Below the pieces are notes generated by a model. That model was given only the letters and a program-made list of their open reading frames with translations, made no database searches and was not told where the DNA came from. From the NCBI RefSeq assembly GCF_003054245.1, contig NZ_QBKR01000006.1:1-64000 (forward strand): DNA of 64,000 nt, given 5' to 3'. A program made the translations under genes and the position numbers. Each line of letters begins with the position of its first letter. Position 1 is the first letter of the stretch. Of this stretch, positions 1-64,000 are shown piece by piece. This DNA comes from Melghirimyces profundicolus. GTDB lineage: Bacteria > Bacillota > Bacilli > Thermoactinomycetales > DSM-45169.

Positions 1-63
1 TGGCGGCAATTACCGACAGAAGTTGAACTATCCGTTTATGAGTTATTAGACAGATACCGATGA
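1..63 (+). CDS. 3' end of an unidentified plus-strand gene (partial)
   Basis: The first 60 bases read as 20 open codons ending in TGA at 61-63 (last residues ELLDRYR). The gene body lies outside the window. The hairpin at 112-159 would serve as a shared terminator with the gene converging from the right. With only 20 codons visible no family can be named, and a chance open frame is possible. Confidence 0.4.
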   Translation, partial: WRQLPTEVELSVYELLDRYR

Positions 64-111
64 TTTTGGTTGATTTTCCCTAATCAACAGGCCTGGTTAT
101 GTATCCCATTC

Positions 112-159
112 AAAAAACCGCCTTCTTCCCTTTTTATCAAGGGTTAAAGGCGGTTTTCT
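112..159. terminator. Bidirectional intrinsic terminator
   Basis: Perfect 11-bp stem AAAACCGCCTT (114-124) / AAGGCGGTTTT (147-157), A-rich before and T-rich after, so it can act on both strands. It closes the isoaspartyl peptidase gene (minus) and the partial plus-strand gene at the left edge. Confidence 0.8.
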
Positions 160-166
160 TCTTTGG

Positions 167-1186
167 TTATTTTTCATCCTCGGGAGACAGGACGACTTTA
201 AACTCTCCTTTTTTCGTTACATAGCCATAAAACAGAGTCGGTGTGGAATAGGGGGCGGCAAAGTTTCCTTTCCCATCCAACGCGATGACTCCTCCCGTCC
301 CTCCAAGCGGCGGAAGCTTCTCCTTCACCACTTTGCTTGCCGCTTCTTTAACCGACATCTTTTGATATTGAACAAGAGCAGAAATATCCACTGCCGCCGT
401 TCCGCGGATAAACACTTCCCCTTTTCCTGTGGCAGAAACGGCAACACCGTCGTTATTGGCATAGGTTCCTGCTCCGATGATGGGAGAATCACCCACACGA
501 CCCACGGCTTTGTTGGTCAAACCTCCGGTGGAAGTGGCAGCTGCCAGGTTCCCCTTCGGATCCAGAGCAACGGCGCCGACCGTTCCGTGACCGGTTGCTC
601 CAGCCTTCTTTTTCTTCGCTTCCATTAGCGATTTCCACCGCTTCTCCGTGAAGTAGTAGTCTTGAGTGACCATCTTGACGCCATGTTGCATTCCAAACTG
701 ATCCGCGGCATCGCCGGCAAGCATGACATGAGGAGATTCATCCATGATCATGCGAGCCAGGGTAATGGGATTTTTGGCGTGACGAGAACCGGCAACCGCT
801 CCTGCTTGAAGATTTTCTCCGTTCATGATAGAGGCATCCAGTTCATGTTCGGCATCGGTGTTGAAGACGGCTCCCTTTCCGGCATTAAACAAAGGAGAAT
901 CCTCCAAGACCTTCACCGCCGCTTCGACAGCCTGAACACTGGATCCGCCGGAGTCGATCACTTTTTTTCCTTCTTTTAAAGCGGATTTCATCGTTTCTCG
1001 ATATTCGTCTTCCAACTCCTCTGGAACCGTTCCGCCGCCCGCCCCACCATGAATGGCGAAAATAACATCGGACTTGCCTTTTCCGTTAGAGGCAGATACG
1101 TCAGAAATTCCTTGGTTCGCTCCGACGACCATCAGAGAAAGGGCCAACACTCCAACGAGCAAGAGCATATTCCAACGTTTTCTCAT
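167..1186 (-). CDS. Secreted isoaspartyl peptidase / type III L-asparaginase (Ntn hydrolase)
   Basis: 339 aa. Residues 1 to about 24 form a signal peptide (MRKRW basic start, then a hydrophobic LLLVGVLALSLMVV core). The mature part opens with FAIHGGAGG and carries the NAGKGAVFN motif near residue 101. The autocleavage site is GTVGAVALD near 201-209, where Thr202 would become the new N-terminal nucleophile, followed by a conserved STGG at 219-222. The family is made as a precursor that cuts itself into two subunits and hydrolyses beta-aspartyl peptides and L-asparagine. Here the signal peptide places it outside the membrane. The ATG follows GGGAGGG with good spacing. It stands alone with its own terminator. 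Substrate preference between isoaspartyl dipeptides and asparagine cannot be read from sequence. Confidence 0.9.
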   Translation of the reverse strand: MRKRWNMLLLVGVLALSLMVVGANQGISDVSASNGKGKSDVIFAIHGGAGGGTVPEELEDEYRETMKSALKEGKKVIDSGGSSVQAVEAAVKVLEDSPLFNAGKGAVFNTDAEHELDASIMNGENLQAGAVAGSRHAKNPITLARMIMDESPHVMLAGDAADQFGMQHGVKMVTQDYYFTEKRWKSLMEAKKKKAGATGHGTVGAVALDPKGNLAAATSTGGLTNKAVGRVGDSPIIGAGTYANNDGVAVSATGKGEVFIRGTAAVDISALVQYQKMSVKEAASKVVKEKLPPLGGTGGVIALDGKGNFAAPYSTPTLFYGYVTKKGEFKVVLSPEDEK

Positions 1187-1580
1187 CGCACACCCTCCCT
1201 GGATTTTTAAGAAATATCGGTTATTTTTTATTTCGTTTTACCAAGAGAAAAGACCTTCTTTCCTTTGACATTGCTATCGCCGTTTTCGTTAATCCAAGGC
1301 TTCCAATCACCTATAGTGTGTGAATCGAATGGCCTGACCGGCATCCAGATCCGATTCACCGTACCCCATGGCACCAAGGAGATCCACCATCACTTGCTCA
1401 ATTCCAAATAACCATTCAGATCATTTAAAACATTTAGTCCAATGGATTTTGTTTAAACACTATCATTCTTTTACTGTCTTACGTTTTCGTTTGGAAAAAA
1501 CAGACACCGTACACTCATGATGGAACTGTATACTTTATACGGACTGAAAAGATTGTGAAAAACATATCACTGACGACTCC
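1187..1580. other. Intergenic region upstream of the peptidase gene
   Basis: About 390 bases with no convincing gene. It must hold the minus-strand promoter of the isoaspartyl peptidase. An imperfect inverted repeat (GAATCGAATGG ... CCAGATCCGATTC) lies near 1322-1357. No RNA gene or mobile element was recognised. Confidence 0.4.
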
Positions 1581-1607
1581 AAAAAAAAAAAAACGGCACC
1601 CGCCGTT
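1581..1607 (-). terminator. Intrinsic terminator of the formaldehyde-dehydrogenase-type gene
   Basis: On the minus strand the stem AACGGC-GGGT-GCCGTT (1592-1607) is followed by a run of 12 or more T (1581-1593 read on the complement). It lies 37 bases after the stop codon of the dehydrogenase. Confidence 0.8.
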
Positions 1608-1643
1608 CATCGGGGCACCGTGACCCCATGGGCTTTTCGGCTT

Positions 1644-2894
1644 TCAGGCACGCAACGTGGCTTCCGTGTCCACACGCTTGTCCTTCAACACGCCATGGGG
1701 ATCCAGGACGAATTTTCTGGCGGCCCCCCGGTCGAAGTCCTTGTAACCTGCCGGAGCGTCCTCCAACCCGAGAACCGTGGCGTTGACCGCCCGGGCGATG
1801 TCCGCCTTTTCGTTCAGGATGGCCATCATCAACTCCCGGTGGTACTTCATGGCCGGACACTGTCCCGTAACCATGGATTGGGACTTGGACCACCCCAGCC
1901 CGAAACGGATCTTGAGGGTGCCTTCTTTGGCCTCCTCGTCCACCGCCCCGGGATCCCCGGTCACGTACAGACCGGGAATGCCCAGAGAGCCTCCGGCACG
2001 CGCCACATCCATGATCGAATTAAGAACGGTGGCGGGGGCCTCTTCCACGGATCCGGCCCCGTGGCCCCGGGCTTCAAAACCCACGCAATCAACGGCGCAA
2101 TCCACTTCGGGGACTCCCAGAATCTCGTGGATCTGCTCCTTGATGTCCCCCTTGCTCACGTCCACGGTTTCGCATCCGAAACTGCGGGCTTGGACCAGCC
2201 GCTCTTCGTTCAGATCGCCGACAATCACCGCCGCCGCCCCCAGAAGTTGGGCTGAATGGGCCGCCGCCAGACCGACCGGCCCGGCCCCGGCGATATACAC
2301 GGTGGAACCGACGGTCACCCCGGCACTCACCACTCCGTGGTACCCCGTCGGGAAGATGTCGGACAGCATGGTCAGATCGAGGAGTTTCTCCATGGCCTGA
2401 TCCCGGTCGGGAAATCGGAGCAGATTGAAATCGGCGTAGGGAACCATGACATAGTCCGCCTGACCGCCCCGCCAACCGCCCATCCCCACATAACCGTAAG
2501 CACCGCCCGGTTTTTCCGGATTGACATGGAGGCAGACATCGGTATGGCGTTCCTTGCAGTTGCGGCATCTTCCGCAGGCGACGTTGAAGGGAACGGAGAC
2601 GAGGTCCCCCACCTGGATGAATTCCACGTCCCGGCCTTTCTCCACCACTTCTCCCGTGATCTCATGGCCCAGCGTCAACCCTTCCGGCGCCTCCGTCCGG
2701 CCCCGGACCATATGCTGGTCGCTGCCGCAGATGTTGGTCGCCAGCACCTTCAGGATGACCCCGTGTTCACACTTGCGGCCCGCATTGTCCGGATGAACTC
2801 CCGGACCGTCCGGCAGGACCAACTCCGGATACTCCATGGATTGGACTTCCACTTCCCCCGGTCCCAGGTACACGACGGCTCGGTTTCCCGGCAT
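1644..2894 (-). CDS. Zinc-dependent dehydrogenase, glutathione-independent formaldehyde dehydrogenase type
   Basis: 416 aa medium-chain dehydrogenase. Catalytic zinc ligands are visible as Cys56 in NICGSDQH and His77-Glu78 in LGHE. The structural zinc lobe is CGRCRNC with Cys107, Cys110, Cys113 and Cys121. The Rossmann nucleotide site is AGAGPVGLAA near residue 203. The length and the insertion around residues 122-180 match the Pseudomonas putida glutathione-independent formaldehyde dehydrogenase group rather than ordinary 340-350 aa alcohol dehydrogenases. That group oxidises aldehydes with tightly bound NAD, so formaldehyde dismutase activity is also possible. The start is fixed by AAAAAGGAGG eight bases before ATG. 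It sits downstream of a truncated adaA methyl-transfer sensor, which would fit a C1/alkylation stress context (inference). Confidence 0.88.
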   Translation of the reverse strand: MPGNRAVVYLGPGEVEVQSMEYPELVLPDGPGVHPDNAGRKCEHGVILKVLATNICGSDQHMVRGRTEAPEGLTLGHEITGEVVEKGRDVEFIQVGDLVSVPFNVACGRCRNCKERHTDVCLHVNPEKPGGAYGYVGMGGWRGGQADYVMVPYADFNLLRFPDRDQAMEKLLDLTMLSDIFPTGYHGVVSAGVTVGSTVYIAGAGPVGLAAAHSAQLLGAAAVIVGDLNEERLVQARSFGCETVDVSKGDIKEQIHEILGVPEVDCAVDCVGFEARGHGAGSVEEAPATVLNSIMDVARAGGSLGIPGLYVTGDPGAVDEEAKEGTLKIRFGLGWSKSQSMVTGQCPAMKYHRELMMAILNEKADIARAVNATVLGLEDAPAGYKDFDRGAARKFVLDPHGVLKDKRVDTEATLRA

Positions 2895-3259
2895 GCTTCA
2901 TTCCTCCTTTTTAGCTCGTCTACCCATCTCGTTACCCGGGTACCCAGATACTCAAACGGAATTTTTGGAATGTTTATTCACTCAAAGCCCTGTCACAGGA
3001 GCTCTTTGTCTATGTATCCGATGGCAGTGGCCCATCGACCGGTCCTCCGTCGGAAGGGGCCCCCGCCCGCCAACCTCACCACTCCCCGGAACAGACCGAG
3101 AAGGGTCACTTCCCAGCCTTGAACCAGATCTTCCTTCAACAGATTCCTCCAGCCTGCCACCGACGGGGTTAATATGACTGAACAAAAAAAACAATCGATC
3201 CGAAATTGAACAACCCTTGCTACCCTGAGCCTCCTGCCGGATCCTATCCGGCATCTTTG
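2895..3259. other. Intergenic region upstream of the formaldehyde-dehydrogenase gene
   Basis: 365 bases between the adaA remnant and the dehydrogenase. It holds the dehydrogenase promoter region and a palindromic GTTACCCGGGTACCC near 2931-2945 that could be an operator. Several frames stay open because of base composition; a minus-strand frame of about 50 codons ending IGYIDKELL was examined but has no clear start or known family. Confidence 0.35.
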
Positions 3260-3628
3260 TCATTGAGCATTTTGCAACAATCGTTGCAAGTAACCCGGAC
3301 TGATTCCCACACTCTCAGAGAGTTTCTGCAGGGTCCATGCTTGATCATATTCGCTTTCCAACAGGCCCTTCACTTCGCGGATGACTTCCTCATGAGGATG
3401 GTACGTGCGTTGATGAAGATCTGGACGGCACCTTTTGCATGGTCGGTAATTGGAACGAATGGCATCTTTTATCCGAAAAAAGAATGTTACATTTTCTTTC
3501 TTTGGGGTTTTGGATTTGCAAGAAGGGCAGCAAAAGATTCCTGTCGTCTTCACCGCATAATAAAAGGATCCGTCATACGTTTGATCACATTGAACCACTG
3601 CCTGCCATAACTTTTCCGGTTTTTTCAT
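3260..3628 (-). pseudogene. adaA: Truncated AdaA: methylphosphotriester-DNA zinc-thiolate domain plus half an AraC domain
   Basis: 122 aa from the ATG of MKKPEKLW. Residues 8-70 are a complete N-Ada zinc domain: TGIFC33, PSC37, then RPC64 and C67, the four cysteines that in Ada bind zinc and take methyl groups from DNA phosphotriesters. Residues 98-120 are the first helix-turn-helix of an AraC domain (TLQKLSESVGISPGYLQRL). The reading then stops at once. Bacillus AdaA is about 210 aa and continues with a second helix-turn-helix, and no matching continuation was found in the other frames downstream. So this looks 3'-truncated and probably cannot bind DNA normally, although the zinc domain could still fold. 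A repeat element lies 16 bases upstream of the start. Confidence 0.7.
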
Positions 3629-3643
3629 CCAGATCACTTCCTG

Positions 3644-4054
3644 GAAGTATTGTGAAAAAGTGAGCGGCAGCATTTACCCAAAGCCGCTCCGGTTGCACTC
3701 ACAGAGCACAAGTCTCGCCTGGGGTCGCTTCTCTACCCGGTCTCGCTATGCACTCACAGAGCACAAGTCTCGCCTGGGGTCGCTTCTCTACCCGGTCTCG
3801 CTATGCACTCACAGAGCACAAGTCTCGCCTGGGGTCGCTTACGCTCCCCGGTCTCGCTATGCTGTCCCGCAGGGATGGATAGCACTTGTCCGCTCCGAAT
3901 CTTCCTGCTGCGGGCAGGGGCCAACGCCTGCGGATGCAACACAGAGAAGCCCCTGAACGCCCTTGCTGGCTGATTCTCCGCCGGGCAGGACAGCAACATG
4001 TTTCGGGTAAACGCTTCCCTTCTTCTGAGCCTGACCATCCATCACAACGCTTCT
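3644..4054 (+). repeat. Long copy A of the AGAAGCGTTGTGA repeat family (MITE-like)
   Basis: The left end GAAGTATTGTGAAAAAG is slightly altered; the right end is ATCACAACGCTTCT. The body runs through AGCGGCAGCATTTACCC, then three tandem 55-bp units beginning CACTCACAGAGCACAAG (about 3696-3860), then a unique core with CTGCTGCGGGCAGGGG, then GGGTAAACGCTTCCC and a right arm with CTTCTTCTGAGCCTGACC. It fills the whole space between the adaA remnant and the permease stop codon. It encodes no convincing protein. Confidence 0.8.
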
Positions 4055-4057
4055 GGA

Positions 4058-5324
4058 TTACATATTACTTTGTTTGAGGGCCTTTCTGCTCCTGGTTGTT
4101 TTTTTATACAAGAAATACAGACCGCTGACCAAAATCGGAACGCTAAGGTACAGACCGAGGAAAGGGACAAACAAACTGAGGATGATCAGGGAAAATCAAA
4201 CCACTCAGCCAAACGGGAGAGCTCTTTTCGTAAAGCTGAAGAGCTGCCATCATAGAAAGTATATAAACGACTATGCCCAAGGAGTTCGGAATAAACAGCA
4301 ATTGGGTGAAATGGATCCCAAGCCCCGTGGTTATAATCACCCCGGAAAAAGCAAAGAGGATCACCAGCCAAACGACCCGAGTGGGGGTTTCTGTGTGCGG
4401 ATTCAAGTAATGAAAGAAAGACGGAAAGGCTTGATCCCGGCTCAGTGCATAGCCCAGTTGCGTCAAACTGGCAACAAAGGCATTGACTGTTCCTGTACAT
4501 ATGATAAACGCCAATATGGCAGTGATTAACTGCGCCTCAAATCCTAATAACCGGTTCACCATCACCCCGATCGGTGAAGAATCCCTTTCCAAGTTGCCAT
4601 ACGTTCGGCTGCCGATGGTGATAAAACTGAGCAACAGAAAGACAACCCCAATAACTGAAGCACTGATGAGAGTGCTGTGGACCACGTTTTTTTCAGGATT
4701 CTTAAACCGGTGTGATAAGCTGCATATTGCTTCCCAGCCAAAAAACGACCAAAAAATCATGATCACTGCTGTTCCAATCGGATACCAACCCTTGGGTGCA
4801 AAAGGCTTGAAATTCCCCCATTGAACAAAGGGCAACGAAACCACCATCGCCACAAATAACACAGCCAGCAGCATTGTGCTCAGAACGAGAGAAAGTTTCC
4901 CACTCACTCTGATCCCGTAGTGATTGGATACCCCGCCAATCAATAAAATCACACACGCAATCCCCGCAATTTGAAAAGAAGACCATTTAAAAGCAATCCC
5001 GATATAGCCGGCCCCCGTTAATGATACGATGATCTGGCCAACCGCCGCTGTGATGAAATAAAACCAGCCGACAAGGTTTCCGGGATGTTCACCAAAAGCC
5101 ATGCGAACAAAAGCGGCGGCTCCCCCTGCATCTGGATAAGAGCGGGACAACACTGCAAATGTATAGGCTAAAGGAAAGCTGAAGGCGATCATGATCGCCC
5201 AGGAAACAATGGATGCAGGTCCTGCCACAGAGGCCGTGCTTGATGACAAAAACAAAATACCGGAACCCAGGATGGCCGCGATGTATAAGGCAATCGCCTG
5301 AGGCAAATTCATCGATTGGCTCAT
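4058..5324 (-). pseudogene. APC-family amino-acid permease (YjeH-like), frameshifted near the C-terminus
   Basis: The intact frame gives 393 aa (stop at 4143) with about eleven hydrophobic segments, starting at ATG after GGGGGA. The N-terminal IAAILGSGILFLSS is the typical first helix with the unwound GSG segment of APC transporters. The nearest family by memory is YjeH, an exporter of methionine and branched-chain amino acids. The last 16 residues are polar and unlike a permease tail. Dropping one base in the GGG run at 4189-4191 joins the frame to another membrane helix (LFVPFLGLYLSVPILVSGL) and a basic tail ending at a stop at 4058, three bases from repeat copy A. The gene is therefore either recently broken in its last helix or carries a sequencing error. 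Confidence 0.75.
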
Positions 5325-5338
5325 TTATAAGTCCCCCT

Positions 5339-5408
5339 ACAAGCGTTGTGATTTCATGTTCGTTTCGAGAAAAGGAAATGCTGCCGCTCACTTTTTCACA
5401 ACGTTTCT
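5339..5408 (-). repeat. Short copy B of the AGAAGCGTTGTGA repeat family (inverted, ends only)
   Basis: 70 bases: ACAAGCGTTGTGA at one side, TCACAACGTTTCT at the other. Between them the right arm (ATTTCATGTTCGTTTCGAG) is fused directly to the left arm (AAATGCTGCCGCTCAC). All internal sequence including the 55-bp units is missing. It lies in the promoter region of the permease, so it may influence that gene. Confidence 0.75.
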
Positions 5409-5562
5409 ACTGATTTCATTTTATTTTTTGTATACCATTGATCCTCATGAAAATCGTCTGCATTTTTTGCTATGTAATTTTAAGATAGGGCTTTTTTTTG
5501 AACCCCGGCCGGAAGCCAAAGGGGCAGGCCAGAGGGGAGGCCAGCGGGCGATGGATGCCACC

Positions 5563-5602
5563 ATAAAAACACCGCTTGGTCCCAAGGATCAAGCGGTGTT
5601 CC
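5563..5602 (-). terminator. Intrinsic terminator of the S15 peptidase gene
   Basis: Perfect 11-bp stem AACACCGCTTG (5568-5578) / CAAGCGGTGTT (5590-5600), followed on the minus strand by TTTTTA. It lies 36 bases after the peptidase stop. Confidence 0.85.
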
Positions 5603-5637
5603 GATGTTCACAGCAGTCAACCTGTCTTTAATCAGCT

Positions 5638-7608
5638 TTATTCGGCTCGGCCGACCGTGGCGGCTCCTTTCAGCAGGTTGGCACCGCCGACGATGGGGAG
5701 CGTGATCTGGCTCCGCCCTGGTGTGATCGTGATACCGGTGCTCTCCGACGGACGAAGGGTGTAGTCATGATCGGAGGAGATCAGGACGACCCCGATCCGA
5801 TGGCCGGGTTTAAACACGTAGTCCTCCGGCTGAAGGTCCCAGCGGAAAGTGTATTCTTTTCCCGGAACCACCGGTTCCGAACGGGAAGCGTCATGACGAT
5901 TCTGCGGGTCCAACCAGCCCCGGGTCACAATCTCGAAGGGTCGGGTATGAGTCTGATGCCGGTAAAGGTTCGTACACCCTTCGTCCTCTGGAATCCCCTC
6001 TCCGTAACAAACCCGCTCACCGGTCTTTTCAAGTCCCGCTTCATAATCGACCCGGGTGTCGGTGCCGTAGTCGACCAGCAGGGCGGTCAGATTGGCCGCC
6101 GGCTTATTGATGCTGGCCCGGATACGGATCTCCGGGGTTCCGCTGATCCGGACCCCCTCGTTCAATTCTTCCGTCAGGTAGACGAGCCGGTGCGGGGATT
6201 CCGACATCGGGTTTGCCGCCAGGTGCTCCGCCGTAATCGAGGCCTCATCCGTCCATTTCTCCGTTGCCAGGGGAGAGCCGGAAACGGGATGGAGGCGAAG
6301 AGAACCCGGTTCCCCACCGTCACCGGCTGCCAGATGGAGCCGAGTGGAACGGACGGCTGGATCGGGCCAGTTCCGGTGCTGCTCCCATTCACCGGGAGCC
6401 CGCTCGATATCAGCCATCGGTTCGTTCATGATCCCGTTGTCCACTCCGTACAGCCAGTGGTCAAACCAGCGGTTCAACGTGATCATCCATGCTTCATGCC
6501 GCATATAAAAGGGGTTTAGGTGCGCCCCCCGATGGAGCCAAATTTTACGGGAAACCCCGTATTTGGACAAGGCCTCCCACCACCGGGCCACATGTTTGGT
6601 TTTCACGTTCCAGTCATTCAGCCCGTGAACGGCAAAGACGCTGGCCCGGATATTCTTCGCATCCTTGACGTAATCCCGCTCTTCCCAGAAATCGTTGTAA
6701 TCACCGGTGGCCCGATCCTGCTCCCGAGTCAGCTCATCGATCACGTCGGCGCAGGTTGCCGGTTTTTCCCGTGTCAGGACCACTTTGGCCAAGGCATCGG
6801 TATCCTCTCCTTGGTAACCCCCCGGTGCCACCACTGCCCCGTTGGCTCGGTAATAATCGTACCAGCTGCTGATGGCGGCGATGGGCACAATCGTCTTCAG
6901 CCCTTCGACACCGGTGGAAGCCACTGCATTGGGCAAGGTCCCGTTATAGGAAACCCCGATCATGCCGGTCTCCCCCGTCGACCAGTCCGCCGTCACTGAT
7001 TCCCCGTCGACCGTGAACGCCCGGGCCCGACCGTTCAGCCAGTCGATCACCGCCCGGGTGGCCGTCACTTCGTTCTCGCCGCCGGAAGTTGGACAACCCG
7101 TGGACCGGCCGGTGCCCGGTCCCTCGGCCAGAACAACCGCATAGCCGCGCGGTACGAAGTAATTATCATAGTAGCCCGGAAAACGCTTGGGGCCCTCGTT
7201 GTCGGTGTTCCCCGTTTCAGTTGCCCCGACCTGGGGTCTCCCGCCCTTGCCTTCGACGGGGTTGAGTTCCACGTCGACATCGTGAAATTCGATCTGATTC
7301 AACCCCGCCCGGTAAGGACTCATCTCATAAATCACCGGTACCTTCAACCCGTTTTCCGTCTCCTTTGGACGGATGATATCGGCGGCGATTCGGTCTTTTT
7401 CCCCATCCCCGTCACTGTCCATCGGTGCCTCAACATATACGGTCTCACGGACTGCCTCTTTGTAGGAGAAAACGGGCTGGGTCATCCCGTCCTCCACCTC
7501 GATGTCCCTCCTCGTTTCTCCTTCGGCGGTGACGAACGTATTCGCTCCCATCAGCGGAGAAAGAGAAAGGACAAAAGCCAAAATCACTGTCCATCCCTTG
7601 TTCTTCAA
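5638..7608 (-). CDS. Secreted Xaa-Pro dipeptidyl-peptidase-like serine hydrolase (S15 family)
   Basis: 656 aa with a signal peptide (residues 1-28, cleaving near VTAEG). The alpha/beta-hydrolase core includes the nucleophile elbow GVSYNG with Ser220, the acid region VFAVHGLNDWNV and the histidine region LHRGAHLNP. A C-terminal beta-sandwich of the PepX_C/CocE type follows (from about residue 430). The family removes N-terminal X-Pro dipeptides, and relatives act as esterases. A calcium-like DSDGDGEKD loop is visible near residues 64-72. The start is TTG, chosen because AAGGAGGGG sits just upstream and the signal peptide begins there. It adjoins another secreted peptidase gene, suggesting extracellular protein use. 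Confidence 0.88.
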   Translation of the reverse strand: MKNKGWTVILAFVLSLSPLMGANTFVTAEGETRRDIEVEDGMTQPVFSYKEAVRETVYVEAPMDSDGDGEKDRIAADIIRPKETENGLKVPVIYEMSPYRAGLNQIEFHDVDVELNPVEGKGGRPQVGATETGNTDNEGPKRFPGYYDNYFVPRGYAVVLAEGPGTGRSTGCPTSGGENEVTATRAVIDWLNGRARAFTVDGESVTADWSTGETGMIGVSYNGTLPNAVASTGVEGLKTIVPIAAISSWYDYYRANGAVVAPGGYQGEDTDALAKVVLTREKPATCADVIDELTREQDRATGDYNDFWEERDYVKDAKNIRASVFAVHGLNDWNVKTKHVARWWEALSKYGVSRKIWLHRGAHLNPFYMRHEAWMITLNRWFDHWLYGVDNGIMNEPMADIERAPGEWEQHRNWPDPAVRSTRLHLAAGDGGEPGSLRLHPVSGSPLATEKWTDEASITAEHLAANPMSESPHRLVYLTEELNEGVRISGTPEIRIRASINKPAANLTALLVDYGTDTRVDYEAGLEKTGERVCYGEGIPEDEGCTNLYRHQTHTRPFEIVTRGWLDPQNRHDASRSEPVVPGKEYTFRWDLQPEDYVFKPGHRIGVVLISSDHDYTLRPSESTGITITPGRSQITLPIVGGANLLKGAATVGRAE

Positions 7609-7835
7609 ACCGTTCCCCTCCTTCTTGATCGGGGGATTGGTCGGTTCCCCATCCTCCCTCCTTAAAAGATATCATATTATTTTGCCTATTTTTACTATAA
7701 TGGCATCTCATTACTAATTAGGGGGACTGAAGCATAAGTGCCTAAAGCCAGTTATTGGGTATATATCCCTTATGCAGATCATTCAGTTACCCCTAACAGC
7801 TCCATCAGGGGTGGAGGTGGGGAAGGCATCCAAAA

Positions 7836-7880
7836 ATACAAACCTAGCGAAATCAGCAAATGGACCGCTAGGTTTGTAAG
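7836..7880 (-). terminator. Intrinsic terminator of the carboxypeptidase T gene
   Basis: 12-bp perfect stem ACAAACCTAGCG / CGCTAGGTTTGT (arms near 7838-7849 and 7866-7878), with TATTTTTGG following on the minus strand. It lies about 30 bases after the stop. Confidence 0.8.
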
Positions 7881-7911
7881 CAAAGGTAAATATATTCTCT
7901 TTCGCTTTCGA

Positions 7912-9201
7912 TTAACGAACGCTGCAATATTGTTCTTCTTTTCCAATAGTACGGTAGGGACAATCGGCTTGTTCAGCCAGATAAAGAACAGCTTCCCGAT
8001 TTCGTTTGGTCTCCTCGGCGATCCTTTCATCCGGCGGATAGAAGCCGGGGTCAGAGGTTTTGGGGTACATTTCAAAGGTGAAAGAGAAGATATTGTGCTT
8101 ACCGTAGCTCCAATCAAGGAAGTCCCCATCTGTGATATACAAGTCACTGGATTGCTGTGGCGTATAGTTGTTCGATTCCGCCATCGCTTTCCCCATGGCT
8201 TCAAATACTTTGTAGTCATCGGGATCCATATCCTTTGGTGTGTCCTCATAAGTATAACCGTATGGCCAGAGAATCAGCTCACTGTAGGTGTGGAAGGTTA
8301 TCGCTGTTTTAATTTGCTGTTTACCATTGATGACACGGCTATTGATGAAATCGCGCAAACGTGCCGTCTCCGGAGCTGAAAAAGGCTCTGCTCCCCGATA
8401 GGTTCCGCTGGTTGGATCGTCGCTGGAACCGCCGCAACATCCCCACTTGTAGCCGTAGTTTCGGTTCAAATCCGTTCCGATACTCGAATCTACATTGGGT
8501 TGGCGGTTTTTTCGCCACCATAGATAGTTTCCAGTAGATATATCATATTCACTGCCATCCGGATTCAGGCTGAACACGATGTAAATTTCACGATTGTTAA
8601 CAATGTCGGTCACACGAGTATTTTTTTCGTACTCGTCCGTAAAGAGATTGAGAGTATAAAGCGCCATCTCGGGGGTCAAATGTTCACGGGCGTGGTGCTG
8701 GGCCACATATAACACTTCCGGCTCATTCTCATCTTTTCTGACATTATCGCTGATTTTGGCCGCCCAAAGCTGACGCCCTTCGTATGACTTTCCGATGCTG
8801 AACTTTTTTACGATATGAGGATGCTTGGAGGCTACCCGGTTGATTTCTTGAACCATCTCTTTGTAATTATGATAAAGCGAATCTTCCGAGGGAAAATCCT
8901 GGGGACGTTTCGAGACGGTTTCCAATCGGAAACCATTCTCTTTTAACTTTTCCGACTCTTCAGGGGTCGCTGTAATGACCACATAATCATCAGCCACTTC
9001 ATCAATTGAAGCTCCGGAGCGCACGATGGATGTCCGATCTTCCTTGGTTCGGACATTTTTAATTTTATACATTCCCACTGCTTTTGAAGGATTTTCATTT
9101 TGATCCACCGATTGATCCGATTTTCCAAAACCGACTGCTGGGATCAAAGTAACCACCATAACGGAGGTAAGCAGGATGGAAAACCATTTTCTGTTTTTCA
9201 C
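7912..9201 (-). CDS. cpt: Secreted zinc carboxypeptidase (M14), carboxypeptidase T type
   Basis: 429 aa: signal peptide (1-26), pro-region to about residue 101, and mature enzyme probably starting at [12 protein letters not shown]. The M14 zinc site is HHAREH (His170, Glu173), with the third ligand in TFHTYSE and the general base Glu in FTFEMYP. The substrate-binding NRNYGYKWG and the CCGGSS stretch are present. The mature N-terminus, the CCGGSS loop and the ending (ADCPY..IGK) agree closely, from memory, with Thermoactinomyces vulgaris carboxypeptidase T (424 aa), a broad-specificity exopeptidase. The start is GTG after AAAGGGGAC. It is the best single clue to the host group. It is monocistronic with its own terminator. 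Confidence 0.93.
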
Positions 9202-9486
9202 AAATGAATGTCCCCTTTCATTTTTAAACTAGAACGCCCTTTAGTTCAATGAATCGATCAATACAAGTAAAATGTAGGGAGGGATCCGGCCGTAGCGATG
9301 GCAAAAATCTTTGTATACCGTGTATTTCGTAAGGCGTATTTATAATTTCTATAAACAGTCATAAAAATCCTTCTAAATCCTTTTTTGAGATATGGGGCAA
9401 TCCTCTTACAGGTATTCCCGCGCGAGTTGCCTGGGTTTATTTTTCAATTAAATATCAATGTTTTTTATATAACAAAAAAAGAAAGG
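9202..9486. other. Intergenic region upstream of the carboxypeptidase gene
   Basis: AT-richer stretch that must hold the minus-strand promoter of the carboxypeptidase. No further gene seen. Confidence 0.4.
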
Positions 9487-9513
9487 CCCAGCGAGAGTTC
9501 CTGCTGGGCTCTT
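9480..9513 (-). terminator. Intrinsic terminator downstream of the 9.55-9.85 kb remnant
   Basis: Stem GCCCAGC / GCTGGGC with an A-run on the left, which is a T-run on the minus strand. It lies just after the small minus-strand open frame and suggests that frame is what is left of a real transcription unit. Confidence 0.65.
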
Positions 9514-9549
9514 TACATCAAGACAAACAAAACACCTCTTTGGTACTGT

Positions 9550-9852
9550 TCATTTGAACCGAATCAAAATCCCCGCCCTATCATCGAAAACGTTAAATCG
9601 GGGCACTTGAGTACACTTCTGATCCTCCCGATCCTTTTGACAAAGGAATTCCCTCATTTTTCCAAACCTTTCTCCCAATTGTTCGAACCCAGTCCCCCCG
9701 GCCTCCTGCCAAGGATACATTCCGTCTGTTACAAGCAGAAGGAAAGAGAGATCATCGATGGGCAATATTCCTGATTGATTACCGGATATCCCTCCGGTGT
9801 ATTTCCCGGATTCTCCCGTGGTTCCTCGCGGATTGGCTCCGGGAGGCGGGTG
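9550..9852 (-). pseudogene. Possible C-terminal remnant of a PP2C-like phosphatase
   Basis: About 100 open codons after a TAA. Features: DDLSFLLLVTDGMYPW resembles the metal-binding TDG segment of PP2C-type phosphatases, and the end FDDRAGILIRF resembles the final DD(x)TxxLIR strand of that fold. No N-terminal half, no good start codon and no ribosome binding site were found, though a TTG exists at 9763-9765. A terminator lies just downstream. I read it as a 5'-truncated gene; the assignment is weak and rests on two short motifs. Confidence 0.3.
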
Positions 9853-9958
9853 TTAACACAGGTGGTGTTCCTGGGGGGCGCCCATGCATTTGATAGGCTC
9901 TTTGGCCTCTTTACCGGCATCGGATCTCATGAAAAACGGCGGGGAAGGGAGAAACCCT

Positions 9959-10726
9959 TCACTCTTCATAAATCATCTTCACGGTCATGCCCCCGTCGAT
10001 GATGAGGTTGGCGCCGGTGATGAAATCCGATTCCTTCGATGCCAGAAACGCCGCCGCCCGGACGATGTCGTCGGGCCGGCCGACCCTTCCGGCGGGATGT
10101 TGGCGGTGGTCCACCTCCCTTAATTCTTCCGGTTCCCGTGCGTACGTTTTCTGCCACGGGGTAACATCAATCCATCCGGGGCTGACGGCGTTCACCCGGA
10201 TGTCCGGACCCAGGGAGACCGCCAGCGCATGGGTAAACGCCAGTATCCCGCCTTTGGAGGCGGAATAGGATTCAGTGTCCGGTTCGGACATCAGACCCCG
10301 GGTGGACGCGATGTTCAGGATCGCCCCTTGGTCTGTCTTTCTTAAAAGGGGGACGGCATATTTGACACAGAGAAAAGCACCGGTCAGATTGACCCCCAGC
10401 ACCCGGTTCCATTCTTCCAGCGACAGCTCTTCCACCGTTTTTCGAATCATAATGCCCGCATTGTTGCAGAGGAGGTCCAGCTTCCCCTCCCTTGCGTCCA
10501 CTTCCTCCATCCACCGGCGAACCTCTTCTTCCTTCGAGACATCCGCCCGGGTGAACCACACCCGACCTCCTTCCGCACGGAGTTTCTCTTCCCATTCCCG
10601 ACCGGCTTCCGGATCCGTATCGATAAAGTGGACTCCCGCTCCTTTCCGGGAAAAGTACTGAACCAATGCACGGCCGATCCCCTGACCGCCGCCGGTCACC
10701 GCTACCGCCTGATGTTGAAAACGCAT
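9959..10726 (-). CDS. SDR-family oxidoreductase
   Basis: 255 aa classical short-chain dehydrogenase/reductase. It has the cofactor motif TGGGQGIGR near residue 11, NNAG in the core, the catalytic Ser in ASTRG and the Tyr/Lys pair in YSASK. An Asp at the end of beta-2 (FIDTD) suggests NAD rather than NADP. The family's C-terminal GANLIIDGGMT is intact. The start is the ATG of MRFQHQ, preceded by AGGGAGGG. The frame is open further upstream but has no second ribosome site there. Substrate unknown. It stands alone between a phosphatase-like remnant and repeat copy C. Confidence 0.85.
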   Translation of the reverse strand: MRFQHQAVAVTGGGQGIGRALVQYFSRKGAGVHFIDTDPEAGREWEEKLRAEGGRVWFTRADVSKEEEVRRWMEEVDAREGKLDLLCNNAGIMIRKTVEELSLEEWNRVLGVNLTGAFLCVKYAVPLLRKTDQGAILNIASTRGLMSEPDTESYSASKGGILAFTHALAVSLGPDIRVNAVSPGWIDVTPWQKTYAREPEELREVDHRQHPAGRVGRPDDIVRAAAFLASKESDFITGANLIIDGGMTVKMIYEE

Positions 10727-10900
10727 CGAATCCCTCCCTGACGGGATGATTTCGGGAGAAAGCCGGGAGCGCATCCCGGCTTCCTTCTCCATTTTTTTGT
10801 TTTTTCCTCCCGGGGACGTCCGTAAAAATCGCATCGTTGCCCCCGATTCCAGATCTCTTCCCGGAAAGCGTTCCCTATTGCAGGCTTTCTTGGTCAATCT

Positions 10901-11173
10901 AGAAGCGTTGTGAAAAAGTGAGCGGCAGCATTTACCCAAAGCCGCTCCGGCTGCACTCACAGAGTACAAGTCTCGCCTGGGTCGCTTCTCTCCCCGGTCT
11001 CGCTATGCACTCACAGAGCACAAGTCTCGCCTGGGTCGCTTCTCTCCCCGGTCTCGCTATGCCGTCCTGCAGAGATGGTTGCACTGTCCGCTCCGCTGGC
11101 AGGACAGCAAAGTCGCTATTTTGGGTAAACGCTTCCCCTTTTCTCGTAACGAACATTCAATCACAACGCTTCC
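10901..11173 (+). repeat. Copy C of the AGAAGCGTTGTGA repeat family
   Basis: Starts AGAAGCGTTGTGAAAAAGTG and ends TCACAACGCTTCC. It contains the AGCGGCAGCATTTACCCAAAGCCGCT module, two 55-bp units (CACTCACAGAGxACAAG ... CGGTCTCGCTATG), a shortened core (CTGTCCGCTCCGCTGGCAGG) and TTTTGGGTAAACGCTTCCCC. The right arm is of the CTTTTCTCGTAACGAACATTC type, shared with copies B, D and F. Confidence 0.85.
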
Positions 11174-11347
11174 AGGGCATGTTTCGGAAGGTTGTTTTGC
11201 ACCTGATCCTGCCAGTCAGCTTCTCGTAAGGCTCCGGATCTCCTTCGCATCAAACCATCGCAGCCGTTATTTTTCCAATATACCCCACACGGTTTTCGGA
11301 AAAACCGAACCTGCACGGACACCGGTGGTTCGTCATTTTCCCCCAAA

Positions 11348-11374
11348 CAACAAAAGACCCGGCAAACGGGTCTT
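11348..11374 (-). terminator. Intrinsic terminator of azlCD
   Basis: Stem AAGACCCG (11354-11361) / CGGGTCTT (11367-11374), T-rich after it on the minus strand. It begins at the azlD stop codon. Confidence 0.75.
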
Positions 11375-11673
11375 CACCATCCTTTCATTCCCACCACCGT
11401 CAGGATCGCACCGGCGATCACAAAGAGGACATGGAGACGGAAAAACGCCAGAATCGCGGCAACCAATCCTCCGATCAGTCCGACGGAAGGGGTATCCGGT
11501 TCCACCGACAGGATGCCCGGAAAGATGAGAGCCCCCAGAGCGGCAAACGGAATGCTGTTCAGCCAGCGCCGAATCCAGCGGGGCATCTTCCACCGTCCGA
11601 CCAACCAGACGGGCAACCACCGGGGGACCATCGTCACCGCAGACATCCCGAGAAGGATCCACAGAAGGGTCAT
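11374..11673 (-). CDS. azlD: AzlD-like small subunit of a branched-chain amino acid exporter
   Basis: 99 aa, three or four hydrophobic helices, beginning MTLLWILLGMSAVTMVPRW. The PRWLP motif after the first helix is typical of AzlD. The start ATG overlaps the azlC stop by four bases (ATGA), so the two are translationally coupled, and the pair is known to work as a two-component export system for branched-chain amino acids and analogues such as 4-azaleucine. The open frame continues upstream inside azlC, but the overlap and family length (about 100 aa) set the start here. Confidence 0.88.
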   Translation of the reverse strand: MTLLWILLGMSAVTMVPRWLPVWLVGRWKMPRWIRRWLNSIPFAALGALIFPGILSVEPDTPSVGLIGGLVAAILAFFRLHVLFVIAGAILTVVGMKGW

Positions 11674-12368
11674 TCTTCCTCCTCCTTCATCCAAAACGCT
11701 CCCACTATTCCACCGAAGACGGTGGCCAATACAATGGCCCATCCGCTGTCCAACACCTGATTCCATCCCCAGCAAAGGAACATGCTGGCCAGCGCTGTCC
11801 CTCCGGCCCGCCATTCCTCCCGAACCGCCGGAACCAGGAGTCCGATGAACATGGCGTACAGGGCGATGGACATGCTTTCGCTGATGGCGGGGGGAATCAC
11901 CCGGGAAAGGGAATGGCCCAACATCGTTCCGATCACCCAAGCCAACCAGGCACCCAGCATCAGACCGGCCACAAAAAAGCGGGAGGTCCTTTTTCCGTTC
12001 CGGATCCGAAGAGAAGCCACGGCAAAGGTTTCATCGGTGATCCCGGATGCCAGCCCGAGTTTCCAGCGGGCCGGAAGGGTGTGAAGTCGGTTCATCAGGG
12101 ACAGGCTCATTACAAAATGGCGAAAATTGAGCACCAGAGTGGCCAACACCACCTCCATTCCTCCCGCTCCGGCCGCCAGCATGTTGGCGGCCATGAACTG
12201 ACTCGCACCGGCAAACACCAACATGGACATCAAGGTGGTTTGTAATGCGGGGATCCCCGTCTGCTGGGCGATCACACCGAAGGTGACCGCGATCGGCAGA
12301 TAACCGACCATAATCGGCACGGCGGCGGAAAGACCTCCGAGCCAACTCCGTCTTTGTTCCCCTTGCAT
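11670..12368 (-). CDS. azlC: AzlC-like large subunit of a branched-chain amino acid exporter
   Basis: 232 aa with about seven hydrophobic segments. Family features: GYLPIAVTFGVIA in helix 1, FAGASQFMA near residue 50, and LNFRHFVMSLSL, the hallmark AzlC motif, in the middle. It starts at ATG after GGGAGGAAG. Upstream in-frame codons lack a ribosome site and look non-coding. It forms an operon with azlD. In the Bacillus prototype the operon is controlled by AzlB, but no such regulator gene lies nearby here. Confidence 0.9.
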   Translation of the reverse strand: MQGEQRRSWLGGLSAAVPIMVGYLPIAVTFGVIAQQTGIPALQTTLMSMLVFAGASQFMAANMLAAGAGGMEVVLATLVLNFRHFVMSLSLMNRLHTLPARWKLGLASGITDETFAVASLRIRNGKRTSRFFVAGLMLGAWLAWVIGTMLGHSLSRVIPPAISESMSIALYAMFIGLLVPAVREEWRAGGTALASMFLCWGWNQVLDSGWAIVLATVFGGIVGAFWMKEEEE

Positions 12369-12394
12369 GTTTCTTCCTCCCGTCGAGATGTATT

Positions 12395-12418
12395 TAAAAA
12401 AAAGCCCCCTTGTGGGGC
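12395..12418 (-). terminator. Terminator of the ChaB-like gene
   Basis: Short stem GCCCC / GGGGC (12404-12418) followed on the minus strand by eight T. It lies between the ChaB-like gene and azlC and separates the two units. Confidence 0.65.
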
Positions 12419-12492
12419 AGGATCTCGGTACGTCATCCAGTTCCCGCCGAAAGGCCATCCGCCGGGAAAGGATGGGAATTTGATATCACACG

Positions 12493-12732
12493 TCAATTCC
12501 GAGTCCGTCCACTCAGGTCCAGGTCGAACCGAATCCGCCCCGATCGCTTGATGTACTCGTCTTTCAGACGGTCCCAGGCAACCTGGTGGGCAATCGCCTC
12601 CCGCTCGTCCCTTTCCCCGGTGACATGAATCCAGATCATCTGATAAGCCGAAGAATAAATGGATGCAGCCCGTTTGGACAGATGGGCTTTGATACGATCG
12701 TGCAGCTCCAATTCTTCCGGTTCCTGTGACAT
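12493..12732 (-). CDS. ChaB-like small protein
   Basis: 79 aa, all helical by appearance. Residues 11-65 resemble the ChaB domain: LHDRIKAHLSKRAASIYSSAY matches the L..hL..hAq.iyl.af start, and AHQVAWDRLKDEY matches the AhrvAWaavK..Y signature. ChaB was first described as a cation transport regulator, but its molecular role is unsettled. The start ATG follows GGGAGTGAG. The domain call rests on motif memory and is moderately sure. Monocistronic. Confidence 0.65.
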   Translation of the reverse strand: MSQEPEELELHDRIKAHLSKRAASIYSSAYQMIWIHVTGERDEREAIAHQVAWDRLKDEYIKRSGRIRFDLDLSGRTRN

Positions 12733-13001
12733 CCGCTCACTCCCATGTCGATTTCTGGTTGTTTCCGTAATGTTTCCGGGTTACGGCCGAAATCCCGACT
12801 GCAAAACCCGAAAATCCCTCTTCATTAAAACGGATATTGGCCGGGAAGACAAGGCTTAATCGGATAAATACCGCTTTATTTGCAGGAACGATACCCCATC
12901 GGTCAGAGAAGTTCTCCCTGTCGAAAAAATGGCCCGGACAGGGATCCAGGCGGTGAAACTGATGACCACTTCAAGTCTGGAGGCGTCGCACGAAGACACT
13001 C

Positions 13002-13419
13002 AGCGTTGTGAAAAAGTGAACGGCAGCATTTACCCAAAGCCGCTCCGGCTGCACTCACAGAGCACAAGTCGCGCCGGGGGTCGCTTCACTCCCCGGTCTC
13101 GCTATGCACTCACAGAGCACAAGTCTCGCCTGGGGTCGCTTGCGCTCCCCGGTCTCGCTATGCACTCACAGAGCACAAGTCGCGCCGGGGTCGCTTGCGC
13201 TCCTCGGTCTCGCTATGCTGTCCTGCAGAGATGGATACACGGTCCGCTCCGTATCTTCCTGCTGCGGGCAGGGGCAAATGCCTGCGGATGCATCACAGAG
13301 AAGCTTTTGCCCCTGAATGCCCTGGCCGGCTGATTCTCCGCTGGGCAGGACAACAAAGTCGCTATTTTGGGTAAACGCTTCCCCTTTTCTCGAAACGAAC
13401 ATGAAACCACAACGCTTCT
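13002..13419 (+). repeat. Copy D of the AGAAGCGTTGTGA repeat family (longest)
   Basis: 418 bases from AGCGTTGTGAAAAAGTG to CCACAACGCTTCT. It has the left module with ATTTACCCAAAG, three 55-bp units (two have GTCGCGCCGGGG instead of GTCTCGCCTGGGG), the full core with CTGCTGCGGGCAGGGGC and TTTGCCCCTGAATGCCCTG, and TTTTGGGTAAACGCTTCCCC. It is the most complete copy and the best query for finding others. It starts 270 bases upstream of the ChaB-like gene and ends 14 bases after the methyltransferase stop. Confidence 0.88.
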
Positions 13420-13432
13420 CGGGCAACCGGTT

Positions 13433-14029
13433 TCAGTTTTCATTGGTTTTCATCCACCGGGGGAGAAAGCGACCCCGGTTTTCCATCTCTTCCCGGTAAG
13501 GGGTCACCTGGGTCAAGACCCGCTCCTCCGCCGGAATCCGTACCTTGAGAAGAATCCACAAATTGAGGACGGTGAAAACGGCCGCCGAGACAAAGGCACC
13601 GAAGACCAGCGGAAGGGTCAGAAGCTCGGTGACCACTACCACATAATTGGGGTGGCGCAGATAGCGGTAAGGGCCGCGGACCACCGGCCGGTGGCCGGGG
13701 GCCACCATCACCCGGGTGTTCCAGTAGGGGCCGAGAGAGCGAATGCACCAGACCCTGAGACCCTGGGCCGCGAGAAACAGAGCGAAGGGAGCCGGCCACC
13801 AAGAAGGAGGGACCGCTTTAAATACCGCTACTTCCAGGGCGAGACCGACCAGGAAGAAGAGATGGACCCCGACCAGAAGAGGATAATGCTTCCGGCCCAC
13901 TTCATACCCGCCCTGGCGCCGGATCCAGCGGGCATGTCTCCGTGCGATGGCAAGCTCCGCCCCCCGCTGGAGGATCAGGATGGCAAAAGCTGCTGCAAAC
14001 CAACCGTTCAATCCCACCAACTCTCTCAC
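13433..14029 (-). CDS. Isoprenylcysteine carboxyl methyltransferase (ICMT) family membrane protein
   Basis: 198 aa, four or five membrane helices. The family signature is GPYRYLRHPNY near residue 122, with the partner E..L and the late EERVL, typical of ICMT/phospholipid methyltransferase proteins that use S-adenosylmethionine. The start is GTG overlapping the type III PKS stop (GTGA), so the two are coupled. In Bacillus subtilis the equivalent pair bpsA-bpsB makes triketide and tetraketide alkylpyrones and methylates them to alkylpyrone methyl ethers; the same role is inferred here. A second GTG lies one codon upstream. Confidence 0.82.
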   Translation of the reverse strand: MRELVGLNGWFAAAFAILILQRGAELAIARRHARWIRRQGGYEVGRKHYPLLVGVHLFFLVGLALEVAVFKAVPPSWWPAPFALFLAAQGLRVWCIRSLGPYWNTRVMVAPGHRPVVRGPYRYLRHPNYVVVVTELLTLPLVFGAFVSAAVFTVLNLWILLKVRIPAEERVLTQVTPYREEMENRGRFLPRWMKTNEN

Positions 14030-15090
14030 CACCCGATCAGGATCAATTCGGAACTGAACCCGGGTCCCAAGGCCGTCAACAAGCCGTATTCCCCCGGCTG
14101 ATGCCGTTCCTTCAGTTCCCTTTCCAGGACAAACAACACCGTCGCCGAAGACATATTTCCGTACTCCCCGAGAACCCTTCGGGAATGAGTCAAGGCTTCC
14201 CCGGAAAGGTCCAGGGCTTTCTCGTAGGCCGCCAACACTTTGGCTCCGCCGGGATGCGCGATGAAACGACGGATCCGGTCCAGGGAGATCCCGGTCCGAC
14301 TCAGGAATTCTTCCACCGCCGGCAGGATTCCCTTCCGGACGATGGCGGGGATATCCCGGGAAAAAATCACTTTTAACCCGTCGTCGGTCACGTCCCATCC
14401 CATCACGTCTTCCGAGTCGGGCCAGGTGGTGCTCATCGTGTCCAACACACGGGGCAGCGGACCGGACAGATGATCCACGGAAACTTCATCCCCTGTCAGC
14501 AAAACGGCGGCCGCCCCGTCGGCAAAGAGCGAAGAGGCCACCAAGTTGCTTTTGGAACGGTCGTTGGGACGGAAGGTCAAACTGCACAGTTCCACTGCCA
14601 AAAGGACCACCCGGCTTTCCGGAAACGCCCGGGTATACTCATATGCCCGCGCCAAACCAGAGGCTCCCCCCGCACATCCCAGTCCCCATACGGGAGTGCG
14701 TTTGACATGGCGGTTCAACCCGAGGCGGTTGACCAGCCGGGCATCGATACTCGGGGTGGCCAGTCCGGAGGTGGAAACAAAAAAAAGATGGTCCACCTCC
14801 GCCGGCGAAAGACTGACAGGTTCCAAACATCGACGCACCGCTTCTTCCCCCAGCCGGCATGCCGTTTCCGTATAAGCCCGGTTCCGTTCGGAGAACCCCC
14901 GGTCCTGTTCAAACCACTGCCGGGGCCGGCTCAACCGCCGGGTCTGAATTTCAGCATTGTCAAAAACAGGCAAATAGCGGTCGAAATTCCGGAATGAATC
15001 CTTAAACAGGCGTGTGGCAAACGCTCTCGCTTCCTGCTGTTCCAGGATGTGTTCCGGGACCGCCGTCCCTACGGACACGATCCGCGGCAT
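14026..15090 (-). CDS. Type III polyketide synthase (BpsA-like)
   Basis: 354 aa chalcone-synthase-fold enzyme. The catalytic triad is visible: Cys139 in WGLGCAGGASG, His in FIAHPGG near residue 275 and Asn in YGNMSSAT near residue 308. The late ALGPGFS loop is also present. Such enzymes extend acyl-CoA starters with malonyl-CoA, and the Bacillus homologue makes alkylpyrones. The start is the ATG of MPRIVSVG after GGAGGGA; an upstream in-frame ATG lacks a ribosome site. It is coupled to the downstream ICMT-like methyltransferase. The product identity is inferred only. Confidence 0.88.
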   Translation of the reverse strand: MPRIVSVGTAVPEHILEQQEARAFATRLFKDSFRNFDRYLPVFDNAEIQTRRLSRPRQWFEQDRGFSERNRAYTETACRLGEEAVRRCLEPVSLSPAEVDHLFFVSTSGLATPSIDARLVNRLGLNRHVKRTPVWGLGCAGGASGLARAYEYTRAFPESRVVLLAVELCSLTFRPNDRSKSNLVASSLFADGAAAVLLTGDEVSVDHLSGPLPRVLDTMSTTWPDSEDVMGWDVTDDGLKVIFSRDIPAIVRKGILPAVEEFLSRTGISLDRIRRFIAHPGGAKVLAAYEKALDLSGEALTHSRRVLGEYGNMSSATVLFVLERELKERHQPGEYGLLTALGPGFSSELILIGW

Positions 15091-15223
15091 GGGACAGTCC
15101 CTCCATCCTTGCGGTCGGCCTTCCCGCAATCTTTCCGTTAGTCTGCTCCTCTCTTTTGGAAATATACACCAATGAGGAGGGGTTACAAGAGCCTGCTCCA
15201 ACACCCACTCACCGGATCATCAA

Positions 15224-15258
15224 CCGTTCTGTTTTTTGTGGATCAAAAAACAGAGCGG
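15224..15258. promoter_or_regulatory. Long symmetric hairpin in the region upstream of the type III PKS
   Basis: CTGTTTTTTG (15229-15238) pairs perfectly with CAAAAAACAG (15244-15253) around a 5-base loop, and CCGTT/AGCGG extends it with one mismatch. The arms hold T6/A6 runs, so it is unlike an ordinary GC stem. It may be an operator or a leader structure. The rest of 15091-15437 (about 350 bases) holds the PKS promoter region and the coaA 3' flank and shows no gene. Confidence 0.4.
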
Positions 15259-15437
15259 CCCCGCCGGTGCTCAAACGGCGGAGCCTGAATTTGGGGTGAG
15301 GAGCATTCCCGTCTGTTCCCTGGAACCCAACCCATGAAACCTGACATCAGCTGAATGCTCCGATCTCCTTTTCCCCTTTTTTAACCGGATTGAAACAGCC
15401 AACCGACAAGGACCCTCTCTTCGCTCCCCTTCAGGGA

Positions 15438-16385
15438 TTACATCCGTCGAAGACGCACCTCCCGGACCGAGTGGTCGGATCCTTTGGTCAGAATCAGACG
15501 GGCCCGCTCCCGGGTGGGAAGGATGTTTTCCTTCAGGTTGGGCCGGTTGATCTCCCGCCAGATTTCCTTCGCCGTCCGTTCCGCTTCCTCCCGGGTCAGA
15601 CCGGCATAGCGGTGGAAATACGAGGCCGGATTGCGAAATGCGGTGCGGCGGAGGACCTGAAAGCGCTCCACATACCAGCGGGCAATGTCTTCTTCCCGAG
15701 CGTCCACAAAGATGGAGAAATCGATGAAATCAGAGACAAAGAGACAGGGGGAAGACAATCGGTCCATGCGGTTGCTCTGCAAAATGTTCAATCCTTCGAC
15801 GATCAGGATATCGGGGCGACGGACCCTCTGCATTCGGTCGGGGAGAATATCGTAGGCGAGGTGGGAATAGACCGGCGCAGTCACTTCTTCCCGTCCGGAT
15901 TTCAGTTCCGCCAGAAACCGGATCAACCGCCGGGTGTCATAGCTCTCGGGGAATCCTTTCCGCTTCATCAGCCCCCGTTCTTCCAACACACGATTGGGAT
16001 AGAGGAAACCGTCCGTGGTCACCAGGTCCACCCTGGGATGGCCGGGCCACCTCCGCAACAAAGCCTGCAGAACGCGGGCGGTGGTGCTCTTCCCCACCGC
16101 AACGCTTCCGGCGATCCCAATGACGAAGGGGACACTGGGATTCAGGTCTCCCAGAAACAACCCGGTGGTTTCAGACATCTTCCGGTTGCCCGTCACCACC
16201 AGGTTCAACAGTCGGGAAAGGGGAAGATAAATCTCCGAAGCTTCTTCCACGGAGAGATTTTCGTTGATTCCTCTGAGTCTTTCCAGCTCCTCTCCGGACA
16301 AGGGCATCGGAACCGAGGCCCTCAGCTTCTTCCATTGCTGCCGGTCAAAGATGAGATAAGGTGAGATGTCTTCCTGCGTTGCCAT
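15438..16385 (-). CDS. coaA: Pantothenate kinase, type I (CoaA)
   Basis: 315 aa. It phosphorylates pantothenate, the first and regulated step of coenzyme A synthesis, in the cytoplasm. Walker A is [12 protein letters not shown] at residues 90-101. The family motifs [15 protein letters not shown] and [10 protein letters not shown] are intact, as is DFSIFVDA in the core. The length is normal for CoaA (about 315). The start is the ATG of MATQED because AGGGGGG precedes it; an in-frame ATG six codons earlier overlaps that ribosome site. Type I enzymes are feedback-inhibited by CoA. Monocistronic. Confidence 0.95.
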
Positions 16386-16652
16386 GGGCTTCCCCCCTTT
16401 CATCCGGACACCTCCGCCGGAATTTGAGAGATGAAGAATGAATACTCCGTCTCTTACTATGACACAACCCCCGCCGCCCTTTCCACTCCGAAATCCCCGC
16501 CGGCTGCTCCCCTTCCCTTATGCCTCCAAAAGGAGTATAATATCACTCCCACCGAAGGTCTCTGCGCTCCACCGCCCCCCATCCCGCATGATGAGAAGAG
16601 ATGTGAAGTCCTTTGCCGGCAAAGGACCATCCCGATTACCCCGCTGAAGTGA
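16386..16652. other. Intergenic region between coaA and the helD remnant
   Basis: Holds the coaA promoter on the minus strand. A TATAAT-like box on the plus strand near 16535 (AGGAGTATAATATC) might once have served helD. No coding frame for the missing helD N-terminus was recognised. Confidence 0.35.
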
Positions 16653-18268
16653 AACGGCTCACACCGGATTGCCTACTATCTCTATCACCGGGCCGGCCAA
16701 TTCGACCCCGGACAAATGATGATCCTGGCCCCCAACCGAATCTTTCTCGGTTTTGTAGCCGGGGTGTTGCCGGAACTGGGAGTACTGGATGTCCACCAGA
16801 CGACCTTCCCCGACTTTTTTATGGAAGAAGTCGGCAGAAAAATGAAACTGACCGATCCCTCGGAAAAGCTGCGGGCCTTCATCCAAGGAGATCCGTCTGA
16901 CCCCACTCTCCGCTTACGGAAATGGGCATCCGGCTACAAAGGGTCGATGGCGTACAAGGAGAAGGTGGACGCGTACCTGGATGAGGTGATCGAGGAACTG
17001 ATGCCCCGGGAGGATCTGGTTCTGGGAAAAAAAGACACCATCCGGACGCGGGAGGAGATGAAAGACTGGATCCGCCGGGAGTACGCCCACCTCCCCGTAT
17101 ACAAACGACTGGATAAAATCCGAAAAATTCTGGGGAGAGAACTGAAAGCGAAGACGGAAGAGGTGCTTCGGGAGGCCGAACAATATTACGACGGGAAGAT
17201 CGACCGGGCCTTCCTCAAAATCCGGGACCCCGAAAAGCGCCGGGCCCGGGTGATCCACTGGATGGACCGAAAAGAAACGATGCTGGAGAAGATCCGGCAG
17301 TCGTCCCAAGCACTCCTGCCCCGTTTCATGAAACAATTCAAGAAGAAGGATGTCTTCAGCCATTACCGGGATTTCATGCGGGACGAAGCAAGATTCCGGG
17401 ACCTGCCGAAGGAAAAAGACACCTTTCTGCGCCGATCCACCTTGGAACTTCTAATCCATAAGCGGATCGAAATTGAAGACACCGCCGCCCTCCTGTATCT
17501 GAAACACCGCTTGTACGGCATCCCCAACAAACGGAAGCTGAAACATGTGGTCATCGATGAAGCCCAGGACTTCAGCGTGTTCCAGATTTACGCCCTGAAA
17601 GAAGCGATCGGAACCCGAATCTTCACGATCCTCGGGGACTTGGCCCAAGGGATCCACGGATACCGGGGCATCCGGAACTGGCACGACATCTTGGAGCATG
17701 TCTTCCCGGAAGACGGCTGCCAGTTTCGAACCCTGGAGAAAAGCTACCGGACCACGGTGGAAATCATGACTCTGGCCAATCAGGTGCTCCGCCGGATGGA
17801 ATCCCCGGACATCTTCACCGCCCGGCCGGTGGTCCGCCCGGGGATCCCCCCGTCGTCCGTCTGTTCAGAGAGTCCCGGGAGATGACGGGACCGATACTGC
17901 AAGAGCTGGATATCGCACGGGAGCACCACCGACGAACCGTCGCCGCCATCGGCCGCTCCCAGGCGGAATGCGAGAGACTCCATGACTTGCTGAGAAAGGA
18001 GACCGACCTCTCTCTCCAGCTCCTTACGGAAGAAGAGACTTTCCAAGAGTCCAATCTGGTGATCCTTCCCTCCCACGTGGCCAAAGGGCTGGAATTTGAC
18101 CAGGTGATCCTGGTCAATCTGGAAGAACCCTACACCGAAGACGAACTGGATCTGAAACTCCTCTACGTGGCGATGACCCGTCCGCTCCACCGGTTGGCGC
18201 TCTTCGCCCGGGAGGGGATGTTCCCGCTCTTGGAAAAACTGGACGACCGCTGTTACCAACGCATCTGA
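16653..18268 (+). pseudogene. helD: Decayed HelD (RNA polymerase recycling / UvrD-like helicase): 5'-truncated and frameshifted
   Basis: The open frame starts right after a TGA with GSHRIAYYLYHRAG, which in HelD comes directly after the Walker A P-loop, so the roughly 200-residue N-terminal arm and the P-loop lysine are gone. The rest is recognisable: APNRIFL, the long helical insertion (residues 90-270), DEAQD (Walker B), ILGDLAQGIHGYRG and EKSYRTTVEI. After residue 380 the frame breaks at the GGGG run 17840-17843; adding one G joins GDPPVVRLFRESREM and the second segment 17882-18268, which carries HVAKGLEFDQVI and YVAMTRP (helicase motifs V and VI). HelD normally strips stalled RNA polymerase from DNA; this copy cannot bind ATP. 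A functional copy probably exists elsewhere. Confidence 0.8.
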
Positions 18269-18296
18269 AAAGGAGCCCCGAAACGGGCTCCTTTTA
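18268..18296. terminator. Intrinsic terminator after the helD remnant
   Basis: Stem AAAAGGAGCCC (18268-18278) / GGGCTCCTTTT (18285-18295). It is symmetric enough to also serve the minus-strand zinc-ribbon gene ending at 18306. Confidence 0.8.
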
Positions 18297-18305
18297 ACGT
18301 GTGAA

Positions 18306-18470
18306 TCACCCTTTTTCCCATTCGATCCACCTTTCGACCCGGTCCGGATAATAGGTGTACACGATTCGGACCGGAGAGGGGATGGTGTGCCAATGGCAAC
18401 TGCAACAATAATAGCGCTCATCATATGCGTGCAGAAGCCTCCGGCTTCCACATTGTGGACAGCGCAACAT
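18306..18470 (-). CDS. Small zinc-ribbon protein
   Basis: 54 aa. Two cysteine pairs, CPQCG near the N-terminus and CCSCH about 20 residues later, form a likely zinc ribbon. The tail is aromatic and basic (IVYTYYPDRVERWIEWEKG). The start is the ATG preceded by GAAGGGGATCGA; the longer upstream frame has no ribosome site. Function unknown. It is convergent with the helD remnant. Cysteine spacing and a clean ribosome site make it a real gene, though no partner suggests a role. Confidence 0.65.
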   Translation of the reverse strand: MLRCPQCGSRRLLHAYDERYYCCSCHWHTIPSPVRIVYTYYPDRVERWIEWEKG

Positions 18471-18773
18471 TCGATCCCCTTCTTCAAGCGTTTTGGAAAA
18501 AAGGCCATCCTGCGAAATCGGAAGTGAAGAACGTAAATCGATCCCCAAGAGAGCTTTACCCCGGCATTCCGGAAAACAAACATGGCCCGGAAAAAAATCC
18601 ATTCAAGGATTCACTTCGTGTTTTCATTGTGATCCTGATTCAATGATGGAGGAAAACGGAAAGAGAGAGGAAGAAAACAAACCGTTCCGTTCAGCTCGTT
18701 CACAAAAGTTCAAACAGACGGACGATTCCTGTGATAAAATGCAAAAGCCGGGTAGTCATGGGAGGGTCTGCCG
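18471..18773. other. Divergent intergenic region
   Basis: Promoter region of the zinc-ribbon gene (minus) and of the membrane protein gene (plus). A weak plus-strand promoter is possible: TTCAAA near 18709 and GATAAAAT near 18733, followed by the GGGAGGG ribosome site at about 18760. Nothing else seen. Confidence 0.35.
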
Positions 18774-19748
18774 TTGAAGATCAAATTCACAATCACACAT
18801 TGGATGGTGGCCGGCTCCGCGGTTTCCCTCTTCATCCTGGACCTGTGGGTGGAAAACGGCTCCGGCGCCGTATATTCCCGGTATTACCTGGACCGGATAC
18901 TGGAATACGACTTTCCGCTGATCGTCACCTTTCTCCTCGTGATTTTCTGCATCCTGATCGCCCGGCTGCGGGGGGAAGTTTACAAGGCGATCCTGGCGGA
19001 CAAAGCGAGAACGTTCATGGAGCTGTACGACGACCTGAACGAGTTGCAATGGAGAAGCTCCATGGAAAAGGCGCTGGCCAAATTTACCCTGAACGAACCC
19101 CATGTGCTTGCGTCCCAATTGTACAAATACAACGTAAAGCACTACTATAAACGCGTGAAAGTCCAGGCAAACCATATCACGGCCCACGTTTCGGAAGGCT
19201 TCGAACTGAACGCGCTGGTCCAGATCATCTACGAGATCGAAAAGGATCTCTACCTCCGATTTGTGCGGGCCAAAAGGGAGATGGACCGGAATGTGCCGGA
19301 GCCGCTTCTCTCCCTGATCGGGGAAATCTATCACGAGATCAAAGAGCAGGGGGAGCGGGATGAAGTCAACGATCGCCTCGCCGTCCGGTACGCTTTTCTG
19401 GTGATGGGGGTCAACCTGCTGGAGAACAAACTGAACATCGACGTCTCCTTCCCTCTGGACGAAGCGCTGGAGAGGAAAGTGAACGAACAGAAACGGACCG
19501 GGATCCTGCGGGGAATCCTGCTGGATGAAGAAATCTACACCTTTGAGCACAAAGGAACCAGCCGCAAACGGGGACGCCTCTACCTCACCCGAACCACGAA
19601 GATTAAAGGAACCCCATACATCTTTCTTTTGACCCTCAACCCCGATCTTCTGAGTGAAGAGGATGAATTCGGCGAACTGGAGCGCATTCAACAAAAGTTT
19701 GCAAAACATATACAACGGGCCTTCGGAATGTCATATAATAGATCATGA
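18774..19748 (+). CDS. Membrane-anchored protein of unknown function
   Basis: 324 aa. Two hydrophobic segments at the N-terminus (about residues 8-26 and 46-65) are followed by about 255 residues of soluble, helix-rich, charged sequence (many E/K/R, for example the stretch around residues 165-215). This suggests a double-pass anchor with a large cytoplasmic domain. The start is TTG, set by GGGAGGG eight bases upstream and by the first membrane helix. I do not recognise a family. It is followed 31 bases later by a 55-codon gene that may be in the same transcript and shares its terminator. Confidence 0.75.
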   Translation: MKIKFTITHWMVAGSAVSLFILDLWVENGSGAVYSRYYLDRILEYDFPLIVTFLLVIFCILIARLRGEVYKAILADKARTFMELYDDLNELQWRSSMEKALAKFTLNEPHVLASQLYKYNVKHYYKRVKVQANHITAHVSEGFELNALVQIIYEIEKDLYLRFVRAKREMDRNVPEPLLSLIGEIYHEIKEQGERDEVNDRLAVRYAFLVMGVNLLENKLNIDVSFPLDEALERKVNEQKRTGILRGILLDEEIYTFEHKGTSRKRGRLYLTRTTKIKGTPYIFLLTLNPDLLSEEDEFGELERIQQKFAKHIQRAFGMSYNRS

Positions 19749-19779
19749 ACAGATCCAGATGAAAAGGAGTCCGATCTGC

Positions 19780-19947
19780 TTGAAAAAATCCTCTCACCCG
19801 GTGTCCGGCCTGAATGAGCAAAGGGTGATCGACAGCCTGAGGCAGTTGGGATTTACCGTTGAGAAAGACGGATCGAAAAAAGCGGATCAACACCGGTTTT
19901 TTTCCGCCGTGATCGGAAAAACCGAAGAACGTCTCACTCTGGAATAA
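19780..19947 (+). CDS. Small protein of unknown function
   Basis: 55 aa from the TTG after AAAAGGAG: a helical first half (NEQRVIDSLRQLGFTVEK) and a basic second half. The frame is open further upstream, overlapping the previous gene, and an ATG exists seven codons earlier, but only the TTG has a well-spaced ribosome site. It is followed directly by a terminator. No family recognised; confidence comes from the ribosome site, spacing and terminator. Confidence 0.5.
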   Translation: MKKSSHPVSGLNEQRVIDSLRQLGFTVEKDGSKKADQHRFFSAVIGKTEERLTLE

Positions 19948-19949
19948 GG

Positions 19950-19982
19950 GAACCCCGGGTGCCGCCGCCCGGGGTTCTCTTA
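19950..19982 (+). terminator. Intrinsic terminator of the 18.8-19.9 kb unit
   Basis: Strong 10-bp stem GAACCCCGGG (19950-19959) / CCCGGGGTTC (19968-19977) followed by TCTTATT. Confidence 0.8.
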
Positions 19983-19984
19983 TT

Positions 19985-20215
19985 CCAGGCTGGCGGATCG
20001 TACTTTGCCACGCTTCGCTGGCCATCCGGCAAGGAAATAATGACTGTCCCCTCTGAGTCTTCCCGGTCGGGCGGGGGCAAAGCCGTTTGGAAGCTTTCAC
20101 AAGGAAGCATATTGCCCCTGAACGCCCTCCCTCCAGCTTCTCCACTGGGGAGGGATGGCAATGGACGCTTATGCAAAAAACGATCCCTACCAGCAACAAA
20201 CGATGGGATCATGAA
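19985..20215 (+). repeat. Diverged relative G of the AGAAGCGTTGTGA repeat family (core only)
   Basis: It aligns by eye to the core of copy D: CTTCCCGGTCGGGCGGGGGCAAAGCC parallels CTTCCTGCTGCGGGCAGGGGCAAATGCC; ATTGCCCCTGAACGCCCT parallels TTGCCCCTGAATGCCCT; and TCTCCACTGGGGAGG parallels TCTCCGCTGGGCAGG. The terminal AGAAGCGTTGTGA ends and the 55-bp units are absent. It could be an older copy or a sister family; the match is visual and would need alignment. Confidence 0.5.
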
Positions 20216-20316
20216 CAGTTTCTGACTCTTATTGCCTGCCCCACACGTACCCGTCGTTGATATCGGGGGGCTTCATGCGTCTCTTTAAGCCTCTTCCCTC
20301 CTTTCATTATTCCCAT

Positions 20317-20345
20317 GAGAAAAGCCCCCGAGAGGGGGCTCTTTC
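20317..20345 (-). terminator. Intrinsic terminator of the cory-CC-star/ArsA unit
   Basis: Stem AAAGCCCCC (20321-20329) / GGGGGCTCTT, with TTTTCTC following on the minus strand. It overlaps the stop codon of the ATPase gene. Confidence 0.8.
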
Positions 20346-21342
20346 ACAATGATCCGAATCCCTCCGCCTCCAACCGTTCGGCGACTGCCGCCACGCCGGA
20401 AAGTCCCCGGATGTCCTCGGGCTGGAGGGGGATCCGGATCTTGGGGAGATCGGCAAACCGTTTCCCGATTTCCTCCAGGTAGACCTTCTCCCTCTCTTTC
20501 CGCCGGGCCAGAAAGGCTCCGTCCGCCTCATCGGGCAGAACGCGGTTGACGATCACCCCCCCGACCGGAACGCCGTATTTTTTCAGAAGGTCCATCGCCT
20601 TGGCCGATTCCAGGATGGAGAGGCGCTCCGGGTTGAGGACGAAGTGGAAGGAGGTGACATCGGGGTTGAGAAGCCGCTCCCGGGCAGAGGCGAACCGGTT
20701 TTTTCGCCGCTCCAGCAGTTCATGAACCCGGTCTTTGGGATCTTCCGACACCCCGGCCACGTTGTGGAGCATCCGATGGAGTTCCCGGGTCTTCTCCCGA
20801 CGGGCGAGCATTCCCTCCACCCAGACCCCCATCAATTCGGGGAGGGACAAGAGACGGAGAGTGTGGCCCGTCGGTGCGGTGTCGAAGACGATCCGGTCAT
20901 ACTCCGACTCCGCCGACAGGATGATGGAGACCATGTCATCGAAGAGAGCCGCCTCGTCCGCTCCGGGGGAGTCAGCGGCGAAATCCATCTGCCGTTCCAC
21001 TTCCTGCCACAGCCCCGGGGCAGCCAGCCCCTTCAGGTTGCCCTTCACTTCCTCCAAGTAACGCCGGGAGGCTTGCGCCGGGTCGATCTCCCGTACCCAG
21101 AGGTTCTCCGCTGCCCCGACGGGATCCGAACCGGCCTTCACTTCGAGCAAATCCCCCACCGAATGGGCCGGGTCGGTGGAAACCAACAGTGTTTTATGCC
21201 CCCGCCGGGCCAAAGCCACCGCGTAGGAAGCTGAACAGGTGGTTTTGCCCACCCCGCCTTTGCCGCCGAAAAAGGCGATCTTTTCCCCTTTGGATCCACC
21301 CCGTTTGATCTCTTTCTTCTTTCCAAACAGCGTCAGCAGCAT
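20344..21342 (-). CDS. ArsA/TRC40-family ATPase
   Basis: 332 aa from MLLTLFGKKKE. The deviant Walker A GKGGVGKTT is at residues 27-35. Switch I is STDPAHSVGDLL, Walker B/switch II is VFDTAPTGHTLRLL, and the A-loop region is PLQPEDIRG near the C-terminus. It is a single-copy (one P-loop) ArsA-like protein like TRC40/Get3, not the two-domain arsenite pump ATPase, and no arsB or arsR lies nearby. The ATG lies inside the last codons of the upstream cory-CC-star gene (AAATGCTGCTGA), a tight overlap implying coupled translation. The work done by this pair is unknown; client-protein or membrane-insertion handling is a guess from TRC40. Confidence 0.85.
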   Translation of the reverse strand: MLLTLFGKKKEIKRGGSKGEKIAFFGGKGGVGKTTCSASYAVALARRGHKTLLVSTDPAHSVGDLLEVKAGSDPVGAAENLWVREIDPAQASRRYLEEVKGNLKGLAAPGLWQEVERQMDFAADSPGADEAALFDDMVSIILSAESEYDRIVFDTAPTGHTLRLLSLPELMGVWVEGMLARREKTRELHRMLHNVAGVSEDPKDRVHELLERRKNRFASARERLLNPDVTSFHFVLNPERLSILESAKAMDLLKKYGVPVGGVIVNRVLPDEADGAFLARRKEREKVYLEEIGKRFADLPKIRIPLQPEDIRGLSGVAAVAERLEAEGFGSL

Positions 21343-21611
21343 TTGAACCCGTCCAGAGGCGATTTTTCCATCCCCATCCGTTGATGCCATTCATGAAAGT
21401 CTTCCAGCATGAAGGGCATCAGCTCCAGGGTATAGTAGGAGACCGGGTTGGGGATCCCCAGCATTTCCGAAAAAGCGAGGAGTTTGAAAACATCCTCCTC
21501 GTTCCGGATCTCCTTCAGCATGGTGCGGCGGTAAGGGGCAAAATACATTTCCTCATAGAAGTGTTTGATCTTTTCCCACAGTTCGCTGGCTTTCTCCCGG
21601 TCCAAAGCCAA
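21333..21611 (-). CDS. cory-CC-star-type small protein
   Basis: 92 aa, helical, ending in the strict C-terminus FKCC-stop, the trait after which this small family is named. Members are found directly upstream of ArsA-like ATPases, as here. The start appears to be TTG (TTGGCTTTGGAC) preceded by GGAGGGG. The middle carries YFAPYRRTMLKEIRNEEDVF and the late FHEWHQRMGM. The last codons TGC TGC TGA contain the start of the ATPase gene, so an exact CC ending is tied to translation of the partner. The function of the terminal cysteine pair is not known; metal or redox chemistry is a fair guess. Confidence 0.8.
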   Translation of the reverse strand: MALDREKASELWEKIKHFYEEMYFAPYRRTMLKEIRNEEDVFKLLAFSEMLGIPNPVSYYTLELMPFMLEDFHEWHQRMGMEKSPLDGFKCC

Positions 21612-21640
21612 TGGCGACCCCTCCTTCCAAATGTGAATGA

Positions 21641-21667
21641 AAAGGAAACCGCGTGTGACGGTTTCCT
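21641..21667 (-). terminator. Intrinsic terminator of cstA
   Basis: Stem GGAAACCG (21644-21651) / CGGTTTCC (21659-21666) followed on the minus strand by TTTTCATTC. It lies about 22 bases after the cstA stop. Confidence 0.75.
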
Positions 21668-21688
21668 CTGGGTTTTCACTTCACCCGG

Positions 21689-23386
21689 TCACGCCTGGGC
21701 ACCGGGCCCACGGATCCCCTGGCTGCGCTGCCGGAAGTAGGCGGCGACCCCCTCGAAGATCAGCCAGACGTTGAGAGCGAGGATCAGGATCCCCACCACC
21801 ACCAGCAGCAATTTGCCTTGATCCACATATCCCATGATACTCTCCAACATGCTCCAAGTGGTCATGGTCACGACGAAGAACAACGGGATCAGGGAGACGA
21901 GGTAGTTGCGTCCCCATTTCCACAGCATCAGGGTGACGACAATCAGAGAGAGGCCGGCGGTCAGCTGGTTGGTCGTTCCGAACAGCGGCCAAAGGACCAT
22001 TCCGCCTGCGCCCGGGTTGGCGGGATCGGCGAGGAAGGCCAGGGCCACACAGGAGAGAAAGGCAATCACGGTGCTGGTGTTGATGTTCTTCAGTGCACCG
22101 ACGTTATACTGCTCCCCGATTTCCGAAAGGATGAAGCGTTGCAGCCGCATGGAGGTGTCCAGCGTGGTGGCCGCGAAGGCGACGATCATGATGGAGATGA
22201 AGGTGGTCCCGACCACGGCGGGAATCCCGAGACTGGCGAGAAAATTTCCCGCCCCGGTAACGAAGGCCCCCACCCCGCCGGTGCTGGCGGACTCCCAGGA
22301 AGCGTAATGCTCGGACCATTTGTCGATGGAAGCAAACCCGGCGGCGGTGGCCATCACGGCCATCAAGGCCAGCAAACCTTCTCCCATGGCGCCAAAATAA
22401 CCGACAAACCGGGCGTCCGTCTCCTTATCCAGCTGTTTGGAGGAAGTCCCGGAACTCACCAGCCCGTGGAAGCCGGAGATGGCCCCGCAGGCGATGGTGA
22501 CGAAGAGCAGCGGCACCAGGTTGGGCGTTCCTGCCGGAACCTCGCTGTTGAAGAAGGGGGCGTTGAATTCCGGACCGGTGATGAACAGGCCGAGATAAAG
22601 GACCCCCAGCCCCAAAAACAGCATGTGGGAGTTGATGTAGTCCCGGGGCTGAAGCAAGAGCCACACCGGCAGCCGGGAGGCGATGGCTCCGTACAAGAGC
22701 ATCACGATCACCCAGAAGCCGGTCAAAGGCATCCCGGCAACGGTCTCCGGCAGCTGAACGGGATTGCCGGCGCCGACAAAGATGAAAGCGAACAGGAGCA
22801 ACAGGCCGATGATCGACGGCCAGAAAAGTCCCATCCCCCGTTTGTACACGAGGAACCCGATGATCATGGCGACCGGCAATTGCAGCCAGTACGGCAACAC
22901 GCTTTCCGGGAACCCGGTGAAGAGGTTGGCGATCACAACCGCGAACACCGCGTTCACCAACAGCAACAGGAAGAAGATGATCAAGAGGAACAGACCTTTG
23001 GCCCGGGGACCGATCACGGAGTGGGTGATCACCCCGACGGATTTTCCTTTATTCCGGACGGAAGCCCACAAGGTCCCGAAATCGTGCATACCGGCGAAGA
23101 AGATGGTTCCCAGAACCACCCACAACAGCGCCGGACCCCAGCCCCAGATCACCGCAATGGCCGGCCCGACGATCGGGGCGGCTCCGGCCACGGAGCTGAA
23201 GTGGTGTCCCCAAAGAACGAACTTGTTGGTGGGCAGATGGTCCACCCCGTCCCGGAATTCATGGGCCGGTGTCCGATAGTTCGGGTCAAGCCGGAATACT
23301 CTTTCTGCTAAATATTTTGAATAAAGACGGTAACCAAAAAAGAACAAAATCAACGAACCGAGTGTCATCAGAACCGGTTGGCTCAT
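21689..23386 (-). CDS. cstA: Carbon starvation protein CstA (pyruvate/peptide transporter)
   Basis: 565 aa with about 15-16 membrane helices. CstA signatures: FGYRLYSKYL in the first helix, DYRTP-like NYRTPAHEF, the strongly conserved NKFVLWGHHFSSVAGAAPIVGPAIA near residue 52, and AGMHDFGTL. CstA proteins take up pyruvate and have been linked to peptide use in starvation. The start is the ATG of MSQPVLM preceded by GGGGGAGA; the open frame continues upstream without a ribosome site. It is shorter than the E. coli protein (701 aa) but in the range of Gram-positive members. No two-component pair sits next to it. Confidence 0.92.
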   Translation of the reverse strand: MSQPVLMTLGSLILFFFGYRLYSKYLAERVFRLDPNYRTPAHEFRDGVDHLPTNKFVLWGHHFSSVAGAAPIVGPAIAVIWGWGPALLWVVLGTIFFAGMHDFGTLWASVRNKGKSVGVITHSVIGPRAKGLFLLIIFFLLLLVNAVFAVVIANLFTGFPESVLPYWLQLPVAMIIGFLVYKRGMGLFWPSIIGLLLLFAFIFVGAGNPVQLPETVAGMPLTGFWVIVMLLYGAIASRLPVWLLLQPRDYINSHMLFLGLGVLYLGLFITGPEFNAPFFNSEVPAGTPNLVPLLFVTIACGAISGFHGLVSSGTSSKQLDKETDARFVGYFGAMGEGLLALMAVMATAAGFASIDKWSEHYASWESASTGGVGAFVTGAGNFLASLGIPAVVGTTFISIMIVAFAATTLDTSMRLQRFILSEIGEQYNVGALKNINTSTVIAFLSCVALAFLADPANPGAGGMVLWPLFGTTNQLTAGLSLIVVTLMLWKWGRNYLVSLIPLFFVVTMTTWSMLESIMGYVDQGKLLLVVVGILILALNVWLIFEGVAAYFRQRSQGIRGPGAQA

Positions 23387-23520
23387 GAGTATCTCCCCCT
23401 TTTTTTGAACGAAACCGATTACATTCCACCTATAAGGAATAGGCAAAATAATGAATCTGTTTTTGTTTAGTTTAAAGGAAAAATGCCTTTCCGTCCATCG
23501 GTCCCGGCCGGTTCCCATCA

Positions 23521-23552
23521 AAAGGAAACCCGCCCTGAGGGCGCGTTTCTTT
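23521..23552 (-). terminator. Intrinsic terminator of the 99-codon gene
   Basis: Stem AAACCCGCCC (23526-23535) / GGGCGCGTTT (23539-23548), one mismatch, loop TGA. It lies about 25 bases after the gene at 23576. Confidence 0.65.
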
Positions 23553-23575
23553 TGCCGGCTATCTTTTCTTTGTTC

Positions 23576-23866
23576 CTATCGCGCGGGCCGGACTTCCACC
23601 TTGCCTCCGTTTTTCCGGTAGCACAGTTCTTGTCCGGGCCCCATCCACCAACGGACTTCTTCGTCGTGAAAGGGGTCGGCTCCGTCATCCGGGGACCCGG
23701 CGGCGTTCCCCTTCGTCATGTCGGCACCCGGATCTTCATTCATCGCCCGCATGGCAATCTCTGTCATCTGCCGGTAACAGTCCCGCACCCGACCCACCAG
23801 TTCGTCCATCAACGCCTGGTCGATACTGGTGAGCTGATATTGCCGGCGATTTTCCTGTTGTTGCAT
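23576..23866 (-). CDS. Small hypothetical protein
   Basis: 96 aa from the ATG of MQQQENRRQYQ, preceded by GAGGAGTGAGGGAG (an in-frame GTG three codons earlier is possible). Residues 15-45 look helical (IDQALMDELVGRVRDCYRQM); a charged linker and a short WWMGPGQELCY motif follow. No family recognised. It is convergent with no neighbour and carries its own terminator, which together with the ribosome site argues for a real gene. Confidence 0.55.
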   Translation of the reverse strand: MQQQENRRQYQLTSIDQALMDELVGRVRDCYRQMTEIAMRAMNEDPGADMTKGNAAGSPDDGADPFHDEEVRWWMGPGQELCYRKNGGKVEVRPAR

Positions 23867-24085
23867 CTCCCTCACTCCTCACACCGTGATCATCCGTATG
23901 CTTTGCTCGAACGTTGGGTTTTATCCAGGAGGAAACGGGATCCGGGGAAGAATTGTCCCGTTTTCTCCATATATTCCCCGGAGACAACGGTGTAAAGTAA
24001 AGGTACCTTTCCCGGAAGAGGGATGCCTGATCCCGCTTCTGACCAGAATGGAGTAACGAGGTATTGGATAAGGACGGTGAGTTCC

Positions 24086-25018
24086 ATGACACGCTGGAAA
24101 TTCGGGGCGCTGGCCCTGGCAATCGGAACCTCCCTGCTGTTTTCCGGCTGCAACGCGGGAAGCGGGGACGGAAAAAAGGAAGGCAGCCTGTTGAATGCCC
24201 AACACATCCACGGACTGTCCCACTCCACCGACGGAAAAAAACTGATCGCCGCCACCCATGACGGCCTTCACCGATACCAAAACGGAAAATGGACCGGCCC
24301 CGTCGGGGAGCCCCATGACCTGATGGGATTTTCCTACACCAAAAAAGGGATCTTCGCCAGCGGCCATCCGGCGGAAGGCTCCGACCTGCCCGACCCCCTC
24401 GGCCTGATCCGGAGTGACGACGGCGGAAACACCTGGAAGCCGGTCAAGTTCCAGGGGGAATCGGATTTCCACTACATGAGCGCCGGTTTTGAAAGCGGAG
24501 CGATCTACGTCTGGAACGAGCATCCCAACAAAGAAATGAAAACCGGACTGTATGTCTCGCGGGATCAGGGCGGGAAATGGTTCCGGGTCTCCTCCAGGGG
24601 GTTGGAAGGAAAACTGATCACGCTGGCTGCCCACCCGACGGCGACCGAAGCTTTGGCCGTCGGCACGGACAACGGAGTTTACCGGAAGCCGGGCAAGAAT
24701 CAAGCCTTCGAAAAAATTCTGGGCGGCCTTCAAGCCACCGCCCTGCTCCACGATCGGACAGACCCGTCGGTCCTTTGGGTGGGGGGCCACACCGGTCAAC
24801 CGATTCTTTACAAGCTGGATTCCAAAACCAAAAAAAAAGAAGAAATCCCCCTTCCTTTTTCCGATACCGATGACGCGATCCAATTCATCGCCCAGAGTTC
24901 CACCGATCCAAACCGCCTCGCCATCGCCACCTTCAAGGGCCACATCTTCACCAGTTCCGACGGCGGCAAGAAATGGGAAGCCATCGGTAAGGGAAAAGCA
25001 GAGGAACATTCCCACTGA
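24086..25018 (+). CDS. Lipoprotein with BNR/sortilin-like repeats (F510_1955-type glycosylhydrolase-like)
   Basis: 310 aa. Signal peptide with lipobox LFSGC at residues 14-18, so a lipid-anchored extracellular protein. The mature part begins with HIHGLSHSTDG and holds several BNR-type Asp-box motifs: RSDDGGNTW, SRDQGGKWF and SSDGGKKWE, evenly spaced as in sortilin/photosystem stability factor propellers. An AEEHSH tail and an early HIHG could bind metal. The family is often annotated as a glycosylhydrolase, but no glycosidase active site can be shown, so the catalytic claim is weak. The start is ATG at the signal peptide; the upstream frame is open but not needed. Confidence 0.78.
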   Translation: MTRWKFGALALAIGTSLLFSGCNAGSGDGKKEGSLLNAQHIHGLSHSTDGKKLIAATHDGLHRYQNGKWTGPVGEPHDLMGFSYTKKGIFASGHPAEGSDLPDPLGLIRSDDGGNTWKPVKFQGESDFHYMSAGFESGAIYVWNEHPNKEMKTGLYVSRDQGGKWFRVSSRGLEGKLITLAAHPTATEALAVGTDNGVYRKPGKNQAFEKILGGLQATALLHDRTDPSVLWVGGHTGQPILYKLDSKTKKKEEIPLPFSDTDDAIQFIAQSSTDPNRLAIATFKGHIFTSSDGGKKWEAIGKGKAEEHSH

Positions 25019-25048
25019 AAAAGCCGGGAGAATCACTCCCGGCTTTTT
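25018..25048 (+). terminator. Intrinsic terminator of the BNR lipoprotein gene
   Basis: Stem AAAAGCCGGGAG / CTCCCGGCTTTTT beginning at the stop codon. Confidence 0.85.
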
Positions 25049-25182
25049 CGTGCCCGAATCACCCCATTCACTCTTATTTCGTATCCCGGACAATCACCTT
25101 GACTGGATTTTTTTCTGACTTGTTTAGGCTCGATTTTTCATTGTAGAAGCCATATTCCACGACAATATTACCCCAACGTGGT

Positions 25183-26094
25183 TCAGCTTCCAGTGATGAT
25201 TCCCCCGTTGGGATGGAGAACCTGGCCGGTCATGTAGCACGAGTCATCGGAAGCGAGGTAGACGTAAGAGGGTGCGATCTCAAAGGGCTGACCCGCCCGC
25301 TTCATTGGTACATTCGTGCCGAAGACACTTACTTCTTCCGGTCTGAAGGTGGAGACGGTGAGTGGCGTCCAGATCGGACCGGGGGCGACGGCGTTAACCC
25401 GGATCCCCTTTTCCACCAAGGAAAGGGCGAGAGAGCGGGTGAGGGTGACGATCGCCCCTTTGGTCGAAGAGTAGTCGATCAAAACTCTACTTCCCTCGTA
25501 GGCGGTTACTGAAGTGGTGTTGATGATGGTGCTTCCGGGTTTCAGATGGGGAAGGGCAGCTTTGGTCAGGTAAACGAAAGAGTAGAGATTGGTACGGAAA
25601 GTGAGGTCCAGCTGATCTGCCGTGATGTCCAGGATGGACTTTTGGGCAATCTGAACTGCGTGATTATTGACGAGTATGTCAATCTTACCAAAGGTGTCCA
25701 GAGCCTGCTGGACGATTTTAGCGGAGTGCGACTCTTGTTTCAGGTCACCAGGGATCAACAGGCAACGCCTTCCCAACTGGAGGATACGTTCCTGAGTTTC
25801 CTTAGCATCCCGATGTTCATCGAGATAAGAAAGGACGAGATCCGCCCCCTCCTTGGCGAAGGCGTAAGCCACTGCCCGGCCAATACCACTGTCCCCACCG
25901 GTGATGACCGCCGTCCGGTCGTGAAGCTTACCGCTGCCCCTGTAGCTGGGGTTTTCGCTGATGGGCCGGGGATGCATCAGATATTCCAGGCCAGGCTGCC
26001 GGTCCTGGCTTTGGGGCGGAAAGGCCACCGGCCGTTCCATGCACTCCGTCTTGCGACCGTAATAGGGGTAAACTGGATAATAATCAGAGTTCAT
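25183..26094 (-). CDS. SDR-family oxidoreductase, general-stress type (YhxC/YdaD-like)
   Basis: 303 aa. A 45-residue N-terminal extension rich in Tyr, Pro and Gln precedes the SDR core; this extension is typical of the Bacillus YdaD/YhxC/YhdF stress group. The core has TGGDSGIGRAVA for cofactor binding, NNHA (in place of the usual NNAG), the catalytic Ser in NTTSV and Tyr/Lys in YSSTKGA. The end PNGGIITG fits the subgroup (HVNGG). Glycerol or glucose-dehydrogenase-like activity has been suggested for relatives; substrate unknown. The start ATG follows GGAGG. A SigB-type promoter would be expected from homologues but was not clearly seen. Confidence 0.85.
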   Translation of the reverse strand: MNSDYYPVYPYYGRKTECMERPVAFPPQSQDRQPGLEYLMHPRPISENPSYRGSGKLHDRTAVITGGDSGIGRAVAYAFAKEGADLVLSYLDEHRDAKETQERILQLGRRCLLIPGDLKQESHSAKIVQQALDTFGKIDILVNNHAVQIAQKSILDITADQLDLTFRTNLYSFVYLTKAALPHLKPGSTIINTTSVTAYEGSRVLIDYSSTKGAIVTLTRSLALSLVEKGIRVNAVAPGPIWTPLTVSTFRPEEVSVFGTNVPMKRAGQPFEIAPSYVYLASDDSCYMTGQVLHPNGGIITGS

Positions 26095-26277
26095 GATGAA
26101 CCTCCATGAAAATGAACTGGGCATTATACCCTATTCTGAATAGGTGAAATGGGAATCGGCGTTACGAAGATAAAAAAGTCGCAAAACCCGTACCTGGATG
26201 CCGGACTTTGCGATATTGATCAGCAGAGTGTTCCAGGATGCTTTTAGCGCCATCATCTTCATCCATTCCGGCAGGGG
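26095..26277. other. Intergenic region upstream of the stress SDR
   Basis: Holds the SDR promoter region and an imperfect hairpin (TCGCAAAACCCG ... CGGACTTTGCGA, near 26172-26212). No gene seen. Confidence 0.35.
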
Positions 26278-26460
26278 GTATGCAAGGAGTCCCCCTGGAA
26301 ATCCGTCCAGCCGGTCAAACAGGGGCGGCGGGCTCCCCGATGGTTGGACCGCAAAGAGCGGGCACTTCTCCGTCAGGTGCAGAAAGAACGGAATCCGCGG
26401 GACATCGCAATCGCTCTTTACTCCTGCATGTGGGGCTCCAGGTTATTGAAACAAGATTAC
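26278..26460 (+). pseudogene. Remnant of a tyrosine recombinase (phage-type integrase)
   Basis: One frame reads KESPWKSVQPVKQ, then GRRAPRWLDRKERALLRQV, then QKERNPRDIAIA (to about 26415). This matches the linker and start of the catalytic domain of XerC/phage-type integrases, where a segment like APRWLDRKEQ..LLR.V....N.RD.AI is followed by LLLHTGLRVSEL. In the next frame the continuation LLLHVGLQVIE follows directly, so a single-base shift around 26410-26418 splits the motif. The catalytic Arg of GLRxSEL is Gln here. Neither the N-terminal DNA-binding domain nor the HxxR/Y end is present. It is a dead fragment of a mobile element gene; the call is from motif memory. Confidence 0.5.
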
Positions 26461-26491
26461 ACGTTCAAGAAAACGCCGTTCCCGTTGGGTC

Positions 26492-26764
26492 TCATTTGCT
26501 GTTGCGGATCCGTTTCGGATCGCAGTCGGGTTTCCCTTTTTCCGTGAGCAGGGGACTCACCCCCGTGTCGGTCACCAGATACTTGCAGCCGGTGCGGTGA
26601 TCGGTATAGACATCCACGATCCACGGCAGATCCTTCTCCACTTCCGCCTCAAACCGCGCACCCTCTTTCCCGCATTCCTCCAGCCCGCAGCCGAAGATCT
26701 TTTCTTCATCCTTGAAAAAAGATTTGACAAATCCTTTCACCGGACGTAATATAATACCAACCAT
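26492..26764 (-). CDS. Small hypothetical protein, DUF6440-like
   Basis: 90 aa by the longest frame. The C-terminal half (ARFEAEVEKD ... DHRTGCKYLVTDTGVSPLLTEKGKP) resembles DUF6440-type small proteins, where a D..TGv.Yl motif leads into g.tPLld..GkP. The N-terminal part contains CGLEECGKEG with two cysteines. The true start is uncertain: the first ATG lacks a ribosome site and the first 10-13 codons overlap a strong plus-strand sigma-A promoter. A GTG at codon 9 (GTGAAAGGA) is an alternative. Function unknown. Confidence 0.55.
   Translation of the reverse strand: MVGIILRPVKGFVKSFFKDEEKIFGCGLEECGKEGARFEAEVEKDLPWIVDVYTDHRTGCKYLVTDTGVSPLLTEKGKPDCDPKRIRNSK
26725..26753 (+). promoter_or_regulatory. 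Strong sigma-A-type promoter for the DAACS transporter
   Basis: TTGACA at 26725-26730, 17-base spacer, TAATAT at 26748-26753 (the overlapping TATAAT at 26751 would give a spacer of 20). It is oriented toward the transporter gene 125 bases downstream and predicts a leader of about 115 nt containing the hairpin at 26788-26822. Confidence 0.7.
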
Positions 26765-26787
26765 CCCGATATGAATTTATATGTTAC

Positions 26788-26822
26788 CCGGTGAGACCCG
26801 TCCCCCGGTCGGGCCTCACCGG
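26788..26822 (+). promoter_or_regulatory. GC-rich hairpin in the leader of the DAACS transporter
   Basis: CCGGTGAG (26788-26795) pairs with CTCACCGG (26815-26822) and the inner CCCG/CGGG extends the stem. TTCTTTA follows, a weak U-tract. It lies between promoter and ribosome site, so it might be an attenuator or simply a leftover terminator. No known riboswitch class was recognised. Confidence 0.4.
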
Positions 26823-26877
26823 TTCTTTACGTTGATGTGTCGCCGATTCGACTGTTTTATCAAAGGAGGTTTTACTG

Positions 26878-28197
26878 TTGACTCTCAGTCTTCTCGTTTC
26901 CGCTGTTCTGATCAGCTTTCTCCTCTTCCTCAGGCGGAAAAAAGTCAGCTTCGGCATCCGGGTGATGACCGCCATGTTCCTGGGGGTGGCCGTCGGAGCG
27001 GCCCTGGGGAAAGAAGCCGAAGTGGTCGGCATCCTCGGAGACGCCTTCGTCAACCTGATCAAAATGCTGGTCATTCCACTGGTGGTGACGGCAATCCTCT
27101 CCAGCATCACCACCATCAAAGACCCGGCTCAACTCCGGAAGATCGGACTGAAAACGATCGGTCTGTTCCTCCTGACCGCCGTCATCGCCAGTTCCATCGG
27201 TATATTGGTGGGGAATGCCTTCCATGTGGGAGCCGGGATGGATTTCAACGTGAAAGACCCCGGGGAGGCACGGGAAATCCCCCCGGTCACCGAAGTCTTA
27301 CTAAACATGGTCCCGGATAACCCCGTCGCCGAAGCCGCCGAAGGACAGATTCTGCCCGTGATCTTTTTCGCCATGCTGATCGGCATCGCCATCACCATCG
27401 AATCCCGGCGCAATCCGGAATCCGTCGAACCGGTGAAACGGTTGATCGAGTCCTTTTCCAAGGTGATGTTCCGGGTCACCAAGATGATCCTGAAGCTGAC
27501 CCCTTACGGCGTTTACGGCTTGATGGTCCGGGTGGCCGCCGAGCACGGGCTCTCCACTCTGCTTCCGCTGATGGAAGTGGTCGTGGCCGTTTATCTCGCC
27601 TGCCTGATCCACCTGGTCATCACCTACGGCAGCCTGGTCAGCTTTGTCGCCAAAGTGAACCCGGTCCGGTTCCTGAAAAAAATCTGGCCGGTGATGGTGG
27701 TCGCCTTCTCCACCCGGAGCAGCTACGGCACCCTCCCCGTCACCCTGAAGACCCTGACCAACCGGGTGAAGGTGTCCGAAAAGATTTCCAGCTTCGTCGC
27801 CCCTCTGGGCGCCACCATGAACATGGACGCCTGCGGCGGGCTTTATCCCGCAGTCGTGGCGGTCTTCGTGGCAAACGTCTTTAACCTGGATTTAGGTGCG
27901 ACCGATTACCTGCTCCTGGTCACCACCGCCGCTCTGGCTTCCATCGGTACCGCCGGCGTCCCCGGTACCGCCTCCATCATGACCACGGTGGTTCTGACCA
28001 GCATGGGGCTTCCCCTGGAAGGAATGGCGATGGTCCTCGGGATTGACGCCCTCCTCGACATGGGCCGCACGGCTGTCAACGTAACCGGTGACACCGTTGC
28101 CTCCCTCGTCATTGCTGACTCCGAAGGGGAATTCGACCGCGACTCCTTCAACAGCGACGAGGCGGCAGATGAATTGGAACTGAACGAGGCAGTATAA
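26878..28197 (+). CDS. Dicarboxylate/amino acid:cation symporter (DAACS/SLC1 family)
   Basis: 439 aa, eight long membrane segments plus re-entrant loops. SLC1 landmarks: FVNLIKMLVIPLVVTAI in helix 3, the Ser-rich re-entrant loop as FSTRSSYGTLPVTL, the ion-site NMDACGGLYPA (normally NMDGTA) and the late VPGTASIMTTVVL. The TRSS loop and NMDACGG point to the cystine/TcyP-like branch rather than classical GltP, but this is inference. The protein ends in an acidic tail rich in E and D. The start is TTG after AAAGGAGG. A strong promoter with a hairpin leader lies upstream and a terminator follows, so it is a single-gene unit. Confidence 0.87.
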   Translation: MTLSLLVSAVLISFLLFLRRKKVSFGIRVMTAMFLGVAVGAALGKEAEVVGILGDAFVNLIKMLVIPLVVTAILSSITTIKDPAQLRKIGLKTIGLFLLTAVIASSIGILVGNAFHVGAGMDFNVKDPGEAREIPPVTEVLLNMVPDNPVAEAAEGQILPVIFFAMLIGIAITIESRRNPESVEPVKRLIESFSKVMFRVTKMILKLTPYGVYGLMVRVAAEHGLSTLLPLMEVVVAVYLACLIHLVITYGSLVSFVAKVNPVRFLKKIWPVMVVAFSTRSSYGTLPVTLKTLTNRVKVSEKISSFVAPLGATMNMDACGGLYPAVVAVFVANVFNLDLGATDYLLLVTTAALASIGTAGVPGTASIMTTVVLTSMGLPLEGMAMVLGIDALLDMGRTAVNVTGDTVASLVIADSEGEFDRDSFNSDEAADELELNEAV

Positions 28198-28208
28198 GGT
28201 TTCTGAAC

Positions 28209-28242
28209 AAACCGACCTCCCCTTTCAGGAGGTCGGTTTTTC
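28209..28242 (+). terminator. Intrinsic terminator of the DAACS gene
   Basis: 12-bp stem AAACCGACCTCC (28209-28220) / GGAGGTCGGTTT, then TTTC. Confidence 0.85.
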
Positions 28243-28436
28243 ATTCCAATCCCATTAAATGATGCCAATATTTTGATAATAACAGGAGCGAAAAAGGATT
28301 CACCCGCGGAACCGTCCCGGGTTGTTTATGGACTTCACCGCCGGGAAAACATGCAACTTATGCGGGACAATAGGAGTTAATGAAGACAGAAGAGCGGCCC
28401 ATCAACAATCATCGATACCATAAAAGGAGGGTAAAT

Positions 28437-28841
28437 ATGCTGACCCGGGAAGAGAAGTTGGATCGTTTTGCCCGGCTTCTTACCGTTTGGCACACAAAAT
28501 ACGACGACGGGACCAACATCGACATCATCGCCTACGACATCGTTTACATGACCGCCGCCCAGGGTTGGAGTGTGGAGGAGGGAATTCAATGGGGCCTGGA
28601 AAACTCTCAGGTGATTGAGAAAGACGGAAGGCCGCTCCGGATCTTGACCCGTCAAGCGGGGATCCAGGCCTGGCGGGCTTTCAACCAAGTGCAGCACGGC
28701 AATCCCGACCGAAAACTCATCTGCCAGGAATGCAGCCGGGAAATAAAAGACAAACCCCATGAAATGCTGAACGGCCACCGACCGGTCTGTTCAAAAAGTT
28801 GTGTGAAGGATTTTCCGTGGCTGAAGGCACCCTCCGGTTGA
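28437..28841 (+). CDS. Hypothetical protein with a C-terminal zinc finger
   Basis: 134 aa from the ATG of MLTREEKLDRF after AAAAGGAGGG. The first 90 residues look helical and globular (WHTKYDDGTNIDIIAYDIVY). The end has ICQECSREI and VCSKSC, two CxxC/CxxxC-type pairs about 25 residues apart that could bind zinc. An upstream in-frame ATG exists but has no ribosome site. Function not recognised. It converges on the next gene through a strong bidirectional terminator. Confidence 0.72.
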   Translation: MLTREEKLDRFARLLTVWHTKYDDGTNIDIIAYDIVYMTAAQGWSVEEGIQWGLENSQVIEKDGRPLRILTRQAGIQAWRAFNQVQHGNPDRKLICQECSREIKDKPHEMLNGHRPVCSKSCVKDFPWLKAPSG

Positions 28842-28866
28842 AGATTGAGATTGGCACCACCATACA

Positions 28867-28900
28867 TAAACCGGGACCGTCTTCGGACGGTCCCGGTTTA
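28867..28900. terminator. Bidirectional intrinsic terminator
   Basis: Perfect 15-bp stem TAAACCGGGACCGTC (28867-28881) / GACGGTCCCGGTTTA (28886-28900) with a TTCG tetraloop. It supplies the stop codon of the minus-strand gene and terminates both converging genes. Confidence 0.85.
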
Positions 28901-29446
28901 TGTTTCCCCGAATCCCTTTTGCATCTGCACAAAGCTGGGGAGCCTGTAGCCTTCCTTCCCCGCTTGGTTGGTCTCCCCCTTCTCCCGGTCCTGTTTCAAC
29001 CGGTTCACAATGGAGCTCCGGATCTCATGTTCCCTCCGCTCCTCCTCACCCTGTTCCCAATAACGCTGCAACCGGTCCTGTGCCTGGTTGAAGAGGTGGT
29101 GGAGGTCATTCCGGCAGGAAGCAAAAGCCGGGTCCGCCTGTTCCATCTCCTCCATATATTCCTTGCACTGGGTCAACACCCGGTGGATCTCCCGCGCCAT
29201 TTCCGTCACTTCCCGGGAAGGACGGGCCTCCCGTCCCTGCCCCCTCTCCGGACTGCCGCCGTTCGGGGGGCCGACTCTCCGGTACAGGGAATGCATATTC
29301 CGGTTCACTTCATTGGTCTTCATCTGGATGTTTCGGATCTCGTAGCTGTAAGCCGGCAACTCCATTTGTAACGCCTCAAGCTCCTGCAACAAACCCGTTA
29401 CATACTGCTCCATCTTCCGAAACCGGTTTTCCACCGTATCCGCCAT
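28898..29446 (-). CDS. Hypothetical coiled-coil protein
   Basis: 182 aa from the ATG of MADTVENRF after GCAGGAG. Heptad-like helical segments run over residues 1-55 and 80-155 (many E, R, Q, L), so a coiled coil is likely. A flexible GPPNGGSPERGQGRE linker separates them. No signal peptide, membrane helix or known motif. The longer upstream frame (22 codons) has no ribosome site. The stop codon lies inside the terminator stem. Confidence 0.68.
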   Translation of the reverse strand: MADTVENRFRKMEQYVTGLLQELEALQMELPAYSYEIRNIQMKTNEVNRNMHSLYRRVGPPNGGSPERGQGREARPSREVTEMAREIHRVLTQCKEYMEEMEQADPAFASCRNDLHHLFNQAQDRLQRYWEQGEEERREHEIRSSIVNRLKQDREKGETNQAGKEGYRLPSFVQMQKGFGET

Positions 29447-29799
29447 TTTATCAACTCCTGCGAATTCAGGCGGTAACTTGAAAGTCACCGCCTTGTTGCC
29501 GATCGGAATCAAACGATGATCCCATCGGAAGAAAAATCTACCTTATCTGCAGTATATACGTTTTGTCGGACCGGGAGCAATACAAAAGTCCCGGGAGGTA
29601 CCACACCTTCATCTCAAAAACCGAAGTCTCCCAGTCTGATGGGCAATCGATTCATCGGTTCCATGGATCAGGGCAGAGGGCCGACACCCCGGTTCGCCTC
29701 AGTCTGAGACGATGGGCCGAGACAAAGGTCGGACCTCTTACCGAAGTCAAAAAAAGCGGTCTCCATTACAATAAAAAGAAAGAACGAAGGGGAGATATC
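29447..29799. other. Divergent intergenic region
   Basis: About 350 bases. GGCGGTAACTTGAAAGTCACCGCC (near 29469-29492) is an imperfect palindrome just upstream of the coiled-coil gene. ACCGAAGTC occurs twice, near 29622 and 29741. No coding frame with a ribosome site, no recognised RNA. Confidence 0.35.
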
Positions 29800-30183
29800 A
29801 TGCGATATAAACGACGCTGTATGATGGTAACGGCTTATGCTCCGACAGACCTGAAACTGAAGGAGGCCAATGCGCTCTTTAATCAATACATTGCCAACCG
29901 GGAGCGTGGTCATTGCGTTTTTCACGATCATTTCCTCCATCAACCGGGTGGGGTGGCGTTTTTCGAGGTGAGTCGTGAGGAACAGGAAAAAAAGGTGAAG
30001 AACGCTGCGGAATTGCCGGGGTGGAGGTTGGAGATTCAACCGCTGATCCATTCCCGGTCGGCGGCGGGTTTTGTTGCCCAACTCCATTACACCAGTGAAA
30101 ACTATTTTGACATTCCTCTCTCTTCCCTGACGGAACGAATCGACAGGGCGAAAATGGAAAACCGCAGTCCGTTTCAGGCTTAA
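29800..30183 (+). CDS. Hypothetical protein
   Basis: 127 aa from ATG after AAGGGGAGAT. Mixed alpha/beta by appearance: MMVTAYAPTDLKLKEAN, then HCVFHDHFLHQPGGVAFFEVS, which has a small cluster of His residues, and a C-terminal FVAQLHYTSENYFDIPL. The pattern of an N-terminal strand, a helix and a strand might suggest a ferredoxin-like/antibiotic-biosynthesis-monooxygenase-like fold, but no motif proves this. No recognised partner genes. Confidence 0.65.
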   Translation: MRYKRRCMMVTAYAPTDLKLKEANALFNQYIANRERGHCVFHDHFLHQPGGVAFFEVSREEQEKKVKNAAELPGWRLEIQPLIHSRSAAGFVAQLHYTSENYFDIPLSSLTERIDRAKMENRSPFQA

Positions 30184-30246
30184 TCCATTCTTCCATGAAG
30201 AGGGGACATCGGCTGGGCATGAGAAAACCGGGAAGGAACCTCGAAA

Positions 30247-30277
30247 GAAGAAACCCCTCCGGTTATCCGAAGGGGAT
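30247..30277 (-). terminator. Intrinsic terminator of the dppA-oppA unit
   Basis: On the minus strand CCCCTTCGG / CCGGAGGGG around a TTAT-type loop (30254-30276, one mismatch), then TTTCTTCTTTC. Confidence 0.75.
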
Positions 30278-30282
30278 CTTCA

Positions 30283-31890
30283 TCACTCCGCCCACCGGGT
30301 CCACCGCACGTCGGGATAGCGGTTGATGCGAACCACCCCCCCTTTCAGCTCCGGTTGGATGAGGTTGTTCTGGGTGTAGTAGTAGACCGGAATGAAGGGG
30401 AGTTCTTCCATCAGGATGTCCTCGGCCCGGTGGAGGAGATTCATGCGCTTTTCTTCGTTTTGCTCCCCTTTGGCTTTCGCCATCAGGCGGTCGTACTCCT
30501 GGTTCACCCACCCGGTCTGGTTATTGGGGGAATCGCCCAGGTAATAGTCCAGGATCACCACCGGGTCGACGAAAATCCCGATCCAGCCCATCCGGGCCAT
30601 CTGGTAATCCCGCTGGGAAACGGTGTCGAGATAGACCTTCCATTCCCGGTTGGACAGTTTCACGTCCACATTCAAATTCTTCTTCAACATGGCCTGGACG
30701 GCTTGGGCGATGGCCTTGTGGTTCTCATCGGTATTATAACTCAGGGTGACCTTGGGGAGCTCCTTCCACCCTTCCTCTTTCATCCCTTCTTTCAGCAGCT
30801 TCCGGGCTTCGGCCACATCCTGTTTCACATAGGAAGTGGTTTTTTCCTCCCGGAAATCTTCCCCGCCGGGGGTTTCATAGCCGTGGGGAACAAAGGCGCC
30901 CGCCGGTTTTTCCCCGCCGCGGGAAACATTTTTCACGATGGATTGCCGGTCGATGGCCAGGTTGAATGCCTTGCGGATCTTTTTATTGTTGAAGGGCTTT
31001 TTGTCCACATTCAGCATGAACATATAGGTGCCGAAGTAAGGGGTCGTCTTCAGATTCCCCTTCCCCTTCTCCTTTTCCAGGAGTTCCGCTGGCAGATCAG
31101 TGACGATGTCCAGTTCTTTTGCTTGAAACATTTGGTACGCGGTTTCGGAACTGTCCACCATCTTCCACCGGATCCGGTCCATGGTGATCTCGTTCTTCCC
31201 GTGGTAGCGAGGGTTTTTCACCGCCGTCAACTCTTCGTCGTGCTTCCACTCCGTCAACCGGTAAGCGCCGTTGCTGAGGAGGGTGTCCGGGTTGCCGGCC
31301 CATTTTTCGGGATGTTTCTTCACTTGGTCGACGGGAACAGGAAAATACACCCAGAAGGTAAGCAACTCTTTAAAATAAGCGACCGGCTTTTCCAGAGTGA
31401 CGACCAGTGTGCGGTCGTCCTTGGCCTCCACCCCCACATCACCGGCGGAACCTTCTCCTTTGTTATACGCTTCCGCCCCCTTCAAATAGTAAAGGTAGAA
31501 GGCGAACTGGCTGCCGGTCTCCGGGCTGAGAACGCGTTTCCAGGCATACTCGAAGTCCTCTGCCGTAACCGGACTGCCGTCGGACCACTTGGCGTCTTTC
31601 CTCAAGGTGAAGGTATACGTCTTTTTGTCCCCGGAAACTTCCACCTCCGACGCCATCCCTTTTACCACGTTCCCCTTTTGGTCCTTCGTGTAGAGCCCTT
31701 CAAAGAGATGTTCCAGCACCCAGCCCGAGGTGGTGTCCGTGGCCAGGGCCGGATCCAGGGAGGGGGGTTCCGTCTGTGCGTTCAGGGTGATTTCCTGCTG
31801 TCCATCCGCCGACGATTCCCTTCCGCAGGCAGAAAGAATCGGCAGCAGGATCAGTAACGTTGCCACCATCATCAGGAGGTTTCGTCTCAT
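30283..31890 (-). CDS. Peptide ABC transporter substrate-binding lipoprotein (OppA/DppE-like, SBP family 5)
   Basis: 535 aa. Signal peptide with lipobox ILSAC at residues 18-22, so it is anchored outside the membrane. Family 5 signatures: LDPALATD near the N-terminus, the GLYTKDQKGNVV segment, YTFTLRKDAKWSDGSPVTAEDF (the SBP_bac_5 signature) and IRKAFNLAIDR mid-protein. It delivers short peptides to a membrane permease, but no permease or ATPase genes follow here, so it is an orphan receptor. It lies 47 bases downstream of the D-aminopeptidase gene, an arrangement recalling the Bacillus dpp operon (dppA to dppE). The start is ATG after AGGAGAAAGG. Confidence 0.92.
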   Translation of the reverse strand: MRRNLLMMVATLLILLPILSACGRESSADGQQEITLNAQTEPPSLDPALATDTTSGWVLEHLFEGLYTKDQKGNVVKGMASEVEVSGDKKTYTFTLRKDAKWSDGSPVTAEDFEYAWKRVLSPETGSQFAFYLYYLKGAEAYNKGEGSAGDVGVEAKDDRTLVVTLEKPVAYFKELLTFWVYFPVPVDQVKKHPEKWAGNPDTLLSNGAYRLTEWKHDEELTAVKNPRYHGKNEITMDRIRWKMVDSSETAYQMFQAKELDIVTDLPAELLEKEKGKGNLKTTPYFGTYMFMLNVDKKPFNNKKIRKAFNLAIDRQSIVKNVSRGGEKPAGAFVPHGYETPGGEDFREEKTTSYVKQDVAEARKLLKEGMKEEGWKELPKVTLSYNTDENHKAIAQAVQAMLKKNLNVDVKLSNREWKVYLDTVSQRDYQMARMGWIGIFVDPVVILDYYLGDSPNNQTGWVNQEYDRLMAKAKGEQNEEKRMNLLHRAEDILMEELPFIPVYYYTQNNLIQPELKGGVVRINRYPDVRWTRWAE

Positions 31891-31937
31891 ATCCTTTCTC
31901 CTCTCAATGGTTTTTTCGTCCTGTCACCCTTTTGGGA

Positions 31938-32786
31938 TCAGGCATTCACATCACCGAGCACGCCACGGGTGGCCGCCATCCCGATGATGAGGCAGGCCCA
32001 CATTTCTTTGTAGGCGGTAACGCTATCCTCAGCGGTGAACCGGACCGTTTTGGGCCCGACCCGCTCCACTCCCGGGATCGTGGTGGTCATCAGGGCCTGG
32101 TTGGTCCCGTGAAAATCGATCTCGTAAGTGACCGCTCCTTCCAGGATATGGGGTCGGATCCGCCCCCGCCCCCTTACGGCCTCTTCCGCCTTCCGCCGGA
32201 TCTGCTCCCGCGCTTTCACCGGCGGGAGAAGGCGGGCGGCCAACCGGTCCACGCCCCTTTTGACCTGAACGGTATGTATGTCGGGGGACCATTCCCGGAC
32301 TTCCTCCACGAGGGCTTCATCCCCGGTGACGAGGAGGACGGGAACGTTGTAGAACCCGACCACTCCGGCGTTCAGCTCCGCCTCCCCCACGGCCCGTCCG
32401 TTCACACGGATCTCGGCCACGCATCCTCCGGCCAGGGTGTGATTGATCACTGCCCGCTCATTTCCCCCTTCCCGTCCGTGGTACCCCACGAGAAAAACCC
32501 CGTCAAAGGATCCGTCGATTCCTTCCATCTGGCACATGATCCGGTTGTTCCCGGAGATCAGCTCCGCCCGGGAATCCAGTTCCTCGATCAGGATATTGGA
32601 CATGTTGCCGTGCCCGTCGCAAACCACGACCTCCGTCGCGCCGCCGGCAAAAGCCCCTTCCACCGCCGCATTGACATCGGCCGTCATCAGCCGCCGGAAA
32701 CGCTGGTACTCGCTGTCCTTCTTCAGTTGCATGTTGGTCGCCACTCCGGAAATGCCTTCCATATCCGCGGAAATATAGATTTTCAC
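31938..32786 (-). CDS. dppA: D-aminopeptidase DppA (M55)
   Basis: 282 aa. M55 starts with the metal motif SADMEG at residues 6-11; VCDGHGNM near residue 56 and VGYHGREG near residue 99 supply further ligands, and NHT lies about 15 residues later. DppA of Bacillus is a binuclear zinc decamer that cuts D-Ala-D-Ala and similar peptides, used in adaptation to nutrient limitation. The start is GTG (GTGAAAATC) after GGAG. It is followed closely by a peptide-binding lipoprotein gene, but dppB, dppC and dppD are missing, so the local operon is a reduced version. Confidence 0.93.
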   Translation of the reverse strand: MKIYISADMEGISGVATNMQLKKDSEYQRFRRLMTADVNAAVEGAFAGGATEVVVCDGHGNMSNILIEELDSRAELISGNNRIMCQMEGIDGSFDGVFLVGYHGREGGNERAVINHTLAGGCVAEIRVNGRAVGEAELNAGVVGFYNVPVLLVTGDEALVEEVREWSPDIHTVQVKRGVDRLAARLLPPVKAREQIRRKAEEAVRGRGRIRPHILEGAVTYEIDFHGTNQALMTTTIPGVERVGPKTVRFTAEDSVTAYKEMWACLIIGMAATRGVLGDVNA

Positions 32787-32900
32787 AAATCACTCACTCC
32801 AGCCAGAAAACTCTTTTTGTCTGTTTATTATTTTGCGATCAACCCATAAAAACCTTCTAATATTAAATATTTTGTTGTATGATGAAACGGGGACTGAAAA

Positions 32901-32936
32901 GCAAAAAAGCACTGCCTTCCCCAAGACAGTGCTTCC
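32901..32936 (-). terminator. Minus-strand hairpin-plus-T6 upstream of dppA
   Basis: AAGCACTG (32907-32914) pairs with CAGTGCTT (32927-32934), followed on the minus strand by TTTTTTGC. No minus-strand gene lies upstream of it (lysE runs the other way), so it could stop antisense reading from the lysE side or act as a leader attenuator for dppA. Confidence 0.5.
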
Positions 32937-32998
32937 AGTGCCAAAGAGGAACTATCATCCAGCCTTCCATTTCCACAACAAACAAGGGAGAATGACTC

Positions 32999-33622
32999 AT
33001 GACGGAAGCCGCGGTTCATGGAATCCTTCTTGCCTTCGGACTCATCCTTCCTCTGGGGGCCCAGAATGTTTTTGTATTTAACCAGGGCGCTTCCCAACCC
33101 ACACTCCTTCGTGCGGTCCCTGTCATCCTGACCGCCGCGCTGTGTGACACTCTGCTGATCGTCCTGGCGGTTTTGGGCGTGTCTCTGGTCCTCCTTACCT
33201 TCCCATGGCTGAAGTTGACCCTGTTCGGGGCAGGGTTCCTGTTTCTTTTGTACATGGGGTGGACGGTCTGGAAAAGTGCCGCCTCTCCCTCCCCGAGCCA
33301 GGATGGCGGACCCTTGACCGCCAAACGTCAGATCGCATTCGCCCTGTCGGTCTCCTTGCTGAACCCTCATGCGATTTTGGATACGGTCGGCGTGATCGGC
33401 ACCAATTCCCTTCAATACGACTCCCCCGAAAAATGGGTGTTCACCGGCGCCTGTGCGGCCGTCTCCTGGCTGTGGTTTTTGGGTCTGGCGGTGACGGGAA
33501 GAGTGATCGGACGGACGGATACCAAGGGGAACGTGCTTCAGGCAGTGAACCGTCTGTCCGCGTTGATCATATGGGGCGTCGCGGTTTATATCGCTTTCGG
33601 CTTTGTTCAGGAAGCAATGTGA
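32999..33622 (+). CDS. LysE/ArgO-family amino acid exporter
   Basis: 207 aa, five or six membrane helices. The LysE family start is clear: HGILLAFGLILPLGAQNVFVFNQG with the PLGAQN motif. TAALCDTLLI follows in helix 2 and SLLNPHAILDTV mid-protein. LysE-family carriers export lysine, arginine or other basic amino acids, and ArgO-like members with GAQNVFV often export arginine. The start ATG follows AAGGGAGAA. It is beside a peptide-use module, so export of surplus amino acids from peptides is a sensible role (inference). No LysG-type regulator is adjacent. Confidence 0.88.
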   Translation: MTEAAVHGILLAFGLILPLGAQNVFVFNQGASQPTLLRAVPVILTAALCDTLLIVLAVLGVSLVLLTFPWLKLTLFGAGFLFLLYMGWTVWKSAASPSPSQDGGPLTAKRQIAFALSVSLLNPHAILDTVGVIGTNSLQYDSPEKWVFTGACAAVSWLWFLGLAVTGRVIGRTDTKGNVLQAVNRLSALIIWGVAVYIAFGFVQEAM

Positions 33623-33643
33623 AGGGGCGGTGGCATCCAACCG

Positions 33644-34153
33644 TTAACCCTGCGACGCCTCTTCCCGTGGCGGTTCTTGCCACGGACCCGGTCCCGTCAT
33701 CCCCATCGTCCCTTGTTTCGCCCTTCGCAAATGCGATTCGGCGTCATCCTGCCAACGGATGATGGTTTCAATAAAGGGTTTGTACGAAGCGGGAGCCGCC
33801 TCCCTCATCACAGACAAACCGGAACGAACACCGCGGTCCTGCTGTCCGGCCTTTTGGATGCAGGCGACCAACGTTTGCACGATGGAGGTTGCACGCTCCC
33901 CATGGAGCAATCTTTGCGCGGATCCGACTGCCGTCACGCGGTGGTAGGAAGCCGGAACAAGATGGGAATGCATCTCCGGGTTTCCTTTTAATTCTCTCGT
34001 TTCGGGAATGTGAAACAACTGCGTGCTCATGGAACAAACCATCTGTTCACCGTACAAACTCCGGTTGAGCTCCACCGTCACGAAATACCACCTATTGTTT
34101 TGACTTAACAAGGAAAACACCTTCCCGGGGATTTTGGGTAAATCGCCTGCCAT
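33644..34153 (-). CDS. Hypothetical protein
   Basis: 169 aa by the longest frame. Mixed composition with one helical segment (ATSIVQTLVACIQKAG) and a longer one near residues 115-145 (YKPFIETIIRWQDDAESHLRRAKQ). The C-terminus is Pro/Gly-rich. The ATG has only a poor AGGAT ribosome site; an alternative start is MVCSMSTQLF 36 codons later. No family recognised. It converges with lysE. Confidence 0.5.
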   Translation of the reverse strand: MAGDLPKIPGKVFSLLSQNNRWYFVTVELNRSLYGEQMVCSMSTQLFHIPETRELKGNPEMHSHLVPASYHRVTAVGSAQRLLHGERATSIVQTLVACIQKAGQQDRGVRSGLSVMREAAPASYKPFIETIIRWQDDAESHLRRAKQGTMGMTGPGPWQEPPREEASQG

Positions 34154-34366
34154 ATCCTATGTCCGGTCACACCGTTTGACACCCGACTGACCCGGCAGAT
34201 GGGCCCTCTTCTTGTCGGACAGAACCGGGAGCTGACACTCGGATGCCGTTCCGGATGGAAATCCAAATTCCAGCAGGGATTCGGACTTGGAAAGGATAAA
34301 CCTTACATATGTTCCTTTTCCGCGGGAATGAATCCATAAAATGGAAACGGAGGAAAAACACCCGAC

Positions 34367-36190
34367 ATGACCACCGATAGAAGACCGATCGACATCCGGC
34401 GGTATATGGAGATCCGCTCGGCTTACGGCCCGTCCTTTGCCCACGACGATCGGGGGATGTTCTTTCTGTCCACGATCACCGGCACGGCCCAGGTTTGGAG
34501 GTTGGATCCGGACACCTCCTGGCCAAGGCAGGTGACCTTTTTCCCCGACCGGGTGATGGGAAATTCCGCCTCCCCTGCGGGAGACCGTATTCTGGTCAGC
34601 ACGGACCGGGGAGGAAACGAGCGGTCCCAGCTCCTCCTGATGGACGGAGAAGGCCTGGATATGAAGGATGTCTCCCGGGACCCGGAACACATCTATACCT
34701 TCGGCGCCTGGTCCCCGGATGGAACATGCTTTACATACGCTTCCAACCGAAGGAACGGGAAAGACTTCGACGTCTATCTTCACGATCTGGAGACGGGAAG
34801 TCACCGGCTCCTGCATCAGAGCGATCACACCCATTACGCCGGCCGGTTCAGCCCGGACGGAAGAATGATTCTCTTCTCCCGTGTCCACACCAACATGGAC
34901 AATGACCTGTACCTCCTGGACCTCAACACCAAAAAAGCGAGGCTCCTCACCCCCCACATGGGAGAGGCCCGCTTCACCTCGGCCCGCTTTTCCCCCGATG
35001 GCGGCTCGTTGTACCTCCTCTCCAACAAAGAGAGTGAATTTACCCGGGTGGCGCGGGTGAATCTGCAAACCGGGAGCTGGAAGTGGCTGACGGAAGACCG
35101 GTGGGATGCGGAAACCCTGACCCTCTCCCCGGACGGGCGGTATCTCGCCTTCAGTCTGAATGAAGGGGGCATCTCCCGGCTGCGCATCCTTCACTGCGAA
35201 CGGTCGGAGTTCCTGGACCTTCCCAACCTCCCGGAAGGAGTGATCCTGGATGCAACTTGGAACCGCCGGGGCACCGCATTGGCCTTCACCCTGACCAGCC
35301 CCCGTCACGGAACGGAAATCTGGCAACTTAGCGAAGGGGGGCGAAAACGAAAGCGACTCACCTACGCGTCCATCTCCGGCGTTCCACAGGAAACCTTTGT
35401 CTCACCGGAGCCGGTCACCTGTCCGTCTTTTGACGGCTTGAAGATTCCGGCTTTTTATTACCGTCCCTCCGGGAGGCAGGGTTCCCATCCCGTCCTCATA
35501 TGGGTGCACGGAGGCCCGGAGTCCCAAAGCCGGAACGGCTTCAACCCGTTGATCCAGTATTTCCTTCACCGGGGGATGGCCGTCTTCGTCCCCAATGTCC
35601 GGGGAAGCTCCGGATACGGGCGGACGTATGTGCACCTGGATGACGTTCGCAAACGGATGGATTCCGTGGCGGATCTGGCTTGGTGCGTCGAATGGCTGAA
35701 GAAGCAGGGGGATGTACAGGAGGACGCCATCGCCGTGATGGGGGGAAGTTACGGCGGCTTCATGGTGCTGGCGGGCCTCACCCACTATCCCGACCTCTGG
35801 GCGGCGGGGGTGGACATCGTGGGGATTGCCAACCTGCGGACCTTCATCCGGAACACCGGTTCCTACCGCCGCCATCTCAGGGAATCGGAGTACGGGACGA
35901 TCGGGGAAGACGGCGAGTTTTTCGATCAAATCTCCCCCATCCACCATGTGGACCGGATCCGGGCGCCCCTTTTCGTCGTCCACGGGGCTAACGATCCCCG
36001 CGTCCCCGTGACGGAGGCGGAACAGATCGTCGACGCCCTTCGCAAGCGAAACCGTCCGGTGGAATACCTTCGCTTCGAGGACGAAGGCCACGGACTGTCC
36101 AAACTGGAAAACCGGGTCCATGCTTACGGCGAAATCGCAACCTTTCTGGAGAAGTGGCTGCTGAAGAACGGCGATGAAACTTCGGCTTGA
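34367..36190 (+). CDS. S9-family prolyl oligopeptidase-like peptidase
   Basis: 607 aa. The N-terminal half (residues 15-330) is a beta-propeller with repeated SPDG blades (GAWSPDGTCF, FSPDGRMILF, FSPDGGSLYL, LSPDGRYLAF). The C-terminal half is the alpha/beta hydrolase: WVHGGPE oxyanion loop, nucleophile GGSYGGF, acid Asp in HGANDPRVP and His in DEGHGLS. The family (acylaminoacyl or dipeptidyl peptidases) trims short peptides. No signal peptide, so cytoplasmic, fitting downstream digestion of imported peptides. The start ATG follows CGGAGGAAAAAC. It ends in a terminator and repeat copy E. Confidence 0.92.
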   Translation: MTTDRRPIDIRRYMEIRSAYGPSFAHDDRGMFFLSTITGTAQVWRLDPDTSWPRQVTFFPDRVMGNSASPAGDRILVSTDRGGNERSQLLLMDGEGLDMKDVSRDPEHIYTFGAWSPDGTCFTYASNRRNGKDFDVYLHDLETGSHRLLHQSDHTHYAGRFSPDGRMILFSRVHTNMDNDLYLLDLNTKKARLLTPHMGEARFTSARFSPDGGSLYLLSNKESEFTRVARVNLQTGSWKWLTEDRWDAETLTLSPDGRYLAFSLNEGGISRLRILHCERSEFLDLPNLPEGVILDATWNRRGTALAFTLTSPRHGTEIWQLSEGGRKRKRLTYASISGVPQETFVSPEPVTCPSFDGLKIPAFYYRPSGRQGSHPVLIWVHGGPESQSRNGFNPLIQYFLHRGMAVFVPNVRGSSGYGRTYVHLDDVRKRMDSVADLAWCVEWLKKQGDVQEDAIAVMGGSYGGFMVLAGLTHYPDLWAAGVDIVGIANLRTFIRNTGSYRRHLRESEYGTIGEDGEFFDQISPIHHVDRIRAPLFVVHGANDPRVPVTEAEQIVDALRKRNRPVEYLRFEDEGHGLSKLENRVHAYGEIATFLEKWLLKNGDETSA

Positions 36191-36201
36191 TATAAATAAA
36201 C

Positions 36202-36220
36202 AGGGCTGCTCAGCAGCCCT
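36202..36220 (+). terminator. Terminator after the S9 peptidase
   Basis: Palindrome AGGGCTGCT-C-AGCAGCCCT, directly followed by AAAAGCGTTGTG of repeat copy E. There is no U-tract on the plus strand, so it may be weak. Confidence 0.5.
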
Positions 36221-36306
36221 AAAAGCGTTGTGAAAAAGTGAGCGGCCGCTCCGGTTTATCAACGCTTCCCTTCTTCTGAGCCTGATCATCCATCACAACG
36301 CTTTCT
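36221..36306 (+). repeat. Short copy E of the AGAAGCGTTGTGA repeat family
   Basis: 86 bases: AAAAGCGTTGTGAAAAAGTGAG, then GCGGCCGCTCCGG, then AACGCTTCCCTTCTTCTGAG and ATCACAACGCTTTCT. The right arm is the same CTTCTTCTGAGCCTGA type as in copy A. All 55-bp units and the core are gone. Its last two bases overlap the lhgO stop codon. Confidence 0.8.
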
Positions 36307-37531
36307 AAAGAGAACGGTTAAATGTCCGAGGAGACATCCATTCCCTCTCCTTCAACAACTTCTCCACCACATGACGTCCGATTTCCAGTGAGGCGGTTGC
36401 GGCAGGGGACGGGGCATTCAGAACGTGAACGGAACGGATGCCCCGCTCGATTCGGAAGTCGTCCAGCAGTTTGCCGTTCTTCCACAGGGCTTGTGCCCGA
36501 ACTCCGGCCGGAGCGGGTTCCAAATCCCCGGATTCGATCTCCGGAATGTACTTTTGCACGTGATGCAAGAAAAATCTTTTTGACCAGGAACGGGCCATTT
36601 CCTTCATCCCTTCACCCAAGTGAGCCCTGGCTATTTTCCAGAAAGCAGGATGGGTAAAGATATCCCAGGCATCTTTCAAAGAGACGTCCGATTTCCGGTA
36701 ACCCTCCCGCTTCAGACTGAGAACCGCATTGGGACCCACATGAATGTCCCCATCCATCATCCGGGTGAAGTGAACACCGAGAAAAGGAAAGGCCGGATCA
36801 GGGACGGGATAGATGAGATGTTGGACCAAATGCTTTTTCTCCTGTTTCAAGTGATAGTACTCCCCCCGGAAGGGAACGATTTTGAGGTCTGTTTTCACCC
36901 CCGCCTTGGCCGCCACCCGATCGCTGAACAAGCCGGCACAGTTGACCAACCAACGGGCGGAAATTTTCCCTGTTGAGGTCTTCAAGTCCACCCGGTCCGG
37001 GTATTCGTGTAACTCCGTCACGCGGGTTCCGAGACGAACTTCCCCGCCCCTTTCCCGAATGCGGTCGGCCAAGGAGTCGGCCACCCGCCTGAAATCGACA
37101 ATCCCCGTGTCCGGAACCCGGATCCCCGCCACTGCCCGAACATGGGGCTCCACCTCCCGGATTTGCTCCGGTTCCCACATTTCCGGCGCCAGCCCGTTTT
37201 CCAACCCTCTCCGATAAAGGGCCTCCAACCGGGGAAGTTCCTCTTCCTCCACCGCCACAATCAATTTCCCGCAGATCTCATATGGAATCCCGTGTTCCAT
37301 ACAGTAGCGAACCAACCGTTCTTTTCCCCGTCGGGCGAAGCGGGCCTTCAAACTTCCGGGCCGATAATAGATTCCGGAGTGAATGACCCCACTGTTCCTC
37401 CCGGTCTGATGCCGGGCCAATTCCGCCTCTTTTTCCAGCACGAGGATTTGAGCTGAAGGCCGTTTTTCCATCAGGTGCATCGCCACAGAGAGACCGACGA
37501 TTCCTCCCCCGATGATGACACAATCGATCAA
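36305..37531 (-). CDS. lhgO: L-2-hydroxyglutarate oxidase (LhgO)
   Basis: 408 aa FAD enzyme of the DAO/GlpD fold. The FAD site VIIGGGIVGLSVA is at the very N-terminus; RHQTGRNSGVIHSGIYY is the LhgO signature; NCAGLFSD and RGEYYHL follow. A C-terminal NAPSPAATASLEIG matches LhgO. It oxidises L-2-hydroxyglutarate, a repair or lysine-catabolism function, passing electrons to oxygen or the membrane. The start is the TTG after TTGGAGGTGAT: the listed upstream ATG codes for part of that ribosome site. The stop codon (36305-36307) sits on the edge of repeat copy E. Monocistronic. Confidence 0.9.
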   Translation of the reverse strand: MIDCVIIGGGIVGLSVAMHLMEKRPSAQILVLEKEAELARHQTGRNSGVIHSGIYYRPGSLKARFARRGKERLVRYCMEHGIPYEICGKLIVAVEEEELPRLEALYRRGLENGLAPEMWEPEQIREVEPHVRAVAGIRVPDTGIVDFRRVADSLADRIRERGGEVRLGTRVTELHEYPDRVDLKTSTGKISARWLVNCAGLFSDRVAAKAGVKTDLKIVPFRGEYYHLKQEKKHLVQHLIYPVPDPAFPFLGVHFTRMMDGDIHVGPNAVLSLKREGYRKSDVSLKDAWDIFTHPAFWKIARAHLGEGMKEMARSWSKRFFLHHVQKYIPEIESGDLEPAPAGVRAQALWKNGKLLDDFRIERGIRSVHVLNAPSPAATASLEIGRHVVEKLLKEREWMSPRTFNRSL

Positions 37532-37829
37532 TCGAATCACCTCCAAACCGATCATCGTGCATTGTCATCAGATCGTGTGAACGGTTTCAGAAATTTTGTT
37601 GATCAAAAGTGGACAAAAGAAGGTTGCTGATAACGAATAATATAGATAATCCTTCTTTTATTTCAGACCATTCGAACCGGAGGTGGCCATTATGGCCATC
37701 AGTGGTCTTTTCTTCCTGACCGCCCGTTCACTGGGTTCTCCCGTCCGGGTGATGATGTTTGACCGGACGGGGAATATCATCCGTGATCACCTCAGAGGGT
37801 CCCTTTTCCTTCATCACGTCTGAGTCATT
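37532..37829. other. Intergenic region upstream of lhgO
   Basis: About 300 bases with the minus-strand lhgO promoter region. A loose inverted pair GGGTGATGAT ... ATCATCCG lies near 37746-37784. A plus-strand frame with no family is not credible. Nothing else seen. Confidence 0.35.
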
Positions 37830-38549
37830 TCAAGCCGCTGTTTTTCGTCTCCGCCTGCGTCGGATCAGCCCCACCGTGAGGATGATCAGGAGAAGGATCA
37901 CCCCCAGACCGATGAGGGCCCAGGTGACGGGGTTGGGTACCTTCAGTTGGAAGAAAACCGGATTGTTCTGACCCGGTTTCAGGTGCCAGGTCATGGTTCT
38001 CCCATCCCCGGACACGGAGTCGGCATTGTGTTTCTCCGCCTTCAGGGGCAGGGTCAGTTTCAGATTCAGCTCGGCCGCATCGAGAAAGGCCTGCTCCAAC
38101 TGGTTGGCGGTTTGGATGGATCGCAGATCCACATTTGTGCGGAAACGGATGAGGCAGGTAAACGTCCGGGCGTCCACTTTCACCGGACCCTGTTCTTGAT
38201 CTCCGGGGAGAGGGCCGATGGACGCGGATGGATCCTTCGGCGTGAATTCCCTCTTCAGATCCTGGCCCGGAGGATCTTCGGCAATGTTCTCCACCTTTTT
38301 GACCGCCAACCAACCCCTTCGGCTGCCCTCCCGGATTTTCTTCACCCGATACCCGGCATTCTCAATGCGCTGTTGGAGCGGTCCCAGCTCCCTTCCCAAC
38401 AACGGGTGCGTCAGCATCTTCAGCCGATACTCCCCGGAACCGTCCCAGTGGACAATGACATGCATATCGGCGTCGACACACCCCCCGATGAGAACAGACA
38501 AAGAAATCAAAATCAGAAGGAAGCCGGTTTTCTTTTTCCACCGGTTCAA
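37830..38549 (-). CDS. Lipoprotein with DUF3153/LppM-like domain and C-terminal membrane anchor
   Basis: 239 aa. N-terminal signal with lipobox LIGGC, a soluble domain of about 180 residues beginning VDADMHVIVHWDGSGEYRL (the LppM/DUF3153 type start), then a single C-terminal helix (WALIGLGVILLLIILTVGLI) ending in RRRRRRK. It is therefore tethered at both ends, outside the cell. The start is TTG (TTGAACCGG) because GGGAGGGG precedes it; the upstream ATG has none. Function unknown for the family. It stands alone. Confidence 0.72.
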   Translation of the reverse strand: MNRWKKKTGFLLILISLSVLIGGCVDADMHVIVHWDGSGEYRLKMLTHPLLGRELGPLQQRIENAGYRVKKIREGSRRGWLAVKKVENIAEDPPGQDLKREFTPKDPSASIGPLPGDQEQGPVKVDARTFTCLIRFRTNVDLRSIQTANQLEQAFLDAAELNLKLTLPLKAEKHNADSVSGDGRTMTWHLKPGQNNPVFFQLKVPNPVTWALIGLGVILLLIILTVGLIRRRRRRKTAA

Positions 38550-38682
38550 GAAATCCCCTCCCAATGAAACAACCTTTATCATGGTTCTTACCCTCTACGG
38601 CACAGTGGGATAACCGGAGCAGTGGGAAAAAAAACGGACGGCAGCCGAAAGCCGGTAAGGGAGAGAGACATCATTCGAAAGA

Positions 38683-38711
38683 GAAACGGGAGGAATGATT
38701 CCTCCCGTTTC
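38683..38711 (-). terminator. Intrinsic terminator of the OYE gene
   Basis: 12-bp stem GAAACGGGAGGA (38683-38694) / TCCTCCCGTTTC (38700-38711), TCTTTCGAATG after it on the minus strand. Confidence 0.8.
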
Positions 38712-38729
38712 GGTTTGACCATGGAAACT

Positions 38730-39812
38730 TTAATTCCATCCCCTCTCATATTGCGGCGGGACGGGAAGAGCCGCCTCCTGGTGAACCTGACGGGATGCCC
38801 GAAGGGGCCAGTAGGGATCCCGCAACATCTCCCGGGCCAGCAGCACGAGATCCGCCCTCCCGTTTCGGATGATCTCGTCGGCCTGCATTCCCTGAGTGAT
38901 CAGACCCACGGCAGCCGTGGCAATCCCGGCCGAGCAACGGATGGTTTCCGCAAAGGGAACCTGGTAGCCCGCTCCCACCGGAATGGGGGCCTTGAGGGTG
39001 TTTCCTCCGGAACTGCAGTCGATCAGATCAACCCCCTCTTCCTTCAGTCGTTTGGCCAGGTCAACGGAATCTTCGAGGGTCCACCCCCCTTTCACCCAGT
39101 CGGAACAGGAAAGTCGGACAGTGAAGGGCAGCTCTTCCGGCCATTCTTTCCGCATGAGCCGGGCCGTTTCGACCAAAAAGCGAATCCGGTTCTCAAAATT
39201 GCCTCCATAACGGTCGGTTCGTTGGTTGGACAGCGGTGAGTAGAAACTGTGAGCCAGGTAACCATGGGCTCCGTGAAGCTCCATCCATTCAAACCCCGCT
39301 TCCCGGGCCCTTGCCGTGGCCAACCGGAAGGCTTCCTGGATTTCCGCAATCTCCCCGGAACTCAGCTCCCTGGGGGTGCGGTGATCCTCAGAAAAGGGCG
39401 TGCTGCTTGGCCCGACTACTTCCCATCCCCCGTCCTCGTCGGAAACCGCAATCCCGGACACCTTTTGTTTCCAGGGGCTGTATGTAGAAGCTTTCCGTCC
39501 GGCATGGGCCAGCTGGATCCCGGGTACGGCCCCCTGTTTCCGAATAAAGTCGGTGATCCGGCGGAAGGGCGGGATATGTTCTTCCTTGTAGATCCCCAAA
39601 TCTTCGGGAGATATCCGTCCCCGAGCCTCCACGGCCGTCGCTTCGGCGATCACCAGACCGGCCCCGCCGACGGCCCGGGAACCCAGGTGCACCAGGTGCC
39701 AATCATTGGGGGTTCCGTCCTCGGCACTGTACTGACACATCGGCGAAACCCCGATCCGGTTGCGCAGCGTAATTCCTTTCATCGAGAGGGTGGAAAACAA
39801 ATGCGGGCTCAT
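38730..39812 (-). CDS. Old yellow enzyme-family NADPH dehydrogenase (YqjM-like)
   Basis: 360 aa TIM-barrel flavoprotein. It binds FMN: SPMCQYSAEDG with the redox-tuning Cys typical of YqjM, QLAHAGRKAS with the substrate-binding His, and LHGAHGYLAHSFYSPLSNQRTDRYGG, the OYE signature. The late LLAREMLRDPYWP fits the Bacillus YqjM/NamA group. It reduces activated C=C bonds and nitro compounds with NADPH, often in detoxification. The start ATG follows AAGGAGTGA. It lies near an HxlR-type redox regulator and a luciferase-like flavoenzyme, a pattern of electrophile stress genes (inference). Confidence 0.92.
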   Translation of the reverse strand: MSPHLFSTLSMKGITLRNRIGVSPMCQYSAEDGTPNDWHLVHLGSRAVGGAGLVIAEATAVEARGRISPEDLGIYKEEHIPPFRRITDFIRKQGAVPGIQLAHAGRKASTYSPWKQKVSGIAVSDEDGGWEVVGPSSTPFSEDHRTPRELSSGEIAEIQEAFRLATARAREAGFEWMELHGAHGYLAHSFYSPLSNQRTDRYGGNFENRIRFLVETARLMRKEWPEELPFTVRLSCSDWVKGGWTLEDSVDLAKRLKEEGVDLIDCSSGGNTLKAPIPVGAGYQVPFAETIRCSAGIATAAVGLITQGMQADEIIRNGRADLVLLAREMLRDPYWPLRASRQVHQEAALPVPPQYERGWN

Positions 39813-39973
39813 TTCTCATTCACTCCTTATTTCGACGATCGAAATATTGGTTTGATTATATCTCTTTCTTCTTAAATCGTCTACTTCGAAAGATCCTCCC
39901 ACTGATCGATGTATATTTTGTCCATTAAGAGTGAAAACTTTTCCGGGTCAAGAAACCATACGCTGAAGTGAGT

Positions 39974-40336
39974 TCAGGTTGTTTTTTCAACTTCCTTATT
40001 TACAACCATCACTTCTTCATCCGCGTAAACATATTGAATATGTCGTTTCCCCCAATGACAAAGCGAATTTAAAACCGGTTCCAGGGTTCGTCCGTATTCA
40101 GTCAGGGAATACTCCACTTTTGGCGGTATTTGGCTGTGGACTTTCCTGAGGATCACGCTGTCTTTTTCAAGTTCCCTCAGTTGCTGGGTCAACATCTTTT
40201 GCGTAATGCCAGGCACCAGTCGCTTCAATTCGCTCGTTCGCTTGGGTCCCTTGGTCAGATGGTACAAAAGGATCGCCTTCCATTTTCCTCCAATGACTTC
40301 AAGGGCGGCTTCAATCTCACAATTATATTGTTTCAT
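39974..40336 (-). CDS. HxlR-family transcriptional regulator
   Basis: 120 aa winged helix: NCEIEAALEVIGGKWKAILLYHLTKGPKRTSELKRLVPGIT is the HxlR signature, followed by KMLTQQLRELE and a wing (PPKVEYSLTEYGRTL). Cys6 near the N-terminus is the position of the redox-sensing Cys in YodB/CatR/HypR, which sense quinones and diamide. A second Cys (SLCHWG) lies in the C-terminal helix. Start ATG after GGGAGAG. It is divergent from a luciferase-like monooxygenase gene and probably represses it via the palindrome in the shared promoter region. Confidence 0.88.
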   Translation of the reverse strand: MKQYNCEIEAALEVIGGKWKAILLYHLTKGPKRTSELKRLVPGITQKMLTQQLRELEKDSVILRKVHSQIPPKVEYSLTEYGRTLEPVLNSLCHWGKRHIQYVYADEEVMVVNKEVEKTT

Positions 40337-40385
40337 GTTGATGAACTCTCCCTCTCATTATTCCGGTTACTTTTTGGTTACTACA

Positions 40386-40399
40386 GTACTGAAAAGTAC
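40386..40399. promoter_or_regulatory. Candidate HxlR-type operator
   Basis: Palindrome GTACT-GAAA-AGTAC, with further TACT/AGTA half-sites on both sides (GGTTACTACAG, GTACGTACTTT), midway between the divergent regulator and flavoenzyme genes. YodB-type regulators bind TACT-rich dyads. Binding is inferred. Confidence 0.5.
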
Positions 40400-40515
40400 G
40401 TACTTTCATTCCAGGTATCTATGAATCATAATAGCACTTGTGAGGGCTTGCAGCCATTAGGCCCTGTCAACTGGTCGCAATTCTTTTTCATTATCGGAAG
40501 AAAGAAGATGAAAGT

Positions 40516-41556
40516 ATGCCCAAAGAAACATCCGTAAATCCTAATGCTAAATCAATCAGTGACATTCCATATTCAGTTCTTGATCTTTCCCCGATTGTCA
40601 AAGGCGGCACTCCCGCTGATTCCTTGCGAAACACGCTGGATCTGGCCCGACATGCCGAAAACTGGGGTTATGCCCGCTATTGGCTGGCCGAACACCATAA
40701 TATGCCGGGCATCGCCAGTTCAGCGACTTCGGTTGTGATCGGCCGTGTGGCGGCAGCGACTTCAAAAATCCGGGTGGGCTCCGGCGGAATCATGCTCCCC
40801 AATCATGCCCCCCTGGTAATAGCCGAACAGTTTGGGACATTGGAATCGCTGTTTCCCGGCCGGATCGATCTCGGTCTTGGCCGCGCCCCGGGAACGGATC
40901 AGCTCACCGCACGGGCCCTGCGACGGGAAAGCCGAAGCAGCGGACAGAATTTCCCCGAGCAATTGGCGGAGCTTCAGAGCTATTTTAATCCGTCTCCAAC
41001 GGGGAAAAACCGTGTTCGGGCGATCCCCGGCGAGGGGCTGAGAATTCCCATCTGGTTATTGGGCTCAAGCGACTTCAGCGCCAGGTTGGCCGGCCAACTT
41101 GGACTGCCATTTGCCTTCGCCAGCCATTTCTCACCTGAATACACACTTCAGGCCCTGGAAGCATACCGCGGCCACTTCCGTCCTTCCGACGTTTTGGATC
41201 AGCCGTATGCAATGGTCGGAGTCAACGTCATTGCAGCGGATCAGGAGGAAGAAGCCCGCTGGCTGGCAACCTCGATGCAGCAGCTGTTTTTAGGCCTGGT
41301 CCGTAATCAGCCTGATCAGTTGCAACCACCGGTGGAAAACATGGATGAACTCTGGAATGAGTACGAAAAAGCAGCCGTTCAAAGGCAAACGGCCTCCTCC
41401 ATTATCGGGGATCCCGAGACGGTCCGAGAAGGACTGCAACTATTCTTGACTGAAACCCGGGCGGATGAAATCATGATCAATGCCCAGATTTACGACCACC
41501 AGGCACGTCTCCGCTCTTTTGAACTCGTGTCTGAGATCATCAAAGAAAACCGCTGA
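40516..41556 (+). CDS. LLM-class flavin-dependent oxidoreductase (luciferase-like)
   Basis: 346 aa luciferase-like TIM barrel. Signatures: [14 protein letters not shown] at the start, [56 protein letters not shown] and WLLGSS..SA..A. This is the MsnO8/YhbW-like subfamily often annotated as an alkanal monooxygenase-like protein; it uses reduced FMN, and its real substrate is unknown. The ribosome site is weak (AAGAAAGAAG). It is divergent from an HxlR regulator, and repeat copy F lies just downstream. Confidence 0.9.
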
Positions 41557-41574
41557 CCGAGGGATGGGTGGACT

Positions 41575-41681
41575 AGCGGCAGCATTCACCCAAAGCCGCT
41601 CCGCTGGGCAGGACAGCAAAGTCGCTGTGTTGGGTAAACGCTTCCCCTTTCTCGAAACCAACATTAATTCACAACGCTTCT
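41575..41681 (+). repeat. Copy F of the AGAAGCGTTGTGA repeat family (left end lost)
   Basis: Starts inside the left module (AGCGGCAGCATTCACCCAAAG), lacks the first 20 bases and all 55-bp units, keeps GCTGGGCAGGACAGCAAAG and TTGGGTAAACGCTTCCCC, and ends TTCACAACGCTTCT. The right arm is of the TCTCGAAACCAACATT type. It lies between the LLM oxidoreductase and an NAD-binding protein gene. Confidence 0.8.
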
Positions 41682-41738
41682 AGTTTCCGGACCGCTTTGA
41701 GTGGTTAGGGTTGCACAATATGAAAAGGGGTGTGCGAT

Positions 41739-42377
41739 GTGAAAGTTGTCGTGATCGGTGCAAACGGAAAAATCGGAAGACACCTTGTTCAGTTGTTGAG
41801 TCAACGCGATCACCAAGTGAGGGCCGTGATCCGCGATGACGCGCAGAAGCCGAAAATGGAAGAATTGGGTGCCGATGAGGTGGTGGTGGCCGATTTGGAG
41901 AAAAAAATCGACCATGCCGTAGCAGGATGCGATGCCATCGTCTTTACTGCCGGTTCCGGAAGCCATACCGGGGCGGATAAAACCATGCTGGTTGACTTGG
42001 ACGGGGCTTTCAAAACGATTGATGCCGGAGTGGCCCACGGCGTTGAACGTTTCCTCATGGTCAGCTCGATGATGGCCGACCGACCGGAGCAAGGTACGGA
42101 GCGAATCCGGCACTATTTTGTGGCCAAGGGTCGGGCGGACGAACGGCTGAGGGACAGCGGACTGAATTACACCATCGTTCGTCCGGGGAGATTGACGGAT
42201 GAACCGGCGAAGGGAACGGTTTCGATCCAAGAGAATCATGAAACCTTCGGAGAAATTCCCCGTGCAGACGTGGCCGCAACGATTGTGGAATCCCTTCAAT
42301 CAGAAAATACATACCGGCGTTCCTTCGATCTGTTAACAGGGGACGTCCCCATCGAAGAGGCGCTGAAAACTCTCTGA
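41739..42377 (+). CDS. NAD(P)-binding SDR-like protein (YhfK-like)
   Basis: 212 aa atypical SDR. The N-terminal VVVIGANGKIGRHL gives the GxxGxxG nucleotide site; the core has FTAGSGSHTG, VSSMMAD and YTIVRPGRLTDEP, all typical of the YhfK/NmrA-like group; no YxxxK active site is evident. Members may be redox sensors or reductases. The start is GTG (GTGAAAGTTGTC) after AAAAGGGG. A GTG three codons earlier overlaps that site. Repeat copy F lies just upstream. Confidence 0.85.
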   Translation: MKVVVIGANGKIGRHLVQLLSQRDHQVRAVIRDDAQKPKMEELGADEVVVADLEKKIDHAVAGCDAIVFTAGSGSHTGADKTMLVDLDGAFKTIDAGVAHGVERFLMVSSMMADRPEQGTERIRHYFVAKGRADERLRDSGLNYTIVRPGRLTDEPAKGTVSIQENHETFGEIPRADVAATIVESLQSENTYRRSFDLLTGDVPIEEALKTL

Positions 42378-42389
42378 TTGCAGGCAATC

Positions 42390-42422
42390 AAGGCTGTCGA
42401 GACCCGATCGGCAGCCTTTTTA
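42390..42422 (+). terminator. Intrinsic terminator of the YhfK-like gene
   Basis: AGGCTG (42391-42396) pairs with CAGCCT (42412-42417), inner TCG/CGA pairs, followed by TTTTTAC. Confidence 0.65.
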
Positions 42423-42539
42423 CATAAAAAACCATGACAATATGTTCAAAGGGAAGTCGGAGGTTGCCGGCGAACTCTGTCAAGGGGTACAAACCATAAT
42501 CAGATCATATCATTTAATAACCGGCGGGGAGGGAGTCAG

Positions 42540-43391
42540 ATGAAAAACGGACCGACGACACATCGGGGGATCAGCCGTGTCTGGGATGTAGTAACGAGAC
42601 CCGGAGAAGGGCCTCATATCCGTGTCGGACAGGTATTGAAACCGGGACATTGGAAAGAGTTCGATCCTTTCTTGATGATGGCAGAAGATTGGTTTCAACA
42701 GGGAACGTTCCCTTTTCATCCTCATCGCGGCATCGAGACCGTCACTTTTATCATTGAAGGCAGGCTGCGACATGAAGACAACCATGGCGGCGTCGGAATA
42801 CTGGAGCCCGGGGATGTGCAGTGGATGACAGCAGGTAAGGGGATCATCCATTCGGAAGATCCTCTGCCCGGGGAAACCGTACATAGCTTACAGCTCTGGG
42901 TGAATCTTCCCCGGTCCAAAAAAATGACAGAACCCCGATATCAGGATCTTCGGTCTTCCAAAATGCCCGTACGACACGAACCGGGGGCTCTGATCCGGGT
43001 TTTTTCCGGGTCGTCAGACGGTATCTCAGCCAAAACTCTCAATCATGTGCCTGTCACTTATGTGGAAATGGTGCTGGAAGCAGGTGCAACGGTCACCCAA
43101 GACCTGCCCGGCAGCTATAACGGATTTATTTATGTACTTGAGGGAAACGGCCATTTCGGTATAAATGAAACGCGTGGTGGACAACGTCAGGTCCTGTGGT
43201 TGGAGTCCTCTCATGCAGATGCTGAAAGCAAAATCACCATCCGTGCGGATCAACCGTTGCGAGCCCTCCTTGTTGCCGGAGAACCGATCGGTGAACCGGT
43301 AGTCGCCGGTGGTCCTTTCGTGATGAATACAGAAGAAGAAATCAAGCAAGCCTTTGAAGATTACCGATCGGGTAAATTCGGCCCTGTGTAA
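42540..43391 (+). CDS. Pirin family protein
   Basis: 283 aa bicupin. The N-terminal cupin has the metal site FHPHRGIETVTFIIEG (two His plus Glu) and a later His in KGIIHSEDP; the C-terminal cupin has GSYNGFIYVLEG. These match YhhW/pirin proteins, some of which show quercetinase activity. The start ATG follows GGGGAGGGAG. It is followed by an MFS transporter gene 66 bases later, which may be in the same transcript. The enzyme's natural substrate cannot be told. Confidence 0.9.
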   Translation: MKNGPTTHRGISRVWDVVTRPGEGPHIRVGQVLKPGHWKEFDPFLMMAEDWFQQGTFPFHPHRGIETVTFIIEGRLRHEDNHGGVGILEPGDVQWMTAGKGIIHSEDPLPGETVHSLQLWVNLPRSKKMTEPRYQDLRSSKMPVRHEPGALIRVFSGSSDGISAKTLNHVPVTYVEMVLEAGATVTQDLPGSYNGFIYVLEGNGHFGINETRGGQRQVLWLESSHADAESKITIRADQPLRALLVAGEPIGEPVVAGGPFVMNTEEEIKQAFEDYRSGKFGPV

Positions 43392-43457
43392 TGGATTTCA
43401 ACTCCGCGTCCTTGAAACGGTAAAGTGTGAGTTTAATACAGAAGGAGACATTCCCCG

Positions 43458-44672
43458 ATGGCAAATCAAGAAAAGGGGGGCACAACTGCGGGCATTCTCG
43501 TTTCGGGCGTGGTGTTCGTCGCCTTCAACCTGCGACCCGCCCTCACTTCCGTCGGTCCCTTGGCCGGATCCATCCGCGGGGAGTTGGGGTTGCCCAACCT
43601 TGCGATCGGGATGCTCACCACCCTTCCGTTGATCGTTTTCGGTCTCCTGTCCCCTTTGGCGCCGAAAATCGGTCGCCGTTTCGGAAACGAGCGGACCATC
43701 TTGATCGGTCTGATCGTGCTGATCGCCGGCATCGTGATCCGTTCCGTTTCCCAAACCTCCGGCTTGTTCCTGGGAACCCTTTGGGTGGGAGTGGGAATCG
43801 CGATTTGCAATGTGTTGTTGCCGGGGGTGATCAAGGAGCGCTTCCCCGGAAAGGTGGGACTGATGACCAGTGTGTACTCCACGGCCATGACCACCTTTGC
43901 CGCCTTGGGATCAGGGCTCAGCATCCCGGTTGCAGAAGGATTGGAGCTCGGGTGGCGGGGAGCCTTGGGGTTTTGGGTGATCCCCGCGGGAATCGCGGCC
44001 ATTCTGTGGTGGCCCCAGCTTCACGTCCCCGGCCGGTCTGCGGCTTTGTCCCCCCGGGAAACCGGTTCGCCGGGCCGGCGGCTTTGGCACTCTTCCTTGG
44101 CCTGGCAAGTCACGGGCTTCATGGGACTGCAATCCTTCGCTTTTTACACCACGGTGGCGTGGCTGCCGATCATCCTGCAGAACCGGGGGATGAGCGTGAC
44201 GGATGCGGGCTGGCTTCTCTCTCTGGCACTGTTTGTCGGTGTTCCGGCCACCTTCGTCGCGCCGGTTCTGGCTGAGCGCCTGCCGGATCAGCGGGGCCTC
44301 GCCGCGGGGGTCAGTCTGCTCTATTTCCTCGGGTTCGCGGGGCTTTTGGCCGGCGAACATGATGGGGGGTTCGTCATCAGTTCCGTATTGATCGGCTTGG
44401 CCCAGGGCGCCTGTGTCAGTCTTTCCTTCGCCTTCTTCGGTTTGAGGACGGCCACCGCCCGTCAAGCGGCGGAGTTATCCGGCATGGCCCAGTCCGCGGG
44501 GTACCTGTTGGCCGCGGCAGGCCCCTCCCTGATCGGTTGGCTGTTCGACGCGACGCATTCGTGGACCCCTCCCCTGACGGTGTTGTCGGCCGCTTGCCTC
44601 CTGATGCTGTTGACGGGGCTGGGCGCAGGCCGCAACAAACAGGTCGACCCACCGGAGACCGAAGCGGGGTAA
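43458..44672 (+). CDS. MFS transporter, CynX/NimT-like
   Basis: 404 aa, 12 membrane helices. The CynX/NimT family start FVAFNLRPALTSVGPL is clear; also RRFGNERTILIG (the loop 2-3 motif, variant) and SGMAQSAGYLLAAAGPSLIGWLFD in the late helices. This family includes the cyanate and 2-nitroimidazole transporters and many of unknown substrate. Start ATG after AGAAGGAGAC. The last 30 codons occur again, nearly identical, as a fragment at 62385-62479. Confidence 0.88.
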   Translation: MANQEKGGTTAGILVSGVVFVAFNLRPALTSVGPLAGSIRGELGLPNLAIGMLTTLPLIVFGLLSPLAPKIGRRFGNERTILIGLIVLIAGIVIRSVSQTSGLFLGTLWVGVGIAICNVLLPGVIKERFPGKVGLMTSVYSTAMTTFAALGSGLSIPVAEGLELGWRGALGFWVIPAGIAAILWWPQLHVPGRSAALSPRETGSPGRRLWHSSLAWQVTGFMGLQSFAFYTTVAWLPIILQNRGMSVTDAGWLLSLALFVGVPATFVAPVLAERLPDQRGLAAGVSLLYFLGFAGLLAGEHDGGFVISSVLIGLAQGACVSLSFAFFGLRTATARQAAELSGMAQSAGYLLAAAGPSLIGWLFDATHSWTPPLTVLSAACLLMLLTGLGAGRNKQVDPPETEAG

Positions 44673-44712
44673 AGCGCTTAGTCATCTTCTTGTTTACTTG
44701 ACATCACCCCGG

Positions 44713-44742
44713 AAAAAATCCTCCCTTTTTAAGAAGGGAGGA
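44713..44742 (-). terminator. Minus-strand terminator after the ALDH fragment
   Basis: Stem TCCTCCCTT (44719-44727) / AAGGGAGGA (44734-44742) with six T after it on the minus strand. It probably ends the minus-strand catabolic transcript and might also slow the converging MFS transcript. Confidence 0.65.
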
Positions 44743-44885
44743 CTCAATGAAAGGAGCATTTTCTTTGCAGTGTCCATATCACAAATCATCTTCAATATAT
44801 TGATAAACCGACTTTTAACATTTTGCAAGGGACTGTAAATAGAGGTTGTGCAAGTAGGGATATTCTATAGGTTGTGGTGCCGGTA

Positions 44886-45623
44886 TTAAGAGAATGGGTA
44901 TTGGCGGGGTTTGTTTTGAACCGATACCCATTTTACGGTTGTAAACTCATCCAGCGCCCATTCACCGCAATACCTGCCCAAGCCGGAGAATTTTTCTCCT
45001 CCAAACGGTACATTGGGCTCTACATTGATGGGTTGGTCGTTAACGTGAATCATGCCGGTTTGGATTTGTTTTGCCACTTTTATCCCTCTTTCAATGGAAC
45101 CCGAATGAACGGCCCCGCTCAAACCAAAGGGTGTATCATTCGCCACTTGAATGGCTTCTTCTTCGCTGTCAACCGGGATAATCACAGCGACGGGTCCAAA
45201 AACCTCGTTTTGTGCGATGGCCATATCATTGGAAACATCCGTAAGAATATGGGGCTCCATTACTTTACCGTTTACTTTCCCCTTTTGAATCAGGTTGGCA
45301 CCTTCACTTACACTCTGATCGATTAAGCTCAGGATTCGATCCACCTGCTTTTGATTGATAAGGGGGCCTATAACGGTATCACTTTCGGCCGGATTTCCCA
45401 CCTTGATCTGGGATGCCTTTTCTTTAAACCTTTCAATAAAGGGTTCATAGATTGTTTTATCGACGATAATCCGGTTAATCGCAATACAGATCTGACCTTG
45501 GTGCATAAATTTACCGAAACAAGAAGCAGACACAGCCTGATCTACATTGGCGTCATCAAGTACAATAAACGCGTTATTCCCGCCCAGTTCAAGAGCAGGT
45601 TTTTTTTTATCAAGGGGAGACAC
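44886..45623 (-). pseudogene. Aldehyde dehydrogenase, C-terminal half only
   Basis: 245 codons from LDKKKPALELGGNNAF to the C-terminus. The Glu active-site motif LELGG and the hinge FGPVAVIIPV, NDTPFGLSGAV and PFGGEKFSGLGRYCGE are all intact. The expected catalytic-Cys context (FxxxGQxC) reads FMHQGQICIAINR. The first 230-250 residues, including the NAD-binding N-terminus, are missing: upstream only 57 bases separate it from the permease stop, with no matching sequence. It is a truncated gene. Base composition is AT-richer than the adjacent genes, hinting at a different origin. Confidence 0.75.
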
Positions 45624-45680
45624 CGTTCTCCATCATCACATCCGGGAACAACCATGACTCCGGTGGATTCCTGACAACGA

Positions 45681-46949
45681 TCAACCCACCGCTTCCAGCG
45701 CATCCCCGCTTTCTTCCCCCCGACCCGATTTGGATGCGTTAAAATCGTTTTTTTCAAGAATATAGGAAACGATGACGCCGCCGACAAGTGCCCAGAACGG
45801 TGAACTTATTTTCAGAAAATTTACACCGGACATCGCAATGACCAATGCGAAAAAGGTACCCACCTGAAAGCGACGGTCCTGAAACGCTGCTTGGAAGGTA
45901 TTCACCAACACCCCGATCATGGCCAAACCCGCAACCGTTCCGATGAGAGCCTCGGGCATCGCGGCGACAAAGGAGACCGCAATCCCCGCTGACAGTCCAA
46001 AGAGGCCGAAAAGGATTCCATTGACAAACACCGCTGCATACCGGCTTTCTTTTTTGTCTCCCGCTTCATCGGAGGCACAGATCGCCGTCATCGGTCCGGC
46101 GATATTTGCATTGTGCCCTCCGAACAAGGAGGCCACCATTCCCCCAACCCCGCTGATCACCGTCATTTCATTGACGGGAGGTCGGTATCCCTGAGCCATC
46201 AAAACGCCGGTCGCTTGTGCGTTTTCAGCACCGATGACCAAAAGGGCCAACGGGATGCTGATCGAAATGATGGCATCAAGGCTGAATGATGGACCGGCCA
46301 ATTGGGGAACGACTCCCCCGATACTGAGCTCCTTGGTTTGAAATTGGCCCACCAGGGCGGCAATCAGACTCGAAGCGAGTAACGCTGACAGAATGGGAGG
46401 AATTTTAGCCGTCATTCTCGAGGACAACAAGTAGGCGGCAAGGGCTGATCCGGCGATGATTGGAGCAGACTCCAACGAGGTCACGATTCCGACCCCGAAT
46501 TTGATCATCGCACCGGCAATCATCCCCATGACGATCGGAACGGGGATCCACTCCATCACCTTTCCGATCAGGCCTGATATCCCGAGAATAAAGACGATGA
46601 TTCCCGCGACGAAAAACGCACCCACCGCTTCGCTGAAAGGGTAGTTCTTCAGGGCCGCCGCCACCAATACGGCTCCGGGAATCGACCAGGCCCCGGCGAT
46701 GGGCTGTCGATACTTTACGGAAAGAAAGATTCCCAATACAGCCCCGAAAAAATAAACGGAAAACAACCAAGAGGCGGTTTGCACGTTTGTCAGGCTTCCA
46801 TTTTGGGCACCGCCGATAATAATCAACGCGGGCCCCGTACAGCCGAAAACCGCGGCCAATGTACCGGCTGAAACCGTTTTGATAGTGAGGTGGCGCGGAA
46901 TCTCCTTCAACCCTTCCATAAACGGCCTTTTATTCGGCTTCACTGCCAT
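45681..46949 (-). CDS. Benzoate/proton symporter family permease (BenE-like)
   Basis: 422 aa, 12 hydrophobic segments, rich in Gly and Ala as in BenE. Motifs: VFGCTGPALIIIGGA near residue 34, PIAGAWSIPGAVLVAAAL, and IGAENAQATGVLMAQGYRPP followed by GGHNANIAGPMTAICA, the family hallmarks (NAQ..G and GGxxxxxxGP..AI). BenE imports benzoate in Acinetobacter; relatives take up aromatic acids. Start ATG after GAGAGG, with GTG two codons later as an alternative with better spacing. It follows the enoyl-CoA hydratase by 79 bases and so probably imports the substrate of the neighbouring CoA ligases (inference). Confidence 0.88.
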   Translation of the reverse strand: MAVKPNKRPFMEGLKEIPRHLTIKTVSAGTLAAVFGCTGPALIIIGGAQNGSLTNVQTASWLFSVYFFGAVLGIFLSVKYRQPIAGAWSIPGAVLVAAALKNYPFSEAVGAFFVAGIIVFILGISGLIGKVMEWIPVPIVMGMIAGAMIKFGVGIVTSLESAPIIAGSALAAYLLSSRMTAKIPPILSALLASSLIAALVGQFQTKELSIGGVVPQLAGPSFSLDAIISISIPLALLVIGAENAQATGVLMAQGYRPPVNEMTVISGVGGMVASLFGGHNANIAGPMTAICASDEAGDKKESRYAAVFVNGILFGLFGLSAGIAVSFVAAMPEALIGTVAGLAMIGVLVNTFQAAFQDRRFQVGTFFALVIAMSGVNFLKISSPFWALVGGVIVSYILEKNDFNASKSGRGEESGDALEAVG

Positions 46950-46986
46950 TCACCTCTCTGCCTTCCATGGAATTGGTGATTGCAGA

Positions 46987-47013
46987 TCGGGGATGGACCG
47001 ACTCCATCCCCGA
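46987..47013. promoter_or_regulatory. Intercistronic hairpin between the hydratase and permease genes
   Basis: Perfect 10-bp stem TCGGGGATGG (46987-46996) / CCATCCCCGA (47004-47013) with a 7-base loop. No T-run follows on the minus strand, so it is more like an mRNA processing or stability element than a full terminator. Confidence 0.5.
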
Positions 47014-47028
47014 ATCTCAATTCACCGA

Positions 47029-47835
47029 TTATTTCCCCTTGAAATGGGGTTTTCTTTTTTCAACAAAGGCATGAACCCCTTCATGAAAATCTTCCGTACT
47101 GCGAAGCATTCCGTAAGCGTACCCCTCAATTTCCAAACCGGCGCTGAGCGGTCCTTCCTGGGAAGAGTTCAACACTCTCTTCAACACGCGGAGAGCCAGA
47201 GGAGAAAAACGGTTCAATTCCTCAGCCAGACTTTGCACCTCGTTCTCCAGATCCGCTTGGGGAACAACCGTGGTCAGAAGGCCCCACTGGTGCGCCTCTT
47301 CGGCCGGGATTCGACGCGCACGCATGATCATGTCTTTTGCCCGGCCAAGACCCGCGATCCGGGCGATGCGTTGGGTGCCGCCGCTCCCCGGAATCATACC
47401 CAGATTTAGCTCCGGAAGTGCCAATTGGGTCGTTTCCGAAGCCACCCGGAAATCACAGGCCATCGCGATTTCCAAACCAACACCGAAGGTGAAGCCCTGA
47501 AGTTGGGCGATCACCGGTTTCGGGGAACGTTCCGGAGCAGCCACATTTTTATGCAGGACGGAGAGTTCCTCCGGGTGGCGCTCCAAAAATTCTGCGATGG
47601 TTCCCCCGGACGTGAATGCTTTTTCACCCGCCCCTTTGATCACAATCACCCGTACTTCATCATCCTGGTTTAATTGTTCGAAAATCCGGTGGAGGTGGGA
47701 ACGTCCGATATAGCTGAGGGTATTCATTTTTTCGGGACGATCCAACGTAATGGTTGCGGTTTCTTTTTCAGGATTTTTTTCCACCCGGATATGGTCCCAC
47801 TTTTCGGTTACGACACTGGATTGGTTCATTGCCAT
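47029..47835 (-). CDS. Enoyl-CoA hydratase/isomerase family protein
   Basis: 268 aa crotonase fold. Substrate/oxyanion segments: KAFTSGGTIAEF replaces the usual AFcAGaD loop, and LQGFTFGVGLEIAMACDFRVAS follows with the second oxyanion strand. The catalytic Glu region is LPELNLGMIPGSGGTQRI, the classical hydratase signature with Glu in place. It probably hydrates an unsaturated acyl-CoA produced from the ligase product. Start ATG immediately after the ligase stop, coupled; an ATG two codons later is an alternative. Confidence 0.88.
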   Translation of the reverse strand: MAMNQSSVVTEKWDHIRVEKNPEKETATITLDRPEKMNTLSYIGRSHLHRIFEQLNQDDEVRVIVIKGAGEKAFTSGGTIAEFLERHPEELSVLHKNVAAPERSPKPVIAQLQGFTFGVGLEIAMACDFRVASETTQLALPELNLGMIPGSGGTQRIARIAGLGRAKDMIMRARRIPAEEAHQWGLLTTVVPQADLENEVQSLAEELNRFSPLALRVLKRVLNSSQEGPLSAGLEIEGYAYGMLRSTEDFHEGVHAFVEKRKPHFKGK

Positions 47836-49395
47836 TTAAGATACACCCTCTCGTTTGAGTTCTTTTTCTTCATACTCACCGTTGCGCAACTTGCGGCGCA
47901 GAATCTTACCGACCGGGCTTTTCGGAATCTCCGCCACCCATACATATTTCCGGGGGCGTTTAAAGTTTGCCAAGGCGGAATTCTCTTTGCAGTAACGATC
48001 CATTTCCTCCTCCGTAACCGTCTCATCCTTCGGTACGACATACGCCGTAACCACCTCTCCCCATTGGTCGTCCGGCAAACCGGCGACGGCCACTTCGGAG
48101 ACTTTCGGATGTTTGGCGAGAACGTCCTCCACTTCGAGCGGGTGGATGTTTTCACCCCCGGAGATGATCATGTCATCCACGCGTCCTACGACATAAAGAT
48201 CCCCTTCCTCGTCGATCACCCCCATATCACCGGTAAAGTACCACCCGTCCCGAATGGCTTTCTCTGTGGCATCGGGACGATTCCAATACCCCTGAAAAGC
48301 CTCGTCAGATCGAATATTGATGATGACCTCACCGGGCTCGCCGACCGGGACTTGATCCGCCGGCGTGGCCTTTCCTTCCGGGTCGGGGACAACCACCCGG
48401 ATTTGCTGGTGAAAACCGGCTTTTCCGGCACAACCCGGTTTTTTATCGAGATAATCGCAGATGGAATACGTGTACACCTCTGTGCTTCCGAAGTGATTGA
48501 TGAAGACCTCGGGCTTCAATTTTTCAAAGCATTCTTCAATCAACGCCGTCGTCATCGCGGCCCCGGCATATCCGAGTTTGCGGAGTGACGACAAATCGTG
48601 CCGTTCAAAATCGGGATGGTGGAGGATGCCGTGTACGATGGTGGGTACAAGGTAAACACAGGTAATTTGTTCTTTCTCAAGAATGTGAAGCAACGTTTTT
48701 GGATCATAGTCAGGGACCACGACCAGTTTCCCGTTCAGAAAAGCCATGGACAACAGGGAACGCATGCCCATGGTGTGATAGAGAGGCATGACGCCCAGCG
48801 TGCTTTCATGATAAACGTATCGGTTTTGGATGATGTGGGCGATGGCCGCACCGTACTCGTTTTTATGAGTGCGCGGTACGCCTTTGGGCCGACCGGTTGT
48901 TCCGGAGGTGTAGAGCATCAGACAATAATCGCTGTCGGAAATCTTTGGACGTGCAAAATCTTGATTTCCTTGGGTAAGGAGGTGTTCAAAGGTGATATCT
49001 GAGCCATCCACTCCTGCCAGCCCGATCCGGAGCGGTTGATGCTCCTTGGTCGCCTCCAATACCGCCTGCGCACTTGCCGGTTCATATACGACTGCTTTGG
49101 CCCCGGAATCCCGCAGGCAATATGCGACTTCTTCGGTGGAGAGACGGAAATTGATCGGCGTGAAAACAGCCCCGATCTTTTGCACGGCCCAATAGAGAAT
49201 GACCGTTTCCAATCGGTTTTTGGTAACAAGGAGCACTCGATCTCCCTGCTGGATCCCGAAGGCACACAGCCCGGATGCGGCGCATCCGGCCAAACGGTCA
49301 AGCTCACTGTAAGTAAGCCTTCGGTCGCCTTCGACAAGGGCCGTTTTGTCCGGATGGCGGGTGACAGCAAACTCAAAAAGCGTGGCCAAATCCAA
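47836..49395 (-). CDS. Acyl/aryl-CoA ligase (ANL superfamily)
   Basis: 519 aa adenylate-forming ligase. The P-loop-like A3 motif is MLYTSGTTGRPKGVPRTH; A5 is FINHFGSTEVYT; A7 is WYFTGDMG; A8 is GRVDDMIISGGENIHP; and the A10 Lys is in SPVGKILRRKL. It makes an acyl-adenylate and then the CoA thioester. The A5 motif FGSTE and the BenE neighbour suggest an aromatic or related carboxylate. Start is TTG (TTGGATTTG) after GGAGGGAGGA, 21 bases after the 2Fe-2S gene. It shares obvious homology with the divergent ligase at 55656, so the cluster carries two paralogues. Confidence 0.9.
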   Translation of the reverse strand: MDLATLFEFAVTRHPDKTALVEGDRRLTYSELDRLAGCAASGLCAFGIQQGDRVLLVTKNRLETVILYWAVQKIGAVFTPINFRLSTEEVAYCLRDSGAKAVVYEPASAQAVLEATKEHQPLRIGLAGVDGSDITFEHLLTQGNQDFARPKISDSDYCLMLYTSGTTGRPKGVPRTHKNEYGAAIAHIIQNRYVYHESTLGVMPLYHTMGMRSLLSMAFLNGKLVVVPDYDPKTLLHILEKEQITCVYLVPTIVHGILHHPDFERHDLSSLRKLGYAGAAMTTALIEECFEKLKPEVFINHFGSTEVYTYSICDYLDKKPGCAGKAGFHQQIRVVVPDPEGKATPADQVPVGEPGEVIINIRSDEAFQGYWNRPDATEKAIRDGWYFTGDMGVIDEEGDLYVVGRVDDMIISGGENIHPLEVEDVLAKHPKVSEVAVAGLPDDQWGEVVTAYVVPKDETVTEEEMDRYCKENSALANFKRPRKYVWVAEIPKSPVGKILRRKLRNGEYEEKELKREGVS

Positions 49396-49416
49396 CGGTT
49401 GTCCTCCCTCCTCCGC

Positions 49417-49920
49417 TCAACTTTCGTGGGTGAATTTTGGATTGCGGTTCGCAACCTTTTCGATCGCTTTCACGATCCCTTTGTACCCCGTACACCGACA
49501 CAAGTGCCCGGAAAGCATCTCTTCAATTTCCTCCGTGGTCGGATGCGGATTGTACTCAAGCAGTTCGGATGCCGAAAGAAGGATGCCGGGAGTACAGAAT
49601 CCACACTGCAAAGCATGGTGCTCGGAAAAAGCCTCTTGCAGTGGATTGAGATGACCCTCCGTGTCCAGGCCCTCGACGGTACGGATTTCCGCACCGTCCA
49701 CCTGGACGGCAAACAGCAGGCAACTGCGAACGGCACTTCCGTTCAGAAGGATCGTGCAAGCACCGCAAACGCCATGCTCACAGCCAACGTGGGTTCCGGT
49801 CAGACCACAGTCTTCCCGTAGAAAATCGCTTAACAATTTTCTCGGTTCAACCGATTCCACGTATCGGCGACCATTGACTGTAAGACAGATGGTCGTCTGC
49901 TCCTTTTTTTTGAGCTTCAT
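49417..49920 (-). CDS. Molybdenum hydroxylase, 2Fe-2S subunit (CoxS/XdhE-like)
   Basis: 167 aa. The N-terminal plant-type ferredoxin cluster uses Cys47, Cys52, Cys55 (GCEHGVCGAC) and Cys67. The C-terminal four-helix cluster uses Cys106 and Cys109 (CGFC) plus Cys141 and Cys143 (HLCRC). The set is complete and so functional for electron transfer from Mo to FAD. Its ATG overlaps the FAD-subunit stop (ATGA), coupling them. It is the third of the three catalytic subunits in the order large, FAD, 2Fe-2S. Confidence 0.93.
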   Translation of the reverse strand: MKLKKKEQTTICLTVNGRRYVESVEPRKLLSDFLREDCGLTGTHVGCEHGVCGACTILLNGSAVRSCLLFAVQVDGAEIRTVEGLDTEGHLNPLQEAFSEHHALQCGFCTPGILLSASELLEYNPHPTTEEIEEMLSGHLCRCTGYKGIVKAIEKVANRNPKFTHES

Positions 49921-50807
49921 CCCGTCCCGCCCCCTTGAATCGCACGTTGATACGCCAGGCGGACGGCTCGCTTGGCAAAAACGCCTGCCAGGTGCCTGCG
50001 GTATTCCCGTGAGGCATGAAGATCTTCATCGGGATCCACTTCCGCCTGTACCGCCCGCCCCACTTCTTCGAGCAGCCGGGAGGAGAGTTTCTCCCCGACC
50101 AACAGCTCGGTGGCATCCTCACTGAGCACCGGAATGGCGTCCACCCCCCCGAGCGCCAAACGGACAGATGTGATCCGCCTCTGTTCATCGGTGTCGATGA
50201 GACAGGCCGCGTCGACCAGTGCAAAATCCCCGTGTCTCCGACTGAATTCTACAAAGGCGTATCCTTGCGGAATCCCTTCGGTCGGGATCTGAATTTCGGT
50301 CAACATTTCATTGGGCATAATGTCCGTCGTCAGATACGTGACAAAGAAATCGCTGACCGGGACGGTCCGCTCTTCGTCACAGCTCCGAATCACCGCTTGC
50401 GCGTCCAATACGAGTAAGGAAAGGGGGATTTCCGCGGAAGGGTCCGCGTGGACGAGGCTTCCCCCGATCGTTCCCCGATTCCGGGTCTGTGTATGACCGA
50501 TAAACGGAGCCGCCTCAGCGATCAGCGGGACCTTTTCTTTGACCAGATTGTTCTGTTCCAGGCAACGTTGGCGGGACAATGCGCCGATCTTCATCAGGCC
50601 GCTTTCGTAACGAATGGTGTCCAATCCATTCAAGCCATTGACATCGATGATGCACTGAGGGGTGGCCAGCCGCATGTTCATAATGGGTACCAAGCTTTGT
50701 CCCCCGGCCAGGATTTTCCCCTCATCTTCGGCTTCGTCGAGAAGTTGGAGCGCCTCATCGACTGTGTCGGGACGATAGTAATCAAAAGATGCCGGTTTCA
50801 CAGACAT
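49917..50807 (-). CDS. Molybdenum hydroxylase, FAD subunit (CoxM-like)
   Basis: 296 aa of the CO-dehydrogenase flavoprotein type. FAD motifs: AGGQSLVPIMNMRLATP (the AGGxS/T site) near residue 34 and TIGGSLVHADPSAEIP near residue 111, both canonical. The C-terminal CO_deh_flav_C domain follows. It passes electrons from the iron-sulfur clusters to an acceptor. The TIGG motif suggests the CODH/4-HBCR family rather than xanthine oxidase. Start ATG with a purine-rich AAGGGGGGA site. 26 bases separate it from the CoxG-like gene. Confidence 0.92.
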   Translation of the reverse strand: MSVKPASFDYYRPDTVDEALQLLDEAEDEGKILAGGQSLVPIMNMRLATPQCIIDVNGLNGLDTIRYESGLMKIGALSRQRCLEQNNLVKEKVPLIAEAAPFIGHTQTRNRGTIGGSLVHADPSAEIPLSLLVLDAQAVIRSCDEERTVPVSDFFVTYLTTDIMPNEMLTEIQIPTEGIPQGYAFVEFSRRHGDFALVDAACLIDTDEQRRITSVRLALGGVDAIPVLSEDATELLVGEKLSSRLLEEVGRAVQAEVDPDEDLHASREYRRHLAGVFAKRAVRLAYQRAIQGGGTG

Positions 50808-50833
50808 CCCCCCTTCCTTTCTTCATCCGGTGA

Positions 50834-51289
50834 TCATGCGGATTTTTGCGATTTCTCCATTTCCTTTTTAATTTTCTTGAAAAAGTCTTTAATAATCAGT
50901 TTGGATACACCCCCGAGCATCCTTTGCCCGACGGCGGCGATCTTTCCGCCAACTTCCGCTTGGTATGTGTAAGCCAAGTCGGTGGTCTGTTCCCCATGGG
51001 GCGTCAGGTCAAGCACCCCTTCGGCATCGACGAAACCGGGGGCTCCCTTTCCGTGCAAAACCAGCTTGAAATGTCGGGGTGCTTCGATGTCTTCCAGGGA
51101 TATGTCGGCCTTGTATTTTCCTTTGACGGAGGCGATCCCGATGGCGAGATCGGCGGTGTAGCGGTTCTCCCCCACACGCTCCATCTTTTGGCATCCCATG
51201 ATGCACGCCTGCAAGACTTCCGGATCGCGCAGTTTTTCAAATACCACCTCGACCGGTCCGTTCAGGTGGATGTTTCCTTTTCCGTTCAT
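50834..51289 (-). CDS. CoxG-like SRPBCC-domain protein
   Basis: 151 aa from MNGKGNIHLNG. SRPBCC/CoxG fold: VFEKLRDPEVLQACIMGCQKMERVG is the family start, then YTADLAIGIASVKGKYKADI and TYQAEVGGKIAAVGQRML. The tail KKIKKEMEKSQKSA is basic and may bind the membrane. CoxG is thought to dock CO dehydrogenase to the membrane or help electron transfer to quinone. The ATG overlaps the large-subunit stop by four bases (ATGA); the longer upstream frame runs antiparallel inside that gene and is not used. Confidence 0.88.
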   Translation of the reverse strand: MNGKGNIHLNGPVEVVFEKLRDPEVLQACIMGCQKMERVGENRYTADLAIGIASVKGKYKADISLEDIEAPRHFKLVLHGKGAPGFVDAEGVLDLTPHGEQTTDLAYTYQAEVGGKIAAVGQRMLGGVSKLIIKDFFKKIKKEMEKSQKSA

Positions 51290-53715
51290 TTCTCTCCCTC
51301 CAGTATCGGCTGTTTGTTCTCGGCTTTCCGAATCAAGGACCAGATACGGTCGGGTGTCAGCGGCAATGTATCGATGGAGAGGTCGAAGGGTTGAAGCGCA
51401 TCGGCAACGGCGTTGGCGATCACCACCGGCGCGCTCATGGTGTTCCCTTCCCCGAGCCCCTTCGCCCCCAGCGGGGTGAGCGGGGACGGGGTCTCCAGGT
51501 GTTTCACTGTGACCGGTGGGATCTCCGTCGCCGTCGGGCAAAGGTAATCCATGAAACTTCCCGACAGGAACTGACCGTTCGCGTCATAAGCCAGCTCTTC
51601 ATACAACGCCCCGCCCAGCCCGTGAACCAAGCCGCCCAAGATCTGTCCGTCCACGATCAACGGATTCAACAGCTTGCCGGCATCGTGAACCGTCACATAA
51701 TCCAAAATATCGATTTGGCCAGTTTCGGGATCCACCTCGACCAGGACGGCATCGGCAACAAATCCGTAGGTGACGGACCCGTTGACGAGATCCTTCTCAT
51801 CCGGGGGCATCGCCGTGGGAATCGTGAAGAACGCAGTTTCATGAATCCCCGGTTCCACACCCTCCGGCAATGCCTGCGGATTCCAGTGTGCCGATCCGAT
51901 CAGGCGCCTCAAGGAAACACTCTTCGACGGATCGTCCTTGCCAATGGCCTTTCCATCTTTCAGCTCCAACGCCTCGGACGGCACTTGCAGTTGTTTCCCG
52001 GCAATCTCCAGGATTTTTTTCCTTACCTTTTGAGCGGCATGGTACACAGCACTCGAACCGACCGGGGCAAAACGGCTGGAATAACTCCCGGAGGCGACCG
52101 TCCAGGGACTCGTCGACGTATCCATCTCCGCGATCACCCGTACGGAGTGGGGATCGACCCCCAATACCTCCCCGACAATCTGGGAAGCGACCGTCTCATG
52201 TCCCTGACCGCTCGGGACCGTACTGATCCGAACACTGATCCCCCCCATCGGGTCAATGGAAACCGTAGCCCCCTCCGCGCAACCTGATTTCGGGAGGGAT
52301 TTTGCCCTTTCCTCCGGGGTCAGCGCCATTGTGATATATCCCATGTTGGACCCCGAGGGCTCCACAATGCAGGCCAAACCAATTCCAAGGTACCGTCCCT
52401 CCGCCCGTGCTTCTTTCTGCCGCTTTTTCCATTCGTCATATTTTGCACACTCAAGCACCGTCTCAAAGCCCTTTTGGTAATCGCCGCTGTCGTACATCCC
52501 TCCCGAAGCCGTGCGATAGGGAAAGTCGTCTTTGGCGATCAAGTTCTTCCGTATGACGTCCGCCGGGTCCATCCCCAATTGTTTCGCGATCATCGGGATC
52601 AACCTCTCCAGGGGGAAGTAATGCTGCGGTCCTCCGTAGCCACGAATCAAGCCCGTGGGGCTCTTGTTGGTCATCACAGCCACGGTGTGCATACGCAAGT
52701 TTTTGACTTTATAAGCCCCTGTGGTGTTGGAATGCGTCCGGTACAGAGAAGCCGGTTCTGGAGCACGGATATACCCGCCGACATTGTCCACGATTTTCAT
52801 CTTTAAACCGGTAATGGTACCGTCTCTCTTCACAGCAGCTTCAATCCAGGTGACACGGTCGGTCCCGCTGGAGCTGGCAAACAGATGTTCTTGCCGGTCT
52901 TCGATCCACTTCACCGGAAGGCCTACTTTTTTGGAGACCACGGCCATCAGGACCATATAGGGAAAAACGCCTGATTTAATGCCATAACTTCCACCGATGT
53001 CTTTCGGAATGATAATCCGCAGCCGGTTGCTGGGGACCTGCAAAGCGGCGGCCATGACCGATTGCAGAGTAAAGGGACCATGAAAGTTGGACCAAATGGT
53101 AAAGTGGTTTTCGCTGGGGTCATGGTGGGCGATCACACCGTACGTCTCAACCGGAGTGGCGCTGAACTTCGGAAAGTTGAATTTGTGACTGACCACCAGA
53201 TCGGCCTCGGAAAACGCACCGTCCACGTCGCCGTAGTCAAACGTGCGGTCGTTTGCGATATTCGTCCCCACTTGATCGTGCAGAACAGGAGCGTCGGGCT
53301 CAAGGGCTTTTTCAATGTCGACCACGGCCGGAAGCGGTTCGTATTCGACCTCGATCGCATCCAGAGCGTCTTCAGCCAAATACCGGTTTTTTGCCACCAC
53401 GACGGCAACCGGTTCCCCGGCAAAACGAACTTTCTCCACAGCCAACGAATAGTATTCGACCGGTGCTGTGACCCCAACGGGGAACGGTTGGGTCCACCGC
53501 GCGACGTCCCTCCCTGTCACCACACCTTTGACCCCGGGCATTTGTTCTGCCCGTTCCGTATGGATTCCCTTTATCCGTGCATGGGGATAAGGACTTCGGA
53601 GGATGGCTGCATGGTGGAGATTTGGGAGGGGTTGTAAATCTTCCATATAGGTCCCCCGTCCCGTCATCAAACGGGCATCCTCCGTCCTTCGGATCCGTCG
53701 ACCAATCGTTTTCAT
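51286..53715 (-). CDS. Molybdenum hydroxylase, large catalytic subunit (CoxL/XdhA-like)
   Basis: 809 aa. The N-terminal a/b hammerhead (IGRRIRRTEDARLMTGRGTYMEDL) is followed by the Mo-binding domain. Motifs: KDIGGSYGIKSG (MCD contact), the substrate-loop IRGYGGPQ near residue 365, GSGSYSSRF-like SGSYSSRFAPVGS and the catalytic Glu in GAKGLGEGNT near residue 758. In true aerobic CO dehydrogenase the loop carries AYRCSFR with the Cu-binding Cys; here there is no such Cys, so CO oxidation is unlikely. RGYGGPQ is closer to xanthine-dehydrogenase-like enzymes that hydroxylate N-heteroaromatics. The start is the ATG of MKTIGRR after AAAGGAGG; it overlaps the mocA end by four bases. Confidence 0.92.
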   Translation of the reverse strand: MKTIGRRIRRTEDARLMTGRGTYMEDLQPLPNLHHAAILRSPYPHARIKGIHTERAEQMPGVKGVVTGRDVARWTQPFPVGVTAPVEYYSLAVEKVRFAGEPVAVVVAKNRYLAEDALDAIEVEYEPLPAVVDIEKALEPDAPVLHDQVGTNIANDRTFDYGDVDGAFSEADLVVSHKFNFPKFSATPVETYGVIAHHDPSENHFTIWSNFHGPFTLQSVMAAALQVPSNRLRIIIPKDIGGSYGIKSGVFPYMVLMAVVSKKVGLPVKWIEDRQEHLFASSSGTDRVTWIEAAVKRDGTITGLKMKIVDNVGGYIRAPEPASLYRTHSNTTGAYKVKNLRMHTVAVMTNKSPTGLIRGYGGPQHYFPLERLIPMIAKQLGMDPADVIRKNLIAKDDFPYRTASGGMYDSGDYQKGFETVLECAKYDEWKKRQKEARAEGRYLGIGLACIVEPSGSNMGYITMALTPEERAKSLPKSGCAEGATVSIDPMGGISVRISTVPSGQGHETVASQIVGEVLGVDPHSVRVIAEMDTSTSPWTVASGSYSSRFAPVGSSAVYHAAQKVRKKILEIAGKQLQVPSEALELKDGKAIGKDDPSKSVSLRRLIGSAHWNPQALPEGVEPGIHETAFFTIPTAMPPDEKDLVNGSVTYGFVADAVLVEVDPETGQIDILDYVTVHDAGKLLNPLIVDGQILGGLVHGLGGALYEELAYDANGQFLSGSFMDYLCPTATEIPPVTVKHLETPSPLTPLGAKGLGEGNTMSAPVVIANAVADALQPFDLSIDTLPLTPDRIWSLIRKAENKQPILEGEK

Positions 53716-54235
53716 TCGCTTTGTCCTCCTTTCACGATGACCCGTAAATAATCTTCCAGCGTATCCACATCCTCCAAAGGAGGAACTTCCGCAGGAACCC
53801 GTACGCACTGATCCGGATGTTGATGGATGATCGATTTCGCGCCCTGATCCCCGGTCAGCCGCAACAAATCGGGAAAACAGGATGGGTCGAACAGGACCGG
53901 GTGCCCCGGTTGCCCTTGATATACCGTTCGTACAATGATGTTATCGGTTCTGCCGGCGGATTCGATCACCCTCTCCACCACAAAAGGGTCAGGCAAGGTG
54001 GGTCAGCGAGAAGAATCGCTGCTCCGGAAGCGGTCTCGGGCAAATATTTCACTCCTGTCCGGATCGAGGAGCTCATTCCGAGATGGGCTTCTTCGTTCCA
54101 GCAGATGTGTACGGGGAGATCGCGCAATTCATTTTCCATCTCCGGAAACTGTGTGTTCAGGACAACACAGACACCGGCTGACCGTACGGCCACCGCCTTT
54201 TTCTCGACATGCCGGAGCATGCTTTGAAACGGCAC
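53712..54235 (-). pseudogene. Broken MocA-type molybdopterin cytidylyltransferase
   Basis: Two adjoining frames match one MobA/MocA-like protein. The first (53985-54235) reads HLGMSSSIRTGVKYLPE and AAILLADPPCLT; the second (53712-53996) reads PFVVERVIES, GQPGHPVLFDPSCFPDLL and LTGDQGAKSII. One base added in the GGG run at 53986-53988 would join them. The expected nucleotide-binding start LAAGxSxRMG, about 25-30 residues, is absent: the frame opens four bases after the xdhC stop. MocA normally makes the cytosine dinucleotide cofactor that enzymes of this group need. The copy is probably dead, so the enzyme would depend on another MocA, or part of the damage is a sequencing artefact. Confidence 0.72.
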
Positions 54236-54236
54236 G

Positions 54237-55397
54237 TCAGATCCCGGCCTCTACACCCACAGGATCCGGTACCCGTTCATGAATGGGACCTTTTCGCAGA
54301 CGGAGCGGCCGACCGCTGCGTCCGCTCCTGGATGCAACCACTTCCGATAAAATACTGAGCGCGATCTCCTCCGGAGTTTCGGCCCCGATATCCAAGCCCA
54401 CGGGAGCGTGGAGTTTTTCCAACATCCCCTTGGTAAGCGGCACTCCCTGTGACTCGATGTCGCGTAACAGCTTTTCGGTTCGTTTTCTGGGCCCCAATAC
54501 CCCCAAATACGGAAACGGATAAGGAAGTAATTTACCAAGAAAAAGGCGGTCTTGCTGGTAATGGTGGGTCATGATGACAACGCTTGTGGCCTTATCCGGA
54601 GCGACTCCTTCCACGAATTCACCCCTGGGAAGCAACACCACGCGATCCGCCGGGGGAAAACGCTTTGAATTGGCATATTCCGGGCGATGATCGACAACCG
54701 TGACATGCCAGTCAAGCAGTTTCGCTTTTTTCACCAGTGGCAGAGCATCCGCTCCCCCTCCGAATATCAACAATCGGGGAACCGGTTTCATCGTTTCGAT
54801 ATAACATGCGACGTTGATCCGCTCTCCTTTATGCGTCTTCATCGTCACCTGAACCAGCTTCGAACGGTCCGCCTCCCGAAGACAGGAGGCAACTCGCGCC
54901 GCTTCCTCCCAACCTTCTGTGTGAACGCTTCCATTTTGTCTGTCTGATATCCGTTGGGTTCCAGGCGGGATCCGATCCCCTTCGGATTGGATCACGGTCA
55001 TCACGGAAAAAGGAGCCGTTGCCGTCAGTTGCTTGCGGAAGACATTCAACAACCCTTTCGCCATGGAAGGGTTGCGAACCGGGTCAAAGGGTTGAAGCCA
55101 GATTGAAAGTGATCCATTGCATCCCAGACCGAGTCCCCAAAGCAGATCCCCTTCCCCCCGAAAATCATACTTGATGGTTCGTGGAGCTCCCTCTTGTAAG
55201 ACGGATTGAGCGTGTTCATAAATATCCTCTTCGACACACCCTCCACTTAACGTTCCAATGATTCTCCCGGAGTTGAGGATCAAGCTTTTAGCCCCGACCT
55301 GTCGGTAGGTGGAGCCCCCGGTGTCAATAATCGTCGCCACAACGGCCGGGGTTTTGCTGTCCCAGTGCAGCTTCAACTCTTTATAAAGGTCCACCAT
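54237..55397 (-). CDS. XdhC/CoxI-family molybdenum hydroxylase maturation factor
   Basis: 386 aa. The N-terminal XdhC/CoxI domain has TIIDTGGSTYRQVGAKSLI and GTLSGGCVEEDI; the C-terminal Rossmann domain has IFGGGADALPLVKKAK, VVDHRPEYAN and ending GRSGRPLR. XdhC proteins bind the finished Mo cofactor, promote its sulfuration and insert it into the apo large subunit. It is the first gene of the minus-strand unit and lies just before the mocA remnant. The reading frame starts with ATG after a weak site; no better start is visible. Confidence 0.9.
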   Translation of the reverse strand: MVDLYKELKLHWDSKTPAVVATIIDTGGSTYRQVGAKSLILNSGRIIGTLSGGCVEEDIYEHAQSVLQEGAPRTIKYDFRGEGDLLWGLGLGCNGSLSIWLQPFDPVRNPSMAKGLLNVFRKQLTATAPFSVMTVIQSEGDRIPPGTQRISDRQNGSVHTEGWEEAARVASCLREADRSKLVQVTMKTHKGERINVACYIETMKPVPRLLIFGGGADALPLVKKAKLLDWHVTVVDHRPEYANSKRFPPADRVVLLPRGEFVEGVAPDKATSVVIMTHHYQQDRLFLGKLLPYPFPYLGVLGPRKRTEKLLRDIESQGVPLTKGMLEKLHAPVGLDIGAETPEEIALSILSEVVASRSGRSGRPLRLRKGPIHERVPDPVGVEAGI

Positions 55398-55461
55398 CTT
55401 CCACCACCATTCCGTCGTACGATCTATACCAGGCTGCCTTGATTTTGCCCATGCTTTCCAT

Positions 55462-55490
55462 TTGTCAGATAATCACCGCTTGCTTATAAT
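55462..55490 (+). promoter_or_regulatory. Sigma-A-type promoter for ligase 2 and the response regulator
   Basis: TTGTCA at 55462-55467, 17-base spacer, TATAAT at 55485-55490. The leader to the ligase ATG is about 160 nt. The divergent minus-strand promoter of xdhC should lie in the same 260-base region but was not pinned down. Confidence 0.6.
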
Positions 55491-55655
55491 CATAGAAAAC
55501 ATTTAAATATTCTTGTTTTAAAATCTTCGCATCACCCATTTCAACTTTTTGCTCCAGCCTGATGATGTTGAAAGCGGTTTCCTGTGTGGCGAAATAAGGA
55601 TTTGCCAAAGCAGAAAACCATCAAAGCGTTAATTTGTATCGAAGGGGACGGTGTG

Positions 55656-57230
55656 ATGAATCTGGGAAGACTTTTCGAATTCGCTGCTGAACGGCATCCG
55701 GAACGGGTGGCTCTCGTTCAGGACAAGCGGCGTTGGACCTATGCACAGTTAAACCAAGAAGTAAATCGCATGGCTGTTTCCCTGCAAAAATTAGGCCTCG
55801 GCAATGGCGACCGAATAGCCGTCTTGATGAACAATCGAATGGAAATGATGGTACTGTTTTGGGCCGCACAAAAAATCGGAGCTGTATTCGCTCCGATCAA
55901 TATTCGGCTTTCGGCCGAAGATATAAAATATTGTGTGAATGATTTGGAAGCAAAGGCCTTGTTTTTTGAAAGGACCAGCTACCATGCAGCCATTAAAGAC
56001 ATCCGGGATCAATTAAACGAAAGACCCGTCTTTATTGGTTTGGATGACGAAGGAGCCGACTTATCTTACCCGGAGTTAATCCGACAGGGCCAGGATACAT
56101 TTGAAGCGGTTCACCTCGGCGGTGACGATTTATCCGTGATCCTCTATACTTCGGGAACGGTGGACCGTCCAAAGGGAGTTCCCCACAGTCACAACAACGA
56201 ATACGCATCCGTGACAGCTCACATCATCCAACAAGGTTATGAACCATTTGACAGTACATTGGGTGCCATTCCGCTGTATCACACGATGGGTCTGCATTGC
56301 TTTCTGTCCATTATGATGTTGAACGGGAAATTCGTCGTGGTTCCGGAGTTTGACAGCTATGAGGCCGCTCAAAAAATAACGGAAGAGGGAATCAGCTGCC
56401 TTTACCTGACACCGACCATGTACCACGATATGGTAAATGATACCCGGATGGAGGATTTTGATTTTACTTCACTCCGGACGATCGGCTACGCCGGATCACC
56501 GATGTCTAAAACGTTGATTTCCAAATGCGACCAACTCTTCCGCCCGGAAAAGTTTGTCAATCATTACGGAAGCACGGAAGTTTATACGTTTACAACCTGT
56601 ACCGATGTCCGAAAAAAACCGGGTTGCGCCGGAAAACCGGGGATTCATCAGAATATTCGATTGGTCTCTCCGGACACCGAGGGGAATTCAGAACCGTCGG
56701 ATATCGTCTCCCCGGGGGAGATGGGGGAAATTATTGTCGATACCCGCTCGGTCGAAGCCTTTAAAGGGTATTGGAACCGTCCGGACGCAACACGTAAAGC
56801 CATCCGGAAAGGATGGTATTTTACCGGAGACCTGGGAGTGTTTGACGATGAAGGGGAATTGTATGTCATCGGCCGGCTAGACGAGATGATCCTTTCCGGG
56901 GGCGAAAACATTCACCCCCATGAGATCGAGTCCGTACTCTCTGAACATCCCGCCGTGAAAGAGGCTGTCGTTATCGGAGAACAAGACGATCGATGGGGGC
57001 AGATTATTTCCGCTTTCATCGTTCCCAAAGACCGGTCGGTCACGGTACAGGATTTGGATCTCTTCTGCAAAGAACATCAAAAGTTGTCAAACTATAAACG
57101 ACCGAGAAAATACGTATTTGTTTCCGAAATTCCCCGAATGCCCTCTGGGAAAATTCTTCGCCGAAAACTGCGAAACAGGGAGATGATCCATCTTCTCAAC
57201 GAGGAGGGATCCACTTGGCCGAATTATTAG
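55656..57230 (+). CDS. Second acyl/aryl-CoA ligase (ANL superfamily)
   Basis: 524 aa, same architecture as the ligase at 47836 and clearly paralogous (shared segments such as HPERVALVQD/HPDKTALVEG and KPGCAGKxGxHQ). A3 is ILYTSGTVDRPKGVPHSH, in which the usual TTGxPKG is TVDRPKG, a substitution next to the phosphate loop. A5 is VNHYGSTEVYT, A8 is GRLDEMILSGGENIHP and the A10 Lys is SGKILRRKL. Start ATG (MNLGRLFEF) after AAGGGG; upstream in-frame ATG without a ribosome site. The altered A3 could lower activity or shift substrate. The gene overlaps the response regulator at its end. Confidence 0.88.
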   Translation: MNLGRLFEFAAERHPERVALVQDKRRWTYAQLNQEVNRMAVSLQKLGLGNGDRIAVLMNNRMEMMVLFWAAQKIGAVFAPINIRLSAEDIKYCVNDLEAKALFFERTSYHAAIKDIRDQLNERPVFIGLDDEGADLSYPELIRQGQDTFEAVHLGGDDLSVILYTSGTVDRPKGVPHSHNNEYASVTAHIIQQGYEPFDSTLGAIPLYHTMGLHCFLSIMMLNGKFVVVPEFDSYEAAQKITEEGISCLYLTPTMYHDMVNDTRMEDFDFTSLRTIGYAGSPMSKTLISKCDQLFRPEKFVNHYGSTEVYTFTTCTDVRKKPGCAGKPGIHQNIRLVSPDTEGNSEPSDIVSPGEMGEIIVDTRSVEAFKGYWNRPDATRKAIRKGWYFTGDLGVFDDEGELYVIGRLDEMILSGGENIHPHEIESVLSEHPAVKEAVVIGEQDDRWGQIISAFIVPKDRSVTVQDLDLFCKEHQKLSNYKRPRKYVFVSEIPRMPSGKILRRKLRNREMIHLLNEEGSTWPNY

Positions 57231-57985
57231 TCGTAGATAACGAGATCGAGAGCCGCCAGGCTGTTTGTTCCATTGTTGAAGGAAGCCAATACCATTACCT
57301 GACGATTTATGAAGCGGAGACGGTTTCTCAGGGAATATCCATTCTAAAGCGTGTTCGACCCAATGTGGTGATCATGGATCTGTCTTTGCCCGACCAAGAT
57401 GGTTTCGTACTCGGAAAAATGGCGCTTGATCTGTATCCTCAAATACCCATTATCGTTTTAACACAGTTAAAGTTGTTTCATACGGTACAAACTTGCATCA
57501 ATATTGGCTTTTCCGCGTATTTATTAAAACCCGTCTTAAAAAGCGAATTATTGTCCGTTTTTGATCGATGGATGATCCGCGAAATGAGCAAAGAAGTCGA
57601 TGAATGGATACCAAAGAACCATATTTCAGATGAAGTGGAAACCGACTTTGCCAATCCCATTCAGACAGCTCTTCGATACATTCAGGCAAAGTATCAAAAA
57701 CCGATCACGTTAAAGGAAGTGGCAAATCATGTCTATCTGAGTCCTTCCCATTTCAGCCGCCTGTTCAAATCGGAAACGGGTGTAACGTTTATTGAGTACC
57801 TTACACGTTACCGAGTAGAAAAATCGAAGGGGTTGCTCAAAATGACCTCCCTTCCAGTCGAGGTCATCTCGGATTACTTGGGCTTTACAAGCGCAGGATA
57901 CTTTTCCACGACATTTAAACGTCTGGAAGGCAAAACACCGAGTGAATACCGAAAAATATTTTCCAAATTCAAGAAACCGATATGA
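57215..57985 (+). CDS. Response regulator with AraC-type DNA-binding domain
   Basis: 256 aa. Receiver domain at residues 2-115: Asp8, the phosphoacceptor Asp55 in VIMDLSLPDQDGF, Thr83 in IVLTQLK and Lys105 in YLLKPV. The AraC domain at about 150-250 has both helix-turn-helices (LKEVANHVYLSPSHFSRLFK and ISDYLGFTSAGYFSTTFKR). It is of the YesN type, normally paired with a YesM-type sensor kinase, but no kinase gene lies in the window. The TTG start lies inside the 3' end of ligase 2, with GGAGGGATCC as ribosome site, so the two are coupled. It probably controls this catabolic region (inference). Confidence 0.9.
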   Translation: MAELLVVDNEIESRQAVCSIVEGSQYHYLTIYEAETVSQGISILKRVRPNVVIMDLSLPDQDGFVLGKMALDLYPQIPIIVLTQLKLFHTVQTCINIGFSAYLLKPVLKSELLSVFDRWMIREMSKEVDEWIPKNHISDEVETDFANPIQTALRYIQAKYQKPITLKEVANHVYLSPSHFSRLFKSETGVTFIEYLTRYRVEKSKGLLKMTSLPVEVISDYLGFTSAGYFSTTFKRLEGKTPSEYRKIFSKFKKPI

Positions 57986-58216
57986 CTATTATGCGAGGCC
58001 GTTTAAGCCAAGGGAGATGGCTTTCTTCCCCCGCATGAGAAAAGAGTCTGCCTGATGATCACACTCCCCTGAAACTGAATCTGAATTCAGTTTTCCCATT
58101 GAGACACCAAAAATGAACCCCTTCCCAATGTTTCATTCCAGGTTCATGATAATTTCTCCGAAGGGAAGTGTAAAATAAGGAGAGGGGCGACCCATGGGCA
58201 ACGAAGGAGGATTAAC

Positions 58217-58474
58217 ATGGCAATCCAACATAACATGCCGGTATCGGAGATTGTTCAGATCTGGCCGGAAACGGTACCGGTTCTGGAGGAAAGGGGCATT
58301 CCATCGGATGTCGATGATCCGCTTCACAAGATCGCCTATGGGAATGCGTTGGCGGAACTTGTGAAGGATCTGAATGCCGCGGTCCAAAGTTCCGGAAAGA
58401 CATGCCCGAAAGCGGATGAAATGGATCCCCCGGCTCGCCGCCCCTGTAAGGAGGACAAACAAAGAAAATTCTGA
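58217..58474 (+). CDS. Small DUF1858-like protein
   Basis: 85 aa. Residues 7-55 fit the DUF1858/ScdA-N-like helical domain: MPVSEIVQIWPETVPVLEERGI matches the usual ..vieivekyPe...vL..yGi, and DPLHKIAYGNALAEL replaces the usual tLeeaa...gid; the family's Cys is not in its usual place. The C-terminal 25 residues are charged and contain two cysteines. Start ATG after GAAGGAGG with the best ribosome site in this stretch. Function in the family is unclear. Confidence 0.7.
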   Translation: MAIQHNMPVSEIVQIWPETVPVLEERGIPSDVDDPLHKIAYGNALAELVKDLNAAVQSSGKTCPKADEMDPPARRPCKEDKQRKF

Positions 58475-58841
58475 GCAGAGTCCCGCCCAACGGGCCGCTT
58501 GCTTTAAAGTGCAGCGTGAACGCAGCCTTATTACTTCTTCCCATACCTGTATCAGCTGGATACAGCCCTGTTTCCCTTCAGAATCCGGTGTTTTTACTGT
58601 CCCGGCTGATTTTTCACCCCTGAAGATTATATCCTCATGGGTTTTATTGTGTTACCCGATACTCAGAAAGACTTATTCCAAAGTTGAAAACCTTGATAAA
58701 ATACACAATAAACTGTATCATTTAAAATATATATTGGATTTTTGACCGACAATTACTATATATATTATTCAATGATTTACAATCTGAGCGCTCCTATCAT
58801 CAGGATGGCAAATTTAAAAACTATACCGAGGTGTCGCTGAA
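58475..58841. other. AT-rich intergenic region upstream of the TagF-like gene
   Basis: About 370 bases, the beginning of a visibly AT-richer block. It should hold the promoter for the teichoic acid polymerase-like gene: TTGAAA near 58684 and GATAAAAT near 58697 are suggestive but too close for a standard promoter, and TATATATTATT near 58760 is another -10-like site. No gene found. Confidence 0.35.
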
Positions 58842-60134
58842 ATGAAAAAAATCTTAATAAAGATAATAAAGACAAAACCTGTTAAAATATTGTTGAGACC
58901 CTCCTTTCTTCAACAAACAACCTCACTGGGCCGATATATGCAGAGAGAACTTACGCCACGTCTGGCCCGTGTCCTGCAAAAATGCTTCAAAGTAAAGAAA
59001 GGGAAGGTTGTCTCTTTCGGCTCCGGTGGTGTCAGCCCGATCCAATATAAACTGGTGAAAAAACACCTCCGTGAATATGAGGGCATAAAAAACCGCAGAT
59101 ATCATAATTATTTCGGACGAAGTATCATTTCACGACTGATAACAATTCCGTATGATCTGGCCACCAGTGAGGTGATTATCGTCGAGGATGTCTACAGACC
59201 GATCAAATATTTAAAAAGGAACGGGAACCAACTGATCGTCCAGACCTGGCACGCCCTTGGCGCCTTTAAAAAATTTGGCCTTGCCAATGTAGACAACCTT
59301 CTGCGGCTTGAACATGAAGACAATGAGGAATTAAAAATCATCCATGTGTATGATTATACCCTCGACCCCGGTATCAGGTTTCGGGAGAAATACTTGGAAT
59401 CCTTTGCACCTGGATGCAAAATATTGGAGGGCATTTTCAACCCAAGGGTGGATTTGCTTTTTGATGAGGATTACATTGAGGAGAAAAAAGAACAGCTTTT
59501 TGATAAATATCCGCAGTTGCGGAATAAAAAAATTCTGTTGTATACACCTACGTACAGAGGATTCTCGAACAGGGCCGATGCCCACCATTTTATGAACTTT
59601 GATGAGCTGTTGAGCCGCTTGGATGATCACTTTATGCTGATCCTGAAGAAACATCCCTCCATGAAAAAATCAAGCTACCGTCCGCCCAGCGAACAACATG
59701 CCGACAAATTCCTGGATTTGAGTAATGAGAATGTAAATAACCTGATGCTGATTTCCGATCTGCTCATTAATGACTATTCATCCACATTCTTTGAATTTGC
59801 CTTGCTTGGCAAGCCGGTTGTATTTCTGGCCAAAGACCTGGATGAGTATTTGGATGACCGTGGTTTCTACTTTGATTTTAAAACGTTTGTACCGGGTCCC
59901 ATTTGCATGACCGAAGCGGCGCTATATGAAGAAATCAGGGCCAATATCGGTAATGGTGCAAGAGTGAGGAAATTTGCGGCAGAGTACTTCGGAGAGGTTC
60001 CGAAGGATAATGCCAAGAGGTTTGCCGATTTTATCGTACGTTTTATCAATCGTGACGGTATGGAGCATGCAAAACTGAAAAGAATTCCTTCCGATCCTGA
60101 TTTGGAATATGAGGAACACAAACCCTCCGGATGA
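58842..60134 (+). CDS. CDP-glycerol:glycerophosphotransferase family protein (TagF/TarL-like)
   Basis: 430 aa. The Glyphos_transf fold is recognisable: QTWHALGAFKKFGLAN (the conserved WHG/A..KK..G motif), a VDLLFDEDYIEEKK linker, KKILLYTPTYRG, LILKKHPSM with the active-site HP, and LLINDYSSTFFEFALLGKPVVF, the strict NDYSS-xxxDfa signature. Such enzymes add glycerol-phosphate or ribitol-phosphate units to wall teichoic acid at the inner membrane face. The nearby tarI and tarJ make CDP-ribitol, so a ribitol-phosphate acceptor or polymerase role is reasonable. Start ATG after GAGGTGTC. The gene body is AT-richer than the rest of the window. Confidence 0.87.
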   Translation: MKKILIKIIKTKPVKILLRPSFLQQTTSLGRYMQRELTPRLARVLQKCFKVKKGKVVSFGSGGVSPIQYKLVKKHLREYEGIKNRRYHNYFGRSIISRLITIPYDLATSEVIIVEDVYRPIKYLKRNGNQLIVQTWHALGAFKKFGLANVDNLLRLEHEDNEELKIIHVYDYTLDPGIRFREKYLESFAPGCKILEGIFNPRVDLLFDEDYIEEKKEQLFDKYPQLRNKKILLYTPTYRGFSNRADAHHFMNFDELLSRLDDHFMLILKKHPSMKKSSYRPPSEQHADKFLDLSNENVNNLMLISDLLINDYSSTFFEFALLGKPVVFLAKDLDEYLDDRGFYFDFKTFVPGPICMTEAALYEEIRANIGNGARVRKFAAEYFGEVPKDNAKRFADFIVRFINRDGMEHAKLKRIPSDPDLEYEEHKPSG

Positions 60135-60159
60135 ATAAAAAATCTCTGAATCAAACTGC

Positions 60160-60217
60160 CCCCTGAAAGTGATTTGCACACACCATTAAAAGTGTGTGCA
60201 AATCACTTTCAGGGGGT
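60160..60217. repeat. 25-bp perfect inverted repeat between converging wall genes
   Basis: Left arm 60160-60184 (CCCCCTGAAAGTGATTTGCA then CACAC), loop CATTAAAA, right arm 60193-60217, exactly complementary over 25 bases. It is much longer than the other terminators in the window and lacks a clear U-tract on either side. It may be a bidirectional terminator, or the ends of a mobile element left after internal deletion. Confidence 0.75.
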
Positions 60218-60288
60218 TTCTCATGACCAAAAAAAGATGGAAGTCCCTTTTTTCGTTCACTGAAGGCTTCTGTACCTTGGTTTGGGAT

Positions 60289-61368
60289 TCAGATCAATTG
60301 AGGCTCTTTTTTGTCAACATGATCATGAATCACTTTTATTTCATTTGATTTCATAAAATCCCATTTCATAACCATTTTAAACTGATGCTCCCTGGCCTGG
60401 GTCATCGCCTCATGGACATCGTCAAGATCTTCCACCTTCTTAATAAACGACACACTCTTTTTAATATGGCGCTGAACCAGGTCCGAGTTCTCCATGATCT
60501 TGACCACATCCACAAAGTCTTTATAGGTGGAACGGTGACTTGTGAGAATGAGGATCCCCTTTTCCATCCATTTTCTTGTATTGATGTTGATGTTCTGCTC
60601 ACTTACACCCAGCATGAGGATACACCCCACCGGCTTAACAATTTCGATCGCTTTCGTCATCACCGTTTCAGTGCCATGTCCTCCAACAGCTTCAACCACC
60701 AGGTCAAACTCATCTTTTGACTCCAGGTCCTGCTGGAGAATCGTTTCGTCCGCGAACGAAAACGCTTCCAGCTTTTTCGGGGATCTTCCGATCACGGTGA
60801 TATGGGTATAGGGCATCTCTTCCTTCAGCAACAAAGCGGTCCAGTAACCCACGGAACCTGTTCCCCAAACGGCAACCTTCCCCACATTCCGGTTATAAAA
60901 TTTTTTGAGCCTTTTCACTGCCTGCATCGCGACACTGGCGACCTCAATCACTGTACCATATCTTGGTTCGATTTTCGAAAACTTCACCACGTTTTCTCTG
61001 CCAAGCTGTAACAAGGTTTGCATACACCCATCCGTTGAGCTTGACATAAATTTGCTGCCTGGATAATCATAGTTATACTCTTCATCAAGGCCGGAGGCAT
61101 CCTTGCTGATGGGAACAATGGCTACATGATCTCCTTCCTTGAAATCCTGATCATCACTGTACACGACTTCTCCCACTGCTTCATGAATGAGCACGAGGGG
61201 GAGCTTTTTCTTTAACACTTCACTGGGTCTTTCACCGAGATAATATCGAATATCCGCATTACATACGGATAAATAAGTCGGCTTTACAATAATGCCCTTT
61301 TTCTCGATGTCATATTGCTCCACTCTCAATTTTTCAGGTAAATAAAGCGCGATTTTACTGCTCTTCAT
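60289..61368 (-). CDS. tarJ: Ribitol-5-phosphate 2-dehydrogenase (TarJ)
   Basis: 359 aa zinc-type MDR protein. Nucleotide-binding motif WGTGSVGYWTALLLKE near residue 184. The N-terminal YLSVCNADIRYYLGERP is the typical TarJ opening with the Cys zinc ligand. It reduces ribulose 5-phosphate to ribitol 5-phosphate with NADPH, supplying TarI. The start is the ATG that overlaps the tarI stop (ATGA); a GTG three codons upstream is in frame but less likely. Together with tarI it forms one operon that makes CDP-ribitol for teichoic acid. Confidence 0.92.
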   Translation of the reverse strand: MKSSKIALYLPEKLRVEQYDIEKKGIIVKPTYLSVCNADIRYYLGERPSEVLKKKLPLVLIHEAVGEVVYSDDQDFKEGDHVAIVPISKDASGLDEEYNYDYPGSKFMSSSTDGCMQTLLQLGRENVVKFSKIEPRYGTVIEVASVAMQAVKRLKKFYNRNVGKVAVWGTGSVGYWTALLLKEEMPYTHITVIGRSPKKLEAFSFADETILQQDLESKDEFDLVVEAVGGHGTETVMTKAIEIVKPVGCILMLGVSEQNININTRKWMEKGILILTSHRSTYKDFVDVVKIMENSDLVQRHIKKSVSFIKKVEDLDDVHEAMTQAREHQFKMVMKWDFMKSNEIKVIHDHVDKKEPQLI

Positions 61369-62066
61369 GCTCCCCACTCCCCCAGATGATGTTTTATGAT
61401 ATTGACATCCTCTTTTACCGTGATCTTATGGATCGGGCTGTCCGTAACATAAAGGACAGTCTCATAACCCGCGCCCAGCATCAACGAACAGGCACAAGTA
61501 AATTCACTCAACCGATCTTTCACCCGACGAAAAGCCTCCATATAATTACAGGCGTAAAAGGACTGGGGAGTAAGTCCGGTAAACAGCCTGTCCCTGTCGA
61601 TGAACTCCGTTTTCCCCCGATCGTTTGTATAAAGCATGGTGTCATACACCCGTTTGACCGTATCCACACTTTTTCCTTTTTCGAGCAGTTCCAGGTTCTT
61701 TTGAATCACCGGTTTCGGTAACAGAGGCCTTGCCGCACAATGACTGACAACCTTAAGATCCTTTTTTTCAAAGATGTCGATGGCATATTTCACACCGTTG
61801 AACAAGGATTCCTGTCTGGTGGTTCCACCTTCGCATAAATGAATTTCTTCGGAATAATGACTAAAATACCGGTTTAAGATCTCTTCCCCCAATTCCATAT
61901 ACGGTGTTGAGAGAACCACCAGAATCTTGTCGAGCAGTCCGGCATCCACAAACGATTTTAAGGTGTAATACACAACCGGTTTTCCATCGATGAGAGTAAA
62001 CTGTTTGGGCTTATCGGCTCCAAACCTGCTGCCTGCTCCGGCAGCCAAAATGATGCCGACATTCAT
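61365..62066 (-). CDS. tarI: Ribitol-5-phosphate cytidylyltransferase (TarI, IspD family)
   Basis: 233 aa. The IspD-type start VGIILAAGAGSRFG binds CTP; ADKPKQF is the second motif, and GGTTRQESLFNGV and the later TGLTPQSF complete the site (in IspD the corresponding segment is ..TPQxF). It joins ribitol 5-phosphate to CTP to give CDP-ribitol. The start is ATG after AAGGGGGATGA; the longer upstream frame (13 codons) has no good ribosome site. tarJ follows with overlapping stop and start. In S. aureus and B. subtilis W23 the same order is seen. Confidence 0.92.
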   Translation of the reverse strand: MNVGIILAAGAGSRFGADKPKQFTLIDGKPVVYYTLKSFVDAGLLDKILVVLSTPYMELGEEILNRYFSHYSEEIHLCEGGTTRQESLFNGVKYAIDIFEKKDLKVVSHCAARPLLPKPVIQKNLELLEKGKSVDTVKRVYDTMLYTNDRGKTEFIDRDRLFTGLTPQSFYACNYMEAFRRVKDRLSEFTCACSLMLGAGYETVLYVTDSPIHKITVKEDVNIIKHHLGEWGA

Positions 62067-62384
62067 TAAAATCATCCCCCTTTGATCCAGCCTTGCACTT
62101 AACACTTCCCGGATCAGATTATTGATGCATTGCGCAATTTTTTATTTCCCGGGACACATATCGGCCCTCTGAAGGAAAATACTCAATGCATTTCAGGTAT
62201 GAATGGACCTTCTTTCCCCAGCGGCCGGACGGAATCCGGCATTCGTTCAGCATATTTATGGAAGGAGCTTCATCTTTGTTATTCGTAACTTGAAACGGTT
62301 TTCTGTCCAAAATGAGAAAAACGGCGGTGTTCATCCGGTGAGCGCTTCCATTCTCAAAAAAATAGCTTGTCCTTCCCTTTGGCG
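62067..62384. other. Intergenic region upstream of tarI
   Basis: About 320 bases with the tarI promoter region and an AT-rich stretch. A minus-strand frame of 71 codons (62119-62334) has no ribosome site or known motif and is not called. No RNA recognised. Confidence 0.35.
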
Positions 62385-62479
62385 ACGGTGTGGTCGGCCG
62401 CTTGCCTCCTGATGCTGTTGACGGGGCTGAGCGCAGGCCGCAACAAACAGATCAACCCACCGGAGACCGAAACGGAGTA
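62385..62479 (+). pseudogene. C-terminal fragment of a CynX/NimT-type MFS transporter
   Basis: About 30 codons ending in TAA that match the end of the transporter gene at 44580-44672 almost base for base (TCGGCCGCTTGCCTCCTGAT continues through the same CTGTTGACGGGGCTG and CGCAACAAACAG). The translation SAACLLMLLTGLSAGRNKQ differs from the intact gene by a handful of residues. No upstream part of the transporter is present. It is a dead fragment from duplication or recombination. Confidence 0.85.
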
Positions 62480-62579
62480 AGTCCTCCCGTTCAGCTTCCG
62501 TCACAAACCCGAAGTTATTATCGTTCCTGTGCGTTACTTGAATATATACACTTCGCTGAATCTTTCCGTTAAAATACCA

Positions 62580-62614
62580 AAATCCCCTGATTTCCAGTTA
62601 AAATCAGGGGATTT
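62580..62614 (-). terminator. Terminator of the amino-acid ABC operon
   Basis: 14-bp perfect stem AAATCCCCTGATTT (62580-62593) / AAATCAGGGGATTT (62601-62614). On the minus strand TTTTGGTATTTTAAC follows. It lies 132 bases after the ATPase stop. Confidence 0.7.
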
Positions 62615-62745
62615 AAGATAATATCGGTGGATTTTTATTGTTACTGATCCTCTCCGCCCCCGCCCATACTGCACCAAGCCCGTTGATACAGCCCGGTCAA
62701 GGGACTTTCATGGGATCAAAAACGGTTCGCTCTTTTATCTTTGAC

Positions 62746-63471
62746 TCACAGTATTTTATTCAGGAACAACCGGGTCCGCTCATGGGCCGGGTTGGTAAAC
62801 AATTGAGCGGGTGTGTTTTCTTCCACGAATTTTCCCTGATCCATGAAGATGACCCGGTCCGCCACTTCCCTGGCAAACCCCATCTCGTGGGTCACCACCA
62901 CCATGGTCATCCCCTCTTTGGCCAAATCTTTCATGACCGCAAGTACTTCCCCCACCAGTTCCGGATCCAGCGCGGAAGTGGGTTCGTCAAACAACATGAC
63001 TTTCGGGTTCATGGCCAGGGCTCTGGCGATGGCCACCCGCTGTTTCTGGCCACCGGACAGTTTGTCCGGGTAGACATCGGCTTTCTCTTGCAACCCCACT
63101 TTTTCCAGCAGTTGCAACGCCTTTTCCCCGGCCTGTTCTTTGGATTCCTTTCGCACTTTCATCGGAGCCAGTGTCAGGTTTTCCATGACCGTGCGGTGGG
63201 GAAAGAGGTTGAATTGCTGAAAGACCATCCCCACCTCTGTACGTACATGATTGAGATCCGTTTGGGGGTCGGTCAGATCGTTTCCATTGACAATCACGTT
63301 TCCCCGGGTGATCTCTTCCAGAAGGTTGAGACACCGCAAAAAGGTGCTTTTTCCGGAGCCGGATGGGCCGATGACACAGGCCACTTCCCTTTCTTCGATG
63401 GTGCAGTTGATCTCCTTTAAGACTTCGAGGGACCCGAACGACTTATGCAGATTCCGCACTTGGATGATCAC
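62746..63471 (-). CDS. Polar amino acid ABC transporter ATP-binding protein (GlnQ-like)
   Basis: 241 aa. Walker A is GPSGSGKST at residues 35-43; the Q-loop is [11 protein letters not shown]; the ABC signature is [16 protein letters not shown]; Walker B is [14 protein letters not shown]; the H-loop is [10 protein letters not shown]. These match GlnQ/HisP/TcyC proteins that power import of polar or sulfur amino acids. The start is GTG (GTGATCATC) overlapping the permease stop (GTGA), so it is coupled. The binding-protein gene should lie further right, outside the window. Confidence 0.93.
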
Positions 63472-64000
63472 CGGACATTCAGCCTCCGTTCCATTCTCCT
63501 CAGAACAAAGGTGAGGGACAGGGTAATGGCGAGATAGATGACGCCAACGGCTGTCCAGATTTCAAAGGCGCGGAAATTGTTTGCAACCGCGATTTGTCCC
63601 TGACGGGTGAGTTCCCCCACCCCGATCACAGCTAACAGGGAAGTATCTTTCAGACTGATGATGAATTGGTTGCCCAGAGGGGGGATCATCCGTTTGAAGG
63701 CCTGGGGCCAGACGACATGATAAAAAGTCTGAATCCTGGAGAGCCCCAGAGAACGCCCCGCCTCCACCTGTCCCCGGTCGATCGATTGCACCGAACCACG
63801 CACCACTTCGGCGATATAGGCCCCGGAATTGATGGCGATGGCGGCAATGGAAGCGTTCAAAGACGGGATATCCACCCCCAGAAGCTGGGGGATGGCAAAG
63901 TAAATATACAGCGCCTGGACCATGATCGGTGTCCCCCGGATCACCTCCACATAGCCTGTGGCGATCCCTTTGATCAATTTGTTGTCCGACCCGCGGGCCA
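63468..64000 (-). CDS. Polar amino acid ABC transporter permease (GlnP-like), 5' end outside the window
   Basis: About 177 codons, the C-terminal part of a roughly 215-220 aa permease; the frame is open to the window edge. The TMD signature is visible: [52 protein letters not shown] (EAA loop) and [29 protein letters not shown]. The internal TTG at 63977 is not the real start. It forms the membrane pore with the GlnQ-like ATPase next to it. The substrate (Gln, His, Arg, cystine) cannot be decided here. Confidence 0.92.

Follow-up and report, generated by a model that had tools for sequence, protein, structure and literature searches.

Why should a small bacterial protein end in two adjacent cysteines whose codons contain the start of the next gene? 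The question is raised by a locus in the window, the 64,000-nucleotide stretch of Melghirimyces profundicolus DNA that was analysed as a whole. A sequence-only reading had proposed that overlap with an ArsA-type ATPase gene forces the Cys-Cys ending, and it called the function of the pair unknown, a statement that leaves out a third gene, cstA, directly upstream of the pair. CstA transporters bring pyruvate into Escherichia coli and its kin, and the need of one of them for a small CC-ending partner is unexplained in the literature searched.

The three genes lie on the minus strand in the operon order cstA, CC-star, ATPase. The first (21689-23386) encodes a CstA-family transporter of 565 amino acids (PF02554, E=2.2e-139). 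Between it and CC-star is a hairpin (21643-21667), followed by a T-rich stretch on the minus strand; the region has a z of -1.99, and 8 of 200 shuffled sequences fold equally well or better. The hairpin is predicted to be a possible partial terminator or RNA-stability element, and it could reduce expression of CC-star and the ATPase relative to cstA. A Shine-Dalgarno-like sequence, AAGGAGGGG (21618-21626, minus strand), stands ahead of the TTG start of CC-star at 21611. The CC-star gene (21333-21611, minus strand) encodes a 92-amino-acid helical protein, predicted to be soluble, which is a full-length member of NF041419 (cory-CC-star; 130.7 bits, cut-off 80) and has no match in a Pfam search, PF04328 (YbdD/YjiX) included. 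Its Cys-Cys-stop ending is as first read: the minus strand runs GGG TTC AAA TGC TGC TGA, Lys-Cys-Cys-stop at the end, with TGC TGC (21336-21341) encoding Cys91 and Cys92. The ATPase gene (20344-21342, minus strand) encodes a single-domain protein of the ArsA/Get3 type with 332 amino acids and the P-loop GGKGGVGKT. A terminator-like hairpin directly past its stop (20325-20337, minus strand) is likely the transcript end, although the call is weak by itself because nine terminator-like sites are seen in the region against 5.2 expected.

The placing of the ATPase ATG inside the CC-star tail is borne out as well. The frame ATG CTG CTG ACG runs from 21342, and ten bases, ATGCTGCTGA (21333-21342, minus strand), are shared, so that ATG CTG CTG falls within the Cys-Cys-stop codons; the two Cys codons dictate that the ATPase begins Met-Leu-Leu. 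This start is likely rather than proven, because a further in-frame ATG exists upstream at 21390. The codon ahead of Cys-Cys contributes its last base and the first Cys codon its TG, which always gives an NTG at position -10, or ATG if that base is A. Since any xCC tail yields such a codon, a single overlap alone is not above chance.

ATPase starts were surveyed at 111 loci, comprising 80 named loci, 30 from the window's class (out of 47 listed places) and the window. The NTG at -10 is in the ATPase frame at 45 of these (33 ATG, 10 GTG, 2 TTG) and absent from that frame at 66, and all 66 still end in CC. The overlap is thus not generally conserved across genomes, and the claim that it forces the ending fails. 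At 29 of the 111 loci (20 ATG, 7 GTG, 2 TTG) no possible ATPase start precedes the -10 codon, and at three of them (L062, L108, L127) it is the only start before the P-loop, so some lineages must use it; at L024, L054, L090 and others the nearest possible start is clearly past the CC-star stop. Under a stricter rule, overlap is present at 37 of 110 loci, one locus having been dropped by filters. On a FastTree phylogeny of the ATPase the overlap label changes at least 10 times, with nine changes forced by well-supported branches, and in the window's own order nine of ten loci in the tree overlap (L025 does not). The codon before Cys-Cys ends in A at 34 of 60 loci where the ATPase frame matches versus 10 of 51 in other frames, the lineages in both counts being non-independent. 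With CC invariant where overlap is lacking and the label changing on the tree, the tail is fixed while the overlap comes and goes. These comparisons indicate that the start codon is a product of the CC tail and not its cause, and that the overlap is secondary. Coupled production of the two proteins, as proposed earlier, is plausible at loci where the genes overlap.

The scan of named genomes gave at least 563 relatives, and the set of 80 loci is biased to close relatives because the best 80 were retained. In these best 80 of at least 563, the CC ending and a downstream ATPase gene are found without exception, and cstA lies upstream on the same strand at 77, including one locus (L122) where it is about 0.8 kb off. 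The two genes therefore belong together, as had been claimed: frequent separation, which the sequence-only reading itself had named as counting against it, is found for the overlap and not for gene adjacency. The 80 loci span Bacillota, Pseudomonadota, Actinomycetota, Gemmatimonadota and Campylobacterota. Upstream cstA is missing at L089, L093 and L121, the last offering just 2.85 kb of sequence. At L093, in a 1.9 Mb draft genome where no YbdD was detected, the CC-star/ATPase pair adjoins a long-type CstA, a possible partner swap. The family has a patchy distribution: in the window's class 45 of 398 genomes have a match to NF041419 above cut-off, and CC-star is present in 5 of 185 genomes in the class of Zobellella and in 16 of 200 Campylobacterota; among 14 control genomes the sole match, in Haloferax volcanii, is below cut-off. 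The 16 Campylobacterota loci, one of which (L236) is the genome of L075, all have CC, the FHxWH motif, cstA and the ATPase, the last about 1 kb off in L246.

The tail itself was examined in a core set of 110 members (the window, the 80 named loci and 29 from the window's class; L064 and L027, whose ATPases are identical, probably represent a single genome). The CC ending and FHxWH are both present in 110 of 110, and the terminal pair represents the sole cysteines of the protein in 94. Among the 80 named loci, each of the four TGY-TGY combinations and each of the three stop codons is used. In Campylobacterota, 12 of 16 tails carry extra cysteines, with three or four among the last six residues, in the forms PCxCC, PCLNCC and PCxCCC. 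A last-residue selenocysteine of the KCU-star type is found at none of the 16 Campylobacterota loci and none of the 110 core loci; all end in CC. The tail is probably a functional site of thiol or metal chemistry and not a by-product of gene overlap, which turns an overlapping-gene curiosity into a testable site.

An AlphaFold2 model of CC-star built with 57 sequences (pLDDT 78.9, pTM 0.56) is helical as far as residue 78; beyond that it has no secondary structure, at a pLDDT of about 69-76. Mobility of the tail is an assumption, as the coil is not low in confidence. A Foldseek search of the PDB with this model gives 0 matches, and a PDB sequence search gives one match only (E 1.1). No transmembrane-grade stretch is predicted in any of the 110 members; the best 19-residue hydropathy is 0.85 in the window protein, with a maximum of 1.46 in the set.

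The window locus is a known family in a published operon type. Castillo and Saier (2010; PMC2963123) describe, in the available part of their text, 26 CstA-CstX-ArsA operons, with CstX in 24 and with no ars genes. These share with the window the gene order, the sizes of about 90 and 330 amino acids, the single-domain ATPase and the lack of ars genes. CC-star is the CstX of these authors, equated by its size and its position between cstA and the arsA-like gene; however, a single transmembrane segment is stated for CstX, whereas the window protein and the CC-star members have none predicted. The available sections of PMC2963123 make no mention of a CC tail. In the literature searched, coverage of which was partial, this is the sole on-topic paper found for CstX with CstA and ArsA, the name cory-CC-star was not found, and no paper links CC tails with CstA. 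Within that literature two points are new: the recurrent start codon comes from a CC tail that exists independently of the overlap, and two CstA branches each have a CC-tailed small partner, drawn from families that show no detectable homology to each other. The first is an instance of a conserved protein ending that can repeatedly supply a start codon to a neighbouring gene.

The partner on the other branch is YbdD/YjiX (PF04328 Sel_put, DUF466; NF033934). In E. coli the gene after cstA is ybdD, and those after btsT are yjiX and then yjiA; YbdD and YjiX both end in RCC. The best 30 CstA matches in the window's class are all of the long type, and at all 30 a YbdD-type protein that ends in RCC follows CstA. 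The tails of 53 YbdD-type sequences (from E. coli and from class and gammaproteobacterial loci, with four entered twice) are CC in 51 and CPC in two (L186, L206); L204 gave no match in this count and ends in RCC on separate examination. Across 200 genomes of the window's class, 55 of 57 ybdD genes lie within 1 kb of the genome's listed long CstA; the exceptions are beside another listed CstA piece (G259) and on another contig (G322). In the class of Zobellella, CstA is upstream within the flank at 14 of 16 YbdD loci (not L196 or L198). Other CstA types, sampled at 20 loci with the second CstA of the window genome among them, have a CC-ending partner at 0 of the 19 with enough downstream sequence, L169 being uninformative as it ends just after CstA; chance CC-ending frames inside or against other genes occur at L172, L173 and L176.

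A tree of 60 CstA sequences, with 22 of the 77 named CC-star CstAs plus the window and 15 of the 30 long ones plus E. coli, places the YbdD type and one CC-less type opposite the CC-star type and another CC-less type. The split has an SH-aLRT of 100, obtained by a quick method whose tool warns of long branches. The window genome has a second CstA (L183; contig C18, match from 49482 on), which falls inside the CC-star-type clade; no CC partner and no ATPase adjoin it in the 5 kb fetched. Cys300 of CstA was considered as a special partner of the tail and set aside, since it does not vary in any CstA type of the 75-row alignment.

CC-star and YbdD/YjiX are alike in being small, in lacking a transmembrane-grade stretch, in ending in CC and in being encoded directly after a CstA-family gene. 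They differ in that no significant profile similarity joins them and that YbdD accompanies the long CstA type; only YbdD/YjiX has selenocysteine at the last position in some species. With hhalign and 32 YbdD sequences, the probability of homology is about 5% (E 0.007 one-to-one), and in global mode the real pair gives 0.5-2.0% versus 0.0-0.1% for five column shuffles. PDB sequence searches with YbdD and with CstA give no match, and a single-sequence model of YbdD (pTM 0.32) is too weak for fold comparison. Since homology is unsupported, any function of CC-star carried over from YbdD would be so by analogy only.

The two partners seldom occur together. Of the 80 named loci, 40 were checked for YbdD in their genomes, and 39 of these 40 CC-star genomes are without it. 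In the 200 class genomes it is present in 2 of 22 CC-star genomes versus 55 of 178 others (Fisher p 0.04, phylogeny ignored), a weak sign of avoidance in the window's class; among 185 genomes of the class of Zobellella the figures are 0 of 5 versus 16 of 180, with few CC-star genomes. A G3E GTPase was also considered as a general YbdD neighbour. The yjiA GTPase follows yjiX at the E. coli btsT-yjiX locus and at no other YbdD locus examined: tblastn with YjiA found none at 30 class and 17 further loci (1.5 kb flanks), and at the 30 class loci no ArsA- or YjiA-like gene lies within about 1 kb after the YbdD-type gene.

Experimental data exist for the YbdD branch. Pyruvate uptake in E. coli falls to 20% of wild type without ybdD, 13% without cstA and 25% without both (Hwang et al., 2018; PMC5847655, available text). 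According to the accessible part of PMC7730263 (which we take to be Gasperotti et al., 2020), a triple transporter mutant regained pyruvate growth and uptake when plasmid-borne cstA was supplied by itself; ybdD was presumably intact in that mutant, the accessible text containing no "ybd". A selenoproteome study (PMC4607533) reports in its available text that DUF466 has a terminal Cys-Sec in some Campylobacterales (Helicobacter hepaticus, H. cinaedi, Campylobacter lari) and proposes redox activity on that ground; "CstA" is absent from that text. The Cys-Sec form is termed KCU-star in NCBIfam, NF033934, as given in the available parts of PMC13188914 and PMC9312934. E. coli YbdD scores 70 bits against this model, below the cut-off of 85, and cory-CC-star, at a guess from the names, was named after KCU-star.

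The ATPase of the window matches TIGR00345 (GET3/ArsA/TRC40) with 303.9 bits against a cut-off of 135, and PF02374 with 288.9. The arsenical-pump model TIGR04291 is matched with 152 bits only, far below its cut-off of 650, and the protein has a single domain, not two. None of the columns of 81 aligned ATPases has Cys in at least 30% of sequences, and the genes tested from 13.4 to 28.8 kb of the window include no ars gene; on these grounds the earlier judgement that the ATPase is unlikely to be part of an arsenite pump is upheld. Its closest single-domain solved relatives, 3zq6 and 3ug6, are listed as arsenical pump-driving ATPases and are presumably archaeal and of Get3 type. The window ATPase resembles them in sequence family, in the P-loop and in alignment over the whole domain, but the Get3 zinc CxxC is missing from it, with GAFL at the aligned place. 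Lacking both a Cys-rich column and the Get3 zinc motif, it qualifies neither as an arsenite ATPase nor as a standard Get3. Dimerization is expected from its single domain, probably in the form of a homodimer.

The reading that we prefer, with a probability of about 0.55, is that CC-star is a soluble accessory of CstA with a chemically active dithiol tail, the counterpart of YbdD, assisted by the Get3-like ATPase, and that the overlap is secondary. CC-star would be a small helical protein serving its own CstA transporter, and its function would depend on the C-terminal dithiol, either through reversible disulfide formation or through binding of a soft metal jointly with two invariant histidines, His73 and His76. 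The metal mode is favoured by the Cys-rich tails and the paired invariant histidines, the redox mode by Sec-ending DUF466. On this CstA branch CC-star may be what YbdD/YjiX is on another. The ATPase might use ATP to assemble or regulate the CstA/CC-star pair. The overlap would be a convenience, in which the codon before Cys-Cys plus TG gives a start that some lineages perhaps use to couple translation. Several observations stand against this reading: the pyruvate uptake regained with plasmid cstA alone, as stated in the accessible text of PMC7730263; the unsupported homology to YbdD; the weak avoidance of YbdD in the window's class; the other CstA types without a CC partner; the invariance of the CstA cysteine in all types; the relatives without CC beside CstA; and distant relatives ending in DWCC that lie with a single ATPase gene away from cstA in five other genomes of the phylum, all of which have CstA elsewhere.

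A bolder form of the preferred reading is put forward tentatively, as one that may well prove wrong: two CstA branches would have gained the same C-terminal dithiol arm from two apparently unrelated families, the arm controlling or maturing the transporter, on one branch with a Get3-like ATPase as motor and with CC doubling as a start codon. The arm would take the form of Cys-Sec in some species and of a Cys-rich PCSCCC tail in some.

The strongest rival, although improbable, is the proposal of Castillo and Saier (2010) that the ATPase energizes transport by CstA, with CstX, here CC-star, as the linker that couples both. It draws on the operon and on co-evolution of the trees in 26 cases (PMC2963123, section 3.2 and other available text), and the gene order is the same here. 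Yet E. coli CstA is matched as a pyruvate/proton symporter (NF011590) with no ArsA-type gene adjoining, the ATPase and small protein were not found beside the other CstA types fetched, and the CC tail is left without a role.

Still more doubtful is a function of the ATPase as a Get3-like factor in membrane-protein handling, in which CC tails supply the thiols or zinc site of the missing CxxC. That 3zq6 and 3ug6 are closest, that GAFL replaces CxxC and that the 81 ATPases have no Cys-rich column are consistent with it, and two CC tails would provide four thiols. But no tail-anchored client is known here, and the ATPases of CC-less relatives are also without CxxC at that place, so its loss does not track the tail; a simple trade of the tail for the Get3 CxxC is ruled out by these relatives.

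The distant relatives come from a phylum search that gave 21 weaker CC-star matches, of which five end in CC and 16 do not. The five (L003-L007) have the tail DWCC and are without FHxWH. Thirteen homologues without CC (L008-L014, L018-L023) were compared further; the three weakest matches (L015-L017), also without CC, were excluded from later comparisons. At seven loci (L214-L218, L224, L225) the order is CstA, a CstX without CC and two tandem ArsA-type ATPases, the first of which does not contain the P-loop pattern used in the search. CC is thus not needed in all CstX-type systems, as CC-less relatives occur beside CstA; by sequence comparison it appears as a hallmark of the core family and not of every CstX-like protein. 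Variable C-termini, the other finding that the sequence-only reading had named against itself, are therefore seen among the distant relatives and not in the core family. That reading is, overall, partly supported.

The same relatives bear on a further alternative, rated slightly lower again, in which CC-star and the ATPase form a module of their own and the cstA neighbourhood is historical. The five DWCC-type pairs lie away from cstA, with unrelated neighbours where tested, and the L089 pair has no cstA within 4.9 kb upstream. Against this, cstA precedes the pair at 77 of the best 80 of at least 563 and at all 16 Campylobacterota loci, and the six checked genomes with unlinked pairs all have CstA elsewhere, in the five DWCC genomes on other contigs or far away.

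Vicinal cysteines in the small partner of an ArsA-like ATPase resemble the ArsD-ArsA pair, and handling of arsenite or another metalloid with CC-star as an ArsD-like chaperone could be read from this likeness. It is highly improbable, given that the ATPase has no Cys-rich column, that the neighbours tested include no ars genes and that the published operons of the same type hold none in the available text (PMC2963123). Least credible of all is the notion that the ATPase-start overlap, real and recurrent as it is, constrains the protein to end in CC, which is refuted by loci with separated genes, by the CC ending at loci without an in-frame NTG at -10 and by the repeated label changes on the ATPase tree.

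Several minor observations were made in passing. The tandem ATPases of the seven CC-less loci might form a heterodimer. A CstX-like relative whose tail reads HAPHIH (L008, L011, L012, L014; also L217, L218, L224, L225) has no immediately adjacent ATPase gene; the CstA-CstX-ATPase set of its genome is about 4 kb away. In the window, a UvrD-like helicase extends over two overlapping plus-strand frames, 16716-17885 and 17882-18268, with matches to the UvrD N-terminal and C-terminal domains, and is possibly a degenerate or frameshifted gene. A type III polyketide synthase of the chalcone synthase-like type (14026-15204, minus strand) is followed by an ICMT-family methyltransferase (13433-14032, minus strand), a pair known from bacilli.
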